Part shown: one piece after another, positions 1-64,000 of the stretch
How positions within the stretch are numbered: position 1 is the first letter of the stretch
Layout of the letters: each line of letters opens with the position of its first letter
NCBI RefSeq assembly: GCF_000483485.1
Contig: NZ_KI519609.1
Span: 835,460 to 899,459 of the forward strand
Reading direction: 5' to 3'
DNA length: 64,000 nt
Source: Thiomicrorhabdus chilensis DSM 12352
GTDB lineage: Bacteria > Pseudomonadota > Gammaproteobacteria > Thiomicrospirales > Thiomicrospiraceae
The notes under the pieces: generated by a model
The model's input: the letters and a program-made list of their open reading frames with translations, nothing else
Database searches by the model: none
What the model was told of the DNA's origin: nothing
Made by a program: the position numbers and the translations under genes

Positions 1-47
1 GCAGTGATACCGAAAGTCAGTAGAGCAGCTAAGATAATCTTTTTCAT
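1..47 (-). CDS. small secreted peptide, copy 1 (5' part only)
   Basis: The minus strand opens with ATG and encodes MKKIILAALLTFGITA before the window ends. This is a typical signal peptide start: two lysines, then a hydrophobic core. The first 16 residues are identical to those of the next gene upstream, and the DNA differs at only a few, mostly synonymous, positions, so the two are tandem duplicates. An AAGGA ribosome binding site lies 8 bases before the start. The rest of the protein is outside the window. Function unknown. Confidence 0.6.
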   Translation of the reverse strand, partial: MKKIILAALLTFGIT

Positions 48-96
48 TATTAAATTCCTTTTGTTTTCACTTAAATCAAACCGTTTGGGTTCGAGC

Positions 97-231
97 TTAA
101 AATTCCATCGTTAAGTGTGCGGATTGATCCGGAATGTTGGAGCCTGCATCAGGGTTAGCCGAAAAATGGTGGGCTGAAGCTGTGGCAGTGATACCGAAAG
201 TTAATAAAGCTGCAAGAATAATCTTTTTCAT
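97..231 (-). CDS. small secreted peptide, copy 2 (44 aa)
   Basis: A 44-residue protein. Residues 1-20 (MKKIILAALLTFGITATASA) form a signal peptide ending in an Ala-Ser-Ala cleavage site. The mature peptide of about 24 residues starts His-His-Phe and ends with HLTMEF. An AGAGGT ribosome binding site precedes the ATG, and a sigma70-like promoter lies about 125 bases upstream on the same strand. It is a paralogue of the gene cut by the window edge. It stands back to back with a two-component regulator and a heavy-metal efflux operon. The N-terminal histidines and this neighbourhood would fit a periplasmic metal-binding peptide, but that is inference. No known family recognised. Confidence 0.65.
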   Translation of the reverse strand: MKKIILAALLTFGITATASAHHFSANPDAGSNIPDQSAHLTMEF

Positions 232-320
232 CTTTTACCTCTTCTTCCTAGAAGTTCAACCCGTCAAGCAGGTTGTGAATTTATGTCCTGGCAATAATCC
301 TAGGTCAGGACCTTTCGACT

Positions 321-341
321 AAATGTGAAAGTTTTACATTT
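321..341. promoter_or_regulatory. near-perfect 21-bp palindrome, possible operator
   Basis: The arms AAATGTGAAA and TTTTACATTT flank a central G and differ from perfect symmetry at one position. The site lies just downstream of the minus-strand promoter for the small peptide gene and upstream of the response regulator gene. A repressor or OmpR-type regulator site is plausible. The adjacent response regulator is the obvious candidate, but nothing in the sequence proves it. Confidence 0.4.
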
Positions 342-354
342 AATCTATGGGTGC

Positions 355-383
355 AGTTTATATGGTAAATTTTCCCATGTCAA
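355..383 (-). promoter_or_regulatory. sigma70-type promoter of the small peptide gene
   Basis: On the minus strand a perfect -35 box TTGACA (383-378) is followed after 17 bases by TAAACT (360-355), or after 15 bases by TATAAA. The spacer holds a GGGAAAATTTACC element that resembles the one in the promoter at 8962-8990. Transcription would start near 348 and give a leader of roughly 115 bases before the peptide gene. The leader contains a GTCCTG / CAGGAC inverted repeat (285-311). Confidence 0.5.
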
Positions 384-496
384 ATGTTTTTTTGATCTTT
401 TTCAATTTGCTTGAATGGGAAAAGCCCGCTTTTATTATTGGACCAATGTTTTAGAATAGGGCGATACGAATTCATTAGTTTATAAAGAGAGGTGCT

Positions 497-1171
497 GTGA
501 AACTTTTGCTTGCAGAAGATGAAGCCTTGCTGGCTGAAAGTTTAAGTCAGCAGTTGATACGGTGTGGTTTTGTTGTGGATTGCGCCGCTGACGGGGAAGA
601 GGCACTGTTTTTGATAAACGAGCATCCTTACGATCTGATCATATTGGATTTAGGCCTGCCGAAACAATCAGGCCTGTCGGTTTTACACAGCATGCGAAGC
701 CAGCAAAATAACACGCCGGTCATTATTTTGACGGCACGTAACGGTTGGCAAGATCGTGTTGAGGGTCTGAAAAAGGGAGCCGATGATTACGTTGGCAAAC
801 CTTTCCATTTTGAGGAATTGCTGGCTCGTATTCAGAATTTGATGAAACGAGTTTTGCCGGAAACGGATGGGAGTCACGTGATGGCCATGAACGGTCTGAG
901 GTTGGATTTAAATACCCAACAGGTGGAAACCTCGGAGGGTTCAAAACACAATTTGACCCATACCGAATTCAGGTTGCTGCGTTTTTTAATGAGCCACCCT
1001 AACAAGTTGCTTTCCAAATCGGAGATCATGGCCAAGATTGTTGATCAGAACTATGACCGTGACAGCAATGTGCTGGAGGTTTACATTCGAAGATTACGTA
1101 AGTTAATCGGAAAAGAGCATATCGAGACACAAAGGGGACAGGGGTATCGTTTTGTGGTGAATTCGTTATGA
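497..1171 (+). CDS. OmpR-family response regulator
   Basis: 224 residues, the usual length of the family. The receiver domain (about 1-115) has the acidic pair Glu7-Asp8, the phosphoacceptor Asp51 in LIILDLGLP, Thr79 and Lys101 (GKPF). A winged-helix DNA-binding domain follows (about 125-222, ending RGQGYRFV). The start is GTG, chosen because it begins the conserved KLLLAEDE strand and has AGAGAGGT six bases upstream. It overlaps the sensor kinase gene by four bases (ATGA). Its position ahead of an RND metal-efflux set suggests metal or envelope-stress control. The sequence is also close in style to the QseB/PmrA group, so the signal cannot be named. A weak -10 (TAGAAT, 453-458) may serve it. 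Confidence 0.92.
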   Translation: MKLLLAEDEALLAESLSQQLIRCGFVVDCAADGEEALFLINEHPYDLIILDLGLPKQSGLSVLHSMRSQQNNTPVIILTARNGWQDRVEGLKKGADDYVGKPFHFEELLARIQNLMKRVLPETDGSHVMAMNGLRLDLNTQQVETSEGSKHNLTHTEFRLLRFLMSHPNKLLSKSEIMAKIVDQNYDRDSNVLEVYIRRLRKLIGKEHIETQRGQGYRFVVNSL

Positions 1172-2535
1172 GATCGCTTGAAAAACAACTCGGATACACC
1201 TTAACGCTGACTTTGGCGGGGCTGTTTGTGGTGTTCTGGTGGGTGACAACCTATACCATCCACGAATTGACCGAGCGTTATATTGTCACCCGTCTGGAAC
1301 ATGATTCGGACACCTTGTTACGCCATCTCAAACTTGAAGACGGCCAGTGGCATCTGTCCGAGAACGCGGCAGAAGCGATTTATCTTAGACCCCACTCGGG
1401 ACACTATTATCTGATCAAGTCCAGACCGCCTTCGCGGATAGCGAATCTTTTATCACCTTCATTGCAGGGGTTTTCCCTGTATACGCCCATCACTGAAAAT
1501 CAGGCTTCGGTGTATGAAACCAATATGCCGGACAGTTCGCATACCTTGGTCTTAAGGGTGCCGTTTGAGAGAGATGGCGAGCACGGGTATTTATTTGTGG
1601 CCGAGGACCATTCACCGATTCAGGATAGCTTGCGCACGTTTGATGTGCTGTTCGCTCTGTTTTCATTGATGGGGTTGTTGGTTTTGTTGTGGACCCAGCG
1701 CCGCATTCTAAAACGCGGGTTTGATAGCCTAAATCCGGTGAAACAGGCGTTGAATGAAATTCAATCGGGCAAACAAGTGGCCATTCAGGCCGAGGTGCCT
1801 CAGGAAATCGCACCATTAGTGGAGACGCTCAATCAGGTGATGTCCCAGCTTCATGCGCGTTTGGAGCGTTCGCGAATGGCAACCGGCAACCTGGCGCATG
1901 CTTTGAAATCTCCGCTGAACTTGATCTATCAGTTTCTTGAAGACGAACGTATTAAGGCGCATCCTCAGTTACAGGGGGCATTGCAGGAGCAGGCGGAACG
2001 CATTCTTAATTTGATTGACCGTGAACTCAGCCAGGCACGAATGGCCGGAAGCGGCGTGGCACTGCAAGCCTTTCAGTTTCCACAAGATCTGCAAGACCTG
2101 ATCAACACGATGCGGCAGCTGTATCGTGACAAGGCCATTGAATTTGAGATGAATTGTCAGATTGAAGATTCGCTACCTTTTGATCGCGAAGATCTGTTTG
2201 AACTGTTGGGCAATCTTCTGGATAACGCCTGTAAATGGTGTCAAAGTCGGGTTCGGATTTCGGTTGAAACTGAGCAGGCCTGGTTGGTCATCCATATTGA
2301 AGATGACGGCCAAGGCGTCGCGCAAAAAGACATCGATTTGATGAAGAATCGCGGCATCCGTTTGGATGAATCTCAGCCCGGTCACGGTTTGGGGCTGTCA
2401 ATCGTGCATGAAATCGTCAAGGCTTATGACGGTCAAATCGCCTTCACGCAAAAGCAGCCTTTTCAGACGCATCAGCCGCCATTATCGGGTTTGCAAGTCA
2501 CCATTCGCTTACCCTTACACACTTCCAAGGGATGA
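1168..2535 (+). CDS. sensor histidine kinase
   Basis: 455 residues; partner of the preceding regulator, with a four-base overlap implying translational coupling. Order of parts: transmembrane helix about 8-30, periplasmic sensor about 31-157, second helix about 158-177, dimerisation domain with phosphoacceptor His244 (LAHALKSPLN), then the ATPase domain with N box (Asn349, Asn353), Asp380-Gly381 (IEDDGQG) and G2 box GHGLGLSI (405-412). All catalytic motifs are intact. The N-terminal layout resembles PhoQ/QseC-type kinases. The sensor domain shows no obvious metal motif, so the ligand is unknown. A CAGGCCTG octamer lies inside the gene at 2275, read as Gln-Ala-Trp. Confidence 0.92.
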   Translation: MRSLEKQLGYTLTLTLAGLFVVFWWVTTYTIHELTERYIVTRLEHDSDTLLRHLKLEDGQWHLSENAAEAIYLRPHSGHYYLIKSRPPSRIANLLSPSLQGFSLYTPITENQASVYETNMPDSSHTLVLRVPFERDGEHGYLFVAEDHSPIQDSLRTFDVLFALFSLMGLLVLLWTQRRILKRGFDSLNPVKQALNEIQSGKQVAIQAEVPQEIAPLVETLNQVMSQLHARLERSRMATGNLAHALKSPLNLIYQFLEDERIKAHPQLQGALQEQAERILNLIDRELSQARMAGSGVALQAFQFPQDLQDLINTMRQLYRDKAIEFEMNCQIEDSLPFDREDLFELLGNLLDNACKWCQSRVRISVETEQAWLVIHIEDDGQGVAQKDIDLMKNRGIRLDESQPGHGLGLSIVHEIVKAYDGQIAFTQKQPFQTHQPPLSGLQVTIRLPLHTSKG

Positions 2536-2618
2536 ATTAAAAGAGTAAACGCCATTTTCAGCTTCAATTCAGTTTCATTTTTTAAAGTATCGCTTGATGA
2601 TTCCAAAAAGGATTGAAT

Positions 2619-3971
2619 ATGAAATGTTTGACACGACTTTCTCAAAACGCTGAGCGCCTGAATGCTGGCTCTCAAGGTCGCCATCGCTATCGGGTTAATG
2701 TGTTTAGAACCGGCTTGTTGCTCTCGCTGCTCCATATCAGCCCGCTTCAGGCTCAGCCTTCAGTAGAGACACACAGCGCTTCGGCACCGGCCGATCTTAA
2801 AGCGGTTCTGCAAGCGGTCATCACCAAACAGCCCGAACAATTCGAGGTACCAAACTATACCTCTTTGGCGGCCAGTCACCAGAAGGTTTCTCAATCGTGG
2901 TTGCCCAATGGTATGAATATGATGGTGCGTCATGAAAGCGATGCGCTGACCGACGATACCGGATTCCAAAGCTGGGAAACCGGCGTGAGTTTTCCAGTCG
3001 CCATTGGCGATCAAGCCAACGCTTATGCCCAACTCGGCGAAGTGTATCAACAACAATCCATTCACTATCCCCAATTGCTCAATTTGCAGGCTTCGGCTTT
3101 GACTCGGCAATTGGTTTGGGAATTAAAAATGGCAGAGGTCGAATGGCAGCGTAGTCAACAAAACCTTGGGCTGGTCGCCGCTCTGGCTTCAAAAGTTGAA
3201 AGCTTGGTGAAAGCCGGAGACAGCCCGAAAATGGACCTGGTTCTGGTGCAGAAAGAGCGTGTACAGGCCGAAAAATCCAGTCTGGAAGCACAAAACCAAT
3301 ATCAGCAAAAACTGGCCAACTATCAGTTCTGGACAGGCTTTTCACAATTGCCACACGAAATTCAAGAGGTTCAAGCACCAGACTGGACGAATGCCCAGAA
3401 CCAACTTGAATCCCATCCTCAGGTGCTTTGGGCACAAAGCCAGCTGCAGCAGGTTCAGGCTAGAAAGCAACTTGCAGAGACGCAGTCTGTAGAAAAACCG
3501 AATCTGTTTGTGGGAGCCAAATCCGAGCAGGATGATCAGACTTCCGCACGCACCAGTCTGATGCTGGAAATGAGCTTCCCTCTCGGTAAACCAGCCCGCT
3601 ATTCTGCGCAGATGGCTGAACAGAATCTGGCCGTGAGTGAGTCTCAAGTTCGTTTGCAGAAAACTCAGCAAAACCTCTTTAACCAGGCCCGTCAGGCCTA
3701 TCAGGTACTTCTCCAATCGCAGCAATTGGCCGACTTGGCGAGACAACAGGTTGGCCTGTCCGAACAAGCTTTAAGCATGGCGGAAAAAGCCTATGAGCTC
3801 GGAGAAACCAACATACAGACCTTGCTTCAGGTGCAAACCCAGATGTTGAAGGCGCTGCTGGACTCCGAACGGCAGCAGGTGCTTGTACAGCAGAATTTAG
3901 CCCTTTATTGGCAAGCATTGGGGCATGGGGTCGGTCAGGGAATCGATCACGCAGCTTCTATTGCGCAATAG
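2619..3971 (+). CDS. TolC/CusC-family outer membrane efflux channel
   Basis: An outer membrane factor of about 450 residues. It has an N-terminal hydrophobic export segment (RTGLLLSLLHISPLQAQ) and then the two long alpha-helical repeats of the family, rich in Gln, Ala, Leu and Glu, including a stretch like LARQQVGLSEQALSMAEKAY. It would form the outer channel of the tripartite pump with the next two genes. An in-frame TTG lies six bases further upstream. The ATG at 2619 is preferred because AAAAAGGA stands six bases before it. The lack of an obvious lipobox distinguishes it from lipid-anchored relatives such as CusC. Confidence 0.88.
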   Translation: MKCLTRLSQNAERLNAGSQGRHRYRVNVFRTGLLLSLLHISPLQAQPSVETHSASAPADLKAVLQAVITKQPEQFEVPNYTSLAASHQKVSQSWLPNGMNMMVRHESDALTDDTGFQSWETGVSFPVAIGDQANAYAQLGEVYQQQSIHYPQLLNLQASALTRQLVWELKMAEVEWQRSQQNLGLVAALASKVESLVKAGDSPKMDLVLVQKERVQAEKSSLEAQNQYQQKLANYQFWTGFSQLPHEIQEVQAPDWTNAQNQLESHPQVLWAQSQLQQVQARKQLAETQSVEKPNLFVGAKSEQDDQTSARTSLMLEMSFPLGKPARYSAQMAEQNLAVSESQVRLQKTQQNLFNQARQAYQVLLQSQQLADLARQQVGLSEQALSMAEKAYELGETNIQTLLQVQTQMLKALLDSERQQVLVQQNLALYWQALGHGVGQGIDHAASIAQ

Positions 3972-4051
3972 CTAAGATTCAGCAGGCCTGTCCCTTGAAG
4001 GCTTAGGGAAGCTTGATTGAAAACGAACAAATAAGAATGTGAATTTAGGAA

Positions 4052-5236
4052 ATGGACATGCAAACAAATCAGTATTTGAACCAGTTGAATCAATCATTCA
4101 AAAAGAACCTGGGGTTGACCGCGATGAGTGTCGCTTTATGGTTTGGTGGCACCTTGCCGCTGGCCGCCGCCGAAAACATTGCTCTGGATACCGTCCAACA
4201 GGAGGCGATGGGGTTTGAGTTTTCTGCTCTGGAGAAGGCGACGGAAGTCAGAAGTTATGCCTATCCGGCCAAATTGAGTTTGCCAGAACCTCACCAGCAA
4301 ATGTTGACGGCTCCAATGGACGGTTTGGTTACGCAGGTATTCAGAGTTCATGGTTCCGTGTCTGAAGGTGAGCCGGTGATCGAGCTGTTAAGTTCCGATA
4401 TGCTCAAGTCACAAAAAGAGTATCTGACGACCCTGTCCGAATTGAAGGTGGTGCAGCAGGAGTTGAAACGTGCACGCAGTCTGGTTCAGTCAGGCGTGGT
4501 CTCCAAAAAACAACTTCAGGCGACGGAAAGCCGTATGAATAGCCTGAATCAGCAGGCTCAGCAGCAACAGCAGGATCTTCAACTGATGGGCATGTCAGAG
4601 GCCGCCATCGACGAGTTGAAGCGAAGCAATCGTTTGCAGCCGGCCTTATTGACCATTAAAGCGCCCGCTAATGGAGAATTGTTCGATTTGACGGTTAAAA
4701 AAGGCATGCGTTTGACGACGAATCAGACCATTGCCAAATTTGCCGAATTGGATAGGTTGGTGGCGGAAGTGTTCGTACCGATAAACGAATCCAGAAAGTT
4801 GAAGCTTGGACAAAAAGTGCGCATCCCAATGGCTTCAGCGCAAGGAGAAATCGCCTACATCAGCCATCAGGCGGATCCCATGACACAATCCGTTGAGATT
4901 CATTGTGTATTCCCAAACACCGACGGAAAGTTGATTTCTGGTGCATTGCATTCACTGGAGTTTATTTCTGAATTGCCGCAACAAGCCGCCTTTAAGGTAC
5001 CGCAAACGGCGGTGACTGAGGTGAACGGACAAACGGTGATTTTTTTGCGTAAAAAAGGTGAGAAGGCAAGCTTGATGATGCAAGCGGTGACACGCATCGA
5101 ACAGCCAGATCAGATGGCAGTGGTTACACCACTTGAGCAAGCCTCTGGGGTACTCAATTTTGATCAATGGCAGGTCATGACTCGCGGAGCGGTGGCCATG
5201 CTATCGGTTCTGTCTGCGGGCGAAGGGGAAGAGTAA
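4052..5236 (+). CDS. RND periplasmic adaptor (CusB/CzcB type)
   Basis: 394 residues. After an N-terminal hydrophobic segment (about 20-39, ending LPLAAAE) comes a barrel and lipoyl half-motif (LTAPMDGLVTQV), a coiled-coil hairpin rich in Gln, Lys and Glu (about 125-200), the second lipoyl half (IKAPANGELFDLTVKKG) and beta-barrel regions. This is the membrane fusion protein fold linking the inner membrane pump to the outer channel. The long N-terminal extension found in some CzcB proteins is absent. The stop lies two bases before the pump start, so the two are co-translated. An 80-base gap separates it from the channel gene and contains one CAGGCCTG octamer (3983). Confidence 0.9.
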   Translation: MDMQTNQYLNQLNQSFKKNLGLTAMSVALWFGGTLPLAAAENIALDTVQQEAMGFEFSALEKATEVRSYAYPAKLSLPEPHQQMLTAPMDGLVTQVFRVHGSVSEGEPVIELLSSDMLKSQKEYLTTLSELKVVQQELKRARSLVQSGVVSKKQLQATESRMNSLNQQAQQQQQDLQLMGMSEAAIDELKRSNRLQPALLTIKAPANGELFDLTVKKGMRLTTNQTIAKFAELDRLVAEVFVPINESRKLKLGQKVRIPMASAQGEIAYISHQADPMTQSVEIHCVFPNTDGKLISGALHSLEFISELPQQAAFKVPQTAVTEVNGQTVIFLRKKGEKASLMMQAVTRIEQPDQMAVVTPLEQASGVLNFDQWQVMTRGAVAMLSVLSAGEGEE

Positions 5237-5238
5237 TT

Positions 5239-8200
5239 ATGTTGTCACGTTTAATGACATTCTTTCTAGCGCAAAGAGTCATGGCGCTGTTATTGGCGGT
5301 CGGCCTGGTGTCGGCTGGTTGGATGGCGTTCCAGAAAACACCGGTTGACGCTTTTCCGGATGTGTCTCCGACTCAGGTTAAGATCATTATGAAAGCGCCC
5401 GGTATGACGCCTTCCGAAGTGGAATCACGTATTATCGTGCCGATTGAAGTGGAGATGCTGGGCGTACCAGGGCAGCAGATGCTGCGTTCCATGGGAAAAT
5501 ACGGCATTGCCGACATCACCATCGATTTTGTTGAAGGCACCGACATCTACTGGGCCAGACAGCAGATTTCGGAACGCTTGTCGGGCGTCAGTCTTCCTGA
5601 AGGCATTTCCGGCGGTATCGCGCCTATGACGACCCCATTGGGTGACATCTTCATGTTTACCGTGGAGGGCGACACCCTTGATAATATGGAAAAACGCGAT
5701 CTGCTGGACTGGGTGATTCGTCCGGCCTTGCGTGCTGTGCCGGGTGTGGCCGACGTCAACGCTCTGGGCGGGAAGGCCAGGGTCTATGCCGTGGTGCCGG
5801 ATAGCCGCAAAATGTCGGCACTTAAAATTCCTTTTAGCGCCCTAACCGAGGCTCTAAATGCCAATAACCGTAATGACGGGGCCGGTCGTCTCACTCAGGG
5901 AGAAGAGGCTTTACTGGTGCGCAGTATCGGTAATCTGGAAGGGGTGGAAGACATTGGTAATATTGTGGTGGCCACCTATGAAGGCCGTGCCATCCATGTC
6001 AAAGACATCGCTGACGTCCGTGTTGAAGCGCTGACCCGCTATGGAGCCGTAACCCAGGATGGTCAGGGTGAAGCGGTTCAGGGATTGGTGATCGGTCTAC
6101 GTGGCGCGAATACCAGTGAAGTGATTAAGGCAGTTCGCGATCAATTAGAATTGCTGAAACCGGCTTTGCCGGACGGCATCAGTGTGGATGTGTTCTATGA
6201 CCGTGGCGACTTGATTGAAAAAGCGATCTCTACGGTTTCCAAAGCTTTGGTGGAAGCAGTGGTGTTGGTTGTCTTGTTGCTGCTGTTGTTTTTAGGCAAT
6301 GTCAGAGCCGCGGTCACGGTCGCCTTGGTGCTGCCGTTGGCGGCGTTGATGACCTTTATTTTCATGAATTGGTTTGGCTTGTCGGCCAACTTGATGTCGC
6401 TGGGTGGTTTGGCGATTGCCATCGGGATGTTGGTGGATGCTGCCGTGGTGGTGGTTGAAAACATTGTCACCCATCAAGCCAAAGAAGCGCAGGGCTCGCA
6501 CAGGCGTTTGCCAAAATTGCATATCATTTACCGTGCCATGCAGGAAGTGGCCATGCCGGTGATTTCCGGTATCGGCATCATCATGATCGTCTTCTTGCCG
6601 TTACTGACCCTGCAAGGTCTGGAAGGTAAACTGTTTGTGCCGGTAGCTTTGACAATCGTGTTTGCATTGGGCAGCGCCTTGATTCTGTCGCTGACCATTA
6701 TTCCGGTGATTTCGTCCTATCTGCTGGGAGAGGCTTCGCATGAATTGCCTTGGTTAATGCGTCATCTGAGTCGCGGCTACCGTCCTTTGCTGGAATGGGC
6801 TCTGAAGCATGATCGGCTGGTGATGGTTCTAGCGTTGGTCGCCCTGCTGTTTGCCGGCGTTATTTACACCCAAGTCGGCAAGACCTTTATGCCACAGATG
6901 GATGAAGGGGATCTGATTGTGCAGCTTGAGAAGGTGCCTTCCATCTCCTTGGAGGAGTCCAAGCGTTTGGATCAGCAGGTGCAGAAGGCTTTATTAGCGC
7001 AAGTTCCTGAAATCGAACGTATTGTGGCGCGTCTGGGGGCGGATGAGATTGGTCTGGATCCGATGAGTTTGAATGATACCGACAGCTTTTTGGTACTCAA
7101 ACCGCGTGATCAGTGGCGCATGGCAAGCAAAGAGGCTCTGATTGAGGAGATTCGACACATCCTGGAAACTCAGTTTCCAGGCATTAACTATGCTTTCACC
7201 CAGCCGATTCAGATGCGTGTTGACGAAATGCTGACCGGTGCCCGCGGTGATATTGCCATCAAAATATTCGGGGATAATCCGCAGGAACTGACCGTAACCG
7301 CCGAAAAAGTGGCGGCGCTGGTTGAGACCATCGACGGGGCAGAGGATGTATTCACCTCACAGAACGACGGTATGAAATACGTTCAGTTGCAGGTGGATTC
7401 CTATCAGGCCGGACGTTTGGGCGTATCTGTAAATGCCTTGCAAGATCGTTTACGCGCTTACCTGGAAGGCATGCCGGCGGGGGTCATCTATCAGGGCAAT
7501 CGCCAAATTCCGTTGATTATTCGTGCTGACGGTTCCAGTCGCGCGTCTAAAATGGAATTTCTCAACCAGGCCATTGTACTGGACAACGGTCAAAGCGTGC
7601 AGTTGAATCAGTTGGTCAAGGTCGTGGAAGTGGACGGGCCGGTTTCGATTCAACGTGAGAAAGGCAAGCGCTTTTCGGTTGTGGTCGCTAACGTCAGCGG
7701 GCGCGATTTGGTGAGCTTCGTTGAGGAAGCCAAACTTAAAGCGGCTGAACTGGACGTGCCACCCGGTTATTATTATGTGTGGGGCGGTGAGTTTGAGAAC
7801 CAGCAGCGTGCCGCTCAACGTCTTATGATTGTGGTGCCAATTGCATTGATCCTGATTTTCATCATACTTTTCAGTACCTTCCGTTCGGCGACCCAAGCTA
7901 CAATGGTGCTCTCCAATATTCCGTTTGCACTGATTGGCGGGATCGTGGCCTTGTGGCTGACCGGCGAATATCTGTCGGTTCCCGCTTCGGTGGGGTTCAT
8001 CGCTTTATTGGGGATTGCAGTGCTCAACGGGGTGGTGATGATGACCTACTTCAATCAGTTGATTGCCCAGGGCATGCCGGTGGAGCAAGTGGTTGTGGAA
8101 GGGGCAATGCGCCGTCTTCGTCCGGTGTTGATGACCGCCAGTATTGCCGCTTTAGGCTTGATCCCCTTGGTGTTTGCGAGCGGGCCTGGTTCTGAAATTC

Positions 8201-8346
8201 AACGCCCATTGGCCATTGTGGTGATCGGGGGGTTGATTACCTCAACTATCCTGACTTTGCTGATATTGCCGATTATTTACCGTATGTTCGGTGTTAAGTC
8301 GTTGGGCTTGGCGGATCAACCAGTGCAGTCAAGTCAGTCGAAATAA
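5239..8346 (+). CDS. heavy-metal RND efflux pump (CusA/CzcA family)
   Basis: 1035 residues, the normal length for an HME-RND inner membrane proton antiporter. It has TM1 at the N-terminus followed by KTPVDAFPDVSP, a large periplasmic loop, TM2-7, a second loop and TM8-12. In TM4 the segment GGLAIAIGMLVDAA keeps Asp400 and Glu407. The first acidic residue of the divalent-type motif (DFGLIVD) is replaced as in CusA-like pumps, yet the porter-domain sequence TQPIQMRVDEML looks CzcA-like. The metal therefore cannot be assigned from sequence alone. An upstream in-frame ATG inside the adaptor gene would add 24 unrelated residues. The start at 5239 has GAAGGGGAAG before it and matches the family N-terminus. 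Confidence 0.95.
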   Translation: MLSRLMTFFLAQRVMALLLAVGLVSAGWMAFQKTPVDAFPDVSPTQVKIIMKAPGMTPSEVESRIIVPIEVEMLGVPGQQMLRSMGKYGIADITIDFVEGTDIYWARQQISERLSGVSLPEGISGGIAPMTTPLGDIFMFTVEGDTLDNMEKRDLLDWVIRPALRAVPGVADVNALGGKARVYAVVPDSRKMSALKIPFSALTEALNANNRNDGAGRLTQGEEALLVRSIGNLEGVEDIGNIVVATYEGRAIHVKDIADVRVEALTRYGAVTQDGQGEAVQGLVIGLRGANTSEVIKAVRDQLELLKPALPDGISVDVFYDRGDLIEKAISTVSKALVEAVVLVVLLLLLFLGNVRAAVTVALVLPLAALMTFIFMNWFGLSANLMSLGGLAIAIGMLVDAAVVVVENIVTHQAKEAQGSHRRLPKLHIIYRAMQEVAMPVISGIGIIMIVFLPLLTLQGLEGKLFVPVALTIVFALGSALILSLTIIPVISSYLLGEASHELPWLMRHLSRGYRPLLEWALKHDRLVMVLALVALLFAGVIYTQVGKTFMPQMDEGDLIVQLEKVPSISLEESKRLDQQVQKALLAQVPEIERIVARLGADEIGLDPMSLNDTDSFLVLKPRDQWRMASKEALIEEIRHILETQFPGINYAFTQPIQMRVDEMLTGARGDIAIKIFGDNPQELTVTAEKVAALVETIDGAEDVFTSQNDGMKYVQLQVDSYQAGRLGVSVNALQDRLRAYLEGMPAGVIYQGNRQIPLIIRADGSSRASKMEFLNQAIVLDNGQSVQLNQLVKVVEVDGPVSIQREKGKRFSVVVANVSGRDLVSFVEEAKLKAAELDVPPGYYYVWGGEFENQQRAAQRLMIVVPIALILIFIILFSTFRSATQATMVLSNIPFALIGGIVALWLTGEYLSVPASVGFIALLGIAVLNGVVMMTYFNQLIAQGMPVEQVVVEGAMRRLRPVLMTASIAALGLIPLVFASGPGSEIQRPLAIVVIGGLITSTILTLLILPIIYRMFGVKSLGLADQPVQSSQSK

Positions 8347-8357
8347 AAGGAACCATC

Positions 8358-8693
8358 ATGACAACACAATTCAATTCCGATTTGCAGGCCGCTGATGAGA
8401 GTGTGGTTCTGCATCTTATTTTACCGGCGGACCAGGTTAATGATGTGGTTGATTGCCTGTTGGCCGAGCAGCCGCCACTGTTTTTTTCGGTGGTGGACGT
8501 CCAAGGTTATGGTCAGCCTCAGGAACGTTTAAGTGTTCGTGAGCAGGTGGCCGGGTATCAAAAGAAGGTCATGGTGCAGATCGAATGCCATCACAGCCTG
8601 AGCCAGCAAATACTCGCCAATATTAAGCACAGCATGCCTACCGCGACCATCAGTTATCGTATCCTGCCATTGATTGAGCATGGCCAGCTCTGA
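8358..8693 (+). CDS. DUF3240 family protein
   Basis: A cytoplasmic protein of 111 residues without signal or membrane segments. Its alternating beta-alpha pattern (VVLHLILPADQVNDVVDCLL ... VMVQIECHHSLSQQILANI) resembles small ferredoxin-fold, PII/CutA-like proteins. I recognise it as DUF3240, a family commonly found directly after CzcA-type pumps. It starts 11 bases after the pump stop with AAAGGAACC as ribosome binding site, so it is the last gene of the efflux operon. A regulatory or metal-sensing role at the pump is inferred from context only. A strong terminator follows. Confidence 0.75.
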   Translation: MTTQFNSDLQAADESVVLHLILPADQVNDVVDCLLAEQPPLFFSVVDVQGYGQPQERLSVREQVAGYQKKVMVQIECHHSLSQQILANIKHSMPTATISYRILPLIEHGQL

Positions 8694-8709
8694 AAATCGT
8701 CAAATCTAG

Positions 8710-8748
8710 AAATGAACAGGCCTGGTTAATCCAGGCCTGTTCATTTTG
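8710..8748 (+). terminator. intrinsic terminator of the efflux operon built from two CAGGCCTG octamers
   Basis: ATGAACAGGCCTGG (8712-8725) and its exact complement (8731-8744) form a 14-bp stem with a TTAAT loop, followed by a short T run. Each arm contains one copy of the CAGGCCTG octamer (8717 and 8732). Confidence 0.8.
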
Positions 8749-8833
8749 GTTTGTGTGTTTATTTAATGGGTCTGCAGTATTCCAAGGCAACCGCTTTATG
8801 CCTATGCATAAAATGCAGTGCGGAATTCAGGCC
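8749..8833. other. intergenic stretch, nothing recognised
   Basis: The gap between the efflux operon and the DUF6502 gene is about 320 bases long. Apart from the operon terminator at its left end and the small RNA and promoters in its right half, these 85 bases show no coding potential or clear signal. Confidence 0.4.
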
Positions 8834-8867
8834 AAAAAAAACCTGTCGATCTGACGATGGACAGGTT
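8834..8867 (-). terminator. minus-strand intrinsic terminator
   Basis: GACAGGTT (8867-8860) pairs perfectly with AACCTGTC (8847-8840). The stem continues inward after one mismatch (ATC/GAT plus a TGAC loop). On the minus strand it is followed by a run of T (complement of the A tract at 8834-8839). There is no T run on the plus side, so it works in one direction only. Confidence 0.75.
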
Positions 8868-8955
8868 AAGGATCTGTACTCTGAGGAGACTTAGACTACA
8901 TGATAAGCAATGATAATTCACTCCTGTGTGAAAAATTACCATTTCTTAAGGATTG
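8834..8955 (-). ncRNA. probable small RNA, about 120 nt
   Basis: On the minus strand a sigma70-type promoter (8990-8962) is followed about 120 bases later by an intrinsic terminator (8867-8834). No convincing open reading frame with a ribosome binding site lies between them. The predicted transcript runs from about 8955 to 8834. There is no minus-strand gene upstream for more than 2 kb, so the terminator is not explained by any annotated gene. The promoter overlaps the divergent promoter of the DUF6502 gene, which suggests mutually exclusive expression. The 5' end is an estimate. Confidence 0.5.
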
Positions 8956-8961
8956 GACTTT

Positions 8962-8990
8962 AGTCTAAATGTAAAAATTTACCATGTCAA
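8962..8990 (-). promoter_or_regulatory. minus-strand sigma70-type promoter with operator-like spacer
   Basis: TTGACA (8990-8985), a 17-base spacer and TAGACT (8967-8962). The spacer contains the inverted repeat GTAAA / TTTAC (8971-8982). It begins TTGACATGG exactly like the promoter at 383-355, so the two may share a regulator. Confidence 0.55.
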
Positions 8991-9007
8991 ATTTATTTTG
9001 CTATAAT
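8978..9007 (+). promoter_or_regulatory. extended -10 promoter of the DUF6502 gene
   Basis: TGC-TATAAT (8999-9007) is a perfect extended -10 element, with a weak -35 TTTACC (8978-8983) 18 bases upstream. The predicted start of transcription falls at or next to the ATG at 9014, giving a leaderless or nearly leaderless mRNA. Confidence 0.55.
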
Positions 9008-9013
9008 GGCACC

Positions 9014-9886
9014 ATGAATGACATTACCGAAATCCAACAGAAGGCTTTATTCAAAGCCATCAAAAAAATCCTACGCCCTCTGGTGAGTTTATTGCTGCGC
9101 CAGGGAATCACCTACACGGCATTGATTGACCTGCTCAAAACCACCTATGTGGAAGTGGCCGATCAACAATTTACTTTGCAGGGCAAGAAACAGACGGACA
9201 GCCGTATCAGTGTCTTGACCGGTGTGCACCGCAAGGAAGTCAAGCGCATCCGCCAAGAAGAAACCTCCGAACTCGACGCCAAAGAGCGTAAAGCCAGTTT
9301 GGGCGCTCAGTTAATGGCGACGTGGTTGGGTAACCCTGAGTATCTGTGTGAAAAAGGCTTGCCTAAAGCGCTGCCACGCAATTCCGAAGGCTCCGAGGTG
9401 TCGTTTGATACCATGGTTCGCAGTCTCACCAAGGATGTGCATCCTCGATCCTTGTTGGACGAATGGTTGCATCAGGGCGTTGTGTTCATGGATGACAACG
9501 GATTGGTGGTGTTGGAAGAGTCCGGTTATGTACCTCAAGAGGATTTTGAGGAAAAGCTGTTTTTTGCAGGTAAAAACATTGGCGATCATCTCTCGGTCGT
9601 CACTCATAACCTGTCTGGCGAAACCGAAACCATGCTGGATCGAGCGGTTTATTACGAGGCACTTTCACAAGAATCCGTTAAAGCGCTGGAGACCTTTGCC
9701 AGAAAACGCTCTTTAGATTTGTTGACTGAGGTCAATCAGATGGCGAGCCGCTTGCAGCATCAGGATAAGAAGGCGCAGGACGGTGAGCACTCAATGCATT
9801 TCGGGGCTTATTTTTACCATTGTGAAACGTCTGAAGAATCAGTCGATCAGGCAAGTGAACAGGCCGATCAAGGATTAGAAAAATGA
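9014..9886 (+). CDS. DUF6502 family protein
   Basis: 290 residues, cytoplasmic, no membrane segments. The N-terminal half (ALFKAIKKILRPLVSLLLRQ ... YVEVADQQF ... RISVLTGVHRKEVKRIRQ) has the helix pattern of a winged-helix-like DNA-binding region. I recognise the protein as DUF6502, of unknown function. An ATG at 8984 would add 10 residues but lies upstream of the -10 box TATAAT. The ATG at 9014, just after that box, is therefore preferred, and no Shine-Dalgarno is seen for either. The gene overlaps the following DUF5666 lipoprotein by four bases. This pairing recurs in other bacteria and suggests a shared job, perhaps regulation of the lipoprotein. Confidence 0.7.
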   Translation: MNDITEIQQKALFKAIKKILRPLVSLLLRQGITYTALIDLLKTTYVEVADQQFTLQGKKQTDSRISVLTGVHRKEVKRIRQEETSELDAKERKASLGAQLMATWLGNPEYLCEKGLPKALPRNSEGSEVSFDTMVRSLTKDVHPRSLLDEWLHQGVVFMDDNGLVVLEESGYVPQEDFEEKLFFAGKNIGDHLSVVTHNLSGETETMLDRAVYYEALSQESVKALETFARKRSLDLLTEVNQMASRLQHQDKKAQDGEHSMHFGAYFYHCETSEESVDQASEQADQGLEK

Positions 9887-10947
9887 AGCCTTTGATGTGG
9901 ATTGCCAAACTTTTGGTGTTGACGCTGTTTGTGCAGATGTCGGCGTGCACCACCACCGGTTCCGGAAAACAGGAGACATCTTCTGAAAACCAGATCGTTT
10001 TGCTCTCTTCCAATTCAGGATTTGGCGGAACCGGACGTACTCAGCCCGAGCAACAGGTTGCTATGGTTGAACCAGATTCGTCTATTGGGCACACGATGCA
10101 GCTGGACAGCGGATTCGGAGGCACGGGCCGGACTTCCAAAGGTTTTGGCGGCACCGGAGTGATTGGCACGATTGAGCAGTTTGGCAGTATTTGGGTGAAT
10201 GGCATTGAAATCGGCTTGGGTCAGAAAACCCGTATTCACAGTAATGTGCCGGATCAGTCCAAAGAATTGCAAGCCAGCGATCTGCGAATCGGTCAGCAGG
10301 TTTGGCTGGAAACCCATCCAGATCCGGATAAGACCACCACGGCCGACATTCATATCTATTATCCTTTGGCGGGTAAGATCGAAGCCATGCAGACCCAAGA
10401 TATGGCCACCGAGATTCAGGTTAATGGGCAAAGGGTGTATGTGGATGAAAGCACGCGATTGGCCAACAATCTTCAGTTGAAGGTGGGTGAGTTTGTACGC
10501 ATCAGTGGATTGCCGGTCTATCGTCATGACAGTCAAGAGCGTGAAAACGCTTGGCGGGCGACCTTGGTCGAGCCTGAAGTCTCCGGCAAGACTTGGTTGA
10601 AAACCCATCCGGATGTGGTGTTTTCCGATCAGGTTAACCGGGTGGCGATGCAGGGTAATTGGTTGAAGGCCTATCATGCTGGGGAGTTCACACAAATCCC
10701 ACCTGGTTTGTCGTCGCAACCAAAAATCAAGCTGGAGGGGCCAGACAAACAACGAACCGGGGATGCTTCCGGTGCTCAGGATGATTCAGCATCCCGGGCT
10801 CAACCGGATGCCGGAGTGACAGGCGTTGCAAGTTCCAGCCGAACCTCCTGGGGTGGGGTTGACAGTCTCCAGAGAAACAACAGGCCTACTGGTTTTTCTA
10901 GCGCCTTGCAAGGTGCTAGTGGACGGGCTTCGCCTGCAAGACGCTGA
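9883..10947 (+). CDS. DUF5666 lipoprotein with GFGGTG repeats
   Basis: 354 residues. The signal peptide ends QMSAC, a lipobox whose Cys22 would be lipidated. Three GFGGTG motifs follow (about residues 46-90), then two or more DUF5666-like beta domains (VIGTIEQFGSIWVNGIEI ... LRIGQQVWLE and AGKIEAMQ ... EIQVNGQRVYVDE). The C-terminal 100 residues are low-complexity, rich in Ser, Gly, Arg and Gln. Translation is coupled to the DUF6502 gene (ATGA overlap). It is probably attached to a membrane facing the periplasm or cell surface; function unknown. A terminator follows. Confidence 0.75.
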   Translation: MKPLMWIAKLLVLTLFVQMSACTTTGSGKQETSSENQIVLLSSNSGFGGTGRTQPEQQVAMVEPDSSIGHTMQLDSGFGGTGRTSKGFGGTGVIGTIEQFGSIWVNGIEIGLGQKTRIHSNVPDQSKELQASDLRIGQQVWLETHPDPDKTTTADIHIYYPLAGKIEAMQTQDMATEIQVNGQRVYVDESTRLANNLQLKVGEFVRISGLPVYRHDSQERENAWRATLVEPEVSGKTWLKTHPDVVFSDQVNRVAMQGNWLKAYHAGEFTQIPPGLSSQPKIKLEGPDKQRTGDASGAQDDSASRAQPDAGVTGVASSSRTSWGGVDSLQRNNRPTGFSSALQGASGRASPARR

Positions 10948-10972
10948 TTGAATATCGATTCTTTTTTAATGA

Positions 10973-10995
10973 AACGCCTGAAAGGGCGTTTTTTT
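10973..10995 (+). terminator. intrinsic terminator after the DUF5666 gene
   Basis: AACGCC and GGCGTT pair around a short TGAAAG loop and are followed by five further T bases. Confidence 0.8.
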
Positions 10996-11073
10996 ATGGG
11001 ATTTTTCAGCTAAGATTATGGCGAAGATGAAGTTGAATTTTTAATCAATCGCCTTAAGCAAGGAGTGTGTTTT

Positions 11074-11244
11074 ATGCTGGAGTCTGTGTCGGTAATGTTG
11101 TTAATGGTGGGGTTCGTATTGTTGTCTGGCTGTTCTGCGGAAATAGGCAGTGATGCTTGGTGTGCGGATCTCAAGGAAAAGCCAAAAGGCGAGTGGACGG
11201 CCAATGAAGCGACGGATTACGCCAAACACTGTCTGTTGAAGTAA
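11074..11244 (+). CDS. small DUF3012-type lipoprotein (56 aa)
   Basis: A hydrophobic signal segment ends in the lipobox LLSGC (Cys20). The mature part (SAEIGSDAWCADLKEKPKGE and on to NEATDYAKHCLLK) carries the conserved Trp, two further Cys residues and the GEWTANEATD segment that I associate with the DUF3012 lipoprotein family. AAGGAG lies eight bases before the ATG, an excellent ribosome binding site. It stands alone between terminators. Function unknown; envelope location is inferred from the lipobox. Confidence 0.75.
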   Translation: MLESVSVMLLMVGFVLLSGCSAEIGSDAWCADLKEKPKGEWTANEATDYAKHCLLK

Positions 11245-11366
11245 AGGTGGTTAACAAACCTTGATGGGAAAACAACCGGGCTTTCTTTTGAAAGGGTGGG
11301 TTGTTTATCTTGCTATAAGATGCAAGCGGTTAAAACGCATCCAGTTTGCTTTGAAACAGGTAATAA

Positions 11367-11400
11367 AAAAGGCTTTTATCCATCAGGATAAAAGCCTTTT
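11367..11400. terminator. bidirectional intrinsic terminator
   Basis: A perfect 15-bp stem (AAAAGGCTTTTATCC and its complement) with loop ATCA, A-rich on the left and T-rich on the right. It serves the convergent DUF3012 gene and the large minus-strand lipoprotein gene. Confidence 0.85.
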
Positions 11401-11457
11401 AAGTTTAAGGGCTCCGTCATAAACGGAGCCAGAATGTAACGTTCGGATTAGCGAATC

Positions 11458-14340
11458 TTATTCGGTGTAATCTTTACGCTGTCCCCAGATGTCACTGCCC
11501 AGCAGATAGTCTGCGGCGCTTTCTGAGGCTTCTTCAGGATCCAGCTCTTGCAGCCAGACGGTGTACAAGGTACTGCCATCCGGTGAAGCGATGTTCTGCA
11601 CCTCTTTTTCTTCCGCCTCGGATTTGACAATGGCCTCATTGGTAGGTGAGCCGTCAACCGTTGCCGGAACGGTATCCCAGTTTTCACCATTGTCGGTAGT
11701 GCGAGTTACGAACAGATCAAGCTCCAATCCAGACGCCATCTCCGCAGTACCGTAGGTCACAAAGACCGTATTCGGTGCAGCGGTTTCCAGTCCTGCAATC
11801 GGTTCCGATGTTGGAATCAGACGTGGATCCAGCGTGGTAATGATGTTGTTGGAAATGTTGGAGATGTTTTTCGGTTCTTGCCAAGTGCTTCCATTGTCAA
11901 ACGAACGAATGACATTGAAGTTGTTGGACAGATGACCGACCGACGCGACACGCCAAGACTGGGTGTACTCGTAACCGATAAAGATGGTGTCCCCTCTCAA
12001 GAAACCGCGTGGTGAGAACGTGTTCTCCCAGTTGTTTTCCCAGGTGGCATCATCCAGGTTAGTCGCATTCCAGGTACCAATCACGGTTTCTTCCGCATCA
12101 GCGGTACGCGAACTCAGGTTCCAGCTGTGGGAACTCCAGGTCTCATCCCCCATGATTGTCTGCATGTCTGCAACCGTATTGAGGTCTTCGACAGAATAAC
12201 CGCCTTTGGCCAGACGCAAATACATGTCCGATGACGCCCCTTGGGTTTCAATGCCGGACTTGTAGAGGATACCCCATAAGTGATTATCGGCTGTCGCTTC
12301 AGAAGAGTCCACCTGGCTGACCATGGTCAAACGACGCACGTTTTCCAGAACAGGCGTGCCGTCTTCTTCATTAGGTCTTAGTTCATTGACGATTGTCCCG
12401 GCTGAAATCGGCGTTGGATCGGCCATCTTGAATGAATGCACATAAGCGATTTTACCTTGCGCTTCCAACGGAATGCTGTCCAATGTTTCCGTGTTAGGAA
12501 CGCCTGGTAGGCTTTCTGCTTCCCCTTTGGTTTCCTCATAACCCAAGATAACGTTGTCACCAAAAATCCCAAGAATCGGACGGGATGCGCCAGTATCGCC
12601 GTTCAACAACTGTTTCTCTGTACTTTCCGGATCGTAAATGGCACGAATCGGATCCAGCTCGCTGGTATAACACTTGCCATCGTCATTGCTGGTAGCATCG
12701 ACCAGATAACCGTTGTCAGTACAGATTGCAGCGCAGTAAAGCGCACTGGTGCCGGAATCAACATTTTCCTGTTTACAGACGGCGTTGTCACTAATGGGTA
12801 CCGGATAGCTTAGATTGTAAAGCGACTTCGGTTTAACCGAGTCGTCAGTAACTTCTTCTGTGGCTGCAAAATAGTCATTACCCGCTCCATCTTCTAACGG
12901 AATATAGCTATACCAGATATCGGTTCTATGGTTGGTGGAAGCACCACTCCAACCTTCACCTGGACCGGCACCGCCACCAGGACGCAGGCCTTCGGTATCT
13001 TCTTGCCAGGCCATCACAAACCCTTCTTCACTGGATGAGATGGTGATCTTGTTGGAATCACGGCGTCCGGAAGTTAGCTGCATAGGGGCATGCCAGTCGA
13101 TTTCATGGGTTTCTTCATTAAAGACACCGCGAGCCGTCCATACACAGCTGAAAGGCACTTCGTGCGCCGGAACCACGTCTTCACCGTAGGTTTCGATGCC
13201 TTCATAATTGATGGTGCCTTGCGGACCGTTCACCAGATACAAGTCTTCCGTGTCCGGATCCGCCAATTCAGAAGGATTTCCAGTTGGGCAGTACTTGTCG
13301 TTCCAAGCAACTAACACTTTGTTACCTTCGGTTTTGATGGCCGGTTTGAAAGAGTGGCCGTAGTAGTCATGTTTAACACCATCTCCCCAGAAATCGACCT
13401 GGATAGAGCTCTTATCTGCCGTATTGGAGATGTTGATCGGTTTCCAGCTCACGCCTTTGTCCAGCGACAGGGCGACAAAGGTATCGGCGACGTGGTCGAT
13501 GTCCGGAATTTCCGAACTACCGGTTCCCATCTGGAAATCACCGGTGACGATGTCGGTGTAACTGACCAGCAGTGGGCGTGTCAATGCCGTCTCTTCAGAA
13601 GCTTCACCGGAAGCGTGGTATTGTGAGGTGTGAAGCATCATGCTGGTGACGCTGTGCCCACCGCTCCCCGCGCCCGGGGTTCTAGAAATGTTTTTATGCA
13701 AGGTGATGTCGCCACCGATGGTGGTGAAGGTGAAGTGCTCGACCGCTTCTTCCTCGGTGACCACGCCATCTTCATCGCCTTCTTCAGTCGGAGGTGTACT
13801 GGCAACGACGTCGGTCAAAGCAGGGATCAAGGTGGTGTCAATAAAGGTGCGCGCTTCTTCAACCGTCATGGTGGAAAAGTCGACACCATCCAGTAACCCT
13901 CGTTCTTCAAGCGCACGTTCCAATTCGGTTATCGCGCGGTTGGAAATATTAATGCCATTTCCTGCATCATTGTCTTCATCCAAAGACTGTAATAGGATGA
14001 GAATGGCGACCACTCGAGGATCGTTGACGTCTGCGCCTTCAAAGAAATCCAAAGGGGTGACGTTAAAGGTGCTTCCTTTCAAGCTTCCTAAGATGACTTT
14101 GTCACCAACTGAAAACTTGACCATGCCATTCTCTTTGAAACGGTATTTACCGCCATCTGCGGTAGTGCCGCTGACATGGCCGGTGTAGGTCAAACCGTTG
14201 ACCGGCGAGTCGACAAAGGTACCGGTTTTGATGGTTGGATCGGTGCTGGTGGAAGAGCTGCCGCCGTTACAGCCATACAGGGTGACCCCCATAATGGCTG
14301 CCAGGGCGGCCGCTAAAGGTTGTGGGTGAAACTTGATCAT
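11458..14340 (-). CDS. large secreted lipoprotein with sialidase-like (BNR) repeats
   Basis: 960 residues. The signal peptide ends in lipobox LYGC (Cys24), followed by a Gly/Ser/Thr linker. An N-terminal region (about 40-200) contains small beta and helical parts (DEDNDAGNGINISNRAIT, calcium-like acidic). The bulk consists of repeated segments of the SxDxGxTW type (LSLDKGVSWKPINIS, RSFDNGSTWQEPKNIS, RTTDNGENWDTV), typical of beta-propeller BNR/sialidase-like folds. The overall style matches proteins labelled choice-of-anchor O. It is probably displayed on the outer membrane. Substrate or partner unknown. A conserved palindrome lies in the promoter region. Confidence 0.7.
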   Translation of the reverse strand: MIKFHPQPLAAALAAIMGVTLYGCNGGSSSTSTDPTIKTGTFVDSPVNGLTYTGHVSGTTADGGKYRFKENGMVKFSVGDKVILGSLKGSTFNVTPLDFFEGADVNDPRVVAILILLQSLDEDNDAGNGINISNRAITELERALEERGLLDGVDFSTMTVEEARTFIDTTLIPALTDVVASTPPTEEGDEDGVVTEEEAVEHFTFTTIGGDITLHKNISRTPGAGSGGHSVTSMMLHTSQYHASGEASEETALTRPLLVSYTDIVTGDFQMGTGSSEIPDIDHVADTFVALSLDKGVSWKPINISNTADKSSIQVDFWGDGVKHDYYGHSFKPAIKTEGNKVLVAWNDKYCPTGNPSELADPDTEDLYLVNGPQGTINYEGIETYGEDVVPAHEVPFSCVWTARGVFNEETHEIDWHAPMQLTSGRRDSNKITISSSEEGFVMAWQEDTEGLRPGGGAGPGEGWSGASTNHRTDIWYSYIPLEDGAGNDYFAATEEVTDDSVKPKSLYNLSYPVPISDNAVCKQENVDSGTSALYCAAICTDNGYLVDATSNDDGKCYTSELDPIRAIYDPESTEKQLLNGDTGASRPILGIFGDNVILGYEETKGEAESLPGVPNTETLDSIPLEAQGKIAYVHSFKMADPTPISAGTIVNELRPNEEDGTPVLENVRRLTMVSQVDSSEATADNHLWGILYKSGIETQGASSDMYLRLAKGGYSVEDLNTVADMQTIMGDETWSSHSWNLSSRTADAEETVIGTWNATNLDDATWENNWENTFSPRGFLRGDTIFIGYEYTQSWRVASVGHLSNNFNVIRSFDNGSTWQEPKNISNISNNIITTLDPRLIPTSEPIAGLETAAPNTVFVTYGTAEMASGLELDLFVTRTTDNGENWDTVPATVDGSPTNEAIVKSEAEEKEVQNIASPDGSTLYTVWLQELDPEEASESAADYLLGSDIWGQRKDYTE

Positions 14341-14420
14341 GTTCTGCTCCTCATGATACGACTTACGTTATTTAAGCTTATTGCCTTGATTAACGATACT
14401 CTTTATTTATGCTACGTAAA

Positions 14421-14436
14421 TCACCCAACTGGGTGA
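14421..14436. promoter_or_regulatory. perfect 7-bp inverted repeat between divergent genes
   Basis: TCACCCA and TGGGTGA flank AC. It sits in the 171-base region between the large lipoprotein gene and the amidase gene, which are transcribed away from each other. An operator is the simplest reading. Confidence 0.4.
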
Positions 14437-14511
14437 GTTATTATGTTTTTTGTTAAAAGTTATTTAAGATCATGTTTTTTAATAGGGTTTATAAGAAATG
14501 GGATGGTTTGT

Positions 14512-15276
14512 ATGAAGGTATTGAGCGTGCAGTTGGACAGCATTTGGCAGGATGCGGAAGGAAACCTCTTGAAATTGAGAAAGCATTTTCAATCATATGA
14601 GATGGGGCAGTATGATGTGGTGGTTTTGCCTGAACTGTTTTATTGTGGCTTTTCCATGCAGGTTGATCAGGTATCGCAAACCCGACAAGGTGCGGTTTAC
14701 AAGACTTTGAGTGAACTGGCCCAGCAATACGGGGTGTACATAATTGCCGGTTTTGCCGAAAGGGTTTCGTCAACTCAGGCGCGTAATTGTGCCTTGGTAT
14801 TTGACCGAAACGGAAATGAGCAGGCCTGTTATGTGAAGAACCGGGCCTTCCAGTTCGCGGGTGAGGGAAAGCATTATCAAGCGGGAAACGAGTCGGTTCT
14901 GTTTGAGGTGGACGGGGTCGTCTGCAGTGTGTTTATCTGTTATGACTTGAGGTTTCCGGAGCTGTTTCGCCAGGTTGTACCGCAAGCCGAAATGGTCTTT
15001 GTCATCGCCAACTGGCCTGAGAGTCGTCAGTCCCACTGGGAGGTTTTGCTGCAAGCCCGTGCGATTGAAAACCAGTGTTTCGTCGTGGGGGTCAACCGCA
15101 TCGGTCAAGACGGCAATGGGCTGATGTATGTCGGTGGCTCCATGGTGATTGACCCTTTGGGCGAGATCCTGTCTTATGCCGATTCCGAGCAGGCCTGCCA
15201 AATCACCGAAGTACCTATCAAACAAGTCAAATTGGTGCGCCTACAATATCCTTTTTTGGAGGATATAAAGTCTTAA
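14512..15276 (+). CDS. carbon-nitrogen hydrolase (omega-amidase / Nit2 type)
   Basis: 254 residues from the chosen start. The nitrilase catalytic triad is visible: Glu in VVLPELFYCG, Lys in ACYVKNRAF, Cys in FICYDLRFPELF. The family cleaves amides such as 2-oxoglutaramate and 2-oxosuccinamate, so a role in amide repair or methionine salvage is likely. Upstream in-frame ATGs would add up to 23 residues unlike the family. MKVLSVQLD is the usual first strand, so 14512 is preferred. Its last bases overlap the stop of the convergent P-type ATPase gene. Two CAGGCCTG octamers (14821, 15190) fall in this gene, both read as Gln-Ala-Cys. Confidence 0.85.
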   Translation: MKVLSVQLDSIWQDAEGNLLKLRKHFQSYEMGQYDVVVLPELFYCGFSMQVDQVSQTRQGAVYKTLSELAQQYGVYIIAGFAERVSSTQARNCALVFDRNGNEQACYVKNRAFQFAGEGKHYQAGNESVLFEVDGVVCSVFICYDLRFPELFRQVVPQAEMVFVIANWPESRQSHWEVLLQARAIENQCFVVGVNRIGQDGNGLMYVGGSMVIDPLGEILSYADSEQACQITEVPIKQVKLVRLQYPFLEDIKS

Positions 15277-17963
15277 TTCTTTTTGGTGAGAAAACGCAGG
15301 CGCAGCTGTTTTTCGGTTTCAATAATGACAAACAGCATGATTCCCACGGCTAGAATTAGCAGTAGGTCTTGACCTGACAGGGCCTGGGTTTCAAATACCG
15401 CTTGTAGAGCCGGAATGTAAGTAATCGCAATTTGGGCGATCAACACCAAGGCAATCGCAATCCACACCTCTTTGGTGGCCTTGAGTGCACTCCAATCCAA
15501 TGAGGTGGTGTTCATATTGCGGATATAAAGCAGCTGAAACACTTCCATGATCACCAGAGTGTTGACCGCCATAGTGCGAGCCTGTTCTATCGAGTAGCCG
15601 ATATTAATGGCATGACTGTAAACACCAAATACACCGACAATAAAAAGCGAACTGACCAGAAAAATGTACCAGACCAGGGTTTTATCCAGCAGTGGCTGGT
15701 TGCGTGGGCGAGGAGGTTGCCGCATGGTATGACTGTTGGTCGGCTCAAAAGCCAGGGCGATGCCTAAGGTGGTCGCGGTAATCAAGTTGATCCACAGGAT
15801 TTGCACCGGCGTAATCGGTAACGACATGCCCAGAAGAATCGCCAAAATAATGGTGGCGGCTTCCCCCGAGTTCGTAGGTAAAGTCCAGCTGATGACCTTT
15901 TTGATATTATCGTATGCGGTGCGACCTTCACGCACGGCGGCAGCGATGGATGCGAAATTGTCATCCGCCAATACGATTTCTGCGGCCTCTTTGGCGGCTT
16001 CGCTGCCTTTTTTACCCATGGCGATGCCGGCGTCGGCTCGTTTTAATGCGGGGGCATCATTGACGCCATCACCTGTCATGGCGACGGTCATGCCCTGGGA
16101 TTGCAATGCCATCACCAATCGCAGTTTGTGTTCCGGACTGGTGCGGGCAAAGATGTCGGTTTCCAGCACTTGCTTGTGTAATGCCGGGTCGTCAAGTTTG
16201 TCCAGATCCAGTCCTGTCAGCACGCTATCCGGATTTTGCAAGCCGATCTGTCGGCCGATAGCCGACGCGGTGATGGCATGATCGCCGGTAATCATTTTGA
16301 CTCGAATGCCTGCGGCATGGCATTCGCTAACGGCTTCAATCGCCTCTTCTCTTGGGGGGTCGATCAAACCGATGATGCCGAGCAGGGTCAAACCGTTTTC
16401 TAGATCGGGTCTTTCAAGAACGGTATGGTTCGGTTCAACCTGCTTGGCTGCAACCGCTAATACGCGTTGTCCCTGTGCAGCAAGCTGCTCGGACTGAGCA
16501 AGCCAAAAAGGTGCGTTGAGAGGGCAGTCATCACCATTTTCGAGCCGTTGGCTTGAACACAATTCCAGCAGTTTTTCAGGCGCACCCTTAAGGAAGATGA
16601 AAGCGTGGTTTTCATGGTCATGATTCAAGGTGGCCATAAAACGATGTTTGGCATCAAAGGGAATCAAGTCGGTGCGTGTCCAGTGTGTGCGTTCATCGTG
16701 CGTGTCGATGCCAGTTTTACCGGCAAAGGCCAGCAGAGCGCCTTCCATTGGATCGCCTGCCACAGACCATTCGGTCTCGGACTCACGCAGTTCGGCATCG
16801 TTGCAAAGGGCAATGGCGCGGCCAACTTCCTGTAACAAAGAGTAAGTTTGCGGCTCAATGGTTTCGCCGTCTTGTTGGATGTTGCCAATCGGCGCATAGC
16901 CGGAAGCATCGACTTCGAAAAACGATTCGGCCGTGAACAGACTGGCAACACTCATCTCATTACGCGTCAAGGTACCGGTTTTATCAGTGCAGATGACCGA
17001 TACAGAGCCCAGCGTTTCGATGGCGGGCAGACGTCTGACGATGGCGTTGCGGTGCGCCATCGCTTTGACGCCCACCGCAAGAGTAATCGTGAGTACCGCT
17101 GGCAAGCCTTCGGGAATGGCGGCGACCGATAACCCGACCACTGCCATGAACAGTTCGCTAAAACTTTGTTCTTGAATGAATATGCCAAATCCGAGAATGA
17201 GGACGGCGACGCTGAGTATGACAACGGTGAGCCATTTGGCAAACACATTCATCTGCTCGACCAAGGGGGTGGTGAGGGTTTCTACTTTTGAAAGTAGGCC
17301 GCTGATGCGCCCTATCTCCGTCAGAGCACCGGTACCGATGACCACCCCCTTGCCTTGTCCGCTGGTTACGGTGGTGCCGCTGAACGCCATACAGAAACGG
17401 TCTCCGAGTGGTGCTCCCGGCTTGACCGCTTGAATGTGTTTGTCGATTGCGGACGATTCGCCCGTGAGGATCGCTTCTTGAATTTGCAGACCGTGGCTTT
17501 GCAGCAGTCTCAAGTCCGCCGGCACCTTATCGCCGGCTTCGAGCAAGACGATGTCACCTGGTACCAACTCTTCGCCGGCTATTGAATGCCTTTGGCCATC
17601 ACGAATCACCGCAGCTTGGGGGGCGAGCATACTGCGAATGGCATCCATGGCTTGTTCGGCCTTGCCTTCCTGTATCAGCCCGATAATGGCATTAATCAAT
17701 ACGACGGCGAGGATGACGGCCGTGTCAATCAAATGTCCCAGTAAAAAGGTGATGCCCGCTGAAACAAGCAGAACATAGATGAGAATATTATGGAACTGTA
17801 GCAGAAAACGTTTTAACAGACTGGGTTTGACCGGTTGTGGTAGACGGTTATTTCCGTATTCCAATCGTTTTTGTTTGACTTGTTCGGCACTTAAACCGTT
17901 GGAATCGCTGTTAAGCTCAGACAATGCTTGCTGTGGGGGTTTTTCATGCCATTGTGTCGCCAT
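15273..17963 (-). CDS. P-type cation-transporting ATPase (P2-like)
   Basis: 896 residues with the full set of P-type motifs: N-terminal cation ATPase domain, actuator TGES (167-170), PEGLP in TM4 (284-288), phosphorylated Asp327 in CTDKTGTLT, nucleotide domain with KGAPEKLLE, and hinge TGDGVNDAPALK. About ten membrane helices. The layout matches Ca2+-type (P2A) pumps and mycobacterial CtpF-like ATPases. In TM6 the usual NLxTDGxPA of Ca2+ pumps reads WINLITATTLGIALAFEP, lacking the Asp that coordinates Ca2+, so the transported ion is uncertain. Single gene, convergent with the amidase gene. Confidence 0.9.
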   Translation of the reverse strand: MATQWHEKPPQQALSELNSDSNGLSAEQVKQKRLEYGNNRLPQPVKPSLLKRFLLQFHNILIYVLLVSAGITFLLGHLIDTAVILAVVLINAIIGLIQEGKAEQAMDAIRSMLAPQAAVIRDGQRHSIAGEELVPGDIVLLEAGDKVPADLRLLQSHGLQIQEAILTGESSAIDKHIQAVKPGAPLGDRFCMAFSGTTVTSGQGKGVVIGTGALTEIGRISGLLSKVETLTTPLVEQMNVFAKWLTVVILSVAVLILGFGIFIQEQSFSELFMAVVGLSVAAIPEGLPAVLTITLAVGVKAMAHRNAIVRRLPAIETLGSVSVICTDKTGTLTRNEMSVASLFTAESFFEVDASGYAPIGNIQQDGETIEPQTYSLLQEVGRAIALCNDAELRESETEWSVAGDPMEGALLAFAGKTGIDTHDERTHWTRTDLIPFDAKHRFMATLNHDHENHAFIFLKGAPEKLLELCSSQRLENGDDCPLNAPFWLAQSEQLAAQGQRVLAVAAKQVEPNHTVLERPDLENGLTLLGIIGLIDPPREEAIEAVSECHAAGIRVKMITGDHAITASAIGRQIGLQNPDSVLTGLDLDKLDDPALHKQVLETDIFARTSPEHKLRLVMALQSQGMTVAMTGDGVNDAPALKRADAGIAMGKKGSEAAKEAAEIVLADDNFASIAAAVREGRTAYDNIKKVISWTLPTNSGEAATIILAILLGMSLPITPVQILWINLITATTLGIALAFEPTNSHTMRQPPRPRNQPLLDKTLVWYIFLVSSLFIVGVFGVYSHAINIGYSIEQARTMAVNTLVIMEVFQLLYIRNMNTTSLDWSALKATKEVWIAIALVLIAQIAITYIPALQAVFETQALSGQDLLLILAVGIMLFVIIETEKQLRLRFLTKKN

Positions 17964-18097
17964 GTTTGCATTCCATTGGATTGAGTCGTGAGTTTGAAAA
18001 ATACCCTTTAGAGATTACAACAGAAAACACAGTTATGGAAAGTCAAAGATAAAGTTTTTATATGAAGGTTTTATGTGAAGGTTTAGGGGGTGTGTTT

Positions 18098-18121
18098 TTT
18101 GCTATTTTGCTATTTTGCTAT
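18098..18121. repeat. 8-bp tandem repeat at the end of a gene
   Basis: The unit GCTATTTT occurs twice, followed by a partial third copy. It spans the 3' end and stop codon of the minus-strand gene that ends here, where it encodes part of SKIAK. As eight is not a multiple of three, gain or loss of a unit would alter the last residues only. Confidence 0.6.
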
Positions 18122-18953
18122 TGTTATGTCGCCAATGACCTAACAATTTCAGAACCATTTTCTTTAAGAGACTGGAATTCGTTTCCTCAGTGTGTGAGGT
18201 AGGCATGGAAAAATTCGAAGGTTTTACGGTGACGATTCGGTCAATTGCTTTTTGCACCTCAATGGTTTCGGCTTGGTAGGCGTGGATATACACCTCAAAC
18301 TTATCGTCTCGGTGCCGCTCAAGCCAAAGTCGCGCTTTTTCCTCTAAATCTGATTTCTTTGTTGACTTGGAGCCGAGCGCTTCGTTTTTTAATAGGCCAT
18401 CGTGTAAAACCAGGTCTATTTCATGAGCCGAAAATTCCAGCAGGGTTCTCAGTCGTGATACGGTTTCCGCAGGCGTTTTGGGTCTTGCTTGGTTTGAAGA
18501 ACCAGCAGGTTGCACATGCCTTTCCAAGGCGGGAATGGCTTCATAGAGTTCTTCATGATCCAGCTCGGTCAGCAGTTCGGAAAGGGTCAGTTTGAGCTGT
18601 ATCTCCGATTTCTCGGATACCAGGTTTTCCAGCTCATCCGCCAGGGATTGCAGGCCGAGAAGGCGTTTTCGTTCCAGATCGAACAGTGCATCTTCAAATT
18701 GGAGTTTGAATTCAGTGATCCAGAAAGTAATGGCCGGAATCACCTGACGTATGCCTATGGCCGGATTTGTGAGCATGCGCCGCAACTCACTTTCCATCGA
18801 CTCATCCTGGTTCTCCAGGCGTGTTTGGCCGGTATGTATGCTGCGAGAACCGTGTTTGCGAATAAAATCTTCGGCAACCGTTTCGATAACGTGCAGGTTA
18901 AGGTCTGACAGATCATTCAATGCGTTGGCTTGATTGAGCATTTGACCTGGCAT
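18102..18953 (-). CDS. hypothetical protein (283 aa)
   Basis: Not recognised. A soluble, highly charged protein without signal peptide or membrane segment, predicted mostly alpha-helical with heptad-like Leu/Glu/Lys spacing (EFKLQFEDALFDLERKRLLG, LQSLADELENLV). The middle (about 155-175) is a Pro/Gln/Ala linker. The C-terminal 40 residues are rich in Ser and Lys, and the last five overlap an 8-bp tandem repeat. It stands alone, with more than 130 bases of non-coding DNA on each side. The plain Gln/Asn-rich start (MPGQMLNQANAL) has a second in-frame ATG four codons later. Possibly a scaffold or regulatory protein, but nothing supports a specific role. Confidence 0.6.
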   Translation of the reverse strand: MPGQMLNQANALNDLSDLNLHVIETVAEDFIRKHGSRSIHTGQTRLENQDESMESELRRMLTNPAIGIRQVIPAITFWITEFKLQFEDALFDLERKRLLGLQSLADELENLVSEKSEIQLKLTLSELLTELDHEELYEAIPALERHVQPAGSSNQARPKTPAETVSRLRTLLEFSAHEIDLVLHDGLLKNEALGSKSTKKSDLEEKARLWLERHRDDKFEVYIHAYQAETIEVQKAIDRIVTVKPSNFSMPTSHTEETNSSLLKKMVLKLLGHWRHNNSKIAK

Positions 18954-19146
18954 CTATCTGTCCTCAAGGTTGATGTCGCATGATTATTTGATCAATATTA
19001 AAAAATACGTATCAATAGGTCAATAGAAACCATTTTGTTTTCCGGTTTTTATTTTTAATGGGGGAGTAAAGTAAGCTTGAGGTTAAGGTTTTGAAAGGAC
19101 TTCTGAAAATCAGCAGGCCTGGTGTTGGGGGGCCGATTCAGAGCAC

Positions 19147-19701
19147 TCAATCAGAAGAGTTAAGGTGAGGGAATAACTGCCGTATTTGGGTTTTTGTTAG
19201 GTTGCAAACGGTGTCAATATTGCGTTGAGGAATGGCCTTTGGATTTGGATAGTGTTTTAAAACCTTTTCGATACTGGCTTCGCGAATCATGTGCAATATC
19301 GGGTAAGGACTGCGGTTGGTGAGGTTTTCCGCGTCCTCCGGCTGGGTGCCGGAAAATTGGTAAAACGGGTGAAAACTGGCGATCTGATAGAAACCGGTCC
19401 AGCCAAGTTGCTCCAGCAGCGCGTCCGCCATATCCAGAAAGGCATTATAGTCATCAAAGTTCTCCAGCATCTGAGGTAACACCAGTAGGGTGGTCTCAAG
19501 CTGCTGCGGTTCGTGTTTGTCCAGAAACTGCAATTCTTCCGCCAGTTGCGCCAGCAGGCAGGTTGGCTCTTCGCAGTCGCTGATGACGATGCGTACCTGA
19601 TTGTCGAGATAAGGTTTGGAGGCGAAAGGGCACAGATTAAGCCCGATTACGACCTGTTCGAGCCACAAGCGAACTTCATGTTCAATGTCGGTGTGCTTCA
19701 T
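19147..19701 (-). CDS. DUF1415 family protein
   Basis: 184 residues from the chosen ATG. Conserved features are WLEQVVIGLNLCPFA near the start, LLVLPQMLENFDDYN in the middle and FHPFYQFSGTQPEDAENLTN followed by NRSPYPILHMIRE. These identify DUF1415, a soluble family of unknown function widespread in gammaproteobacteria. Longer in-frame starts (TTG at 19740, ATG at 19728) would add MINLMLNRAEAKP, which does not look like the family N-terminus. The invariant Cys-Pro and His-Pro could hint at an enzyme, but no activity is known. Confidence 0.8.
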   Translation of the reverse strand: MKHTDIEHEVRLWLEQVVIGLNLCPFASKPYLDNQVRIVISDCEEPTCLLAQLAEELQFLDKHEPQQLETTLLVLPQMLENFDDYNAFLDMADALLEQLGWTGFYQIASFHPFYQFSGTQPEDAENLTNRSPYPILHMIREASIEKVLKHYPNPKAIPQRNIDTVCNLTKTQIRQLFPHLNSSD

Positions 19702-19767
19702 CGGTTTCGCCTCTGCTCTATTGAGCATAAGATTAATCAAAAAGTGTAGGCCGTTACTCGATTTTTC

Positions 19768-20604
19768 CTACAGTACCTGCTGTTTCAGAACCGAACTGTT
19801 GTGAAGTTCAATTTTTTCTCCAGAAGCGTGTCGCTTGATGCTGTTCAGATCGTTTTGAGTCGCGTCGTAAACATAAACGGCGAGTTCATCTCCAGGTTGT
19901 AAAAATTCGTTTTCACCAAAGTGGGTATAGCTGGTGGCCCCCAAACTGATGAGAATCTGTTTTGGGAAACCGGCGTTTGCGATGATTTCAGACAAATCCT
20001 CAAGCGGGCCAAAATCTCTTTGTTGATTGAGTTGTTTGAGCATCCAGGTTTTGAGTTTGCCGTAAAAATAATTGTAGGTCAGCACCGCACTGTCTTCGCC
20101 GTAAGCATGCAGTTGGCCGTCGCGTTTGACAAAAGAGGCGATATGGAACCCATCCATCTCCCCGCCTTCTTCAAAGCGACTGACGCTCAAGAATTGCTTG
20201 GATACGCCTTTGCTGCTGGGTCCCCAGTTTTTCTTTTCGCTGATTTTTTTGGCACCTTCCTTACGGATGGAGCAGTCATTGAAAGCCGCAAACGCTTTGG
20301 GAAGCAAGTCGCTGATTTGGCCATCAATGTAGCTGGCTTCAAACAATACACACACCTCGGCCTCAAGATGCAGGTGGGCGTCTTTTTGCAGGTTCTTGGG
20401 GTAGTGGATTTCGTCATGGCTCAATGGGTAGGTGCCCAGAGAGGTTTGAGAACCCGGTATGTAATAGGGAAACAAACCTTTGGGGGCACTTTCACATTCG
20501 GTGGTGACGTTGACGAAGTCGGCGTTTTCTCCGGCTTGTTCCAGATGGTGGGCAAAGTTGCCGGCAATGCCGAAACACAAGGTGTTGTTTAAATTGAAAT
20601 TCAT
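19768..20604 (-). CDS. DUF5718 family protein
   Basis: 278 residues, soluble. Conserved stretches are TLCFGIAGNFAHHLEQAGE, GLFPYYIPG, LHLEAEVCVLFEASY, NDCSIRKEGAKKISEKKNWG and LISLGATSYTHFGEN. I recognise the pattern as DUF5718. The ExE and GxxG-like arrangement resembles fumarylacetoacetate hydrolase-type folds, which is suggestive only. The gene starts 22 bases after the cytochrome b561 gene on the same strand, so the two probably share a transcript. Confidence 0.7.
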   Translation of the reverse strand: MNFNLNNTLCFGIAGNFAHHLEQAGENADFVNVTTECESAPKGLFPYYIPGSQTSLGTYPLSHDEIHYPKNLQKDAHLHLEAEVCVLFEASYIDGQISDLLPKAFAAFNDCSIRKEGAKKISEKKNWGPSSKGVSKQFLSVSRFEEGGEMDGFHIASFVKRDGQLHAYGEDSAVLTYNYFYGKLKTWMLKQLNQQRDFGPLEDLSEIIANAGFPKQILISLGATSYTHFGENEFLQPGDELAVYVYDATQNDLNSIKRHASGEKIELHNSSVLKQQVL

Positions 20605-20626
20605 AGTCTTTAATAGCGCTTTTTAA

Positions 20627-21169
20627 TTATTTTTTACCCAGCATGCGTTTCAGGGTGTTGTCTTTATAGATCAGGTGATGTTTCAGGGCTCCGGCGATAT
20701 GCAGTGCAATCACTAGAATCATCAAAGGCCCCATGGTGCCATGAATGCCTTCTGCGATTTCATGCACGGTTTCGTTTTCGCCAACCAGGTTCGGCAAGGT
20801 GAACAGATTAAAGAAGGCGACTTCGTGCCCACCGGAATTGGACATGATCCAGCCGGAAATCGGCATCATAATCATCGCCAGATAGAGAATGCCTTTGACG
20901 CTGTGTGCAAGGATGTGTTCGAAGCGGTTATGCGAGATTTGTTCCGGATTGGGGCTGATTTTCAACCAAACCAAACGCAACATCATCAAGACGAACAGGC
21001 CGATGCCTAAAGATTTATGCAGGTCATACAATTCGAATTTTTCCGGGCTTTTCGGCAGTTCGTGCATGTAGATGCCCAGTGCGATGAGGCCGATGAATAG
21101 AAAAGCCGAAATCCAGTGATTAGCACGACTGACCAGTCCGAAAGCGTTTGTATCGTTGTAGAGTTTCAT
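20627..21169 (-). CDS. cytochrome b561
   Basis: 180 residues with four transmembrane helices. Candidate haem-ligand histidines are visible in SRANHWISAF, YDLHKSLGIG, ILAHSVKGIL and VIALHIAGAL, as expected of the bacterial CybB/YodB diheme b561 family. These proteins pass electrons between the quinone pool and periplasmic acceptors such as superoxide or partner dehydrogenases. A GGAAAC site precedes the start. Likely co-transcribed with the DUF5718 gene downstream. Confidence 0.88.
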   Translation of the reverse strand: MKLYNDTNAFGLVSRANHWISAFLFIGLIALGIYMHELPKSPEKFELYDLHKSLGIGLFVLMMLRLVWLKISPNPEQISHNRFEHILAHSVKGILYLAMIMMPISGWIMSNSGGHEVAFFNLFTLPNLVGENETVHEIAEGIHGTMGPLMILVIALHIAGALKHHLIYKDNTLKRMLGKK

Positions 21170-21291
21170 TCTGTTTCCTTACAGTTAAGTGTCAATGGAA
21201 TTGAAGCGTAAAAATGCTGAGTGGCTTAAGTTTACATCGAATCTATGAAATTTGGATGAATTTATATGGTTGGCTGCACCCGTTATTCACC

Positions 21292-22155
21292 TTAATAAAG
21301 CAGGCTTTGCATTTGTCTGCGACCCGCTGATACCAGTTGTGGATGGCTGTCGGAGAGCATGTCGAACAAACTGATCAGGGCTTTTTGCGGTGCGCCTTCC
21401 TGGTAGGTTCGGTCTATTTGAAACAGCTTGAGCAGGGTTTGCATCGCTTTTTGCGGATGATTGTGCAGTGCTAAATAAGCCGCCAGTCCGTATAGTGAAT
21501 CGGGATCGTTGGGGTCTTGTTGCAGGGTTTGCTGAATGCTTTCAATATCAGCGGAAAAGTCCGCAATCTTCGAAAAACTTAAAATTCCCCTTAGGCGTTT
21601 TCCTTCAGCAGATTGGTGCGCTTCCTCAGGCAGTTTGTCGAACAAGTTGGTGGCTTTGTCGAGGTGCCCGGTGAGCAGGTACATCTGCACCAGATCCAAG
21701 TGAACCCTGAAGTTATTGGGGTTGGTTTTGGCCGCTTCTGCAATTAATTGTACCGCCTCATCAAACTGGCCATTGGCAAAGGCCGACTGTGCTTGCTCGC
21801 GAAGCTGTTCGGATGGGTCTTTTACAAGATGCGGTTCAAGCAGAGTACGGTAGTCGGATTCGCTCTGCACTCCTGCCTGCTCAGCAATGATTTCGCCTTT
21901 AAATACTAATTTGTAATAAGGCACTTCACTGACTCCGGAACGGCTCGCCAGTTCCGGGTGTTGTCCGGCATGAATTTTGGCGAGGATGAATTGACCGGCA
22001 AATTCTTCCGCCAATTTTTCCAGCAAGGTATTGGCTTGCAGACTGGCTTCATTCAGCGGTTCCCAAAAATGCATCAGCACCGGGAGGGTGCTGGAGTGGC
22101 CAAGAATTTCGCTCAAGTTTTCAGTGGTGATGTCGGTAATGTACGCGTCTGACAT
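21292..22155 (-). CDS. thioredoxin-fold protein with TPR-like helices (CnoX/YbbN type)
   Basis: 287 residues: an N-terminal thioredoxin domain (about 1-110) and a C-terminal helical TPR-type region (about 115-287; SAFANGQFDEAVQLIAEAAK, NNFRVHLDLVQMYLLTGHLD). The redox motif is lost: where thioredoxins read WCxxC this protein has FWEPLNEAS without cysteine. This matches the CnoX/YbbN group, which acts as a chaperone holdase rather than a disulfide reductase. The conserved cis-proline loop is kept (SEVPYYKLVFKGE). It begins 15 bases after mutS on the same strand. Confidence 0.82.
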   Translation of the reverse strand: MSDAYITDITTENLSEILGHSSTLPVLMHFWEPLNEASLQANTLLEKLAEEFAGQFILAKIHAGQHPELASRSGVSEVPYYKLVFKGEIIAEQAGVQSESDYRTLLEPHLVKDPSEQLREQAQSAFANGQFDEAVQLIAEAAKTNPNNFRVHLDLVQMYLLTGHLDKATNLFDKLPEEAHQSAEGKRLRGILSFSKIADFSADIESIQQTLQQDPNDPDSLYGLAAYLALHNHPQKAMQTLLKLFQIDRTYQEGAPQKALISLFDMLSDSHPQLVSAGRRQMQSLLY

Positions 22156-22170
22156 GGATTGGGTGGCCTT

Positions 22171-24759
22171 TTAATTAAGCGTCGCTTTGAGTTGGTAGAG
22201 GGTCTCGAGTGCCATTTTAGGGGTCATCTCGTCCGGATTGAGGGCTTGCAAAGCCTCTTTAAGCGCCTCCGCTTGCGGGTCGGGTTGGACAGAACCGAAC
22301 ATATCAAACTGTACTTGGTCTAGCGCTGTTGTTTGAGACGTCTCGATGGTCTGGTTTTCCAGTTTGGCCAGATGCTGTTTGGCACTGTGAATCACTGCTT
22401 GCGGTACGCCAGCCAGTGCGGCGACCTGAAGCCCGTAGCTTTGCGAGGCCGGGCCTTCCTGAACCTGATGCAGAAATACGATTTTATCCTGATGCTCAAT
22501 TGCATCCAGATGGACATTGACGGTGTTGCCGAACTGTTCGGCCAGGGTGGTCAGCTCGAAATAGTGGGTGGCGAACAGGCAGAACCCTTGGATGCGGGTG
22601 GCCATATGTTCGGCTATCGCCCAAGCTAATGCCAGGCCGTCGAAAGTCGAGGTGCCGCGACCGACCTCGTCCATCAGAATCAACGATTGTTCGCTGGCAT
22701 GATGCAGGATGTTCGCGGTTTCAGTCATTTCCACCATAAAGGTTGACCGTCCTGAAGTCAGGTCATCGGAGGCACCAATGCGGGTGAAAATGCGATCAAT
22801 AGGGCCAATCTCAGCAGAATCCGCCGGCACGAAGCTGCCCATGAACGCCATCAGGGTAATCAGTGCGGTTTGGCGCATGTAGGTGGATTTACCGCCCATG
22901 TTCGGCCCGGTAATGATTTGTAGCTGTCTTTGTTCGTCAAAGCGGGTGTCATTGGGGATAAAGGGCTCGTTAGAGACCGCTTCCACCGTCAAATGGCGAC
23001 CTTTGGAAATGAGCAGGCCTGGTTGTTTTGTGAGAGTCGGACGGGTCAGGTTCAAACGCATGGCCTGGGTGGCGAGGTTCACCAAAACGTCCAGTTCAGA
23101 CAGGGCACGGGCGCTTTGCTGCAAAGCGGAAAGAGACTGGTTAAGGGTTTCCAGTAATTGCTGGTAGAGCCATTTTTCGCGGGCCAGGGCTTTCTCACCG
23201 GCACTGAGGATTTTATCCTCAAAGCTTTTCAGTTCGGGAATGATGTAACGTTCCTGCGCCTTTAGGGTTTGGCGGCGCACATATTCGGCGGGAACCTGTG
23301 CCGAGTGTAATTTGCTGATTTCAATGTAGTAACCGTGAACCCGATTGTAGCCGACTTTTAAGGTGTTGATGCCGGTGCGTTCGCGTTCGCGTTGTTCAAG
23401 TTGCAGCAGATAATCCCCAGCCTCATTCTTGAGATTGCGCAACTCATCGAGTTCGGCATCGTAGCCTTCGGCAATCACGCCGCCGTCGCGGATCAGCATC
23501 GGCGGGTTGTCAGTAATCGCTTGATCAAGCAAATCCGCCAGTTGCGGATAGGTGGCGATCTGTTGAGCCAGCGTCTCCAGTTTTTCAACCTGGTGCGAAG
23601 CCAATAAGGTTTGCAGGTCCGGCAGGGTGTTGAGCCCGCGACCAAGTTGAAGCAGGTCGCGGGGGCGTGCCGAGTAGAGGGCGACTCGGCTGAGTATGCG
23701 TTCCATGTCGCCAATTTTTTTCAAGGATTGGTGCAACAGTTCGTCGTTTTGCAGGGCAATCATCTCTTCAATGGCATCCAGGCGCGCATTGACGGTATCT
23801 TGGTTGCGCAACGGCTGGTTGAGCCAGCGCTTCAGCATGCGGCTGCCCATGGCGGTGGCGGAATGGTCCAGAATAGAGGCTAGGGTATGCAGTGTACCGC
23901 CGTTCAGGTTGGTGTCGATTTCCAGGTTGCGGCGGCTGATGGCATCGAGCACCAGGGTGTCGTCGGTTCGGTAGGTGTTCAAGCTGTGGATATGTTCCAG
24001 AGCGTTTTGCAACATGGTTTTGGCATAGTGTAAGATGCCGCCCGCCGCAGAAGAGACGGCCGGTTTGTCATCACAGCCGAATGCCATCAAGTCTTGGGTG
24101 CCGAAGTGTTCGGTCAGGCGTTTTTTGGCGCTTTTGCTTTCAAAATGCCAGGCTGGATAGCGCACCAGGCCTGCGCGTTTTAGAATCGACTCCGGAAGTA
24201 TCTCGCGCAGCAGGTCATCATCGGGCAACAGAAGTTCGGAAGGTTTGAGGCGTTCGATTTCGGCATTGAGTTGACCGACGCTTTCCAGTTGCGTGGCTTC
24301 AAAGCGGCCGCTGGCGACATCCAGATAGGCTAGGCCGTAAAGCTGGTTTTCCTGGGTAATGGCGGCCAGCAGGTTTTCGGAGTGGTCTTCCAGTAGCGCT
24401 TCTTCCACCAAAGTGCCCGGTGTGATGATGCGCACGACCTTTCGTTCCACCGGCCCTTTGCTGTTGGCCGGATCGCCGACCTGTTCGCAAATGGCCACCG
24501 ATTCTCCGAGTTTGACCAGCTTGGCCAGATAACCATCAGCCGAATGGTGGGGAATGCCGGCCATCGGAATTGGCTGGCCGCCCGATTTGCCGCGCGCCGT
24601 CAAGGTAATGTCGAGCAATTCTGAGGCTTTTTGGGCATCTTCATAAAACAGCTCGTAAAAATCGCCCATGCGGTAAAACAGCAAGTGAGTCGGGTGCTCG
24701 GCTTTGATTGCCAGGTACTGCTGCATCATCGGGGTGTGTTGTGTCGATTTTTCGGCCAT
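22171..24759 (-). CDS. mutS: DNA mismatch repair ATPase MutS
   Basis: 862 residues, close to the 853 of E. coli MutS. The mismatch-binding motif is in [12 protein letters not shown] (Phe and Glu of FxE). Connector, lever and clamp domains follow. The ABC ATPase has Walker A ([14 protein letters not shown]), the STFMVEMTE segment, Walker B ([16 protein letters not shown]) and the helix-turn-helix dimerisation end. It recognises mismatches and recruits MutL. It diverges from pncC-recA, as expected for this repair gene neighbourhood. Two CAGGCCTG octamers lie inside (23014, 24166). Confidence 0.97.
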
Positions 24760-24846
24760 ATTTTATGTTTGTGTCAATTTGAATAAAAGGTAAAAAAGGG
24801 TATGCTAGGGCATATTAAAGTGGATAGCAATAATGGAGTGGGTCTG

Positions 24847-25332
24847 ATGGGGTTTGCAACCTTGGTTTCGGAAGTGGGAAAAATGTTGGTGGACAAGCAG
24901 AGCATGGTGGTCACCGCCGAGTCGTGCACGGGCGGGATGATTGCCGAGGCCTTGACCTCCATTGGCGGAAGCACCGCCTGGTTTGACCGTGCTTACGTCA
25001 CCTACAGCTATGAATCTAAAAAAGAGATGTTGGGTGTTAAAGAAAGTACCATTCAAAAGAAAGGGGCAATCAGCCAGGAGTGTGTGCTGGAAATGGCTTT
25101 GAGTGCGCTGCAGCAATCGCATGCTAAAATCAGTGTGGCGTGCAGTGGCATTGCCGGGCCGGGCGGCGGCACACCGGACAAGCCGGTGGGCACGGTTTGG
25201 ATTGCCTGGGCCAGACAAGGACACGACCAGGTTGAGTCTCAATTATTTCATTTTGACGGCGATCGCCAGTCGATTCGTGAACAGACGACTCAGGCGGCAT
25301 TGATGGGGATTATGAAAATCCTTCAGGACTGA
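24847..25332 (+). CDS. pncC: nicotinamide-nucleotide amidase (CinA C-terminal family)
   Basis: 161 residues; deamidates nicotinamide mononucleotide to nicotinic acid mononucleotide in NAD recycling. Hallmarks are VTAESCTGGMIAEALT (Ser and Cys of the SCTGG loop), TYSYESKKEMLGV and ACSGIAGPGGGTPDKPVGTVWIA. The N-terminal CinA domain is absent, as in the stand-alone PncC of E. coli, which also lies directly before recA. An ATG at 24802 has its AAGGG only one base away. GGAG eight bases before the ATG at 24847 decides for that start. Confidence 0.9.
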   Translation: MGFATLVSEVGKMLVDKQSMVVTAESCTGGMIAEALTSIGGSTAWFDRAYVTYSYESKKEMLGVKESTIQKKGAISQECVLEMALSALQQSHAKISVACSGIAGPGGGTPDKPVGTVWIAWARQGHDQVESQLFHFDGDRQSIREQTTQAALMGIMKILQD

Positions 25333-25397
25333 CTTGGAGGCACGCTTGCCGAATCCGATTATTCCCAATCTAAACGCTAGGATTTGATTTTAAATTG

Positions 25398-25406
25398 TGG
25401 GATAAT
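25398..25406 (+). promoter_or_regulatory. extended -10 element, candidate recA promoter
   Basis: TGG-GATAAT is a good extended -10. No convincing -35 is seen. Transcription would start about 205 bases before recA. No LexA box of the CTGT-N8-ACAG type was found nearby. Confidence 0.4.
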
Positions 25407-25491
25407 TCGGCGGCTATTTGGGTGACTCAAAAGTTCAGAGTGGCGGCGAATAACGCCGGCCTCTTGGAAGCGTTCTTTAAGAGCGCGCAGA

Positions 25492-25537
25492 GCCTTTGTT
25501 TAAACGATAGGATACGTCGCTTAAACAAGGGCTTTTT
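25492..25537 (+). terminator. terminator-like hairpin in the pncC-recA interval
   Basis: GCCTTTGTTTAA (25492-25503) pairs with TTAAACAAGGGC (25521-25532) with one G-T wobble. Further pairs extend inside the loop, and TTTTT follows directly. A smaller hairpin, CGGCG-AATAA-CGCCG, lies upstream (25444-25458). It either ends pncC transcripts or attenuates recA. The remaining parts of the 285-base interval show nothing else. Confidence 0.65.
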
Positions 25538-25617
25538 AATTACAAAGCCAACCGAAAAGCGGTATAGCCGTTTGCCGTCTGGATCAAGTTTAAGCCAATT
25601 AAAGGAACCGTACAGAG

Positions 25618-26655
25618 ATGGATGAAAATAAGCAAAAAGCACTGGCCGCTGCATTAGGTCAAATCGAAAAGCAGTTTGGTAAAGGTTCGATTATGCGCAT
25701 GGGCGACGAAGGTGTGGCGCGCGACATCGAAGCAATCTCTACCGGTTCTTTGGGCTTGGATATGGCGTTGGGCATAGGCGGTTTGCCTAAGGGGCGTGTT
25801 GTTGAAATCTATGGCCCTGAATCTTCCGGTAAAACCACTCTGACGTTACACGCCATTGCCGAAGCGCAAAAAATGGGCGGTACGGCGGCGTTTGTGGATG
25901 CCGAACACGCGTTGGACCCGATTTACGCTGAAAAGTTGGGTGTCGACATCGATAACCTGTTGGTCTCTCAACCGGATACCGGGGAGCAGGCGTTGGAAAT
26001 CACCGATGCCTTGGTGCGTTCCGGTGCGGTGGACATCGTGGTGGTGGATTCGGTTGCGGCCTTGACGCCAAAAGCCGAAATCGAAGGTGATATGGGCGAC
26101 TCACACATGGGTCTGCAAGCGCGTTTGATGTCGCAGGCGTTGCGTAAACTGACCGCCAATATCAAGCGCACCAATACATTGGTGATTTTCATCAACCAGA
26201 TTCGTATGAAGATTGGTGTCATGTTCGGTAGTCCGGAAACCACCACCGGTGGTAATGCATTGAAATTCTATGCATCGGTGCGTTTGGACATTCGCCGTAT
26301 CGGGGCCATCAAGAAAGGTGACGAAATCCTGGGTAACGAAACCCGTGTCAAAGTGGTGAAAAACAAAGTCTCTCCACCATTCAAGCAAGTGGAATTCGAT
26401 ATCCTCTATGGCCAAGGGATTTCGCGTGAAGGTGAGATCATCGACCTGGGCGTTAAAGAAAAATTGATTGAAAAGTCCGGCTCCTGGTACAGCTACAACG
26501 ACCAGAAAATTGGTCAAGGTAAAGATAATGTTCGTCAATATTTGGTTGAAAATGCCGATATCGCTGAAACGCTGATGGCTCAAATCAAAGAACGATTGAT
26601 GCCGGCCAAAAAAGTCAAAGATGCGGAAAAAGAAGCGGCGGCTGAAGCCGAGTAA
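25618..26655 (+). CDS. recA: recombinase RecA
   Basis: 345 residues. Walker A GPESSGKT (66-73), Walker [10 protein letters not shown], loop L1 near [19 protein letters not shown], loop L2 near [12 protein letters not shown] and the acidic C-terminus (KEAAAEAE) are all present. It forms filaments on single-stranded DNA, catalyses strand exchange and activates LexA cleavage. AAAGGAACC precedes the ATG. The long structured leader upstream and the apparent lack of a classical LexA box are unusual. recX follows 10 bases later. Confidence 0.99.
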
Positions 26656-26665
26656 GTGCTGAGCT

Positions 26666-27250
26666 TTGAAAAGCGCGGAAGAATTCCTACGGCAGTTTTC
26701 TGCCGACGATGTTGAGGTGAGTTCAACCACTGAGCGGGACTTGCAGCATGAGAATGCGGAACTGGCCGAACTGGCTCGAAAGATTGAAAACAGAGCTGTG
26801 GCTTTATTGGCGATTCGTGAGCATGGTGCCAGAGAATTAAAAGCCAAACTCTTGAGTAAGTTTCCTGAAACCACTGAATTGCTGGCCGAATGCCAGGAAC
26901 CGGCAGGCCTGGTTGGACGGGTAGTGGAGCAGGTGATTGAACATTGCCAGCAGCGTAATTGGCAGAGTGATGATCGCTATATCGAGCAGGCGGTGCGCAG
27001 TCTGATGGAGAAAGGGCAGGGGCCCTTGAAAATCCGTCAGAAATTACAGCAGGCCTGTGAGCGAAGTGACCTGATTGAAGTCCACTTGGAGATGGATCAG
27101 GCCGATTGGCTGGATAGGATTCAGACGGTGTTGTTGAAAAAATATGGTGAAACGGCTAGACCACAGAATCGTAACGAGCAGGCCAAACGCATGCGCTTTT
27201 TGCAAAGCCGGGGGTTTCCGCCCGAACTGATTTGGAAGGCGTTCCGCTAA
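26666..27250 (+). CDS. recX: regulatory protein RecX
   Basis: 194 residues from a TTG start. The family pattern of three-helix repeats is clear: NRAVALLAIREHGARELKAKL, ... WQSDDRYIEQAVRSLMEKGQGPLKIRQKL ..., ending FLQSRGFPPELIWKAF. RecX caps and inhibits RecA filaments. It sits directly after recA, the normal order. The start is uncertain: TTG at 26666 gives a longer N-terminus, and an in-frame GTG at 26717 begins closer to the conserved part. Two CAGGCCTG octamers only 146 bases apart (26904, 27050) lie in different codon frames. Confidence 0.9.
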   Translation: MKSAEEFLRQFSADDVEVSSTTERDLQHENAELAELARKIENRAVALLAIREHGARELKAKLLSKFPETTELLAECQEPAGLVGRVVEQVIEHCQQRNWQSDDRYIEQAVRSLMEKGQGPLKIRQKLQQACERSDLIEVHLEMDQADWLDRIQTVLLKKYGETARPQNRNEQAKRMRFLQSRGFPPELIWKAFR

Positions 27251-27324
27251 GCCGTTGGGCTTGATGATCACCCTGAGAAAGTTATTTAACAGAATTATTT
27301 ATTATTGAATTAAGGTTTAATCCT

Positions 27325-29916
27325 ATGACCAGTGCAGAACTTAGAAAGGCTTTTATAGACTTTTTTGTTAAGCAAAACCACACGGCCGTGCATTCGAGCC
27401 CCGTGGTACCGGCTAACGATCCGACGTTACTGTTTACCAACGCAGGCATGGTGCAGTTTAAAGAGACTTTTTTAGGTCAGGAAAAACGTGATTACAATCG
27501 TGCCACTACCGTGCAGCGATGCATTCGCGCTGGTGGAAAGCACAACGATTTGGAAAACGTTGGCTATACCGCTCGCCATCATACCTTCTTCGAAATGTTG
27601 GGTAACTTCAGTTTTGGTGATTATTTCAAGCGTGAAGCGATTCAATTTGCCTGGGATTTTCTGACCAAAGAACTGAAGCTGCCGGAAGAGAAGTTGTGGA
27701 TTACGGTGTTTGAAGAAGATCAGGAAGCCGAAGACATCTGGTTGAAAGAGATGGGGGTGAGTGCCGAACGTTTTTCCCGCTGCGGTGCTAAAGATAATTT
27801 CTGGTCAATGGGTGATACCGGGCCGTGCGGGCCTTGCAGTGAAATTTTCTATGACCACGGTTCAGACGTGGCCGGTGGTCCTCCGGGATCGCCGGATGAA
27901 GACGGTGACCGTTACATAGAAATCTGGAACCTGGTGTTCATGCAGTTCGACCGTGCTGCGGATGGAACTTTGACGCCGCTTCCAAAACCTTCGGTGGATA
28001 CCGGGATGGGCTTGGAACGTCTGGCGGCGGTCATGCAGGGTGTGCATAACAACTACAATATCGACCTGTTCCGCGCATTGGTCAAGAAAGCGAGTCAACT
28101 GACGGGTGAAAAGGACTTTGCAAACAATTCCTTGCGTGTGATTTCCGACCATATCCGTTCGTGTGCTTTCATGATTACCGACGGCGTTTTGCCTTCCAAC
28201 GAAGGGCGCGGTTATGTGTTGCGTCGTATTATCCGCCGCGCGATTCGTCATGGCTATAAGTTGGGTCAAAGCCAACCGTTTTTCCATCAATTGGTCGATA
28301 CGCTGGTTGAGCAGATGGGCGAGGCCTATCCGGAATTAAAAGCCGAAGCGGCCAATGTGGAACGTGCTTTGAAGCTGGAAGAGGAGCGTTTTGCGGAAAC
28401 CCTTGAAAACGGCATGAAGCAGTTGGAAGACTATGTAGCGCAAATGAAGGGAACGGTGATTGAAGGCGATATGGCCTTTAAACTCTATGACACTTTTGGT
28501 TTCCCTCTGGATCTGACCGCTGACGTGGCGCGTGAAAAAGGCCTGACGGTGGATGAAGAAGGCTTTGCCAAGGCGATGGAAGCGCAACGTGAACGCGCAC
28601 GTTCCGCCAGCAGCTTTTCAGGCAGCGCCCAGAGCCGCGTTGATTTTGAAGGTGAAACCCAGTTTGTCGGTTACGATCGTGATGAGGCGGATGCGACCAT
28701 TCTGGCTATTTTTGTGGACGGTCAATCTGTCGCATCGGCCGCCGAAGGCACGGATGCCATCGTGATTCTCGGCAGCACGCCTTTTTATGCGGAATCCGGT
28801 GGGCAAGTCGGTGACAGCGGAAGTTTGACCGAAGGTATGAACAGTTTCCACGTCAACGATACCCATAAGCAAGGCAAGTTGTTCCTGCATCATGGAACAG
28901 TCACGGCGGGCAGCATTCACGTTGATCAGGATATCCATGCCAAGATCAACATCTCCGACCGCCGTGCCTGCGAGAAGAATCATTCGGCCACGCATCTGTT
29001 GCACGCGGCTTTGCGCACGGTTCTAGGTACTCATGTCCAGCAGAAAGGTTCTCTGGTGAAGCCGGATCGTCTGCGCTTTGATTTCTCACACTTTGAACCG
29101 ATTTCAGCGACGCAACTGCGTGAAATCGAAAAAATGGTGAACCATAACATCATGTTGAACGAGCCGGTTGGCATGAATGAGATGGATATCGAATCGGCCA
29201 AAGCCAAAGGCGCGATGGCGCTGTTTGGTGAAAAATACGGCGATGTGGTGCGTGTGGTCGATATGGGCGATTTCTCAGTCGAGCTGTGCGGTGGAACTCA
29301 CGTGAATTCGGTGGGTGATATCGGACCTTTCCGTATTGTCTCGGAGAGCGGTATCGCTTCCGGTGTGCGTCGTATCGAAGCGGCCACGGGTGAACAGGCC
29401 TGGTCAATGATCTATGATGAAGACGCGCGTTTGGAGCAGATTGCGGATTCGGTTAAATCTGATAAAAATCTGGTGGCGGAAAAAGTATCGCAGATGGTGG
29501 CCGATTATAAAGCGCTTGAAAAAGAGCTGAAACAGCTGCAAGGCAAGTTGGCCGCCTCCCAGGGGGACGATTTGGCGAGCCAGGCGCTTGAGATTTCCGG
29601 TGTCAAGGTGTTGGCGGCCAAGATGGAAGGAGCCGACACCAATACCTTGCGTGAAACCTTGGATAAGTTAAAAGATAAGTTGGAACCCGCTGTGGTGATT
29701 TTGGCTGCGGTTGATGGTGAAAAAGTGACCTTGGTAGCTGGCGTGAGCAAATCCGTGACCAACCGTTTTAAAGCGGGCGAGCTGGTCAATCATGTAGCCC
29801 AACAGGTTGGTGGTAAAGGTGGGGGTCGTCCTGATATGGCGCAAGCCGGCGGAAAAGACCCAAGTAAATTGGCAGAAGCATTGGCCTCGGTGAAAGCCTG
29901 GGTCGAGTCAAAATAA
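27325..29916 (+). CDS. alaS: alanine-tRNA ligase
   Basis: 863 residues. The class II catalytic core starts [14 protein letters not shown] and includes motif 1-3 elements, such as [16 protein letters not shown]. The editing domain has the zinc ligands in [13 protein letters not shown] and in CGGTH. The C-terminal oligomerisation domain (C-Ala) ends with [18 protein letters not shown]. It charges tRNA-Ala and clears Ser- and Gly-mischarged tRNA. Its place after recA-recX and before lysC-csrA matches Pseudomonas. One CAGGCCTG octamer (29395) is read as Gln-Ala-Trp. Confidence 0.98.
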
Positions 29917-29933
29917 GAAGAAAATAGAAAGCA

Positions 29934-31160
29934 ATGGCATTAATTGTTCAAAAATACGGGGGTACCTCGGTAGGCAATATCGAGCGTATCCAGAATGTGG
30001 CGAATAAAGTCGCCAAGTTCGTTGATGATGGCCATCAGGTAGTGGTCGCGGTTTCCGCTATGAGTGGAGAAACCAACCGTTTGACGGCGATGGCGCATGA
30101 AATTCAGGCGCGTCCGATCAAACGTGAAATGGATGTGTTGCTGACCACGGGTGAGCAGGTCACCATCGCCTTGCTGAGCATGGCGTTACAGGAAAAAGGC
30201 TATCCTGCGATTTCTTATACCGGATGGCAGGTGCCCATTAAAACCGATGCGGTACACAGCAAAGCCCGCATTGAGGAAATCGATTCAGAAAAGATTTTTG
30301 GGCAGTTGAACCAGGGCAAGGTCGTGGTGGTAGCCGGTTTTCAGGGAGTGACGCCGGATGGCGATATCACCACCTTGGGACGTGGTGGTTCTGATACCAC
30401 GGCGGTGGCTTTAGCCGCGGCCCTGAATGCCGATGAATGTCAGATTTATACCGATGTGGATGGGGTCTACACGACCGATCCAAGGGTCGTGCCTCAAGCC
30501 AAGCGTTTGGATCATATCACCTTTGAAGAGATGCTGGAAATGGCCAGTTTGGGAGCCAAGGTGTTGCAGATTCGTTCGGTTGAATTTGCCAGTAAATACA
30601 ATGTGCCGCTACGTGTTCTGTCATCCTTGCAGGATGGTGGTGGGACGCTTATTACTTCAGAAGAGAATTTTAAGGAAAACGAGATGGAAAAGCCGCTTAT
30701 CTCTGGTATCGCGTTCAGCCGCGATGAAGCGAAATTGATGATTTTAGGTGTGCCTGATAAGCCGGGTGTGGCCTACCAGATTTTGGGGCCTATTTCTGAT
30801 GCCAACATTGAAATTGATATGATTATTCAGAACCAGGGTATTGACGGCACCACCGACTTTACCTTTACGATAGCCAGAGGCGACCTGCCGGTGGCGTTGG
30901 ATCTTCTTAAAAGTACCGCCAATAAACTGGGTGCGCGCGAAGTCTTGTCTGACGATACGATCGTTAAAATCTCGATGGTCGGCGTAGGCATGAAGTCGCA
31001 CTCTGGCATTGCCAGTCAAATGTTCAAAACTTTGGCTGACAATGACATCAACATTCAAATGATCGGCACCACAGAAATTAAGATTTCCGTGGTAATTGAT
31101 GAACAGTATCTGGAACTGGCGGTGCAATCGTTGCACGAAGCGTTTGAGCTGGATAAGTAA
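29934..31160 (+). CDS. lysC: aspartate kinase
   Basis: 408 residues, the length of the monofunctional ACT-type enzyme. It opens with the kinase motif VQKYGGTSVG and has TTGEQVTIALLSMAL, GRGGSDTTAVALAAAL and TDVDGVYTTDPR. Two ACT domains follow (from about residue 265; VPDKPGVAYQILGPISDANIEID and MKSHSGIASQMFKTLADNDIN) for feedback control by lysine and threonine. An internal in-frame ATG near the ACT domains (at 30684, EMEKPLISG) could produce a separate small subunit, as known for some aspartate kinases. First step of Lys, Met and Thr synthesis. Confidence 0.97.
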   Translation: MALIVQKYGGTSVGNIERIQNVANKVAKFVDDGHQVVVAVSAMSGETNRLTAMAHEIQARPIKREMDVLLTTGEQVTIALLSMALQEKGYPAISYTGWQVPIKTDAVHSKARIEEIDSEKIFGQLNQGKVVVVAGFQGVTPDGDITTLGRGGSDTTAVALAAALNADECQIYTDVDGVYTTDPRVVPQAKRLDHITFEEMLEMASLGAKVLQIRSVEFASKYNVPLRVLSSLQDGGGTLITSEENFKENEMEKPLISGIAFSRDEAKLMILGVPDKPGVAYQILGPISDANIEIDMIIQNQGIDGTTDFTFTIARGDLPVALDLLKSTANKLGAREVLSDDTIVKISMVGVGMKSHSGIASQMFKTLADNDINIQMIGTTEIKISVVIDEQYLELAVQSLHEAFELDK

Positions 31161-31187
31161 TCAAGTCATTTCAAATGGATCAAATAA

Positions 31188-31211
31188 AGCCCGCTTAATG
31201 CGGGTTTTTTT
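31188..31211 (+). terminator. intrinsic terminator of alaS-lysC
   Basis: CCCGC-TTAAT-GCGGG followed by seven T bases. Confidence 0.85.
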
Positions 31212-31279
31212 ATGTCTGAGTGTCATCTTCTCGCGTTTATCGGAAGATCAGCCTCATAACTTTAATTACCATTATTTTA

Positions 31280-31298
31280 TTAATGTAATTTACATTAA
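31280..31298. promoter_or_regulatory. perfect 19-bp palindrome upstream of a lipoprotein gene
   Basis: TTAATGTAA and TTACATTAA flank a single T. It lies about 100 bases before the lipoprotein start, in the terminator-free half of the 239-base intergenic region, where an operator would be expected. Its ATGTAA/TTACAT core resembles the palindrome at 321-341 but with different spacing. Confidence 0.45.
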
Positions 31299-31399
31299 CA
31301 ATTTGTTTTATAAGCAATTTTGATTGTGATTGTTCTTGCCAAGCTGTTTAAATGAATGGACTGTTATGGGGTATTAAATGTTTTCACATGGAGGTGAGC

Positions 31400-34300
31400 A
31401 TGAAACGTCTGTATATAAAATCAAATGGTGATGCATGGTTCAAGTTTGTGTTTTCTGGCTTGATTCTGAGTGGTCTTCTGTCTTTTTCCGGTTGTAGTAG
31501 TAACAATAATGGTGGTGTGCAAGAAACCTGTAATATTCCTCAAGAAGCCTCATTGACGAGTCTAGAGCGAATTGGGGGTGCGATTTCCTCTGTTGAGTTG
31601 TTTAGCGAAGAAGGAACCGAATGGACGCTTTTCAATTTGGCTAATGAATTGAAAGCGACACAAGTCGGCACCACAAAAACCACCGAGTACAGCTTTGAAG
31701 TGGCAGGTTTCATTCATGACATTGATGTGGTGACTCAAGAAGATGGAAGTCGTTATGCCTTGCTGGCAATGGGGGATGAAGGGATTGCGGTTGTGAATGT
31801 GACCGATCCAAGCGCCATGACTTTAGTGACGTCCGTTAAGGTCAATTACGAGCAGACTGGAATTATTTGGACAGAAGGCGGCGGAGATGTCATTGGCGAT
31901 GATGAAGACCCCAATACCATCGCCAGTACTCGAGCCCCAATTAGTTCTTTGGCAGTTTATGATGATGGTGATGAGAACACGCCCGTTGAGCTGCTGATAG
32001 GAGATGAAAATTATGGCTTGCATAAAACTTCCCTGTCGAATCTGTTTAATGAAATTCAAGGTGAAGGACGCGAAGCCGATGGGACACTGACAATCGATTC
32101 TGAGATTTATACCTTGCAGTATGCCGGAGAGACTGCATGGGGTGGCCCTAAAAACCTGACACTCTATGGTGACGGAGCCAACCAAAAATTGTTTGTTGCT
32201 CAAGGTTTCTTGGGAATGGGGATTTATGATCCAGTTACGCTCGAGAAAATCGGTCAATACAACCTCTACACCGATGCTACTGAAGCCAATGGCGGTGAAG
32301 ACTGGTTTATTGATATGAATGTTGCAACGGAAGTTCAAGCGGGCAATATTGATGCTTGTACTGGAATGCCGAATTATAATCAGGCCAGTTTTGAGATCCA
32401 GGAAGTGTGGCACGGTGATGTGGATGCCCCTACGCCTTGGGCGGACTTTGATCGTTATGGCAAGTTCTATTATGACGCCCGTAAAATTGAAGTCGTCAAC
32501 TACCCGGATGCAGGTGGGCCGGGTATTGATCAAACCATTGCCTATATCGCTTATGGATTGGCGGGTATGGTCGCCGTGGATGTCACTGGATACGACACAG
32601 CAGGGGCGCGCAATGCCGCTTGTGACGCGAATCTGGATGACGCCAATCCGTTTCTTCAAGCCAGTTATTTGGGTTATGCGCCTGCCGTACCCGCTCACGG
32701 GCCTGACGATCAGACTGGAGAAGAAGCTAAAAGTTTATATCCGTACTTTGGCGCAGGGATGTTGAAAGAAGCGGGTGTGGTGGATGTGAAAGTGGATGCC
32801 GCTAATAACAATGCGTATTTCTCTGACCATTTTGCCGGCATCGTGGTGCTGGGAAATGCCGATGACCCTGCGCAATGGAAAGGCGATAACGCGCCCTATA
32901 ATAATGACGAGGTTGGGGGAACCTTAGGGGATCACTGGCCGGATTATGAGTTTGTCACTTCTTATGACATGACGCCAATCCCAGAAGGAGAAGAAGAGAT
33001 TCCCCAATACCTCGAAGAGTCACCGGTATTATTGGCGACGGGTGAGGTCAGTGGCCATGGAAATAACTTTGCCTTATCCAGCGTGTTTGATTCTGCTACG
33101 AGCGGTCAGGTGGATTTATTGGCGACTTCTGGCGGCGGCGGTTTAAGTTTCATTGATGTTCAAATCAGTGGTGCTCTAGCCAGCAACACTTTTACTGTGC
33201 CGGTGCATTATGCAACTACAACAGAAATTGGCGCGGCGGCAGACGGAAGCGCCACTCAGGAAATCAATATTGGGCACTCCGAAGGGGTAGCGGCTTACGG
33301 TAGCTTTGTTTTCTTGGCTGATGGCCCGCATGGCATGTCGGTTTGGCAAGTTGCGGATGAAGACTGTAACCCGATTGATGACGTTCACCTGGTGGCCAAT
33401 ACCCTTCAAAGCGAGTATCCGGTGACCATTGGGACCGAAACCATCAACCCGACTCCGCATGCGTATGACGTGGTGTTGGATGTGGCCAATCAGTCTGCCT
33501 TGGTCATGTCTCAAAGCAGGGGGTTGCGACGTGTGAGTACTGTGCAGGAAGGTGCAGTCGGCTCACCTGTATTGCTTTATCCCCAAGACACGGATATTTT
33601 TGAGCACAATACCGATTCTGGAAATGTCGTCGACTATTTACATATGCAGGATCATACTTATGGGGTTGCCCTAAAAGGTTCCTTGGCTTTTACCGCCGAT
33701 GGCAGTAATGGTCTGACCGTGTATGATTTGAGCAAAGACCCGACCGATCCAGCCAGTGGTTATGTAGTCAGTAATCTTGGTGGTGACACCAATTCGCAAC
33801 CCGATTTGGGGCGTGCCTCGAGCGTGGCGCTGTGGGAGGATGCTGATAACAGCAAAACCTACGCGTTTGTTGCCGCAGGCAGTAACGGTATCGGCGTGGT
33901 CGATGTGACCGATGTTGAAAATATGGCTTTAGTGAAGGTGTTCGAGCCCATCAAAATGGAAGATGATCATGTGGGTAAAGCCGACGGTAAAAGTGTTGTG
34001 GTCAAGGTGGTGGATAATCACGCCTTTTTCACCTATGACAGTTTTGGTGTGGTTTCCTACAGTATCGCAGACTTGATCGCCCCTTTGGTTGAAGGTACCG
34101 ATCCTACAAAAATATGGGCCCAAGGAGGAGAGGATCAGCGACCTGTGGCCAAAGCGCGATTTAAACTCCAAGATGAAACGATGTTTGGCAGTGCATCACT
34201 TTCTGAGTTAAGCGGCGGTTCATCCGGTATGGATGTAGTGCAAGTTGATGGCAAAAACCTGTTCTATATCGCCTATGGTGATGCTGGGGTCATCAAGGTT

Positions 34301-34432
34301 GACTGGACGGATCCATCCGCACCAGTTCTGTTAGAACATGCTAATACAGTGGGTTCGGCATTGGATGTGACTGTGATTAACGGACGTGCCTATGTTGCCG
34401 ACAGCGGTGGCGGCATGGCTTTGCTCAAGTAA
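31400..34432 (+). CDS. large secreted lipoprotein with LVIVD-type propeller repeats
   Basis: 1010 residues. The signal peptide ends SFSGC, followed by a Ser/Asn/Gly linker. The body has many repeats of the form GxxVVNVTDPS (AVVNVTDPSAMTLV, GLTVYDLSKDPTDPASG, IGVVDVTDVENMALV, IKVDWTDPSAPVLLEHA), as in LVIVD beta-propeller proteins. It is rich in Asp and Gly, which fits a secreted, calcium-binding protein. Earlier in-frame ATGs exist, but GGAGGTGA five bases before the ATG at 31400 and the Lys/Arg start of a signal peptide decide for it. It interrupts the usual lysC-csrA order. Ligand or partner unknown. Confidence 0.75.
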   Translation: MKRLYIKSNGDAWFKFVFSGLILSGLLSFSGCSSNNNGGVQETCNIPQEASLTSLERIGGAISSVELFSEEGTEWTLFNLANELKATQVGTTKTTEYSFEVAGFIHDIDVVTQEDGSRYALLAMGDEGIAVVNVTDPSAMTLVTSVKVNYEQTGIIWTEGGGDVIGDDEDPNTIASTRAPISSLAVYDDGDENTPVELLIGDENYGLHKTSLSNLFNEIQGEGREADGTLTIDSEIYTLQYAGETAWGGPKNLTLYGDGANQKLFVAQGFLGMGIYDPVTLEKIGQYNLYTDATEANGGEDWFIDMNVATEVQAGNIDACTGMPNYNQASFEIQEVWHGDVDAPTPWADFDRYGKFYYDARKIEVVNYPDAGGPGIDQTIAYIAYGLAGMVAVDVTGYDTAGARNAACDANLDDANPFLQASYLGYAPAVPAHGPDDQTGEEAKSLYPYFGAGMLKEAGVVDVKVDAANNNAYFSDHFAGIVVLGNADDPAQWKGDNAPYNNDEVGGTLGDHWPDYEFVTSYDMTPIPEGEEEIPQYLEESPVLLATGEVSGHGNNFALSSVFDSATSGQVDLLATSGGGGLSFIDVQISGALASNTFTVPVHYATTTEIGAAADGSATQEINIGHSEGVAAYGSFVFLADGPHGMSVWQVADEDCNPIDDVHLVANTLQSEYPVTIGTETINPTPHAYDVVLDVANQSALVMSQSRGLRRVSTVQEGAVGSPVLLYPQDTDIFEHNTDSGNVVDYLHMQDHTYGVALKGSLAFTADGSNGLTVYDLSKDPTDPASGYVVSNLGGDTNSQPDLGRASSVALWEDADNSKTYAFVAAGSNGIGVVDVTDVENMALVKVFEPIKMEDDHVGKADGKSVVVKVVDNHAFFTYDSFGVVSYSIADLIAPLVEGTDPTKIWAQGGEDQRPVAKARFKLQDETMFGSASLSELSGGSSGMDVVQVDGKNLFYIAYGDAGVIKVDWTDPSAPVLLEHANTVGSALDVTVINGRAYVADSGGGMALLK

Positions 34433-34572
34433 ACTCTGTGCCCCAGCCGTTCTGTGGTTGGGGCAACCAACACTTTATAAGTGTTTTCTTATATTTTGAA
34501 ATAAAAATTATGTATTATACGTAGTCTTCTGGTTGGCCTACACTATAGTTGTATTTCAAATGAGTATTTCTT

Positions 34573-34776
34573 ATGTTAGTTTTAACGAGAAGAGAAGGTG
34601 AGGCCATGCTTATAGGCGATAATATTCGTTTATCGGTCATTGCCGTTAAAGGCGGTCAGGTACGTATAGGAATCGAGGCACCAAAAGAAGTGGCGGTGCA
34701 TCGTGAAGAGTTGCTTTCTCAGGATTCGACAGGCCTGTCAGAACTTACCCGATTGAACGAAGACCTTAAGGTTTAG
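34573..34776 (+). CDS. csrA: carbon storage regulator CsrA
   Basis: 67 residues, beginning [20 protein letters not shown] and including [22 protein letters not shown], the complete RNA-binding dimer fold with the key Arg44 region. It binds GGA motifs in mRNA leaders to control translation. The last 15 residues vary, as usual. A TATAGT -10-like box lies about 35 bases upstream, and no strong Shine-Dalgarno is visible. A CAGGCCTG octamer (34730) encodes the variable tail (Thr-Gly-Leu). Two tRNA genes follow, as in E. coli. Confidence 0.97.
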
Positions 34777-34872
34777 TTGAAAGCTTGAAGCCTGAACAGG
34801 CTGCCATTCTGATTTTGGTTCAATACCGTTCTCCGTGCAGGATAAAAAAACGCACAAATAACGCACTTTAGG

Positions 34873-34901
34873 TTTACAACCCTGCATATAACTTGTATCA
34901 T
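34873..34901 (+). promoter_or_regulatory. promoter of tRNA-Ser
   Basis: TTTACA (34873-34878), a 17-base spacer, TATCAT (34896-34901). Confidence 0.65.
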
Positions 34902-34915
34902 ACGCGCCTGAAATA

Positions 34916-35008
34916 GGAGACGTGGCCGAGAGGCTGAAGGCGCTCCCCTGCTAAGGGAGTATGGGGTTTGTAGCTCCATCGAGGGTTCGAATCCCTCCGT
35001 CTCCGCCA
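34916..35008 (+). tRNA. tRNA-Ser (anticodon GCT)
   Basis: A 93-base class II tRNA with long variable arm. Acceptor GGAGACG pairs with CGTCTCC, the anticodon loop is CTGCTAA between CTCCC and GGGAG, the T loop is GTTCGAATC, and the CCA end is encoded. It reads AGC and AGT codons. Confidence 0.97.
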
Positions 35009-35043
35009 TTTCATAACCAGTAAAAATTAAAGTGAAAAGTTTC

Positions 35044-35072
35044 TTGACAGTTTTATTAAAACTACCTAGAAT
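35044..35072 (+). promoter_or_regulatory. promoter of tRNA-Arg
   Basis: TTGACA (35044-35049), a 17-base spacer and TAGAAT (35067-35072): a near-consensus sigma70 promoter. Confidence 0.8.
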
Positions 35073-35088
35073 ACGCCACACTTAATAA

Positions 35089-35165
35089 GCGCCCGTAGCT
35101 CAATTGGATAGAGTACTCGGCTACGAACCGAGCGGTTAGGGGTTCGACTCCCTTCGGGCGCGCCA
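35089..35165 (+). tRNA. tRNA-Arg (anticodon ACG)
   Basis: A 77-base tRNA. Acceptor GCGCCCG pairs with CGGGCGC, the anticodon loop is CTACGAA between CTCGG and CCGAG, and the CCA end is encoded. The wobble A is normally converted to inosine by TadA, so it reads CGT, CGC and CGA. The csrA - tRNA-Ser - tRNA-Arg order is that of E. coli. Confidence 0.97.
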
Positions 35166-35173
35166 TTATTCTT

Positions 35174-35210
35174 AAACCCCGTTTAGTCATTCGATTAAAC
35201 GGGGTTTTTT
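35174..35210 (+). terminator. intrinsic terminator after tRNA-Arg
   Basis: AAACCCCGTTTA pairs with TAAACGGGGTTT around a 10-base loop, followed by a T run. Confidence 0.88.
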
Positions 35211-35349
35211 ATTATCTGACGTTTTATTTTCCTTTTTTATTTTCCGAACTGAACCGTTTCCTTGAACTGGTGTTTTCAAGCCATGCTTGCTTTAATACAA
35301 TGATGCGAATGAATCTAGTTTTAAAGTTTGATTGAATAGGGCGGCGAAG

Positions 35350-35934
35350 ATGTCACGTGAAAAGCAAAATTTGAATTCCGACAGGCCTGGTAGGTTGTTT
35401 TATGTGATGGGTCCCTCCGGTGCGGGTAAGGACACTTTGATGGCCTATGCCCGTGAGTCTTTGTGTGAAGCGCCGGTGATCTTTGCGCATCGTTACATTA
35501 CGCGTCCAGTTGAATTGCACGGCGAAAACCACATCCACCTATCGGAAGCCGAGTTTGCCAATCGATTGCAGCGCGGCTGCTTTAAATTTCATTGGAATAG
35601 CCACGGTTGGTCGTATGGGCTGGGAACGGAGGTGGATACCTGGCTGAATCAGGGTTTGAATGTGGTGATGAACGGTTCTCGCGGCTATTTTGAGCAGGCC
35701 TGCCAATTGCATGCGGATTTGGTCGCGGTGCTGGTAACGGCCTCAGAGAGCACCTTGAGGGAGAGGCTGCTGGCAAGAGGGCGGGAAAGCGCGGCCGAGA
35801 TTGAAGAGAGAATTGGCAGAGCGTCGAATTTTGAGCGTCTGGCGGCGGCGAATCTTCACCGAATCACCAATGAAGCTTCGATAGAGGCGGGTGGAGAGGC
35901 CTTGATCAACATATTTTCAGAGCAGGAAGGGTGA
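35350..35934 (+). CDS. phnN: ribose 1,5-bisphosphate phosphokinase (PhnN type)
   Basis: 194 residues. The guanylate-kinase-like fold has a P-loop in VMGPSGAGKDTLM and the family marker RYITRP. The phosphate-binding VVMNGSRGY and the LID arginines (LRERLLARGR) follow. PhnN makes PRPP from ribose 1,5-bisphosphate. No other phosphonate genes are nearby, so it may serve general PRPP supply, as PhnN does in E. coli mutants lacking PRPP synthase. A TTG start at 35332 is possible, but the ATG at 35350 is preferred. Two CAGGCCTG octamers (35382, 35695) lie in different codon frames. Confidence 0.85.
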   Translation: MSREKQNLNSDRPGRLFYVMGPSGAGKDTLMAYARESLCEAPVIFAHRYITRPVELHGENHIHLSEAEFANRLQRGCFKFHWNSHGWSYGLGTEVDTWLNQGLNVVMNGSRGYFEQACQLHADLVAVLVTASESTLRERLLARGRESAAEIEERIGRASNFERLAAANLHRITNEASIEAGGEALINIFSEQEG

Positions 35935-35938
35935 CAAG

Positions 35939-36802
35939 ATGGTTGGGGGCGTGAAACGTTTTTTAAAATCAGCAGGCCTGGTGGCTTTGATGGCCAGCAG
36001 CTATACCGTTCAGGCGCAAATGCCTATTTTTGACAGTCATCTGCATTACGGTGGCGAAGATACCAAAGTCTATAATCCTGCCGAGGTGATGGCGATATTT
36101 GACCGCAATCATGTAACTCATGCCCTGATTTCGAGCACACCGAATGACGGTACCGAAGCGTTGTATCATTATGCGCCGAAACGCATCATTCCTTTTTTGG
36201 GAGTGTATGAGACTTTACAGGACAAACGCGATTGGATGTGGGATGAATCGGTGTTGCCCAAGGTGGAAGCCGCTTTAAAAAAGGGTATTTACCGTGGTAT
36301 CGGTGAGTTTCATATCTTTGCAAAGGATAAGAAGAGCCCGGTCTTTAAAGGCATCGTCAAATTGGCGCAAAAGCACGGTTTGATGTTACAGGCGCATGGT
36401 GATGCAGAAATCATCGACGAGATTTTTTCGATTGCGCCTGATGTCACGGTATTATGGGCACACATGGGCACGCGTCCGGAACCGGATTTTTTACGTTCGG
36501 TATTGCAGCGTCATCCCGAAAATTTATATATCGATACCTCGGTACGCGACACACTGTTGTTGGGTACAGACGGCTACTCCGACCATCATGGCCTGACACT
36601 GCAATGGAGGCAGTTGTTTATCGATTATCAGGATCGCTTTATGGTGGCGGTGGACACTTTCAGTGTGAACCGCTGGAATACCTTTGATTCGGTGGTGGCG
36701 GATATTCGTGAATGGTTGTCGCAACTCCCCGAACCGGTTGCGAGAAAGCTGGCGCATGAAAATGCGCAACGTCTTTTTTTGACTAAAAAGAGTCGTGAAT
36801 AA
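35939..36802 (+). CDS. secreted amidohydrolase-family protein
   Basis: 287 residues with a signal peptide (about 1-27, ending TVQAQ), so it is periplasmic. The rest is a TIM-barrel metal-dependent hydrolase. The first metal ligands are His-x-His in FDSHLHYGG, with later His residues in LQAHGDAE and LWAHMGTRPEPD and an Asp in VAVDTF. The substrate cannot be read from sequence. The gene starts four bases after phnN and likely shares its transcript, an unusual link between a cytoplasmic sugar-phosphate kinase and a periplasmic hydrolase. A CAGGCCTG octamer (35973) encodes part of the signal peptide. A terminator follows. Confidence 0.75.
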   Translation: MVGGVKRFLKSAGLVALMASSYTVQAQMPIFDSHLHYGGEDTKVYNPAEVMAIFDRNHVTHALISSTPNDGTEALYHYAPKRIIPFLGVYETLQDKRDWMWDESVLPKVEAALKKGIYRGIGEFHIFAKDKKSPVFKGIVKLAQKHGLMLQAHGDAEIIDEIFSIAPDVTVLWAHMGTRPEPDFLRSVLQRHPENLYIDTSVRDTLLLGTDGYSDHHGLTLQWRQLFIDYQDRFMVAVDTFSVNRWNTFDSVVADIREWLSQLPEPVARKLAHENAQRLFLTKKSRE

Positions 36803-36829
36803 GTTTAAAAGAGGTGGCTTGGTGAAATA

Positions 36830-36858
36830 ACGGCCCAGTATTACTGGGCCGTTTGTTT
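36830..36858 (+). terminator. intrinsic terminator after the amidohydrolase gene
   Basis: ACGGCCCAG-TATTA-CTGGGCCGT followed by TTGTTTAT. It may also serve the convergent lipoprotein gene. Confidence 0.75.
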
Positions 36859-36882
36859 ATAAGGCAATATAAGCCGTGTTAG

Positions 36883-37947
36883 TTAAGATGCAGGTGGCGC
36901 TTCAATCGCCGGTGCGTTAATGGTAACTGGAGTAGTTTGGCCTGCCGTGACGGTGACAGTTTGGGTGCCGATGAACTGTAAATCATCACCGCTATTGGCT
37001 TGCATAGTAATATTGCCTTGGCCATCATCCGTTTCGGTGTAGCTTTCTGCGTCGGCATTACAGGTAAAGGCAACCTGATATTCTCCCGCTGGAACATAGC
37101 CGAATTCAAACTGGTAGACCCCTTCTGTGTTGGCCGTCACTAAAGCTGTGCTTAAAGGCTCACTGCCTGTCTCACTGATGTCTACCAATGGGTCGGTTAT
37201 GCCTGAGAAAAGATAGGCTGCGTTGTAGCTGTTTACATCATCATCTGAACAGCTCCACTGACTGCCAACGGTATCCGTAGACAAAAGCTCTGTCGCAACG
37301 CTACCCGAAATGGTTCCGGTTAACTCGTCCTGAATAAGTTTCAGAACAGGTTTGAGTTTATATTCTCCATTACCTTGAACCACAATTGATTTACGCACAT
37401 CAAAATCAATGGTAAAAGCGGCTTCGCCGTTTTCTGGAATGGTAATGTCGCCTTTAACTTTCAACCCTGTTTGCAGGCCGCTTGGAATGGTGATTTCGTG
37501 CTGGGCTCCCCCTTCAGTCAGGGTGATGTAATTTTCTAGATCCCCATCTTGATCATCTGTGTGAATATGAAGACGGATCTCAGAATAAGTGCCTGTTTCC
37601 AATTCTTGTCCGGACAGCAGTTTATAGTTCTGACTGCCTTGCAGGTCTAGCAGGTTAATGGAAACCGGAGCATCGAAAGTGATGTTGACCCACTCTGAAG
37701 AGTCAGCTGTATCTTCTTCCGTTGCTTCACTTGTTGTGTTTTCTGGCTGAGTGTCTTCGGTTTGTTTTTTGATTGAAACGCCACTGAATTCTACAATCAC
37801 TTGACTGGCCTCATCGATCGGTGCATCGGTTAAGCTAAGATTGAGTGTTCCGGTTGTGCTTGTGCTGTCTACAGAGCCAGAACCACCGCCGCAGCCAGTT
37901 AATAAAATCGGTAAAGTCAGCAGGCCTGCTGTCAGCACGCTCTTCAT
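36883..37947 (-). CDS. DUF4382 lipoprotein
   Basis: 354 residues. The signal peptide ends in lipobox LLTGC (Cys19), followed by a Gly/Ser/Thr linker. The DUF4382 domain (about 35-210) begins TGTLNLSLTDAPIDEASQV and contains VSINLLDLQG and the LETGTYSEIRLHI core. A C-terminal beta-sandwich (about 215-350; GVYQFEFGYVPAGEYQVAF) resembles carboxypeptidase regulatory folds. An acidic Glu/Thr insert (about 60-80) is likely a surface loop. Probably anchored at the cell surface; function unknown. Its signal sequence region carries a CAGGCCTG octamer (37921). Confidence 0.8.
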   Translation of the reverse strand: MKSVLTAGLLTLPILLTGCGGGSGSVDSTSTTGTLNLSLTDAPIDEASQVIVEFSGVSIKKQTEDTQPENTTSEATEEDTADSSEWVNITFDAPVSINLLDLQGSQNYKLLSGQELETGTYSEIRLHIHTDDQDGDLENYITLTEGGAQHEITIPSGLQTGLKVKGDITIPENGEAAFTIDFDVRKSIVVQGNGEYKLKPVLKLIQDELTGTISGSVATELLSTDTVGSQWSCSDDDVNSYNAAYLFSGITDPLVDISETGSEPLSTALVTANTEGVYQFEFGYVPAGEYQVAFTCNADAESYTETDDGQGNITMQANSGDDLQFIGTQTVTVTAGQTTPVTINAPAIEAPPAS

Positions 37948-38077
37948 GGTTCGCTCCTTATTTTTGCGTTATTTGTAAACCATTATAAACAGAATGCATG
38001 GCTGTGTGAAATAATCCCATTTACTTAGTATTTAAGGTCGTCGAATAGTTGAAAATATTTTGAACAGGCTTGGTTGT

Positions 38078-38104
38078 AAAAAAGCCCCGCTTTGCGAGGC
38101 TTTT
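38078..38104 (-). terminator. intrinsic terminator of trpS
   Basis: On the minus strand AAAAGCCTCGC pairs with GCGGGGCTTTTT across AAA. A T run follows. Confidence 0.8.
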
Positions 38105-38128
38105 AGTTGTTGCGAAACTGCTGGAGAA

Positions 38129-39139
38129 TTACGGCAATACAAAACCGATGGTTTCGTGCACGTTTTTAAGGGTTTGTTGAGCCTGTTCACGAGCCTGGTC
38201 GGCACCTTTTTTGAGAATGGCGCGCAGTTCGCTTTCTTCACCGCGAATTTCATGGAATCGGGTTTGAATCGGTTCCAGGTAATCCACAACCAATTCGCCT
38301 AATTCGACTTTCAAGTGGCCGTACATTTTGCCTTCAAAATGCTGGACCACCTCTTCAATCGGTTTGCCGCTGATGACCGAATAGATGGTCAGCAGGTTGG
38401 AGACGCCCGGTTTGTTTTCCACGTCATAGACGATTTCCGATCCGGAATCGGTGACCGCTTTTTTGAATTTTTTGATGATCTTTTTGGGATCGTCCAGCAG
38501 GGCGATGAAGTTGTCTTTGTTTTCGTCCGATTTCGACATCTTGGATGTCGGGTCCTGCAGGCTCATGATGCGTCCGCCGGAGGTGGCTGGCGGAATGAAT
38601 GGCTCAGGAATCTTAAAGACTTCGCGGTCAAAACGGTTGTTATAGCGAGTCGCCAAATCACGAGTCAGTTCCAGGTGTTGTTTCTGGTCGGCACCGACCG
38701 GCACCATTTCGGTCTGGTAGAGCAGAATGTCGGAAGCCATCAGCACCGGGTAGTCGAACAGGCCGACATTGATGTTTTGCGAGTGCTTCTGCGATTTATC
38801 TTTAAATTGCGTCATGCGATTGAGTTCACCCATGTAGGTCGAACAGTTCAAAACCCAAGCCAGCTCTGCGTGTTCCGGCACGTGCGATTGAATGAAGACC
38901 GTGCTTTTATCCGGGTCAATGCCTGACGCAAGGTAAAGGGAGATAAAGTCCAGGCTGCGGTTGTATAGGTCGTTCGGGTCTTGTTCTACGGTGATGGCGT
39001 GCATGTTGACTAAGGAGAACAGGCAGTTGTAATCGTCCTGCATGTTTACCCAGTTTTTGATTGAACCGATATAGTTACCGATCATCAGGTCGCCGGAAGG
39101 TTGGATGCCGCTAAATAGTGTGGGTTTTGTGTTTGCCAT
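38129..39139 (-). CDS. trpS: tryptophan-tRNA ligase
   Basis: 336 residues, the usual bacterial length. Class I signatures are [16 protein letters not shown] (HIGH-like) and [10 protein letters not shown] (KMSKS). [19 protein letters not shown] is also typical. It attaches tryptophan to tRNA-Trp. Single gene with its own terminator; the 5' flanking region shows no obvious trp attenuator. Confidence 0.97.
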
Positions 39140-39288
39140 GAAAAGATACTTTTAGTAATTACGTTTAGTTGGCTTTAGTTCGCTGGGATACAGCGCTTTG
39201 AGCGTTAAATGGGAGTTATTTTCTCATTTTCTGAGCATAATGACTAGCGATGACTGGTCTGCAGCTTGAAGACTTGGGATTATTGGCC

Positions 39289-39735
39289 TTAAAACACAAA
39301 TGGAATGATGCGTTTGCTGATTTCTTGATAGGCTCCATATTCCGGCAGGGCATCGATCAACAGGCTTTCTTCGTAAGTGGCTTTGATGAGCAGTGTGAGA
39401 ATCAGACTGGCATAGAGGGCGATCGGCAGCCAGCTAAGGTTGAGCACGATCAGTGGCAGAAAAAACAGCAGGATAGAAAAATACATGGGATGACGGATGA
39501 AACGATAAGGGCCATGCGTGACCAGTTCAATTTCCGGCATGGGATCGGGTACGATATTGAAATGCCCCAAATGCATAGTTTGTACCGCCCACAGGCCGAT
39601 GATGATGGCCAAGGCCTGCACGCCCAGGATGATTGAGTTTAGGCTTAAAGGCAGAATGAGTAATAAGATTCCGATTAAGGTGAACTGCAGTGCCACCAAT
39701 GAAAACGAGATGATCGGATGTTTGATGCGTGTCAT
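39289..39735 (-). CDS. methyltransferase-type membrane protein (isoprenylcysteine carboxyl methyltransferase family)
   Basis: 148 residues from the chosen ATG, with about four membrane helices. The C-terminal signature VTHGPYRFIRHPMYFS with a downstream KATYEESLL matches the ICMT/PEMT-like membrane methyltransferase family. An N-terminally longer reading exists (to 39834), but GAGG before the ATG at 39735 supports the shorter one. Bacterial members act on lipids or unknown substrates. Confidence 0.75.
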   Translation of the reverse strand: MTRIKHPIISFSLVALQFTLIGILLLILPLSLNSIILGVQALAIIIGLWAVQTMHLGHFNIVPDPMPEIELVTHGPYRFIRHPMYFSILLFFLPLIVLNLSWLPIALYASLILTLLIKATYEESLLIDALPEYGAYQEISKRIIPFVF

Positions 39736-39893
39736 GTCTGAACCTCGAATAAAAAGCGAAAACCTAAAAGGGCTGGTTGCCGATAAGTTTATCAGTAAGT
39801 AAGCAAAAAAGGCACGACCCATTTCATGGATCATGCCTTGCCTTTATTCTAAACGTTTGGCGACTTTATCGCCTGGTTGTTATTCAGCGCTTC

Positions 39894-41000
39894 TTATTCA
39901 AAGCTTTGCCCCAAATCCCCTCCGGTCATTTCTTTGTAGATGTGTACCGCATTGTTTTCATGGGTTTGTTCATACACCGAGCGATGCTGGTAGGCGGATT
40001 GGTCAATTTTGTTCAAATCGATCTCTGTGCCGCCCGCATCGATGATCGTCTGCACCTCTTTGTGCATGAACTTAAGGTAGTCGTAAGTGTCTTGTTTGAC
40101 TTGTTGCAAGCTGGTCGGGCCGCCGTGACCGGGTATGACAATCACATCTTTGGGCATGGCCTCCATAAACGCCTCAAAGGTTTCGGTCCATTTTTGCGTA
40201 TCGGTGTAGGAGAACAATGCCAGCATGCGTTGGTTGTAAGCCAAGTCTCCGGGCAAGACGATATTACGCTTCGGCAGATAGACAATGGTTGATCCGGGGG
40301 TGTGTCCGGGACCGAAATTCATGATCTCGACCTGTTCGCCGCCGCCGACGTCCACTGTGATTTTGTCGTCAAAGGTCGTGAATAGATCGGAGACATCGCG
40401 TGCATTTTCGGTCAGCTGGTGGCCGACACGATCCCCCCAGCTTTTTTTGATATACGGATAGGCATTGTGAAAATCTCGGTTGGCGACACTGTGTGAATAG
40501 AGGTGTTTGACTCCTTGGTCAACCCAATAGCTGGCACCAAGGTAGGCATGCCCCTGACTGTTTTCCACCGCCAGCCACTTAACCGGCTTGTCGGTGATTT
40601 GTTTGATTTGTTGATGAAACGCATAAGCCACGGCCGGGTTAGGCCCGGCATTGAACACAAAGACACCGTCTTCAAATTCCATAAAAGTCAGGTTGTTGTT
40701 TAAGCCGAAATTGCTGGGATTATGCCAGATTAAACTGCCGACCACGGTATAAACGCCATCGGCCACTTTGATTGGTTTAGGCAGAGTCAGTTCTTTGCCG
40801 ATGTAACCAACCGATTTCTGGGTTCGACTGACGTCTTGTGCATAATCCGAAAAAGAGGCTGCAAGTCCCTCGCCACCCTCATATTTCTTCATCTCTTCGG
40901 CGTAATGGCTGAAACTTTCAGTATAGGTATCCGCGGCTATTGCATGATGAGTGCTTGCAAGAATCAAGCTCAGGCTGCCGATTAGTAGATTTTTTTTCAT
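39894..41000 (-). CDS. secreted metallo-beta-lactamase-fold protein with altered metal site
   Basis: 368 residues. The signal peptide (about 1-23) ends HAIAAD. The MBL fold starts near LPKPIKVADGVYTVVG. Of the usual ligands His233 (GPGHTPGS), Asp252 (LPGDLAYN) and His292 (PGHGGPTS) are kept. The normal HxHxDH motif, however, reads Asn-Ser-Gln-Gly-His151-Ala-Tyr-Leu, losing three of its four ligands. Either it binds one metal or it is catalytically different. GGAG six bases before the ATG selects this start over a longer reading. It is the third gene behind a TetR regulator and a small membrane protein. Confidence 0.78.
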   Translation of the reverse strand: MKKNLLIGSLSLILASTHHAIAADTYTESFSHYAEEMKKYEGGEGLAASFSDYAQDVSRTQKSVGYIGKELTLPKPIKVADGVYTVVGSLIWHNPSNFGLNNNLTFMEFEDGVFVFNAGPNPAVAYAFHQQIKQITDKPVKWLAVENSQGHAYLGASYWVDQGVKHLYSHSVANRDFHNAYPYIKKSWGDRVGHQLTENARDVSDLFTTFDDKITVDVGGGEQVEIMNFGPGHTPGSTIVYLPKRNIVLPGDLAYNQRMLALFSYTDTQKWTETFEAFMEAMPKDVIVIPGHGGPTSLQQVKQDTYDYLKFMHKEVQTIIDAGGTEIDLNKIDQSAYQHRSVYEQTHENNAVHIYKEMTGGDLGQSFE

Positions 41001-41014
41001 AATGGACTCCATTT

Positions 41015-41431
41015 TTATGCAGACGGTAACTGTGTTTTTTGAACACTGCCAGAAACCGGTTTTGTAAAGAAGGTTTGCCAAATCATCGACAGGCTGTAGG
41101 GTTCAACTTTGTTCCATGGCATGAGCGACATGAAGCGCGCCAGAAAGCAGTAATTGACTAACACCATGGCCGTGGTTCCGATGATTTGCAGGTAGAAGAC
41201 AAAAAACAGCGGTGGATATATCGCCACAACCAATAAAAGCAGGTAAGCGATTCTGACTTGAACGGCAAAGTTCGACAGTTTAGGGGTCAGCCAATAAAAA
41301 TGCAGAACCTGAACTGCGTTTAAGATAATCGCCAGTTTGAGTGCCGCCGGCTCCAGTGTCACCCCTACAATGAGAAGAATGTCGGTGATGGCCCAGTAGG
41401 TCCAGATGAGATTGAATTTATCCGATTTCAT
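41015..41431 (-). CDS. small integral membrane protein (138 aa), unknown
   Basis: About four transmembrane helices (FNLIWTYWAITDILLIVGV, LAIILNAVQVLHFYWL, IAYLLLLVVAIYPPLFFVFY, TTAMVLVNYCFLARF) and a short polar C-terminal tail. Not assigned to a family. It lies between the TetR gene (27 bases) and the MBL gene (14 bases), clearly one operon, so it probably works with the secreted MBL protein or is controlled by the same signal. Confidence 0.7.
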   Translation of the reverse strand: MKSDKFNLIWTYWAITDILLIVGVTLEPAALKLAIILNAVQVLHFYWLTPKLSNFAVQVRIAYLLLLVVAIYPPLFFVFYLQIIGTTAMVLVNYCFLARFMSLMPWNKVEPYSLSMIWQTFFTKPVSGSVQKTQLPSA

Positions 41432-41458
41432 TATGTTTTCCTGTATTGATTGAGTTGA

Positions 41459-42046
41459 TTAAGTGGCCACGCTGCGCCAGCTTGCTTGGGTGATCTCATC
41501 CAGGTAGCTCATCAAAGGGCGCTCGAGCATGTTGTCCAGACTCAACTGTATGAGTCTGAGTACACCACCATAGGTACAAGCGGCGGCGACCATTAAATCC
41601 ATTTGAATGATGACGCCTTCGTCCATGCCTTGTTGTATGGTGTTCCTCAGAGTCGTAAAGGGTTTTGACGAGCAGATAGGGAGCAGGTCAGGCATGAACT
41701 CTTTATGTCTGGCATGAAGGACAAACTGAGTGACGTGGGGGTGCCGTTGGGCAGTCAGCATTAACCATTCGGATAAGGCATAAAACCGATCCCAGCTTGT
41801 TTTGTGTTGTTCAAGTATCTGGGTTTGTTCGCGTTCAATCTGTTCCAGCAAGGCTTGCATCAAGGATTCTGCAATATCCTGTTTGTCTTTGAAACTGTGG
41901 TAAATCGAACCGGTACTCACACCGGAATGTTTGACTAAGTCCGGAATGGAGGTTTTGAAAAAGCCCTGTTCAACAAATAGGTAGAGTGCGCTGTTGAGTA
42001 CTTTGCGCTTTACTTCTGGGAGTTCCGGCGTGTTGAGGTATGACAT
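41459..42046 (-). CDS. TetR-family transcriptional regulator
   Basis: 195 residues. The N-terminal helix-turn-helix (about 12-58) reads VLNSALYLFVEQGFFKTSIP followed by DLVKHSGVSTGSIYHSFKDK, a textbook TetR domain. The C-terminal ligand-binding domain is variable. It heads an operon with a membrane protein and an MBL-fold protein, which it probably represses. The inducer is unknown. A double palindrome 12 bases upstream of its start is a likely autoregulatory operator. Confidence 0.9.
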   Translation of the reverse strand: MSYLNTPELPEVKRKVLNSALYLFVEQGFFKTSIPDLVKHSGVSTGSIYHSFKDKQDIAESLMQALLEQIEREQTQILEQHKTSWDRFYALSEWLMLTAQRHPHVTQFVLHARHKEFMPDLLPICSSKPFTTLRNTIQQGMDEGVIIQMDLMVAAACTYGGVLRLIQLSLDNMLERPLMSYLDEITQASWRSVAT

Positions 42047-42057
42047 GATCGACCTTT

Positions 42058-42087
42058 TAGAATGTTCTTTCTAGAATGTATATTCTA
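42058..42087. promoter_or_regulatory. candidate TetR operator
   Basis: TAGAAT-GTAT-ATTCTA (42072-42087) is a perfect inverted repeat. A second TAGAATGT lies 14 bases to the left (42058), in the same orientation as the left arm. The site is 12 bases upstream of the TetR gene start, where it would block its own promoter. Confidence 0.6.
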
Positions 42088-42270
42088 TTTTAAAGGTTGG
42101 GGAATTGCACGTTTTATTTGAAAAATTTGAAAGGTCATTATTAGCTTATGGGCTACATAAAAATTAGTAATGCTTGTATCACAAGGAATGATTTCATTTT
42201 TGGGGTCGGGTGAGGGTAGAATTCAGCATCAATAATTTTAATATTGACCCGATTAAAAGTAGGTTTTTCA

Positions 42271-42939
42271 ATGATTTATCTGTTTAGAGTTTTTTCAGGT
42301 GGAGGCGGTGATTATCTGGAGTTTAATAATCGCCAGTCTTTGATTGAAGCCTATCTTGAGCATCGGGATTCCAGGCTATACGATTGGTCGACGGTTCCAA
42401 TCAAGCAGGCCATTCAGGAAGAGGGCCGTTTATCCAAAATCTATTCTTTGAGAGCGATGCAAAACCTTGGAGATAAGATGGTGGTTCGGGTACTGGTCAA
42501 AGGTCAGCTGGAGTGGTATTCGCCGAGCAATGCGCATGGCATCCCTTCCGAATACAATGTCGCCGTGAAATTCTTTACCCATGCCTGCACACATTATAAG
42601 CTTACCACTTGTCATCACGAGGTCTTTGAAATCGCGAAAGAATCGCGCTTTAAAGCTCTTTCACAAGAGGTGATTCAAAGTATTTTAAAGCGAGTTGAAG
42701 GGACTCGTTGCGACAGTAAACTTGATCTTTATCTGAATATGAATTTGCGCAAACTGCGCAATTACGGGGTAGAGTCGCTCAAGGTTAAGGGGTCTTATGT
42801 GGATATCAAAGATGCCATAGCCCAGCAACCGGTCTCCTGTCCTTTTTTCAGCCAGTTTTTATTGAATTTGATGGATGTCTGTATTACTAAAGAGATTGAG
42901 CTCGTTGGCAAGCAACGGGTATACGAAAAAGTCATTTAA
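42271..42939 (+). CDS. hypothetical protein (222 aa)
   Basis: Not recognised. A soluble protein starting MIYLFRVFSGGGGDYLEFNN, without signal peptide. It contains six Cys and several His residues (FFTHACTHYKLTTCHHEVFE), which could form a metal site, but the spacing does not match a known zinc finger. Helical C-terminal half. TAGGT precedes the ATG; an upstream TTG would extend it by nine residues. It stands alone between the TetR operon and pcnB. No functional hint. Confidence 0.6.
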   Translation: MIYLFRVFSGGGGDYLEFNNRQSLIEAYLEHRDSRLYDWSTVPIKQAIQEEGRLSKIYSLRAMQNLGDKMVVRVLVKGQLEWYSPSNAHGIPSEYNVAVKFFTHACTHYKLTTCHHEVFEIAKESRFKALSQEVIQSILKRVEGTRCDSKLDLYLNMNLRKLRNYGVESLKVKGSYVDIKDAIAQQPVSCPFFSQFLLNLMDVCITKEIELVGKQRVYEKVI

Positions 42940-43057
42940 TTTGCAGATTGAGCGAATAAATCCACTCAAATGGATTTGAAACCATGTAAAGCTTTGAACT
43001 CTGGGTAAAAGTCGCTAAAATGGGCTACTAATTTCTGACGCTCAATTATGGCCTTCT

Positions 43058-44521
43058 ATGCAACGCATTATTCGTAAAATCACATCCTATTTTTCCCCCA
43101 GCAAAACCCAGACCCATCCGGCAAAGCCATCCATTCCACAAGCCCCTAAAGTCATCCCACGATCGGAACACGGTATCTCGCGTAGAGAGATTGATAAATC
43201 CGCCCTGGATGTGCTTTACGGTTTGAAACGTGCCGGCTTTGAAGCCTATTTGGTTGGCGGGTGTGTTCGTGATTTGCTGTTGGGGCTGGAGCCTAAAGAC
43301 TTCGATGTGGTCACCAATGCCGAACCGGAAGAGGTAAAAGAGGTTTTCAAGAGACGTTGTCAGTTGATTGGTCGTCGTTTCCGATTGGCGCATGTGCGTT
43401 TCGGACGAACCGTGATTGAAGTGGCCACTTTCCGTGGCCAAGGCAAGGAACAAGCGCAACGTCAGGACTTTTTTGGGCGTAAAGGCAAGCAGAGCGGCAA
43501 AGCGCGAGAAGTGGACGATTCGGGCCGCCTGCTTAGGGACAATGTTTACGGCACCATTGATGAAGACGTGTGGCGTCGCGATTTCACGGTCAATGCGCTT
43601 TACTACAATATCAAAGATTTCAGTATCATTGACTATACCGATGGCTTGCAAGACATTAAAAACGGAACCTTGCGCCTGATCGGTGACCCTGAAACCCGTT
43701 ACCGCGAAGACCCCGTCAGAATGGTACGTGCGGTGCGTTTTGCCGCCAAACTCGGATTTAATATCGATAAGTCCACCGAGGCTCCCATCGAAGAGTTGGG
43801 GCATCTTTTGAAAGATGTCTCAAACGCCCGCATGTTTGAGGAGGTGTTGAAACTTTTTCACAGTGGTGCCGGTGTTCAGGTATTTGAAAAGCTCCGTCAT
43901 TTTGACCTGTTTACCTATCTGTTCCCCATTACAGAACAGCTTTTGCATGAAGAGCTGGAGGGCTTTCCGCGCATGATGGTCATCAAAGCGTTGAAGAGCA
44001 CCGATTTACGTATCTCTGAAGGTAAATCCGTGAATCCGGCGTTTCTGTTTTCGGCCATGTTGTGGGAGCCGATGCTGCAGAGAAAGCAGGCACACCTTGA
44101 CAGTGGCATGGTGCATCAAGATGCGTTTTTTGCCGCCGCCAATGATGTGATTGAGCAGCAGATTCGCAGCACGGCCATTCCTAAACGTTTTACCGCGCAG
44201 ATGCGCGACATCTGGAACCTCCAGAACCGATTGTCTAAACGCCAGGGACCGCGGGCTCAAAAATTGATTGAGCATCCGCGTTTTAGAGCGGCCTATGACT
44301 TTTTGGGGGTGCGTGTTGCGGCTGGCGAGAGCGAACTTAAGAAGTTATTTGACTGGTGGACTGAGTATCAGGAAAAAGATCCGGTCGATCAGGTGGCGTT
44401 TGCCAATGCAGTCGAGAAAAAACCACAAAAAGGGCGCAGAAGACGTCAGAATCGCAATTTCTATCGCAAGCGAAGTCAAAAGAAATCTGACTCATCCGGC
44501 AGCACTAAATCGAGCGATTAA
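43058..44521 (+). CDS. pcnB: poly(A) polymerase I
   Basis: 487 residues. The nucleotidyltransferase core has YLVGGCVRDLLLGLEPKDFDVVTNA with the GG and the DxD metal-binding pair, then RRFRLAHV, RRDFTVNALYY and YREDPVRMVRAVRFAAKLG (RNA and ATP binding). A very basic C-terminal tail (KGRRRRQNRNFYRKRSQKKS) matches PcnB and separates it from tRNA CCA-adding enzymes. It adds poly(A) tails that promote RNA decay. It is followed after five bases by folK, the same pair as in E. coli. Confidence 0.95.
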   Translation: MQRIIRKITSYFSPSKTQTHPAKPSIPQAPKVIPRSEHGISRREIDKSALDVLYGLKRAGFEAYLVGGCVRDLLLGLEPKDFDVVTNAEPEEVKEVFKRRCQLIGRRFRLAHVRFGRTVIEVATFRGQGKEQAQRQDFFGRKGKQSGKAREVDDSGRLLRDNVYGTIDEDVWRRDFTVNALYYNIKDFSIIDYTDGLQDIKNGTLRLIGDPETRYREDPVRMVRAVRFAAKLGFNIDKSTEAPIEELGHLLKDVSNARMFEEVLKLFHSGAGVQVFEKLRHFDLFTYLFPITEQLLHEELEGFPRMMVIKALKSTDLRISEGKSVNPAFLFSAMLWEPMLQRKQAHLDSGMVHQDAFFAAANDVIEQQIRSTAIPKRFTAQMRDIWNLQNRLSKRQGPRAQKLIEHPRFRAAYDFLGVRVAAGESELKKLFDWWTEYQEKDPVDQVAFANAVEKKPQKGRRRRQNRNFYRKRSQKKSDSSGSTKSSD

Positions 44522-44526
44522 AGGTC

Positions 44527-45024
44527 ATGCCACATCCCGTCTATATTGGTTTGGGCAGTAATCTGCAAGATCCTGCCAGCCAGATTGAGCAGTCGTTTCA
44601 GACGCTAGACCAGCTTTCTCAGACACGCTTGGTGAAGCATTCACGGTTATATTCATCTAAACCATTAGGGCCGCAGGATCAGCCGGATTTTGTCAATGCG
44701 GTGTGTTTGATCGAAACCGAGCTCGATCCCCAGACCTTGTTGGCTGCCTTGCAGGAAATTGAGCACAATCAGGGGCGTATTAAGAAACGCCGCTGGGGTG
44801 AGCGCAATATCGACTTGGATATTCTGTTGTACGCTGACCAAAAGCTGCAAACGCAGACTTTGACGATTCCACATCCTGAAATCGCGCAGCGAGATTTTGT
44901 GTTATTGCCCCTGGCTGAAATCACACCAGGCCTGCTGATTCCTGAACTTGGCCCAGTTGAGGATTTAATTTCACAGTTAGAAACCACCTTTGTAATTCCT
45001 TTGGCGTTAGAAAGACAATCATGA
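44527..45024 (+). CDS. folK: 6-hydroxymethyl-7,8-dihydropterin pyrophosphokinase
   Basis: 165 residues. The start VYIGLGSNLQDP and the signature RWGERNIDLDILLY with HPEIAQRDFVLLPLAEI are diagnostic. It transfers pyrophosphate from ATP to 6-hydroxymethyl-dihydropterin in folate synthesis. It lies between pcnB and panB in a probable six-gene run. A CAGGCCTG octamer (44927) encodes Pro-Gly-Leu near the end. Confidence 0.97.
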   Translation: MPHPVYIGLGSNLQDPASQIEQSFQTLDQLSQTRLVKHSRLYSSKPLGPQDQPDFVNAVCLIETELDPQTLLAALQEIEHNQGRIKKRRWGERNIDLDILLYADQKLQTQTLTIPHPEIAQRDFVLLPLAEITPGLLIPELGPVEDLISQLETTFVIPLALERQS

Positions 45025-45051
45025 AATTCACTGAATTAAACAGGGATTGCT

Positions 45052-45846
45052 ATGCGTAAGACAACACTTTCAAAACTGAAAAAACTCTATCGTGAGGGTG
45101 AGAAAATTGCAGCTATGACCGCTTACGATGCCAGTTTTGCACACTGGGTGAGTGATGCGGGGATGGATGTGATTCTGGTGGGGGATTCCCTGGGCATGGT
45201 AGTGCAAGGGCATGACACCACCTTGCCGGTCAGTCTGGATGAGATGGTGTATCACACAAAAATGGTGCAACGTGGAAACCAGCAGGCCTGGTGTATCGCC
45301 GATTTGCCGTTTATGGCGGATGCCACGGTGGACAATGCTCTGGAAGCGTCGGCCCGATTGATGAAGCAAGCCGGTGCCAATATGGTCAAGCTTGAAGGTG
45401 GTCGACGTGTTTTGCCTATAGTTGAAGCGCTTTCGGATTTAGGGATTCCGGTGTGTGGCCACTTGGGTTTGTTGCCGCAGTCGGTTGAAAAGTTTGGCTA
45501 CCATGTCAAAGGAAAAGACCGAAATTCCGCGGACCGTCTTTTAGAAGAGGCCTTGGCTTTGCAGGAGGCCGGCATAGAGATGTTGGTGCTGGAGTGTGTT
45601 CCAAGTGTTCTGGCGGCCGAAATCACCTGCAAGCTGTCAATCCCTGTGATTGGGATTGGCTCCGGTCAGCAGGTTTCCGGGCAGGTTTTGGTATTGCATG
45701 ATGTTTTGGGTCTGACGGTTGGCAAGACGCCCAAATTCTCTAAAAACTTTTTACAAGAGAGCGCTTCGGTGCAAGCCGCGATTAACGCTTATGTAGCCGC
45801 CGTTAAGAACGGGTCTTTCCCGGATGCCAGTCACGAGGTTGGATAA
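45052..45846 (+). CDS. panB: 3-methyl-2-oxobutanoate hydroxymethyltransferase
   Basis: 264 residues. TIM-barrel enzyme with [29 protein letters not shown] (Asp metal ligand in VGDSLG), MVKLEGG and [12 protein letters not shown]. It makes ketopantoate from 2-oxoisovalerate and 5,10-methylene-tetrahydrofolate, the first step of pantothenate synthesis. Its stop overlaps the panC start by one base. A CAGGCCTG octamer (45283) is read as Gln-Ala-Trp. Confidence 0.97.
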
Positions 45847-46700
45847 TGAACAGCTTCGAAACCATAAAAAAACTCAGAATGCAGGTTCGTGATTGGAAGT
45901 CGCAGGGTCTGCGTATCGGCTTTGTTCCGACGATGGGGAATTTGCACGATGGGCACTTAAGTTTAGTGGAGTTGGCGAAGGCGCACGCGGATCGGGTCGT
46001 AGTCAGTATCTTCGTGAACCCGTTGCAGTTTGGCCCGGATGAAGATTTTGACTCCTACCCGAGAACGTTCGAGAGTGATCAGGCTAAACTTTTAGCAACT
46101 GGGGTGGACGCAGTGTTTTATCCTGCCGTGGATGAGATGTATCCTCATGGCGAATTTCAGACTATAGTGAGTGTGCCAGAGACGCTCACAGGCCTGCTTG
46201 AAGGGGCGAGCCGGCCTGGGCATTTTGATGGCGTGACGACCGTGGTGGCCAAGCTGTTTAATATGGTGCAGGCGGACGTCGCTGTGTTTGGGCAAAAAGA
46301 TTTTCAGCAATACTGTGTGATTGAACGCATGGTGTCGGATTTGGCGCTGCCAGTCGAGCTTGTTAAAGCACCGATTGCCAGATCTGAGGATGGCTTGGCG
46401 TTAAGTTCTCGCAATCAATATTTGACCGCTTCTCAGCGTGTTATCGCGCCAAAGTTGCATACCGTGTTGACCGATGTGGCGGCAGCTTTAACTTCCGGTA
46501 ACCGCAATTTTAATGAACTGCAACAGACTGCACAGCAGCAGCTTTTATCGGATGGGTTCGACTCTGTGGATTATGTGCAGATTGTGCACCCTAAGAGTTT
46601 ACAGCCTTCTGACAGCCAAGATTCCGAGTTTGCCGTATTGGGCGTGGCTCGTTTGGGAAAAACCCGTCTGCTGGACAATATTTTGCTTAATAAAATCTGA
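45846..46700 (+). CDS. panC: pantothenate synthetase
   Basis: 284 residues. The ATP-binding segment PTMGNLHDGHLSLV (HxGH) and the loop FGQKDFQQ, followed by SSRNQYL (KMSKS-like position), identify PanC. It joins pantoate and beta-alanine. The beta-alanine enzyme panD lies nearby on the other strand, so three pantothenate genes are in this region. A CAGGCCTG octamer lies at 46189. Confidence 0.97.
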   Translation: MNSFETIKKLRMQVRDWKSQGLRIGFVPTMGNLHDGHLSLVELAKAHADRVVVSIFVNPLQFGPDEDFDSYPRTFESDQAKLLATGVDAVFYPAVDEMYPHGEFQTIVSVPETLTGLLEGASRPGHFDGVTTVVAKLFNMVQADVAVFGQKDFQQYCVIERMVSDLALPVELVKAPIARSEDGLALSSRNQYLTASQRVIAPKLHTVLTDVAAALTSGNRNFNELQQTAQQQLLSDGFDSVDYVQIVHPKSLQPSDSQDSEFAVLGVARLGKTRLLDNILLNKI

Positions 46701-46729
46701 TTTCACACCGTTACTCCGGAATTGAGTTT

Positions 46730-47497
46730 ATGAGTTTTTCAACCTTGATTGGTTTATTTGCAGGCGTTTCAATCGTGCTTATTGCAATGGCAATGGGCTC
46801 TTCTATCTCTTTGTTTGTCAATGTTCCTTCCTTGATGATTGTCATTGGCGGCACGATTGCTGCCACCATGATCCGCTTTTCAATGAAAGAGTCCTTCAAT
46901 GCTATTGGCATGTCATTTTGCGTTTTGAAAGTCGATAATCAGATTAAGGACTTGAATGAACTGGTGGACATTACTGAGGATTTATTGAGGATCAGCCGCC
47001 AAAAAGGTGCGTTGGCCATGGAAGGTTATGAGATCAATCACGAGTTTTATCAGGCCGGTATCAGAATGCTGGTGGATGGCTATTCGCCGGAGCTGGTCAA
47101 GCAGACCTTAAAAGAGAAAAATCGTTTGCTAGTGGATAAAGCTGAAACCAGTGCCGGGGTGTTCCGTGCAATAGGAGAGGCCGCTCCGGCGTTTGGGATG
47201 ATGGGAACTCTGGTCGGTTTGATTCAAATGTTGACTAATTTAAGCGATCCCTCCAGTATCGGGCCGGCCATGGCGGTGGCGATGCTGACCACTTTGTATG
47301 GGGCGATGATTGCCAACTTGTTTGCCTTGCCGACGGCTGACAAGATTGAATCCTGGGTGCAGGGCGAATCCTATCGTCAAATGATGATTATCGAGGCGAT
47401 TGACAGCATCGCCCAGAGCCATAATCCGGCAGTGATGCGCGATTTACTTGCGCCTTATCTGCACGGAAATAAACGTCAGGTGGCTAAGGATGCCTAA
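46730..47497 (+). CDS. motA: flagellar stator protein MotA (PomA type)
   Basis: 255 residues with four membrane helices. Conserved parts include MIVIGGTIAATMIRFSMKE, the charged cytoplasmic loop (GYEINHEFYQAGIRMLVDG) and FRAIGEAAPAFGMMGTLVGLIQML. The length and style are those of PomA of Na+-driven motors, but the coupling ion needs direct testing. It starts 29 bases after panC and overlaps motB by eight bases. Confidence 0.92.
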   Translation: MSFSTLIGLFAGVSIVLIAMAMGSSISLFVNVPSLMIVIGGTIAATMIRFSMKESFNAIGMSFCVLKVDNQIKDLNELVDITEDLLRISRQKGALAMEGYEINHEFYQAGIRMLVDGYSPELVKQTLKEKNRLLVDKAETSAGVFRAIGEAAPAFGMMGTLVGLIQMLTNLSDPSSIGPAMAVAMLTTLYGAMIANLFALPTADKIESWVQGESYRQMMIIEAIDSIAQSHNPAVMRDLLAPYLHGNKRQVAKDA

Positions 47498-48200
47498 AAA
47501 GCAGGCGGGTTCATCCTGGTTGATGACATTTGCCGACTTGATGTCGCTGCTGATGGCTGTGTTTGTGTTGTTGTTTGCCATGTCAACGCTGGAGATTCCA
47601 AAATACCGCTCTGCGGTTGAATCGCTGAGAGAGGCGTTGGATGGTTCACCTTTATCCGCAGATCAGCTCCTGTTTTTCGATTCTGTTGAGCAACAGGAGT
47701 TGCTGCAGAAAGAGGGCGTCCCGGTCGTAAATATAGGGCTTGAGCCGCTTTACGAAAAGTTGATTAAACGTTTTCCGGATGGGCAGCAGGGTGCTTCGAT
47801 CAATGTCGAGTACAATCAAGTTGATGATGAGATTAAGGTTACGTTTCCAGAAGAGATTGCTTTTGACCCGGGCCGCGCCGATTTAAAACCTGAGTTTTCC
47901 GATCTACTGTTGAATTTTGATGGTTTTTACCGAGAAGACGTGTTGGTACGCGCCATGGGCCATACCGATAAACTTCCAGTTGTAGGGGGGCGATTCAATT
48001 CTAATTGGGAGCTTTCCAGTGCACGTGCGGCCAATGTTATATTGGAGCTGGTCAGCCAGGGGTTGATTCTTCCGGAACAGGCTGAGGCGATTGGTCTGGC
48101 GGATACACAACCACTTTCGAACGGTAATTCACCTGCTGATTTGGCTAAAAACCGAAGAGTTGAAGTCCTGATTAAGCCTTTATCTAGGGCTGAAAAGTGA
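47490..48200 (+). CDS. motB: flagellar stator protein MotB (PomB type)
   Basis: 236 residues. The short N-terminal part contains WLMTFADLMSLLMAVFVLLF, with the ion-binding Asp in TFADLM at the start of the single membrane helix. A linker and the peptidoglycan-binding OmpA domain follow (about 110-232; VRAMGHTDKLPV, NWELSSARAANV, NRRVEVLIKP). The ATG overlaps the end of motA, and longer readings upstream are not needed. With MotA it forms the stator that drives the flagellum. No other flagellar genes are in the window. Confidence 0.93.
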   Translation: MPKKQAGSSWLMTFADLMSLLMAVFVLLFAMSTLEIPKYRSAVESLREALDGSPLSADQLLFFDSVEQQELLQKEGVPVVNIGLEPLYEKLIKRFPDGQQGASINVEYNQVDDEIKVTFPEEIAFDPGRADLKPEFSDLLLNFDGFYREDVLVRAMGHTDKLPVVGGRFNSNWELSSARAANVILELVSQGLILPEQAEAIGLADTQPLSNGNSPADLAKNRRVEVLIKPLSRAEK

Positions 48201-48211
48201 TTGGGGCTCAA

Positions 48212-48231
48212 TCATCCCATGCTTGGGATGA
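48212..48231. other. hairpin between convergent motB and panD
   Basis: TCATCCCA-TGCT-TGGGATGA, a perfect 8-bp stem without a T run on either side. It may be a weak or Rho-assisted end signal. Confidence 0.4.
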
Positions 48232-48262
48232 CTGCCGGTTGAGGTGACAGATGGTTAACGGA

Positions 48263-48652
48263 TTAAACCGCTTTCACCATCTGAACCGGAATTGTGTTTC
48301 GCGTGTGGGTGATTTTGTTGTCGCCATCCACATAGACTAATTTGGGTTTGAATTGATCCGCTTCAGCCTCATCCATAGAGGCATAAGCCGCAATAATCAG
48401 CAAGTCTTCAGGGTTGGCTTTGTGTGCCGCTGCACCGTTAACGGAGATGATGCCTGAATTCTCTTCGGCGCGAATGGCATAGGTGGTAAAACGTTCACCG
48501 TTATTCACGTTGTATATTTGTATCTGTTCGTATTCACGAATTCCGGCCATATCCAACAGGTAGCCGTCAATCGCGCAAGAGCCTTCATAATCTAGCTCTG
48601 CATGCGTTGTTGTGACACGGTGTAATTTACATTTTAAAAGTGTTACTTGCAT
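48263..48652 (-). CDS. panD: aspartate 1-decarboxylase proenzyme
   Basis: 129 residues. The proenzyme cleaves itself at Gly-Ser in [10 protein letters not shown] (Ser25) to form the pyruvoyl cofactor. Other conserved elements are ITVNxL-like [26 protein letters not shown] and NGAAAH. It makes beta-alanine for PanC. The ATG at 48652 with GAGATAAG upstream is the family start; the longer reading adds 12 unrelated residues. It faces the panB-panC-motAB genes. Confidence 0.96.
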
Positions 48653-48786
48653 ACTTATCTCTATTGTTCGCCGGAATGGGATCACCATTTCTCTCAGACT
48701 AAAGAAGATGTTTCGACCTTTAGACTGCGAAATTCAAAAAGTTGAGGTCGGTATTATACTGGCTTTTGGTGAAAAAATCACACAAC

Positions 48787-48810
48787 AAAAAACCCGCTTT
48801 ATTTAGCGGG
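48787..48810 (-). terminator. intrinsic terminator of ppc
   Basis: On the minus strand CCCGCT pairs with AGCGGG around a six-base loop and is followed by six T bases (complement of the A tract at 48787-48792). Confidence 0.8.
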
Positions 48811-48849
48811 CTTTGTTGATATTATTCAGATTTAAGGCATAAAGAAGGA

Positions 48850-51639
48850 TTAACCTGTATTGCGCATCCCGGCGGCAATGGCATTGATGCTGTTAAGCAA
48901 TGGCGTCAGCCAAACTTCTCTCTCCTCTTCAGTCAAGTTTTCATCCTTATATCGTCTCAATATGGCGACCTGGATATTGTTTAAAGGCTCCAGATAGGGC
49001 GTTCTGCGATTAAGTGACAGAGCCAGTGCCGGTGTTTCCGCCATCAGGTACTCGTTACCGGTCAGTTCCAGAATACGTTTAACGCCACGGGTATGTTCCT
49101 CGGCAATCATATCGTAGATTTTACGGGCGTTTTCCTGATTTCGTCCAAGTTTGACGTATTCAGCGCCTATTTGCAGATCGGTTTTAAACAAAGCCATCTG
49201 GATGTTGCTTAACAGGCCTTTGAAGAAAGGCCAGTTTTCATACATCTCTTTAAGCTCGGTTTCACCGTGCTGCTGAATCCACTTATCTAGTGCATAACCA
49301 GTTCCTTGCCAAGCTGGGAAAGTCAGACGAGCTTGTGCCCATCCGAAAATCCATGGAATCGCACGAATCGAAGACTTGGATAGGTTGCCTTTTTTACGGT
49401 GCGATGGACGAGAGCCGATGTTGAGTAAGCCGATTTCGGTCACTGGAGTTGCCTCGTAGAAGAACTCAAAGAAACCTTCGGTGTGGTCGGTCAATTCCCT
49501 AAAGCAGTCTTCACCATCTTGAGCAAGCTGTTGCATGGCCTGAAGATGTGCCGGGTTGTCCTTTTTAATCGGTTGAATGAGTCCGGTACTGGCCTTCATC
49601 AAGCCGGTGACACCCAGTGACAACTCATACATCGCGGTTTCGGCATTACTGTATTTGTAGGAGAGGACTTCACCTTGTTCAGTAAATTTAATTGAACCAC
49701 GTACCGTTCCGGTTGGCTGTGAAAGAATTGCGTGGTGAGTTGGCCCGCCTCCACGTCCTACCGTACCGCCACGCCCGTGGAACAGTCGGCAATCAATGTG
49801 GTATTCGTCGGCAAGTGCCATGATGGATTGTTGAGCTTGGTACAGACTCCACGCCGATGATAAGTTACCGCCATCTTTGGCCGAATCAGAGTAACCGAGC
49901 ATGATTTCCTGCTGGTTTCCTGAGGCCTTGAGCATAGTGCGGTAAGTTGAGTTTTCAAGCAGGGACTGAGTAACCGGCACAATGTGTTTGAGATCTTCAA
50001 TGGTTTCAAACAGTGGACTGATTTGAATGTCACAGTAAGGTTTTCCAGCATTATAGCCTGCCAAACCTGCCTGGTGAGCCAGGAACAGCACTTCCATGAC
50101 GTGACTGGCTTCATGTGTCATGGAAATCACATAGTTGTTGAAAGCCTTTGGGCTAATCTCATGGCGCATGGTGCGGATGACATTAAAGACCTCCAGCACC
50201 TCTTTGGTCATTTTGTCGAGTTTGAGGTGTTGGGTGTCGATGATGGTCGCAGAGGCCACATGGCTAGCCAGCAACTCCAGCTTGTCGCCTTCCGATAGCG
50301 AGTGGTAATCGATGTTCAGGTGTGAAAGCAGATCCGCGACCGCATCACTGTGCACGTTCGATTCTTGACGGATGTCTAGACGCATCAGGAAGAATCCAAA
50401 TGTTTGCACTAGGCGAATCAAATCTTGCAGATCAGCGTTGGCCACGTTGGCGTCACCATGTTCACAAAGTGATTGGTGGATCAGTTGCAGGTCGGCAAGC
50501 AGTTCGTCTTCTGTCGAGTAGGCAAAGCCCGATTTTTTGATTGGGCTGCCATTCAGTTGCGCTTCGACATAGTTCAAGTTTTGCTGTAAGCGGCCTCGAA
50601 TCAGGTAAAGGAAACGACGGTAGGGCTCATCCTTAAAGCGTTCAGGACGTTTTTTGAAAACCGCTTCCTGAAGGTCTGAATCCACAATGGTCGCCTTGTT
50701 GAGCAGGTCTTGGTTGATGTCGGTAATGTATTTTGAATGTGTCAGTTTGTGACTTAAGTCAAACACACGGTTTTGATATTCATAAAGTACCGAGCGGGTT
50801 TGCAATAGCAGTGCCTGTACCGTGGTTTCGTGGGTCACGTAAGGGTTACCATCCCGGTCACCCCCTATCCAAGAACCGAAGGTCAGGAAGTTTGGGGTCT
50901 CGATGTTATCGTTTGGATAGAATCGAGCCAGAGCGCGTTCCATGTAGCGATATACTTGTGGCACGGCGGTGAACAGGGATTGGCGGAAATAGTAAATACC
51001 GTTGCGAATTTCATCTTGTACGGTCGGTTTTTGACGGCGCACTTCATCGGTTTTCCAGAGCACTTGTATCTGGTACTGGAGCTTTTTGATGACTTCTTCT
51101 TGAGCGTAAGGGTTGTTGTAGGCTTCCGCTTCATTGAGTTCGCCCAGTGTTAAGAAGATCTTACGAAGGTTTTCCATGACGGCGCGTCTTTTGGATTCGG
51201 TCGGGTGAGCGGTGAAAACCGGAATATAGCAAAGATTGCCGAGCAGTTTTTTAACCTGTTCCGCTGAGAAATCCTGAGCTTTGAACCCTTCAATGGTTTT
51301 CAAGACAGAACCTTCCCATAAAGGGCCGTCCGACTTAAGCTGGCTTTGACGTTCGTGGTATTGGTGTTCTTCCTCGGCCAAGTTGACCAAGCTGAAATAG
51401 ATGTTGAACGCACGGATGATCAAGATGAGATCCTCGGCAGACTGTTTCTCAATAAAGTCAGTCAATTCGGAACGCAGTGCGGGGTCTTCCTTTTCGTCCA
51501 GCTTGATGTAACCCGTCCGTAGTTTTTCGATGGCATCCAAAACGGGTTTGCCAACCTGAGTTTCAATGATTTCACCCAGAAGGCTTCCAAGTAGTTTGAC
51601 CCTTGCTCTAAGTTGCTTATCTCGCTTTTCTGCAGCCAT
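48850..51639 (-). CDS. ppc: phosphoenolpyruvate carboxylase
   Basis: 929 residues. Catalytic and substrate-binding motifs: FTAHPTESKRRAV (His of site 1), GSWIGGDRDGNP, LGYSDSAKDGG, the glycine loop FHGRGGTVGRGGGPTH, and the invariant C-terminus MRNTG. It fixes bicarbonate onto PEP to give oxaloacetate, topping up the TCA or C4 pools. The ATG at 51639 with GAGAG before it is preferred to a GTG two codons upstream. Close to ppa and fbp, it forms a small central-carbon block on this strand, though each gene has its own terminator. Confidence 0.97.
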   Translation of the reverse strand: MAAEKRDKQLRARVKLLGSLLGEIIETQVGKPVLDAIEKLRTGYIKLDEKEDPALRSELTDFIEKQSAEDLILIIRAFNIYFSLVNLAEEEHQYHERQSQLKSDGPLWEGSVLKTIEGFKAQDFSAEQVKKLLGNLCYIPVFTAHPTESKRRAVMENLRKIFLTLGELNEAEAYNNPYAQEEVIKKLQYQIQVLWKTDEVRRQKPTVQDEIRNGIYYFRQSLFTAVPQVYRYMERALARFYPNDNIETPNFLTFGSWIGGDRDGNPYVTHETTVQALLLQTRSVLYEYQNRVFDLSHKLTHSKYITDINQDLLNKATIVDSDLQEAVFKKRPERFKDEPYRRFLYLIRGRLQQNLNYVEAQLNGSPIKKSGFAYSTEDELLADLQLIHQSLCEHGDANVANADLQDLIRLVQTFGFFLMRLDIRQESNVHSDAVADLLSHLNIDYHSLSEGDKLELLASHVASATIIDTQHLKLDKMTKEVLEVFNVIRTMRHEISPKAFNNYVISMTHEASHVMEVLFLAHQAGLAGYNAGKPYCDIQISPLFETIEDLKHIVPVTQSLLENSTYRTMLKASGNQQEIMLGYSDSAKDGGNLSSAWSLYQAQQSIMALADEYHIDCRLFHGRGGTVGRGGGPTHHAILSQPTGTVRGSIKFTEQGEVLSYKYSNAETAMYELSLGVTGLMKASTGLIQPIKKDNPAHLQAMQQLAQDGEDCFRELTDHTEGFFEFFYEATPVTEIGLLNIGSRPSHRKKGNLSKSSIRAIPWIFGWAQARLTFPAWQGTGYALDKWIQQHGETELKEMYENWPFFKGLLSNIQMALFKTDLQIGAEYVKLGRNQENARKIYDMIAEEHTRGVKRILELTGNEYLMAETPALALSLNRRTPYLEPLNNIQVAILRRYKDENLTEEEREVWLTPLLNSINAIAAGMRNTG

Positions 51640-51763
51640 GTTCACTCTCAGTTTTTATAAACACAAATTACCGAAATTATAACAGAATAATTGAGTTTTT
51701 TTTGAAACTCTTTCGCTTGATGTCTTAAGTAAATATGGGGTTTTACTCTGTTATGCCCATTAA

Positions 51764-51787
51764 AAAAGCCCCTGAAAAGGGGCTTTT
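51764..51787. terminator. intrinsic terminator of ppa
   Basis: AAAAGCCCCT-GAAA-AGGGGCTTTT, symmetrical, A-rich on one side and T-rich on the other. It lies 22 bases after the ppa stop on the minus strand. Confidence 0.85.
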
Positions 51788-51809
51788 AGTGTGTCAAGGA
51801 AATTAGCGC

Positions 51810-52346
51810 TTATCCTTGTTGTTTTTGCTGATACTGTTTGGCACCTGCCAGAATTTCCTGACGTGCGACATCCACGTCGCCCCAGCCATCAATGTTGACC
51901 CATTTACCAGGCTCCAAGGCCTTGTAATGGCGGAAGAAGTGTTCGATTTGCTCTTTAAGGAGTGGGATTTCTTCAACTGCATTGATGTTTTTATAGATTG
52001 GTGTCAGTTTGTCTACCGGTACCGCAATGACTTTGGCGTCTTCACCGCCATCATCGGTCATCTTGAGGATGCCGATTGGACGACAGCGAATAACCGAGCC
52101 GATCATCAAAGGGTGAGGGGTGACCACTAATACGTCAACCGGGTCACCGTCGTTTGCCAGAGTGTCATTGATGTACCCGTAGTTGGCAGGGTATTGCATG
52201 GTGGCCCCTTGAATTCGGTCCACCCAGACCAAGTCGGTGTCTTTATCGACTTCGTATTTAATTGGTGAAGCAAACGCAGGAATTTCAATTACTACGTTAA
52301 TGTCATTTGGCAGGTCTTTACCCGCTGGAACAGCTGCATAACCCAT
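51810..52346 (-). CDS. ppa: inorganic pyrophosphatase
   Basis: 178 residues, the soluble family I enzyme. Active-site parts are [36 protein letters not shown] (the D-x-D-P-x-D-V signature) and [13 protein letters not shown]. It hydrolyses pyrophosphate to drive biosynthesis. It is followed on the minus strand by a terminator and preceded by another, so it is monocistronic. Confidence 0.97.
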
Positions 52347-52380
52347 GGTGTAATCCTTGATAGTTAATGAGGGGGTTAAA

Positions 52381-52404
52381 CTAAAACACCCGCAAGAGCG
52401 GGTG
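52381..52404 (-). terminator. intrinsic terminator of fbp
   Basis: On the minus strand CACCCGC-TCTT-GCGGGTG is followed by TTTTAGTTTAA. Confidence 0.78.
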
Positions 52405-52430
52405 CTGAAATAAACGTTAGCAGGCGGGAC

Positions 52431-53402
52431 TTAACCTTTGTGGTAAGCCACAACTTTTGCCACTTCGTTTTTAGAACCTAGCACAACCGGTACGCGGTCG
52501 TGAATGCCTTCAGGTTGAACATCCATGATATCCATACGACCTGTAGAAGAAGCGCCGCCGGCTTGTTCAACAATCATTGACATTGGGTTACCTTCGTACA
52601 TCAGGCGAAGTTTACCGGCTTTAGAAGGGTCACGGTTATCGTACGGGTACATGAAAATACCGCCACGCATTAAGATACGGTGTACTTCAGCTACCATGGA
52701 AGCAACCCAACGCATGTTGTAACGCTTACCAAGAGGGCCTTCTTCACCCAGTAGGCAGTCATCAATGTACTGCTTCATTTCAGGTTCCCAGAAACGCTGG
52801 TTTGACATGTTGATTGCAAACTCGGCGGTATCTTCCGGAATGGTGATGTTTTCTTTGGTCAATACGAATTCACCGATGTTGGTATCAAGCGTGAAAACAT
52901 TGACGCCATGTCCGGTTGTCATCACCAATAGTGATGAAGGGCCGTAAAGAACATAACCGGCAGCCACTTGCTTGCGACCGTTTTGCAGGAATACTTCCTG
53001 GTTGTCGCCAGCAGTATCGTCTTGAGCTTCAAGAACTGAGAAGATCGTACCTACGGATAGGTTAACGTCAATGTTAGAAGAACCATCTAGTGGATCAAAC
53101 GTGACCAGGTATTTCCCCGATGCGTTAGCGGCAATCGTGTAGTCTTCTTCTTCAGAACCAACACCGCGAACATAAGGGTTGGCAACTAAGATGTCTTTAA
53201 GAAGATCGTTAGAGATAACGTCAAGCATCTTTTGAGTTTCACCTTGGACGTTTTCATCTTCGGTTGCACCTAGGATACCAGCAAGCTCACCTTGGCTTAG
53301 TTTGTACGCGATATCTTTACAGGCGACCATAACGTCTTTGATAACTAACTCTAGTTCAGCGCCTACGCCGTCTTTAGCCAGTACTTGATCTAATCTTTTC
53401 AT
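52431..53402 (-). CDS. fbp: fructose-1,6-bisphosphatase class I
   Basis: 323 residues. Metal and substrate motifs: [32 protein letters not shown] (DPLDGS signature) and [28 protein letters not shown]. It removes the C1 phosphate of fructose 1,6-bisphosphate in gluconeogenesis or the Calvin cycle. Together with ppc and ppa this suits autotrophic carbon flow, an inference from context. The final ~20 residues ([20 protein letters not shown]) are typical. Confidence 0.97.
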
Positions 53403-53481
53403 CGAGGTTCTCTCTATGTTTAATTGAAATAAATTGCGGCAATTCTAACATGTTGGGTTCAAAAGGTACAAGTTCAAGCGC

Positions 53482-53510
53482 CCGAGCAAATCAATAATTC
53501 TGCTCGGTTT
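53482..53510 (+). other. terminator-like hairpin between divergent fbp and thiI
   Basis: CCGAGCA (53482-53488) pairs with TGCTCGG (53501-53507) across a 12-base loop, followed by TTTG. No gene reads into it from the left on the plus strand, so its role is unclear. It lies in the 200-base gap upstream of thiI. Confidence 0.4.
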
Positions 53511-53602
53511 GTCATCCGTAAGGATGTGCGATTTTCTCTATAAGTGTTTCGGATTCGTTAAAATAAGCGGCTTGAATAGTCAAAAACGGTCAGAAAGTTG
53601 TC

Positions 53603-55045
53603 ATGAAATTTATTGTTAAGTTATTCCCGGAAATTATGGTGAAAGGAACCGCCGTCAAGAAAAAGATGGTCAGTCAGTTGCATGATAATTTGCGAACCTT
53701 GCTGTTAAGGGTGAATAAGGATATTCAGACCAAGCGTTTCTGGGATAAGATCGAGGTGCAGACAGACGATCAGTATCTTGAAGCAGTGCGCCGGATTTTG
53801 ACACAGACACCGGGGGTGGAGCAGGTGCTGGAAGTGATTCAGTTGCAGGCCGGCAAAGATCTGGAGGCTATCGCAGATAAGGTGGCGGAAGTCGCCTGCC
53901 CTTGGATTGAAGGGAAAACTTTTGTGGTACGCGCCAGGCGCAGTGGCACACATGAGTTTAGTTCTTACGAGGCTGAACGTTTCATTGGTGGCGTTTTATT
54001 TGAGAAAGGCAATCCTGCCGGAGTGGATCTGCATAACCCGCAAGTCAAGGTGGAGTTGGAAATCCATCAAAATGAACTGAATATCGTGACCGCAAAACGG
54101 GCAGGCCTGGGTGGATACCCTATGGGCACTCAGGGAGCCTTGTTGTCTCTGATGTCCGGAGGTTTTGATTCCACGATTGCGAGTTATCTAACGATGAAAC
54201 GCGGGCTGAAGACTCATTTTGTTTTTTTCAACTTGGGAGGCGCGGCTCATGAAATTGGGGTCAAGCAGGTGGCCTTATATTTGTGGAGCCAGTTCGGAGC
54301 CTCGCACAGGGTTTCTTTTGTTACCGTGCCGTTTGAAGAGGTGGTTGGAGAAATTTTCCGCTCGACTCATGAGAGCTATATGGGTGTGACTTTAAAGAGG
54401 TTGATGTTGATGGCCTCCGAGAGAGTCGCCAAGGAAATGGGGATTGATGCACTGGTGACAGGAGAGAGTGTGGCGCAAGTGAGCAGCCAAACACTCAGGA
54501 ATTTAGCGGTGATTGACAATGTCACCAATATGCTGGTTTTGAGACCACTTGCGACTATGAATAAGCCTGAGATTATGGCCATGGCGGATCAAATCGGTAC
54601 CCGACATTTTGCCGAAAGCATGCCGGAGTTTTGCGGGGTGATTTCTAAAAATCCTGTGACGAATGCGTCTTTTGAGCGAATGAAGAAAGAGGCGGCCCGT
54701 TTTGATTACAGCGTACTTGACCGCGCCGTGGCGGATGCCGTGACCATTCCGGTTGATAAGATTGTTGAAGATGTCGCCGAGTCAGCCTATGTGGAAGTGC
54801 TGCAGCAAGTCCCTGAGAATACGGTTGTGATTGACATTCGTTCGGAAGCTGAGCGCAAAGCGCGGCCTCTAGAGGACGTTGAACTGATAACGATGCCATT
54901 TCACGAGTTGAATAAACAGTTTTCGAAGTTGGATCAGACGAAAAACTATCTGCTGTATTGTGAGAAAGGAGTGATGAGTCAGTTGCACGCCCAGTATCTC
55001 AAAGACAAGGGGTTTGAAAACGTTAAAGTCTATCGACCAGTATAA
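53603..55045 (+). CDS. thiI: tRNA 4-thiouridine synthase ThiI with rhodanese domain
   Basis: 480 residues: N-terminal ferredoxin-like and THUMP domains (about 1-165), PP-loop ATPase with SGGFDST (185-191) and a C-terminal rhodanese domain (about 390-480). Cys344 (PEFCGVIS) and the rhodanese Cys453 (LLYCEKGVMS) are the sulfur-carrying pair, as in E. coli. The long form can serve s4U formation in tRNA and thiazole synthesis. A CAGGCCTG octamer lies at 54102. Confidence 0.96.
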   Translation: MKFIVKLFPEIMVKGTAVKKKMVSQLHDNLRTLLLRVNKDIQTKRFWDKIEVQTDDQYLEAVRRILTQTPGVEQVLEVIQLQAGKDLEAIADKVAEVACPWIEGKTFVVRARRSGTHEFSSYEAERFIGGVLFEKGNPAGVDLHNPQVKVELEIHQNELNIVTAKRAGLGGYPMGTQGALLSLMSGGFDSTIASYLTMKRGLKTHFVFFNLGGAAHEIGVKQVALYLWSQFGASHRVSFVTVPFEEVVGEIFRSTHESYMGVTLKRLMLMASERVAKEMGIDALVTGESVAQVSSQTLRNLAVIDNVTNMLVLRPLATMNKPEIMAMADQIGTRHFAESMPEFCGVISKNPVTNASFERMKKEAARFDYSVLDRAVADAVTIPVDKIVEDVAESAYVEVLQQVPENTVVIDIRSEAERKARPLEDVELITMPFHELNKQFSKLDQTKNYLLYCEKGVMSQLHAQYLKDKGFENVKVYRPV

Positions 55046-55069
55046 TGTTTGATGCTTTAGGTTAAAGCT

Positions 55070-56653
55070 TTATTCTGCTTTTTTCAGGGGTGCCGATGTC
55101 GGGGAGTCAAGTTTCTCGGCTTCTAATTTGGCTTGTTCTGCTTGTTTGGCTTTTAAAAGTCTTTTGGTGTCCGAAAGGGCTTTGAAACTTTGCAGGGCAA
55201 TTTTAGTTTTTTGGATGTTGGTGACATAGTTGACGGTTTCATGACCAATGGTGTTACGCGCCACCACTTCTACATTGTAAAACCATTTATTAGGATTGAG
55301 TCCCATTTTCTGGGCGGTGCGTTGCATTTTTCTGACTCGTCCCGGACCTGCGTTATAGGCCGCTAAGGAAAAGTTGATACGATCCTCTTCGCTGTATTGT
55401 TGGCCGGTGAAGTAATTGTCTCTCAAAAAAGCCAGGTATTTCACGCCTGCATGGATGTTGTTTTCCAGGTTTTTAATGTTTTTGATGGCCACGTTTTTGG
55501 AGCTGGCGGTGGAAGGTTTGATTTGCATAATGCCGTAAGCCCCAGCTGAGCTGGTGAGCTTGGTATTGAACCTGGATTCTTGGTAGGCCTGTGCTGCAAT
55601 TAGGAACCAATCGAATTCATAGTAGTCGGAATAGAGTTGAAGGTAGTAGGACAGACATTCGATTCTGTCCAGTTCCGATAGAAGTTGCGGTTGTTTGATC
55701 CAGTAAGCGTTCTCAAAGTATTTTTTGTAAACCGAATTTCCCAATAATCTTCCGGGCTTGGCGTAGGAGTGAATGAAGTCGTTGAGGGATTGTTTGAGTT
55801 TCGGGAGATTCTGGTTGAGCGCCCAGGCAATTTTGCCACCTTGGTGAAAAACGATGTTTTCGTAGGCGATGAGTTCAGGAAGAGTTTGTTGGTAGATTTC
55901 AGCAATATGGCTGTCTACTACCGTATATTCGTAGATTCCGGCGTTGACCATTTCTAGAATGTCTTCCGCTTCCAGAAGGGGATCGGCTTTGATGATCTCA
56001 AAAGGTTCCAGTCCATTGAGCCCCAAAAACTGATTGTAGATTCGCAGGTGAATGATGTAGCTGCTGTTGGCAACGGCGATAATTTGTTTGCCGGACAGGT
56101 CTTCAAGTCGATTGATTTTGCTGGCATTCTTATGGCCAACCAGGATTTCACGGATGTCTTCAATGTACGGGTCGGTAAAGTCCATGGCGGCGCTGCGTTC
56201 CGGGGTGATGGTCAGCCCGGATGCAATCAAGTCGCCTTTGCCGGCACGCAACTCAGAAAAAAGTTTTTCAAAAGGGCGCACCAAAAAAACAATGTGAGTT
56301 TTATAGCGTTCTTTTCTCGGTCCCCTGTTCAGATAGTTTTCGTATGCTTTTAAGAGGTCGTATTCAATGCCTCGTTTGCCTTTTTTGGTTTCAAAAAAAT
56401 TGGTTCGGCTGTTGTTTACCAATACGCGTAGGATGCGGCGCTGGCGAATTTCGTCTAGATCACCTATAAACGGCTGGTTGATGCGATCGGTCAGTGATGT
56501 TGTCTGAGGAGGTTTTTGGGCAGCGGAAGGCAGGCTTGTGGCAAGCAGAATAAGGCTTAGTGAATATACTAATGTCGTCCAGATGGGGTTCAACAACTTG
56601 ACAGCCTGGGTTGAGGGTTGAGAATTTATTTTAGACAAGTTTTTTGCTGACAC
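55070..56653 (-). CDS. mltF: membrane-bound lytic murein transglycosylase F
   Basis: 527 residues. An N-terminal membrane or signal segment (about 24-46; LVYSLSLILLATSLPSAAQ) precedes an extracellular solute-binding (SBP_bac_3) regulatory domain (about 75-310; RRILRVLVNNSRTNFFE, ... DLIASGLTITPERS). The SLT lysozyme-like domain follows (about 345-480), with catalytic Glu in AQAYQESRFN, plus SAGAYGIMQI and SLAAYNAGPGRV. It cuts peptidoglycan to 1,6-anhydromuropeptides and is controlled by its binding domain. The Lys/Glu/Ala-rich tail (about 500-527) is probably disordered. It is convergent with thiI. Confidence 0.92.
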   Translation of the reverse strand: MSAKNLSKINSQPSTQAVKLLNPIWTTLVYSLSLILLATSLPSAAQKPPQTTSLTDRINQPFIGDLDEIRQRRILRVLVNNSRTNFFETKKGKRGIEYDLLKAYENYLNRGPRKERYKTHIVFLVRPFEKLFSELRAGKGDLIASGLTITPERSAAMDFTDPYIEDIREILVGHKNASKINRLEDLSGKQIIAVANSSYIIHLRIYNQFLGLNGLEPFEIIKADPLLEAEDILEMVNAGIYEYTVVDSHIAEIYQQTLPELIAYENIVFHQGGKIAWALNQNLPKLKQSLNDFIHSYAKPGRLLGNSVYKKYFENAYWIKQPQLLSELDRIECLSYYLQLYSDYYEFDWFLIAAQAYQESRFNTKLTSSAGAYGIMQIKPSTASSKNVAIKNIKNLENNIHAGVKYLAFLRDNYFTGQQYSEEDRINFSLAAYNAGPGRVRKMQRTAQKMGLNPNKWFYNVEVVARNTIGHETVNYVTNIQKTKIALQSFKALSDTKRLLKAKQAEQAKLEAEKLDSPTSAPLKKAE

Positions 56654-56786
56654 AAATTTATTTTACATAAACGCATGTCGCAATGATTTTCAGTCTTTAT
56701 TATGAATCTTTAATGTCGATGTTGTTCTAAGCTTGCAACCGGTTTGCCGCGGAGTAAAATGAGGTCAAACATTAAAGATAAAAAAC

Positions 56787-58214
56787 ATGAGGCTGGATGC
56801 AATGCGTAGAGTGAAATATGCCATCTTAGGGGCGGGTACTTCGGGGTTGACTGCTCTAAGTTTGATCCGTAAACAGACTGATGACTTTGTCATCATCAAC
56901 GGAGGTCACTATGGCACGACGTGCGCTCGAGTGGGTTGCATGCCCTCAAAAGCTATGATTCAGTCGGCTAATATTTACCATAAACGCCATCATTATGATG
57001 AGTTTGGATTGGCGGGCAGTGAGTCTGTCACCGTAGACACAGCCAAAGTGATGCAGCGAGTCCGGCGTTTGCGAGATCGTTTCACGACGGGGGTGAAAGC
57101 GGGCACCACCGACAGTTTGAAGGAGGGGCAGTTGATTTCTGGATATGCAAAGTTTGTCGGCGAAAACCGCCTGGAAGTAAATGGCGAGGTCATCGAAGCC
57201 GAACGCATTATTATTGCCACCGGATCACGTCCAGTGATTCCTGAGCCTTGGAAAGCTATCGGTGATCGATTGCATACCAGTGATACATTATTTGAACTCC
57301 CCGTTTTGCCCGAGCGCATCGCAGTGATCGGTTTGGGTATTATTGGACTGGAGTTGGGTCAGGCCATGTCGCGATTAGGCGTTTCCATAACCGGATTTGA
57401 GATGCAGGAACGGATTGCCGGATTGTCTGCACCGGAAGTGGCTCAAAAGGCAGTCGAGTTAATTTCAAAAGATTTTCCGCTTCATTTGGGAGAATCGGCT
57501 CAACTTGAAAGAACCGATCAGGGGGTGTTGATCAAAACTTCCAACTCCGAAGTGGAAGTGGATGTGGTGCTCGCGTCATTGGGTAGACGCCCCAACTTGG
57601 ATCTGCTTGATTTGAACGCCGCGGGCATTAAGTTGGATTCTCGCGGCATGCCTACGTTTGATCTGAATACGATGCAGGTTGAAGATAAGCCTATTTTCAT
57701 CGCAGGCGATGTCAATGCGTTTCGCCCTATCCTGCATGAAGCCGGTTATGAAGGGAAAATGGCGGCCATTAACGCCATCAACTATCCCGATATCACCGCT
57801 TATGAGCGCAAAACACCGTTGGGAATCGCTTTTACCGATCCTGATATTGGGATGTTTGGTATGTCTTACTCGTCTTTAAACCAGGATGAAGTAGAGGTGG
57901 CGAATTTTAATCTTGAGCGTAATAACGGCCGGGCGATTGTGATGCATGAAGATCATGGCATGATTTGCCTGTACGCTGATAAGTCGACCAAAAAGTTACT
58001 GGGAGGGGAATTGATCATGCCGCATGCAGAACATTTCACTCATTTATTGGCCTGGGCGGTTGAGCAGGGCATGACGATTGCGGATTTAGTGAAAATGCCT
58101 TTTTATCATCCGGTGCTTGAGGAGGCTCTGCAGTCGGCCATACAGAATCTGTATGATGCACTGTATGTCGATAGTGAAGACCGCATTGCGCCAGAATTAA
58201 CAGTAATGCAATAA
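56787..58214 (+). CDS. dihydrolipoamide dehydrogenase-like flavoprotein
   Basis: 475 residues. FAD-binding GAGTSGLTA, redox-active disulfide GTTCARVGCMPSKAM, NAD-binding GLGIIGLELGQAMSRLG, second FAD site FIAGDVNA, and the C-terminal catalytic His-Pro-x-x-Glu-Glu (YHPVLEEAL). These fit pyridine nucleotide-disulfide oxidoreductases of the lipoamide dehydrogenase branch. No 2-oxoacid dehydrogenase or lipoyl protein gene is adjacent, so the partner is unknown. A second in-frame ATG five codons on (RRVKYAILG) might be the real start. Confidence 0.8.
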   Translation: MRLDAMRRVKYAILGAGTSGLTALSLIRKQTDDFVIINGGHYGTTCARVGCMPSKAMIQSANIYHKRHHYDEFGLAGSESVTVDTAKVMQRVRRLRDRFTTGVKAGTTDSLKEGQLISGYAKFVGENRLEVNGEVIEAERIIIATGSRPVIPEPWKAIGDRLHTSDTLFELPVLPERIAVIGLGIIGLELGQAMSRLGVSITGFEMQERIAGLSAPEVAQKAVELISKDFPLHLGESAQLERTDQGVLIKTSNSEVEVDVVLASLGRRPNLDLLDLNAAGIKLDSRGMPTFDLNTMQVEDKPIFIAGDVNAFRPILHEAGYEGKMAAINAINYPDITAYERKTPLGIAFTDPDIGMFGMSYSSLNQDEVEVANFNLERNNGRAIVMHEDHGMICLYADKSTKKLLGGELIMPHAEHFTHLLAWAVEQGMTIADLVKMPFYHPVLEEALQSAIQNLYDALYVDSEDRIAPELTVMQ

Positions 58215-58229
58215 AAATTAACTGTTTTT

Positions 58230-58238
58230 TGGTATAAT
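58230..58238 (+). promoter_or_regulatory. extended -10 promoter of rnr-rlmB
   Basis: TGG-TATAAT, a perfect extended -10 box about 95 bases before rnr. No clear -35. Confidence 0.6.
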
Positions 58239-58337
58239 ACGGCGGATTTTAATTAATATTAGCCCCGATAACGTCTTGTTGTAGAAAATACACAGAGCAA
58301 ATCGTCTGTCCGCGGGCTTCAACTTAGATGGTATCGA

Positions 58338-60674
58338 GTGACTAGTCAACAATCAGAAGAACAACGTGATCCATATGCTCAGCGTGAAGCCGAGAAGTAT
58401 GACAACCCTATCCCCAGCCGAGAATTCATTTCAGAAGTCCTAGAAACTGCACAAAAGCCTTTGCGTTTGTTCCAAATTGCCAAGTTGGTCGATGTGCCAG
58501 AAGAAGATGAAGAACGGTTTGAAGCCTTGTCGCGCAGAGTCAAAGCGATGGTCAGAGATGGACAGCTCATCCGCAACCGACGCGGCGCTTTTGGGCTTTT
58601 ACAGAAAATGGATCTGATCAAAGGCCGTGTATTGGGTCACCCTGACGGCTTTGGATTTGTGGTTCCAGAAGATGGCGGGAAAGACCTGTTTTTATCTGAA
58701 AAAGAGATGCACAAGGTCTTGCATGGCGACATCATTATCGCATCGGTTGTCGGTGAAGACCGCAGAGGACGCCGTGAAGGCATGGTGGTTGAGATCGCCG
58801 AGCACGCCAATAAGCAGATTTTGGGTAGGCTTGGGTTCGAGGATGGTCTGGCTTGGGTTAGACCTAACAATACCCGCATTACCCAGGACGTATTTATTCC
58901 GCAAGATGGTTTGATGGATGCCAAGGAAGAACAGATTGTTTTGGTTGAGGTTATTCATCAGCCTTCGTTGCGTTCAGGTCCGATTGGTAAAGTGGTCGAA
59001 GTGCTTGGTGACTATATGGCACCTGGCATGGAAATCGATTCCGCAATTCATGACCACAATATTCCCAATACCTGGTCGGAAGAGTTATTGGCCGAATTGG
59101 CGGAGATTCCTGATGAAGTAACCGAGGCCGATTTGGAAGGGCGAAAAGATCTTCGCGGCCTCCAGTTGGTGACGATTGATGGCGCGGATACCAAAGACTT
59201 TGACGATGCCGTATTTGCCAAACGCCGTAAAAATGGTTGGCGTTTAGTGGTGGCAATCGCAGATGTTTCGCATTACGTAAAGCCGGGTACGGATTTGGAT
59301 AAAGAAGCTCTGAAGCGTGGTAACTCAGTGTATTTCCCACAACGTGTGGTGCCAATGCTGCCTTCTAAGCTTTCGGATGGTCTGTGTTCCTTGAATCCTA
59401 AGGTGGATCGTCTTTGTATGGTGGCGGATTTAAGCATTACCGAAGACGGAAAGTTGGATCGCAGCCAGTTTTACCAGGCGGTTATGAACTCGAAAGCACG
59501 TCTCACCTATACCCAGGTCCATGAGATGTTGACCGATAAAAACAGTGCCTACCGCGAAGAGTTTGCAGAGCAGGTTCCGCATGTGGAAGCCTTGCATGAG
59601 CTTTACAAGGTGTTGCAGAAAGCGCGTGAGGAAAGGGGTGCTTTGGAGTTTGATACCACCGAAACACGTATTGTGTTTGATGAAGAGCGGAAGATTGAAG
59701 CCATTGTTCCTGTTGTGCGTAACGATGCCCATAAGCTCATAGAAGAGTGCATGCTGATGGCCAATGTGGCGACAGCACGCTATTTGAAATGGCACAAAAT
59801 CCCTATTGTTTATCGAGTGCATGAATCCCCGTTGGAAGAGCGTCTTAAGAATTTAAGAACCTTTTTGGCCGACTTTGGTCTGGTACTGGGCGGCGGTGAC
59901 GAGCCGACTGCGCATGATTATGCTGAAGTTTCCGCTAAAGTTGCGGGTGAGCCTTATGAGCATTTAGTGCAAACCGTGTTGCTGCGTAGTATGAATCAGG
60001 CTGTTTATACGCCTGATAATAAAGGCCATTTTGGTCTGAACTATGAGCATTACACACATTTCACTTCTCCTATTCGTCGTTATCCGGATCTTCTGGTTCA
60101 TCGTGCCATTCGTCATGCATGGTTGAAGCAGGGTGTGGAAGGCTTTATGTATGATGATGCCAAAATGGCCGAATTGGGCTCACACTGTTCAGATACTGAG
60201 CGACGTGCAGACGAAGCGACACGAGATGCGGTCACGTTTCTTAAATGCGAGTTTTTATCCCACCGTTTGGGTGAAGAGTATGATGCGGTTATTACCGCGG
60301 CGACCAATTTTGGCTTATTTGTAGAAATCGATCCATTGTATGTAGAAGGTCTGATTCACATTACCGAACTTGGTGAAGATTACTTCCATTACGACAATGC
60401 CCGCCACTGCCTCAAAGGCGAACGTACTGGAAAAGTATATCGTCTTGGGGATCGGGTTCGAGTTCAAGTCGCACAGGTTAATTTGGATGAACGCAAAGTC
60501 GATTTACGTTTTATCACGGATGATTCTGCGCAAGAAGAGGTCTCGGCCGAAGATGGTTCTCCATCATCTGAGACCCCAGCGAGTGAAGAGCAGGCTGAAC
60601 CGAAAAAACGACCTAAAAAACGTTATTACAATAAGAAGAAACGCGGTTCCCGCAACAGCAAAGGCAAGTCGTGA
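58338..60674 (+). CDS. rnr: ribonuclease R
   Basis: 778 residues: helix-turn-helix at the N-terminus (about 25-90), two cold-shock domains, the RNB exonuclease core (about 255-590; VTIDGADTKDFDDAVFAKR holds the catalytic Asp residues, RYPDLLVHRAIRH is typical), an S1 domain and a basic tail (KKRPKKRYYNKKKRGSRNSK). It degrades structured RNA 3' to 5', acts in rRNA quality control and trans-translation. GTG start. Overlaps rlmB by four bases. Confidence 0.96.
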   Translation: MTSQQSEEQRDPYAQREAEKYDNPIPSREFISEVLETAQKPLRLFQIAKLVDVPEEDEERFEALSRRVKAMVRDGQLIRNRRGAFGLLQKMDLIKGRVLGHPDGFGFVVPEDGGKDLFLSEKEMHKVLHGDIIIASVVGEDRRGRREGMVVEIAEHANKQILGRLGFEDGLAWVRPNNTRITQDVFIPQDGLMDAKEEQIVLVEVIHQPSLRSGPIGKVVEVLGDYMAPGMEIDSAIHDHNIPNTWSEELLAELAEIPDEVTEADLEGRKDLRGLQLVTIDGADTKDFDDAVFAKRRKNGWRLVVAIADVSHYVKPGTDLDKEALKRGNSVYFPQRVVPMLPSKLSDGLCSLNPKVDRLCMVADLSITEDGKLDRSQFYQAVMNSKARLTYTQVHEMLTDKNSAYREEFAEQVPHVEALHELYKVLQKAREERGALEFDTTETRIVFDEERKIEAIVPVVRNDAHKLIEECMLMANVATARYLKWHKIPIVYRVHESPLEERLKNLRTFLADFGLVLGGGDEPTAHDYAEVSAKVAGEPYEHLVQTVLLRSMNQAVYTPDNKGHFGLNYEHYTHFTSPIRRYPDLLVHRAIRHAWLKQGVEGFMYDDAKMAELGSHCSDTERRADEATRDAVTFLKCEFLSHRLGEEYDAVITAATNFGLFVEIDPLYVEGLIHITELGEDYFHYDNARHCLKGERTGKVYRLGDRVRVQVAQVNLDERKVDLRFITDDSAQEEVSAEDGSPSSETPASEEQAEPKKRPKKRYYNKKKRGSRNSKGKS

Positions 60675-61408
60675 AACAAGAGCTTATTTACGGCCTGCAT
60701 GCGGTAGAAAAGTTTCTTAAACAGTCTCCTCATTTGGTCTATCGATTGTCGGTTATCAAAGGCCGCTTGAACAATCGTCAGCAATCTTTGGTTGATCAGG
60801 CCAAGTCTTTGGGTGTGGCGGCCGAATTCGTGCCGAAATCCGCATTCAATGTGACCGAAGGCAATCATCAGGGGGTCATGGCCCTGGTCGCTCAGAAGCC
60901 TCAAATGAATGAATCCGATTTAGAGTCTTTGATTGAGGGGCTGGATAATCCGTTATTTCTGTTTCTGGATGAAGTGCAAGACCCGCATAACTTGGGTGCG
61001 ATATTAAGAACGGCGGATGCGGTGGGCGTCGATGCGGTGATTATCCCTAAGCATAATTCGGTCGGCATGAACGCTACGGTTCGCAAGGTGGCTTCCGGAG
61101 CGGCTGATAATGTGAGGTTGATTGTTGTTTCGAATCTTGTTCGAAGCATCAAAGCAATGCAGCAGTCGGGTATGTGGATGATTGGTATGGCCGGGGAAAC
61201 CGATGAAACCTTATATGACCATAATCTGACCGGTTCCATCGGGATTGTCATGGGCACTGAAGGGAGTGGTTTGCGTCGGTTGACCAAGGAAGCTTGTGAT
61301 CATCTGGCAGCCATACCGATGGTTGGAGTAGCCGAAAGTCTGAATGTTTCGGTGGCCACCGGTGTGGCACTATACGAAGTATATCGCCAGCGCCATCAGC
61401 TTCGCTAA
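60671..61408 (+). CDS. rlmB: 23S rRNA Gm2251 methyltransferase
   Basis: 245 residues. N-terminal substrate-binding domain (about 1-78) and SPOUT (SpoU) methyltransferase domain with DEVQDPHNLGAILRTADAVG, VMGTEGSGLRRLT and IPMVGVAESLNVSVATGVALYE, the three SpoU motifs with the deep trefoil knot. The GTG start overlaps rnr (GTGA), the same pair as in E. coli. A symmetrical terminator follows. Confidence 0.96.
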   Translation: MKQELIYGLHAVEKFLKQSPHLVYRLSVIKGRLNNRQQSLVDQAKSLGVAAEFVPKSAFNVTEGNHQGVMALVAQKPQMNESDLESLIEGLDNPLFLFLDEVQDPHNLGAILRTADAVGVDAVIIPKHNSVGMNATVRKVASGAADNVRLIVVSNLVRSIKAMQQSGMWMIGMAGETDETLYDHNLTGSIGIVMGTEGSGLRRLTKEACDHLAAIPMVGVAESLNVSVATGVALYEVYRQRHQLR

Positions 61409-61443
61409 GATGTTTTGTGGTTAGAGGATGTACCTAAATAAAA

Positions 61444-61470
61444 AAAACCGGCAGGCCTGCCGGTTTTTTT
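61444..61470. terminator. bidirectional terminator centred on a CAGGCCTG octamer
   Basis: AAAACCGGCAGG and its exact complement form a perfect 24-bp palindrome, with A tract to the left and T tract to the right. The octamer (61452-61459) is its centre. It ends rlmB and the facing kinase-Rieske gene. Confidence 0.85.
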
Positions 61471-61517
61471 ATGTATATCGCTCATGGAGCTTATGGGACG
61501 ACTCTTGAAGAATTTCC

Positions 61518-62720
61518 TTAGAGTAAGAAAATATCACCTTTGTCATCTGTTCTGACTTCCAAAGCTTCAAGCTGTTCATCCCAGCATGGGCCTTCAATGC
61601 AGAGTCCGTCCTCAATTCTAAAGAACGCGTCATGAACCGAGCATTTCATGGTTTTTTCAAATGGATTGACATCAATTTTGTAAGCTTCATTCAGCGGAAC
61701 ATTTTGGTGAGGACAGTTATTCAGATAGGCTTTCACAACGTTTTCATATTTAATCAGCACAACCGATTTTCCTGAACTCTTGTCTTCCACAACTAAGGTT
61801 TTGGTGGTGCCCAGCTGAGAAAGGTTGGCAATCGCGGAGCTGGGCTCGACAGGAGTCAATAAATTGTCCAGTCCGTGCTTAAGGCACTTTTGTGCAGCCA
61901 GTTGGCTGGCAGCCTGTACCGCTTCGACCAACGGCTTTCCGGCAATCAAGTGGTGGATGACGGCGGCATTGAAGGTGTCGCCAGCTCCCAGGGTATCTAC
62001 AATCGGTGAGACCGTCTCAGCAGGAACGTGTTGGATTGTCCCTTGAGCTGGGCATAGCCAGGCACCCTTTGCACCCCAGGTGCAGATAAGGTGGCTGTTA
62101 GGTAACTTAGACTGCATGGCTTTTAATAAACTTTCACCATTGTCATGGCCTTTGGCTGTGGCATAGTGATGAGAGAATAAAATCAGGTTCGCTTGCGGTA
62201 GCAGCTCTTCGATCTCTTCTCGTGGTTTTTCAACCTCTAATGAGACGGGTTGATGGGTGAGAAAGGTCTTGGCTATGTTAAACATTCCTTTCAAGTTAGC
62301 GATGTTGCGGCCTTCAAAATGGAGCCAATCGTATTCTTCGATTTCAATTTTGGCGAAATGGTCAAAACTCAATTCGGGAAGATCGCGATAGTGAACGATC
62401 GCTCGATTGCCATTTTGGGCGTTTAGGTTGATATAGGAGCAGGGGGTGCGTCCTTTGATAAAACGTTGTATGTGGTCAACGTTGATGTTTCGTTCTTTGA
62501 GTCCGCTGATCAGTTGCTTGGCTTCGCTATCCCCACCGGTGGTGGTGCAGATGGCGGTATCGTGTCCAAGTTGGGACAATACATAAAGCGTGTTGCTGAC
62601 ATTTCCACCGATTTGAGTGTAACGTTCACTGGCACGCAACTCCTCGTCGTCGTGCGGGGCGTGCGGAACTTTTAATACGGTGTCTAAAACGGCGTTTCCA
62701 ATTCCTAATATTTTAGCCAT
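61518..62720 (-). CDS. PfkB-family sugar kinase fused to a C-terminal Rieske [2Fe-2S] domain
   Basis: 400 residues in one continuous frame. Residues 1-300 are a PfkB/ribokinase-type kinase close to ketohexokinase: GIGNAVLDTVL start, IGGNVSNTLYVLSQLG (di-Gly), TTGGDSEAKQL, EVEKPREE and the anion hole/catalytic loop DTLGAGDTF (Asp248). Residues about 305-400 form a Rieske-type domain: Cys336-Pro-His338 and Cys360-Ser-Val-His363, with CIEGPCWDEQLEALEVR after it as in Rieske ferredoxins. A kinase with an iron-sulfur domain would be a redox-sensed enzyme. The phosphorylated substrate is unknown. Candidate extended -10 TGC-TAAAAT lies about 45 bases upstream (62774-62766). Confidence 0.85.
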   Translation of the reverse strand: MAKILGIGNAVLDTVLKVPHAPHDDEELRASERYTQIGGNVSNTLYVLSQLGHDTAICTTTGGDSEAKQLISGLKERNINVDHIQRFIKGRTPCSYINLNAQNGNRAIVHYRDLPELSFDHFAKIEIEEYDWLHFEGRNIANLKGMFNIAKTFLTHQPVSLEVEKPREEIEELLPQANLILFSHHYATAKGHDNGESLLKAMQSKLPNSHLICTWGAKGAWLCPAQGTIQHVPAETVSPIVDTLGAGDTFNAAVIHHLIAGKPLVEAVQAASQLAAQKCLKHGLDNLLTPVEPSSAIANLSQLGTTKTLVVEDKSSGKSVVLIKYENVVKAYLNNCPHQNVPLNEAYKIDVNPFEKTMKCSVHDAFFRIEDGLCIEGPCWDEQLEALEVRTDDKGDIFLL

Positions 62721-62765
62721 GGGGACCTTTATATGATTCAGTATGGATTGTTCGGGTTGGACAAG

Positions 62766-62774
62766 ATTTTAGCA
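62766..62774 (-). promoter_or_regulatory. extended -10 of the kinase-Rieske gene
   Basis: On the minus strand TGC-TAAAAT, 46 bases before the gene start. No clear -35. Confidence 0.4.
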
Positions 62775-62967
62775 TAGCTTGCCTCTGCGCTAGGAATTTC
62801 GTTTGTCAAGCAAGGCGCGGTGAATAAATTTATTAAAAAACTTGACATGGCAATATGTCGCTTTATTTTTTTATTCTATAATTTTTATCTACAATTGATT
62901 GTAACTTGTTGTTTTATATTGACTATAAGGTGTCCTTTTAAGTCTATTTGATTCCATTAATAAGGTC

Positions 62968-63008
62968 TGTGTATTATCCACAAAAGCTGTGGATAACTTT
63001 GTGAGTAA
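62968..63008. other. cluster of four DnaA boxes
   Basis: Two perfect boxes in opposite directions, TTATCCACA (62974-62982) and TGTGGATAA (62988-62996), separated by five bases. Two one-mismatch boxes flank them: TGTGTATTA (62968-62976, overlapping) and TGTGAGTAA (63000-63008). The AT-rich run to the right would melt easily. Confidence 0.65.
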
Positions 63009-63212
63009 TCTTCTAAAAAACAACTTAAGTGCTTTAAAATAGCCGTAAAATATTAAATTGCTTAAAAATTAAACAGTAAGCTTTTTTAGGTAAATAATCA
63101 GAATTATTTATTTACAAATAAGTAAGAAAAAAATAAAAAAATCATCTCAAGGATGAAAAAAAATTAAAAAGCGCTACAATCAACCTTATGCATCTACCTT
63201 AGAGCGAAAATT

Positions 63213-63962
63213 ATGGCAGAGATCAAAACCGCATTTAACGCAAGTTGTCAGAACTGCGGATTGCAAAAGATTTGTTTCCCGACTGGATTGACTCAAAATG
63301 AGATGAATCAGTTGGATGACATAGTCAATAGAAAAGCGCCATTGCAAAAAAACCAGATGTTGTTTTCAGCAGGTGATAAATTTGTTTCACTTTATGCCAT
63401 CCGCGCCGGTGGCGTTAAAGTCTATTCTTTTTCCGACGGTGGAGAGGAGATCATTCATGGTTTCTATTTGCCTGGTGATGTAATCGGTATTGATGCTTTG
63501 GCTTCCAGGGTGCACATGTTTAATGCCATGGCCTTGGATGTGACCAGTGTTTGTGCCGTGCCGTTCAATGAGTTGAATGATTTGTCCACCAAAATTCCGC
63601 ATTTGACTCAACAGGTACTCAATATTATGAGTAAGGAGGTCGTGGAAGGGCGACTGCATTCTGAATTGCTGACTAAAAAAAATGCCGATCAACGGATTGC
63701 GCAGTTCATTTGGAGCATGGCGGAACGCTTTAAAAGCCGTGGCTATCACTACCTTGAGTTTCGTTTGAGTGTGTTGCATCGCGATGTAGCCACTTATTTG
63801 GGATTAACACCTGAAACCGTCTCGCGTATTTTGGCTAAGTTGCACCAAGAGAAGGTGGTGACTTGGAAAAAGAAAGAGGTTCACATTCACGACGAAAATG
63901 CATTGAGATCTCTGGCCGGTAATCATTTTTGTGATTCCCACTCGTGCGCAAAAGTTGTATAG
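63213..63962 (+). CDS. fnr: FNR-type oxygen-responsive transcription regulator
   Basis: 249 residues. Cys12, Cys15 and Cys21 (CQNCGLQKIC) with Cys114 (TSVCAVPF) are the four ligands of the oxygen-sensing [4Fe-4S] cluster. A cyclic-nucleotide-type beta barrel (about 30-145), dimer helix and helix-turn-helix follow (about 193-215; RDVATYLGLTPETVSRIL), with Glu, Ser and Arg of ExxSR contacting TTGAT half-sites. It switches genes for low-oxygen respiration. It stands after a long AT-rich region with a DnaA-box cluster. Confidence 0.94.
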   Translation: MAEIKTAFNASCQNCGLQKICFPTGLTQNEMNQLDDIVNRKAPLQKNQMLFSAGDKFVSLYAIRAGGVKVYSFSDGGEEIIHGFYLPGDVIGIDALASRVHMFNAMALDVTSVCAVPFNELNDLSTKIPHLTQQVLNIMSKEVVEGRLHSELLTKKNADQRIAQFIWSMAERFKSRGYHYLEFRLSVLHRDVATYLGLTPETVSRILAKLHQEKVVTWKKKEVHIHDENALRSLAGNHFCDSHSCAKVV

Positions 63963-64000
63963 TTATTCATAAATGTTGGGCATGCCCTATTTAAATAGTT

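Follow-up and report, generated by a model that had tools for sequence, protein, structure and literature searches.

The known settings of Rieske clusters are electron transfer and oxygenases. The Rieske ferredoxins of oxygenases, among them CarAc, BphF and T4moC of the carbazole, biphenyl and toluene (di)oxygenases, serve an oxygenase and are not known to be fused to a kinase. On the kinase side, the closest described enzymes are the animal ketohexokinases (KHK) KHK-A and KHK-C (PDB 2hlz, 3nbv, 6ul7). According to excerpts of a study of the human enzyme, KHK is active as a dimer that has a lid clasp; in KHK-A, replacing D15, N42 or N45 by alanine leaves no activity, substitutions of R141 and K174 lower it, and D258 has been put forward as the base (PMC11332825). 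For prokaryotes, a ketohexokinase has been described from Haloarcula and Haloferax, and the excerpted report from 2024 terms this haloarchaeal enzyme the first evidence for a physiological role of ketohexokinase in prokaryotes. The enzyme is distant from eukaryal KHK, and its gene is clustered with that of a 1-phosphofructokinase (PMC11519228, excerpts). A search of open-licence full texts yielded no description of a Rieske-linked KHK, PfkB kinase, ribokinase or sugar kinase. Nor did these texts describe a bacterial KHK-like enzyme of such a kind, Methylophaga included. This agrees with an earlier reading of the locus from its letters only (hereafter the sequence-only reading), which knew of no characterised enzyme so built.

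We analysed a window of 64,000 nt from Thiomicrorhabdus chilensis DSM 12352 that contains a gene in which a kinase of this type is fused to a Rieske domain. The features of the locus are listed in Table 1. The frame runs from its ATG over 400 residues without interruption, and by eye a ribosome-binding-like AAAGG is seen immediately 5′ of the start codon. Pfam places the PfkB domain (PF00294) on residues 1–286 with an E-value of 3.7e-38 and 132 bits (curated cut-off 25.8), and the Rieske domain (PF00355) on residues 311–381 with an E-value of 8.5e-9 and 35.6 bits (curated cut-off 20.3). The open frame and the two Pfam domains bear out the sequence-only reading, which had seen a full PfkB kinase and a Rieske domain in one frame. 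The positions that it gave for Asp248, Cys336-x-His338 and Cys360-xx-His363 are all correct.

Table 1. Coordinates of the fused gene, its parts and its surroundings in the window.
Feature	Position	Strand	Remarks
Whole fused gene, 400 aa + stop codon	61518..62720	-	ATG at 62720
Ketohexokinase-type PfkB kinase domain, residues 1–287	61860..62720	-	Pfam PF00294; structural match to human/mouse KHK
Linker, residues 288–311	61788..61859	-	Lowest conservation of all parts
Ferredoxin-type Rieske [2Fe-2S] domain (predicted), residues 312–400	61521..61787	-	Pfam PF00355; domain model
Catalytic base Asp248 (= human KHK Asp258)	61977..61979	-	185/185 relatives
Predicted cluster ligands Cys336-Pro-His338	61707..61715	-	35/35 family, 41/41 stand-alone partners (alignment A4)
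Predicted cluster ligands Cys360-Ser-Val-His363	61632..61643	-	35/35 family, 41/41 stand-alone partners (alignment A4)
fnr, divergent neighbour	63213..63962	+	NCBIfam NF008365, 249.1 bits vs cut-off 228
SpoU-family RNA methyltransferase (probably rlmB), convergent neighbour	60671..61408	+	Pfam
A-tract/palindrome/T-tract between convergent genes	61440..61470	.	By eye, resembles a two-way terminator; terminator scan did not list it

Every one of the 37 searched genomes of the family f1 carries the gene, 35 of them as one intact frame, and a 38th genome of the family (G331) carries it in fused form too. In two genomes, the draft G007 and the complete G019 (loci L047 and L048), the gene is broken by an in-frame stop or a frameshift, from either decay or sequencing error, and these two were excluded from the family counts, giving n = 35. 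The other 34 intact copies are 46–80% identical to the window protein. D248, C336, H338, C360 and H363 are each found in 35 of 35 copies, and the KHK pocket residues, D13 included, show no variation among them. Mean pairwise identity between the 35 copies is highest in the Rieske core (residues 331–380; 83.5%), followed by the whole Rieske part (66.2%), the kinase (64.2%) and the linker (48.4%).

When the protein was compared with solved structures using phmmer, human and mouse KHK were the best matches (E 3.2e-46), followed by the sulfofructose kinase YihV (4.3e-18); ribokinase was also far behind KHK. The predicted model of the fused protein (mean pLDDT 92.0, pTM 0.78) superimposes on human KHK-C with a Z-score of 41.5, the highest found against the animal enzymes (32–35% identity), and an rmsd of 1.4 over 288 residues. 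YihV (PDB 7ag6), which uses a ketose as the window kinase probably does, is the second-best solved structure, but at Z 35.0 and 25% identity it lies 6 Z units under KHK. The best ribokinases reach about 34. Among the matches listed, the model is thus closer to KHK than to any other PfkB kinase (41.5 versus at most 35).

The residues of human D15, N42, N45, R141, K174 and D258 correspond to D13, N40, N43, R138, K165 and D248 of the window protein, and all six are kept. Across 185 distinct kinases of the family, comprising fused, adjacent and solitary forms, five of these positions are kept without exception and N45 in 184. The window protein departs from animal KHK in being bacterial, in its link to a Rieske protein, which is fused or often encoded next to it, and at human E227, which is replaced by Ala here and variable across the family. 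D248 is the catalytic Asp of a GAGD motif, as found in PfkB kinases. The NCBIfam ribokinase model TIGR02152 gives 92.4 bits against a cut-off of 299.65, which is below the equivalog level. The "PfkB-type sugar kinase" of the sequence-only reading therefore stands as far as PfkB is concerned and is refined by structure, pocket and phmmer ranking: the kinase is of the ketohexokinase type, and a generic sugar kinase or ribokinase is rejected on the KHK Z-score, the pocket residues and the TIGR02152 shortfall. By analogy with KHK, the fused kinase would phosphorylate the O1 of a ketose using ATP.

The source genome contains four PfkB matches. No 1-phosphofructokinase was recognised among them in a scan that covered all but the weakest match (L004), so that an aldolase may have to take the ketose 1-phosphates. 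The window kinase shares with the haloarchaeal enzyme, whose product is fructose 1-phosphate, that it is a prokaryotic kinase of the PfkB superfamily; it is set apart from that enzyme, as described in the excerpts, by its KHK-like structure and by the lack of a recognised 1-phosphofructokinase among the PfkB matches (PMC11519228). Elsewhere in the source genome, a sucrose cluster (L258:5290-11250) encodes a glycosyltransferase that resembles sucrose synthase and also carries a sucrose-phosphatase domain, a further sucrose phosphatase, another PfkB kinase and an alpha-amylase-family enzyme. As this separate kinase adjoins the sucrose-phosphate genes, the fused kinase is not needed as a sucrose fructokinase, though it may share in this task, and we did not retain the role as its explanation.

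The Rieske domain was also modelled alone (pLDDT 85.1). The model has the fold of a Rieske ferredoxin with the C-x-H...C-xx-H ligands, and it matches the ferredoxins of carbazole, toluene, naphthalene and biphenyl oxygenases, CarAc, T4moC and BphF among them, with Z-scores of 13–14. Among the matches listed, the small subunits of nitrite reductases reach 12.7, Rieske proteins of photosynthetic and cytochrome complexes 11.7 and arsenite oxidase subunits 11.0, where matches no more than one unit apart were counted as tied. Foldseek, ranking by E-value, puts the arsenite oxidase Rieske subunit on top. In sequence profile comparison the nearest protein is T4moC (E 1.7e-5), and phmmer with the Rieske part alone found no solved structure at E ≤ 0.01. 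Judged by its modelled fold, the Rieske part is probably of the ferredoxin type. Besides the four ligands it has two further invariant cysteines, Cys 374 and 379. The stand-alone proteins in Table 1 are taken from alignment A4, which contains 10 hand-picked stand-alone kinases and 41 of 43 stand-alone Rieske rows.

CarAc, BphF and T4moC are partners of oxygenases; in contrast, a PF00355 search of the source genome at E ≤ 1e-3 found no Rieske oxygenase. The only other match is a 218-aa frame, which from its length we guess to be the bc1 subunit, and since it is the sole further match no Rieske oxygenase client was found. A small Rieske protein is common across Gammaproteobacteria, being present in 143 of the 369 genomes of our class sample, 83 of which have no such kinase, which indicates that the Rieske protein has other roles. 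Around Rieske genes distant from the kinase the neighbours vary, and in the 17 of 20 loci (L236–L255) inspected no single partner is shared by all; by eye, an NTF2-like gene is seen in four of these loci and an AmpG-like permease in three.

The KHK-like kinase was found in 102 of the 369 class-sample genomes (hand count), the boundary of the kinase set being drawn where the E-value falls from 6e-46 to 4e-22 and Rieske-only rows start. We inspected 100 of these loci (all except those of G097 and G351) with flanks of 0.3–9 kb and defined a Rieske gene as adjacent if it lies on the same strand no more than 300 nt away. The Rieske gene is adjacent in 31 loci and fused in 9; another 59 have no Rieske gene nearby and one is at a contig end. 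The 40 linked genomes are spread over 25 of the 55 kinase families. We also examined 80 named loci, which are the best 80 of 417 confirmed by closeness to a Methylophaga-like query and are skewed accordingly, and which are in part identical contigs to those of the class-sample genomes. Methylophaga, Thiohalobacter, Thiohalomonas, Thiotrichaceae and Chromatiaceae are represented among them. The 80 loci divide into 47 adjacent, one fused, 28 without a Rieske gene and four cut short.

In each of the 47 adjacent named loci no more than 26 nt separate the kinase stop codon from the nearest codon at which the Rieske gene could start, and in 13 of them the Rieske start overlaps the kinase end by 4 or 8 nt. 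These short gaps and overlaps suggest translational coupling, and the kinase and the small Rieske gene are probably coupled in this manner. A single locus (L220) has the two genes in reversed order. The linked Rieske copies carry complete ligands in 104 of 106 cases, a count that some genomes enter twice, and the other two are truncated at contig ends. Among the kinase genomes without linkage, 42 of 60 have no such Rieske protein at all (E ≤ 1e-10). With 59 of 100 kinases unpaired and these 42 genomes lacking the Rieske protein altogether, the kinase can evidently work alone, and thus the Rieske protein is an accessory to it. In a phylum-wide sample, matches at E ≤ 1e-20 were seen in 3 of 299 genomes, all of the same class: the source genome, G603 and G469, the last with a weak match over another PfkB-like frame.

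Outside the family f1, fusions with other linkers occur in the family f158 and in G181, G090 and UBA652. Parsimony requires five changes for the fused state on a FastTree tree of 185 rows and four on a tree of 60 hand-picked rows, and two of these four to five changes are forced by supported branches. A single clade of all fused rows was not rejected by the AU test (p 0.273). We consider several origins of the fusion likely.

The sequence-only reading had pointed to FNR, encoded by the next gene, as a hint of oxygen control. The gene is indeed fnr (Table 1) and lies 492 nt from the fused gene in divergent orientation. Among the 33 family genomes with sufficient flank, all but G035 (32 of 33) have an fnr homologue next to the gene in divergent orientation; five further family genomes are cut by contig ends and stand outside this count. 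As evidence for oxygen control, the adjacency did not hold up. Allowing up to two mismatches, we found no FNR box in the interval 62721–63212. Across 32 family intergenic regions (32 genomes from 34 loci, L049 and L050 being duplicates of L015 and L034), boxes with at most one mismatch were found at five sites in four regions, all of them on the fnr side and 445–563 nt from the kinase start. Sites with two mismatches are nearer the kinase in some genomes, at about the rate seen in shuffled sequence. The neighbourhoods inspected outside the family differ from those within it. With near-consensus boxes at least 445 nt away and different neighbours elsewhere, we rejected FNR control of the kinase, and the adjacency of fnr is no evidence for oxygen control.

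On the other side of the fused gene, the gene for the SpoU-family methyltransferase is found in most family loci. Upstream of the kinase and on the same strand, 18 of 160 kinase loci have a gene for a giant protein of about 1600–1860 aa when complete (for example L265:2934-8006, L262:9302-14569, L267:3090-7055). A scan of one copy (L265) gave two cyclic-nucleotide-binding stretches, a rhodanese and an FGE-like domain. In the source genome no whole giant protein was found, and the matches are at the level of domains.

RuBisCO is present in 94 of the 102 kinase genomes versus 82 of the 267 others in the class sample, an odds ratio of 26.5 that is confounded by ancestry. Counted by family, with ancestry handled to the family level only and a family total taken as 170 or 182, RuBisCO is found in 52 of the 55 kinase families, and 34 RuBisCO families are without the kinase. 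The three kinase families without RuBisCO in the sample are f3, f34 and f86, of which f3 clusters with Methylophaga in the tree; Methylophaga-like kinase genomes have no RuBisCO. Methylophaga runs the ribulose monophosphate (RuMP) cycle. In at least 8 of the 102 genomes, from six families, no more than 10 kb separates the kinase from phosphoribulokinase, where genome size alone would lead one to expect roughly one such genome (a rough estimate); the two are equally close in G603 outside the sample. A phosphoribulokinase-like match (E ≤ 1e-30) is found in 98 of the 102 kinase genomes, the source genome included; in the whole sample such matches occur in 223 of 369 genomes versus 176 of 369 for RuBisCO, so the search is not strictly specific. 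The presence of this match in nearly all kinase genomes argues against the kinase being a substitute for phosphoribulokinase. Because RuBisCO so often accompanies it, the KHK-like kinase is a candidate for an unrecognised accessory enzyme of the Calvin cycle. In the main text of a comparison of Calvin-cycle genomes, the words ketohexokinase, ribokinase, PfkB and fructokinase are absent (PMC7895386).

Around phosphoribulokinase (L263-L268, L272-L275, L277) we also observed a loose recurring gene block containing varying subsets of a FIST-domain protein, an aldo/keto reductase, DUF6763, a small protein that matches nothing in Pfam, the Rieske gene and the kinase. In the window, genes for PEP carboxylase, inorganic pyrophosphatase and FBPase are found together at 48850–53402, about 8–13 kb from the fused gene.

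Based on these observations, we tentatively propose that the gene encodes a KHK-type ketose O1-kinase fused to a Rieske-type ferredoxin that senses or relays redox state and thereby switches the kinase, in the service of ketose salvage. A free ketose, the substrate inferred from KHK, would enter the pocket and be phosphorylated on O1 by ATP with Asp248 as base. The predicted Rieske cluster would be non-catalytic, and its state would follow the cellular electron supply. This state would then, probably through the KHK lid or dimer closure, switch the kinase. In this way free ketoses leaked from the Calvin cycle would be returned to the pool as ketose 1-phosphates, salvage taking place only under a redox state where the expense of ATP pays; a leak from the RuMP cycle would be the counterpart in the Methylophaga-like relatives. 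The fusion suggests redox control of the kinase, a possibility already raised in the sequence-only reading, and the recurrence of the kinase–Rieske gene pair strengthens this suggestion. A wider version, in which the Rieske [2Fe-2S] domain is the regulatory switch of a redox-gated ketose O1-kinase that is part of the sugar-phosphate cycles in Gammaproteobacteria with an autotrophic or methylotrophic way of life, present as a coupled pair and as a fusion of probably more than one origin, we regard as doubtful.

Several other explanations have to be weighed against redox switching. A frame or assembly error merging two genes, which the sequence-only reading had itself named as a possible refutation, would fit the broken frames in two of the 37 family genomes and the separate genes in other families. 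Since the frame is uninterrupted in 35 family genomes with invariant ligands, 34 of them well diverged from the window copy at the identities given above, and since more fusions with differing linkers exist outside the family, the fusion is no artefact and we give such an error practically no credence. Phosphoribulokinase attacks the O1 of a ketose, the same position as KHK, and this, along with the strong RuBisCO association and the closeness of phosphoribulokinase in six families, would suit a kinase that is an unrecognised second phosphoribulokinase or an O1 kinase of another Calvin-cycle sugar phosphate. We hold this to be very improbable, as 98 of the 102 genomes already have a phosphoribulokinase-like match, not each of them proven, and the pocket retains the KHK residues for unphosphorylated fructose.

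The Rieske domain may instead be an electron carrier for another enzyme, with the fusion setting its amount or place and the kinase being without redox regulation. The nearest folds are those of oxygenase ferredoxins, and 83 of the 143 genomes with a small Rieske protein have no such kinase, the neighbourhoods of its gene being varied, both of which speak for a carrier; however, no client was found, the PF00355 matches of the source genome being the fused protein and the 218-aa frame, and the link to the kinase is seen repeatedly, in 25 of 55 families and at one locus in reversed order, and we consider a carrier unlikely. It is also rather improbable that the cluster or the domain serves structure or assembly, in the dimer, a complex or anchoring, without redox function. 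An added domain could affect the oligomer of an enzyme that, in the excerpts, works in dimeric form and has a lid clasp (PMC11332825), and Cys 374 and 379 are as invariant as the ligands, but the four ligands are strictly kept and conservation peaks around them, which indicates that the cluster itself matters.

Taken together, the family resembles a bacterial ketohexokinase that is structurally near the animal enzyme, and the presence of a Rieske domain on a sugar kinase suggests an iron-sulfur centre that directly controls a metabolic kinase by redox.
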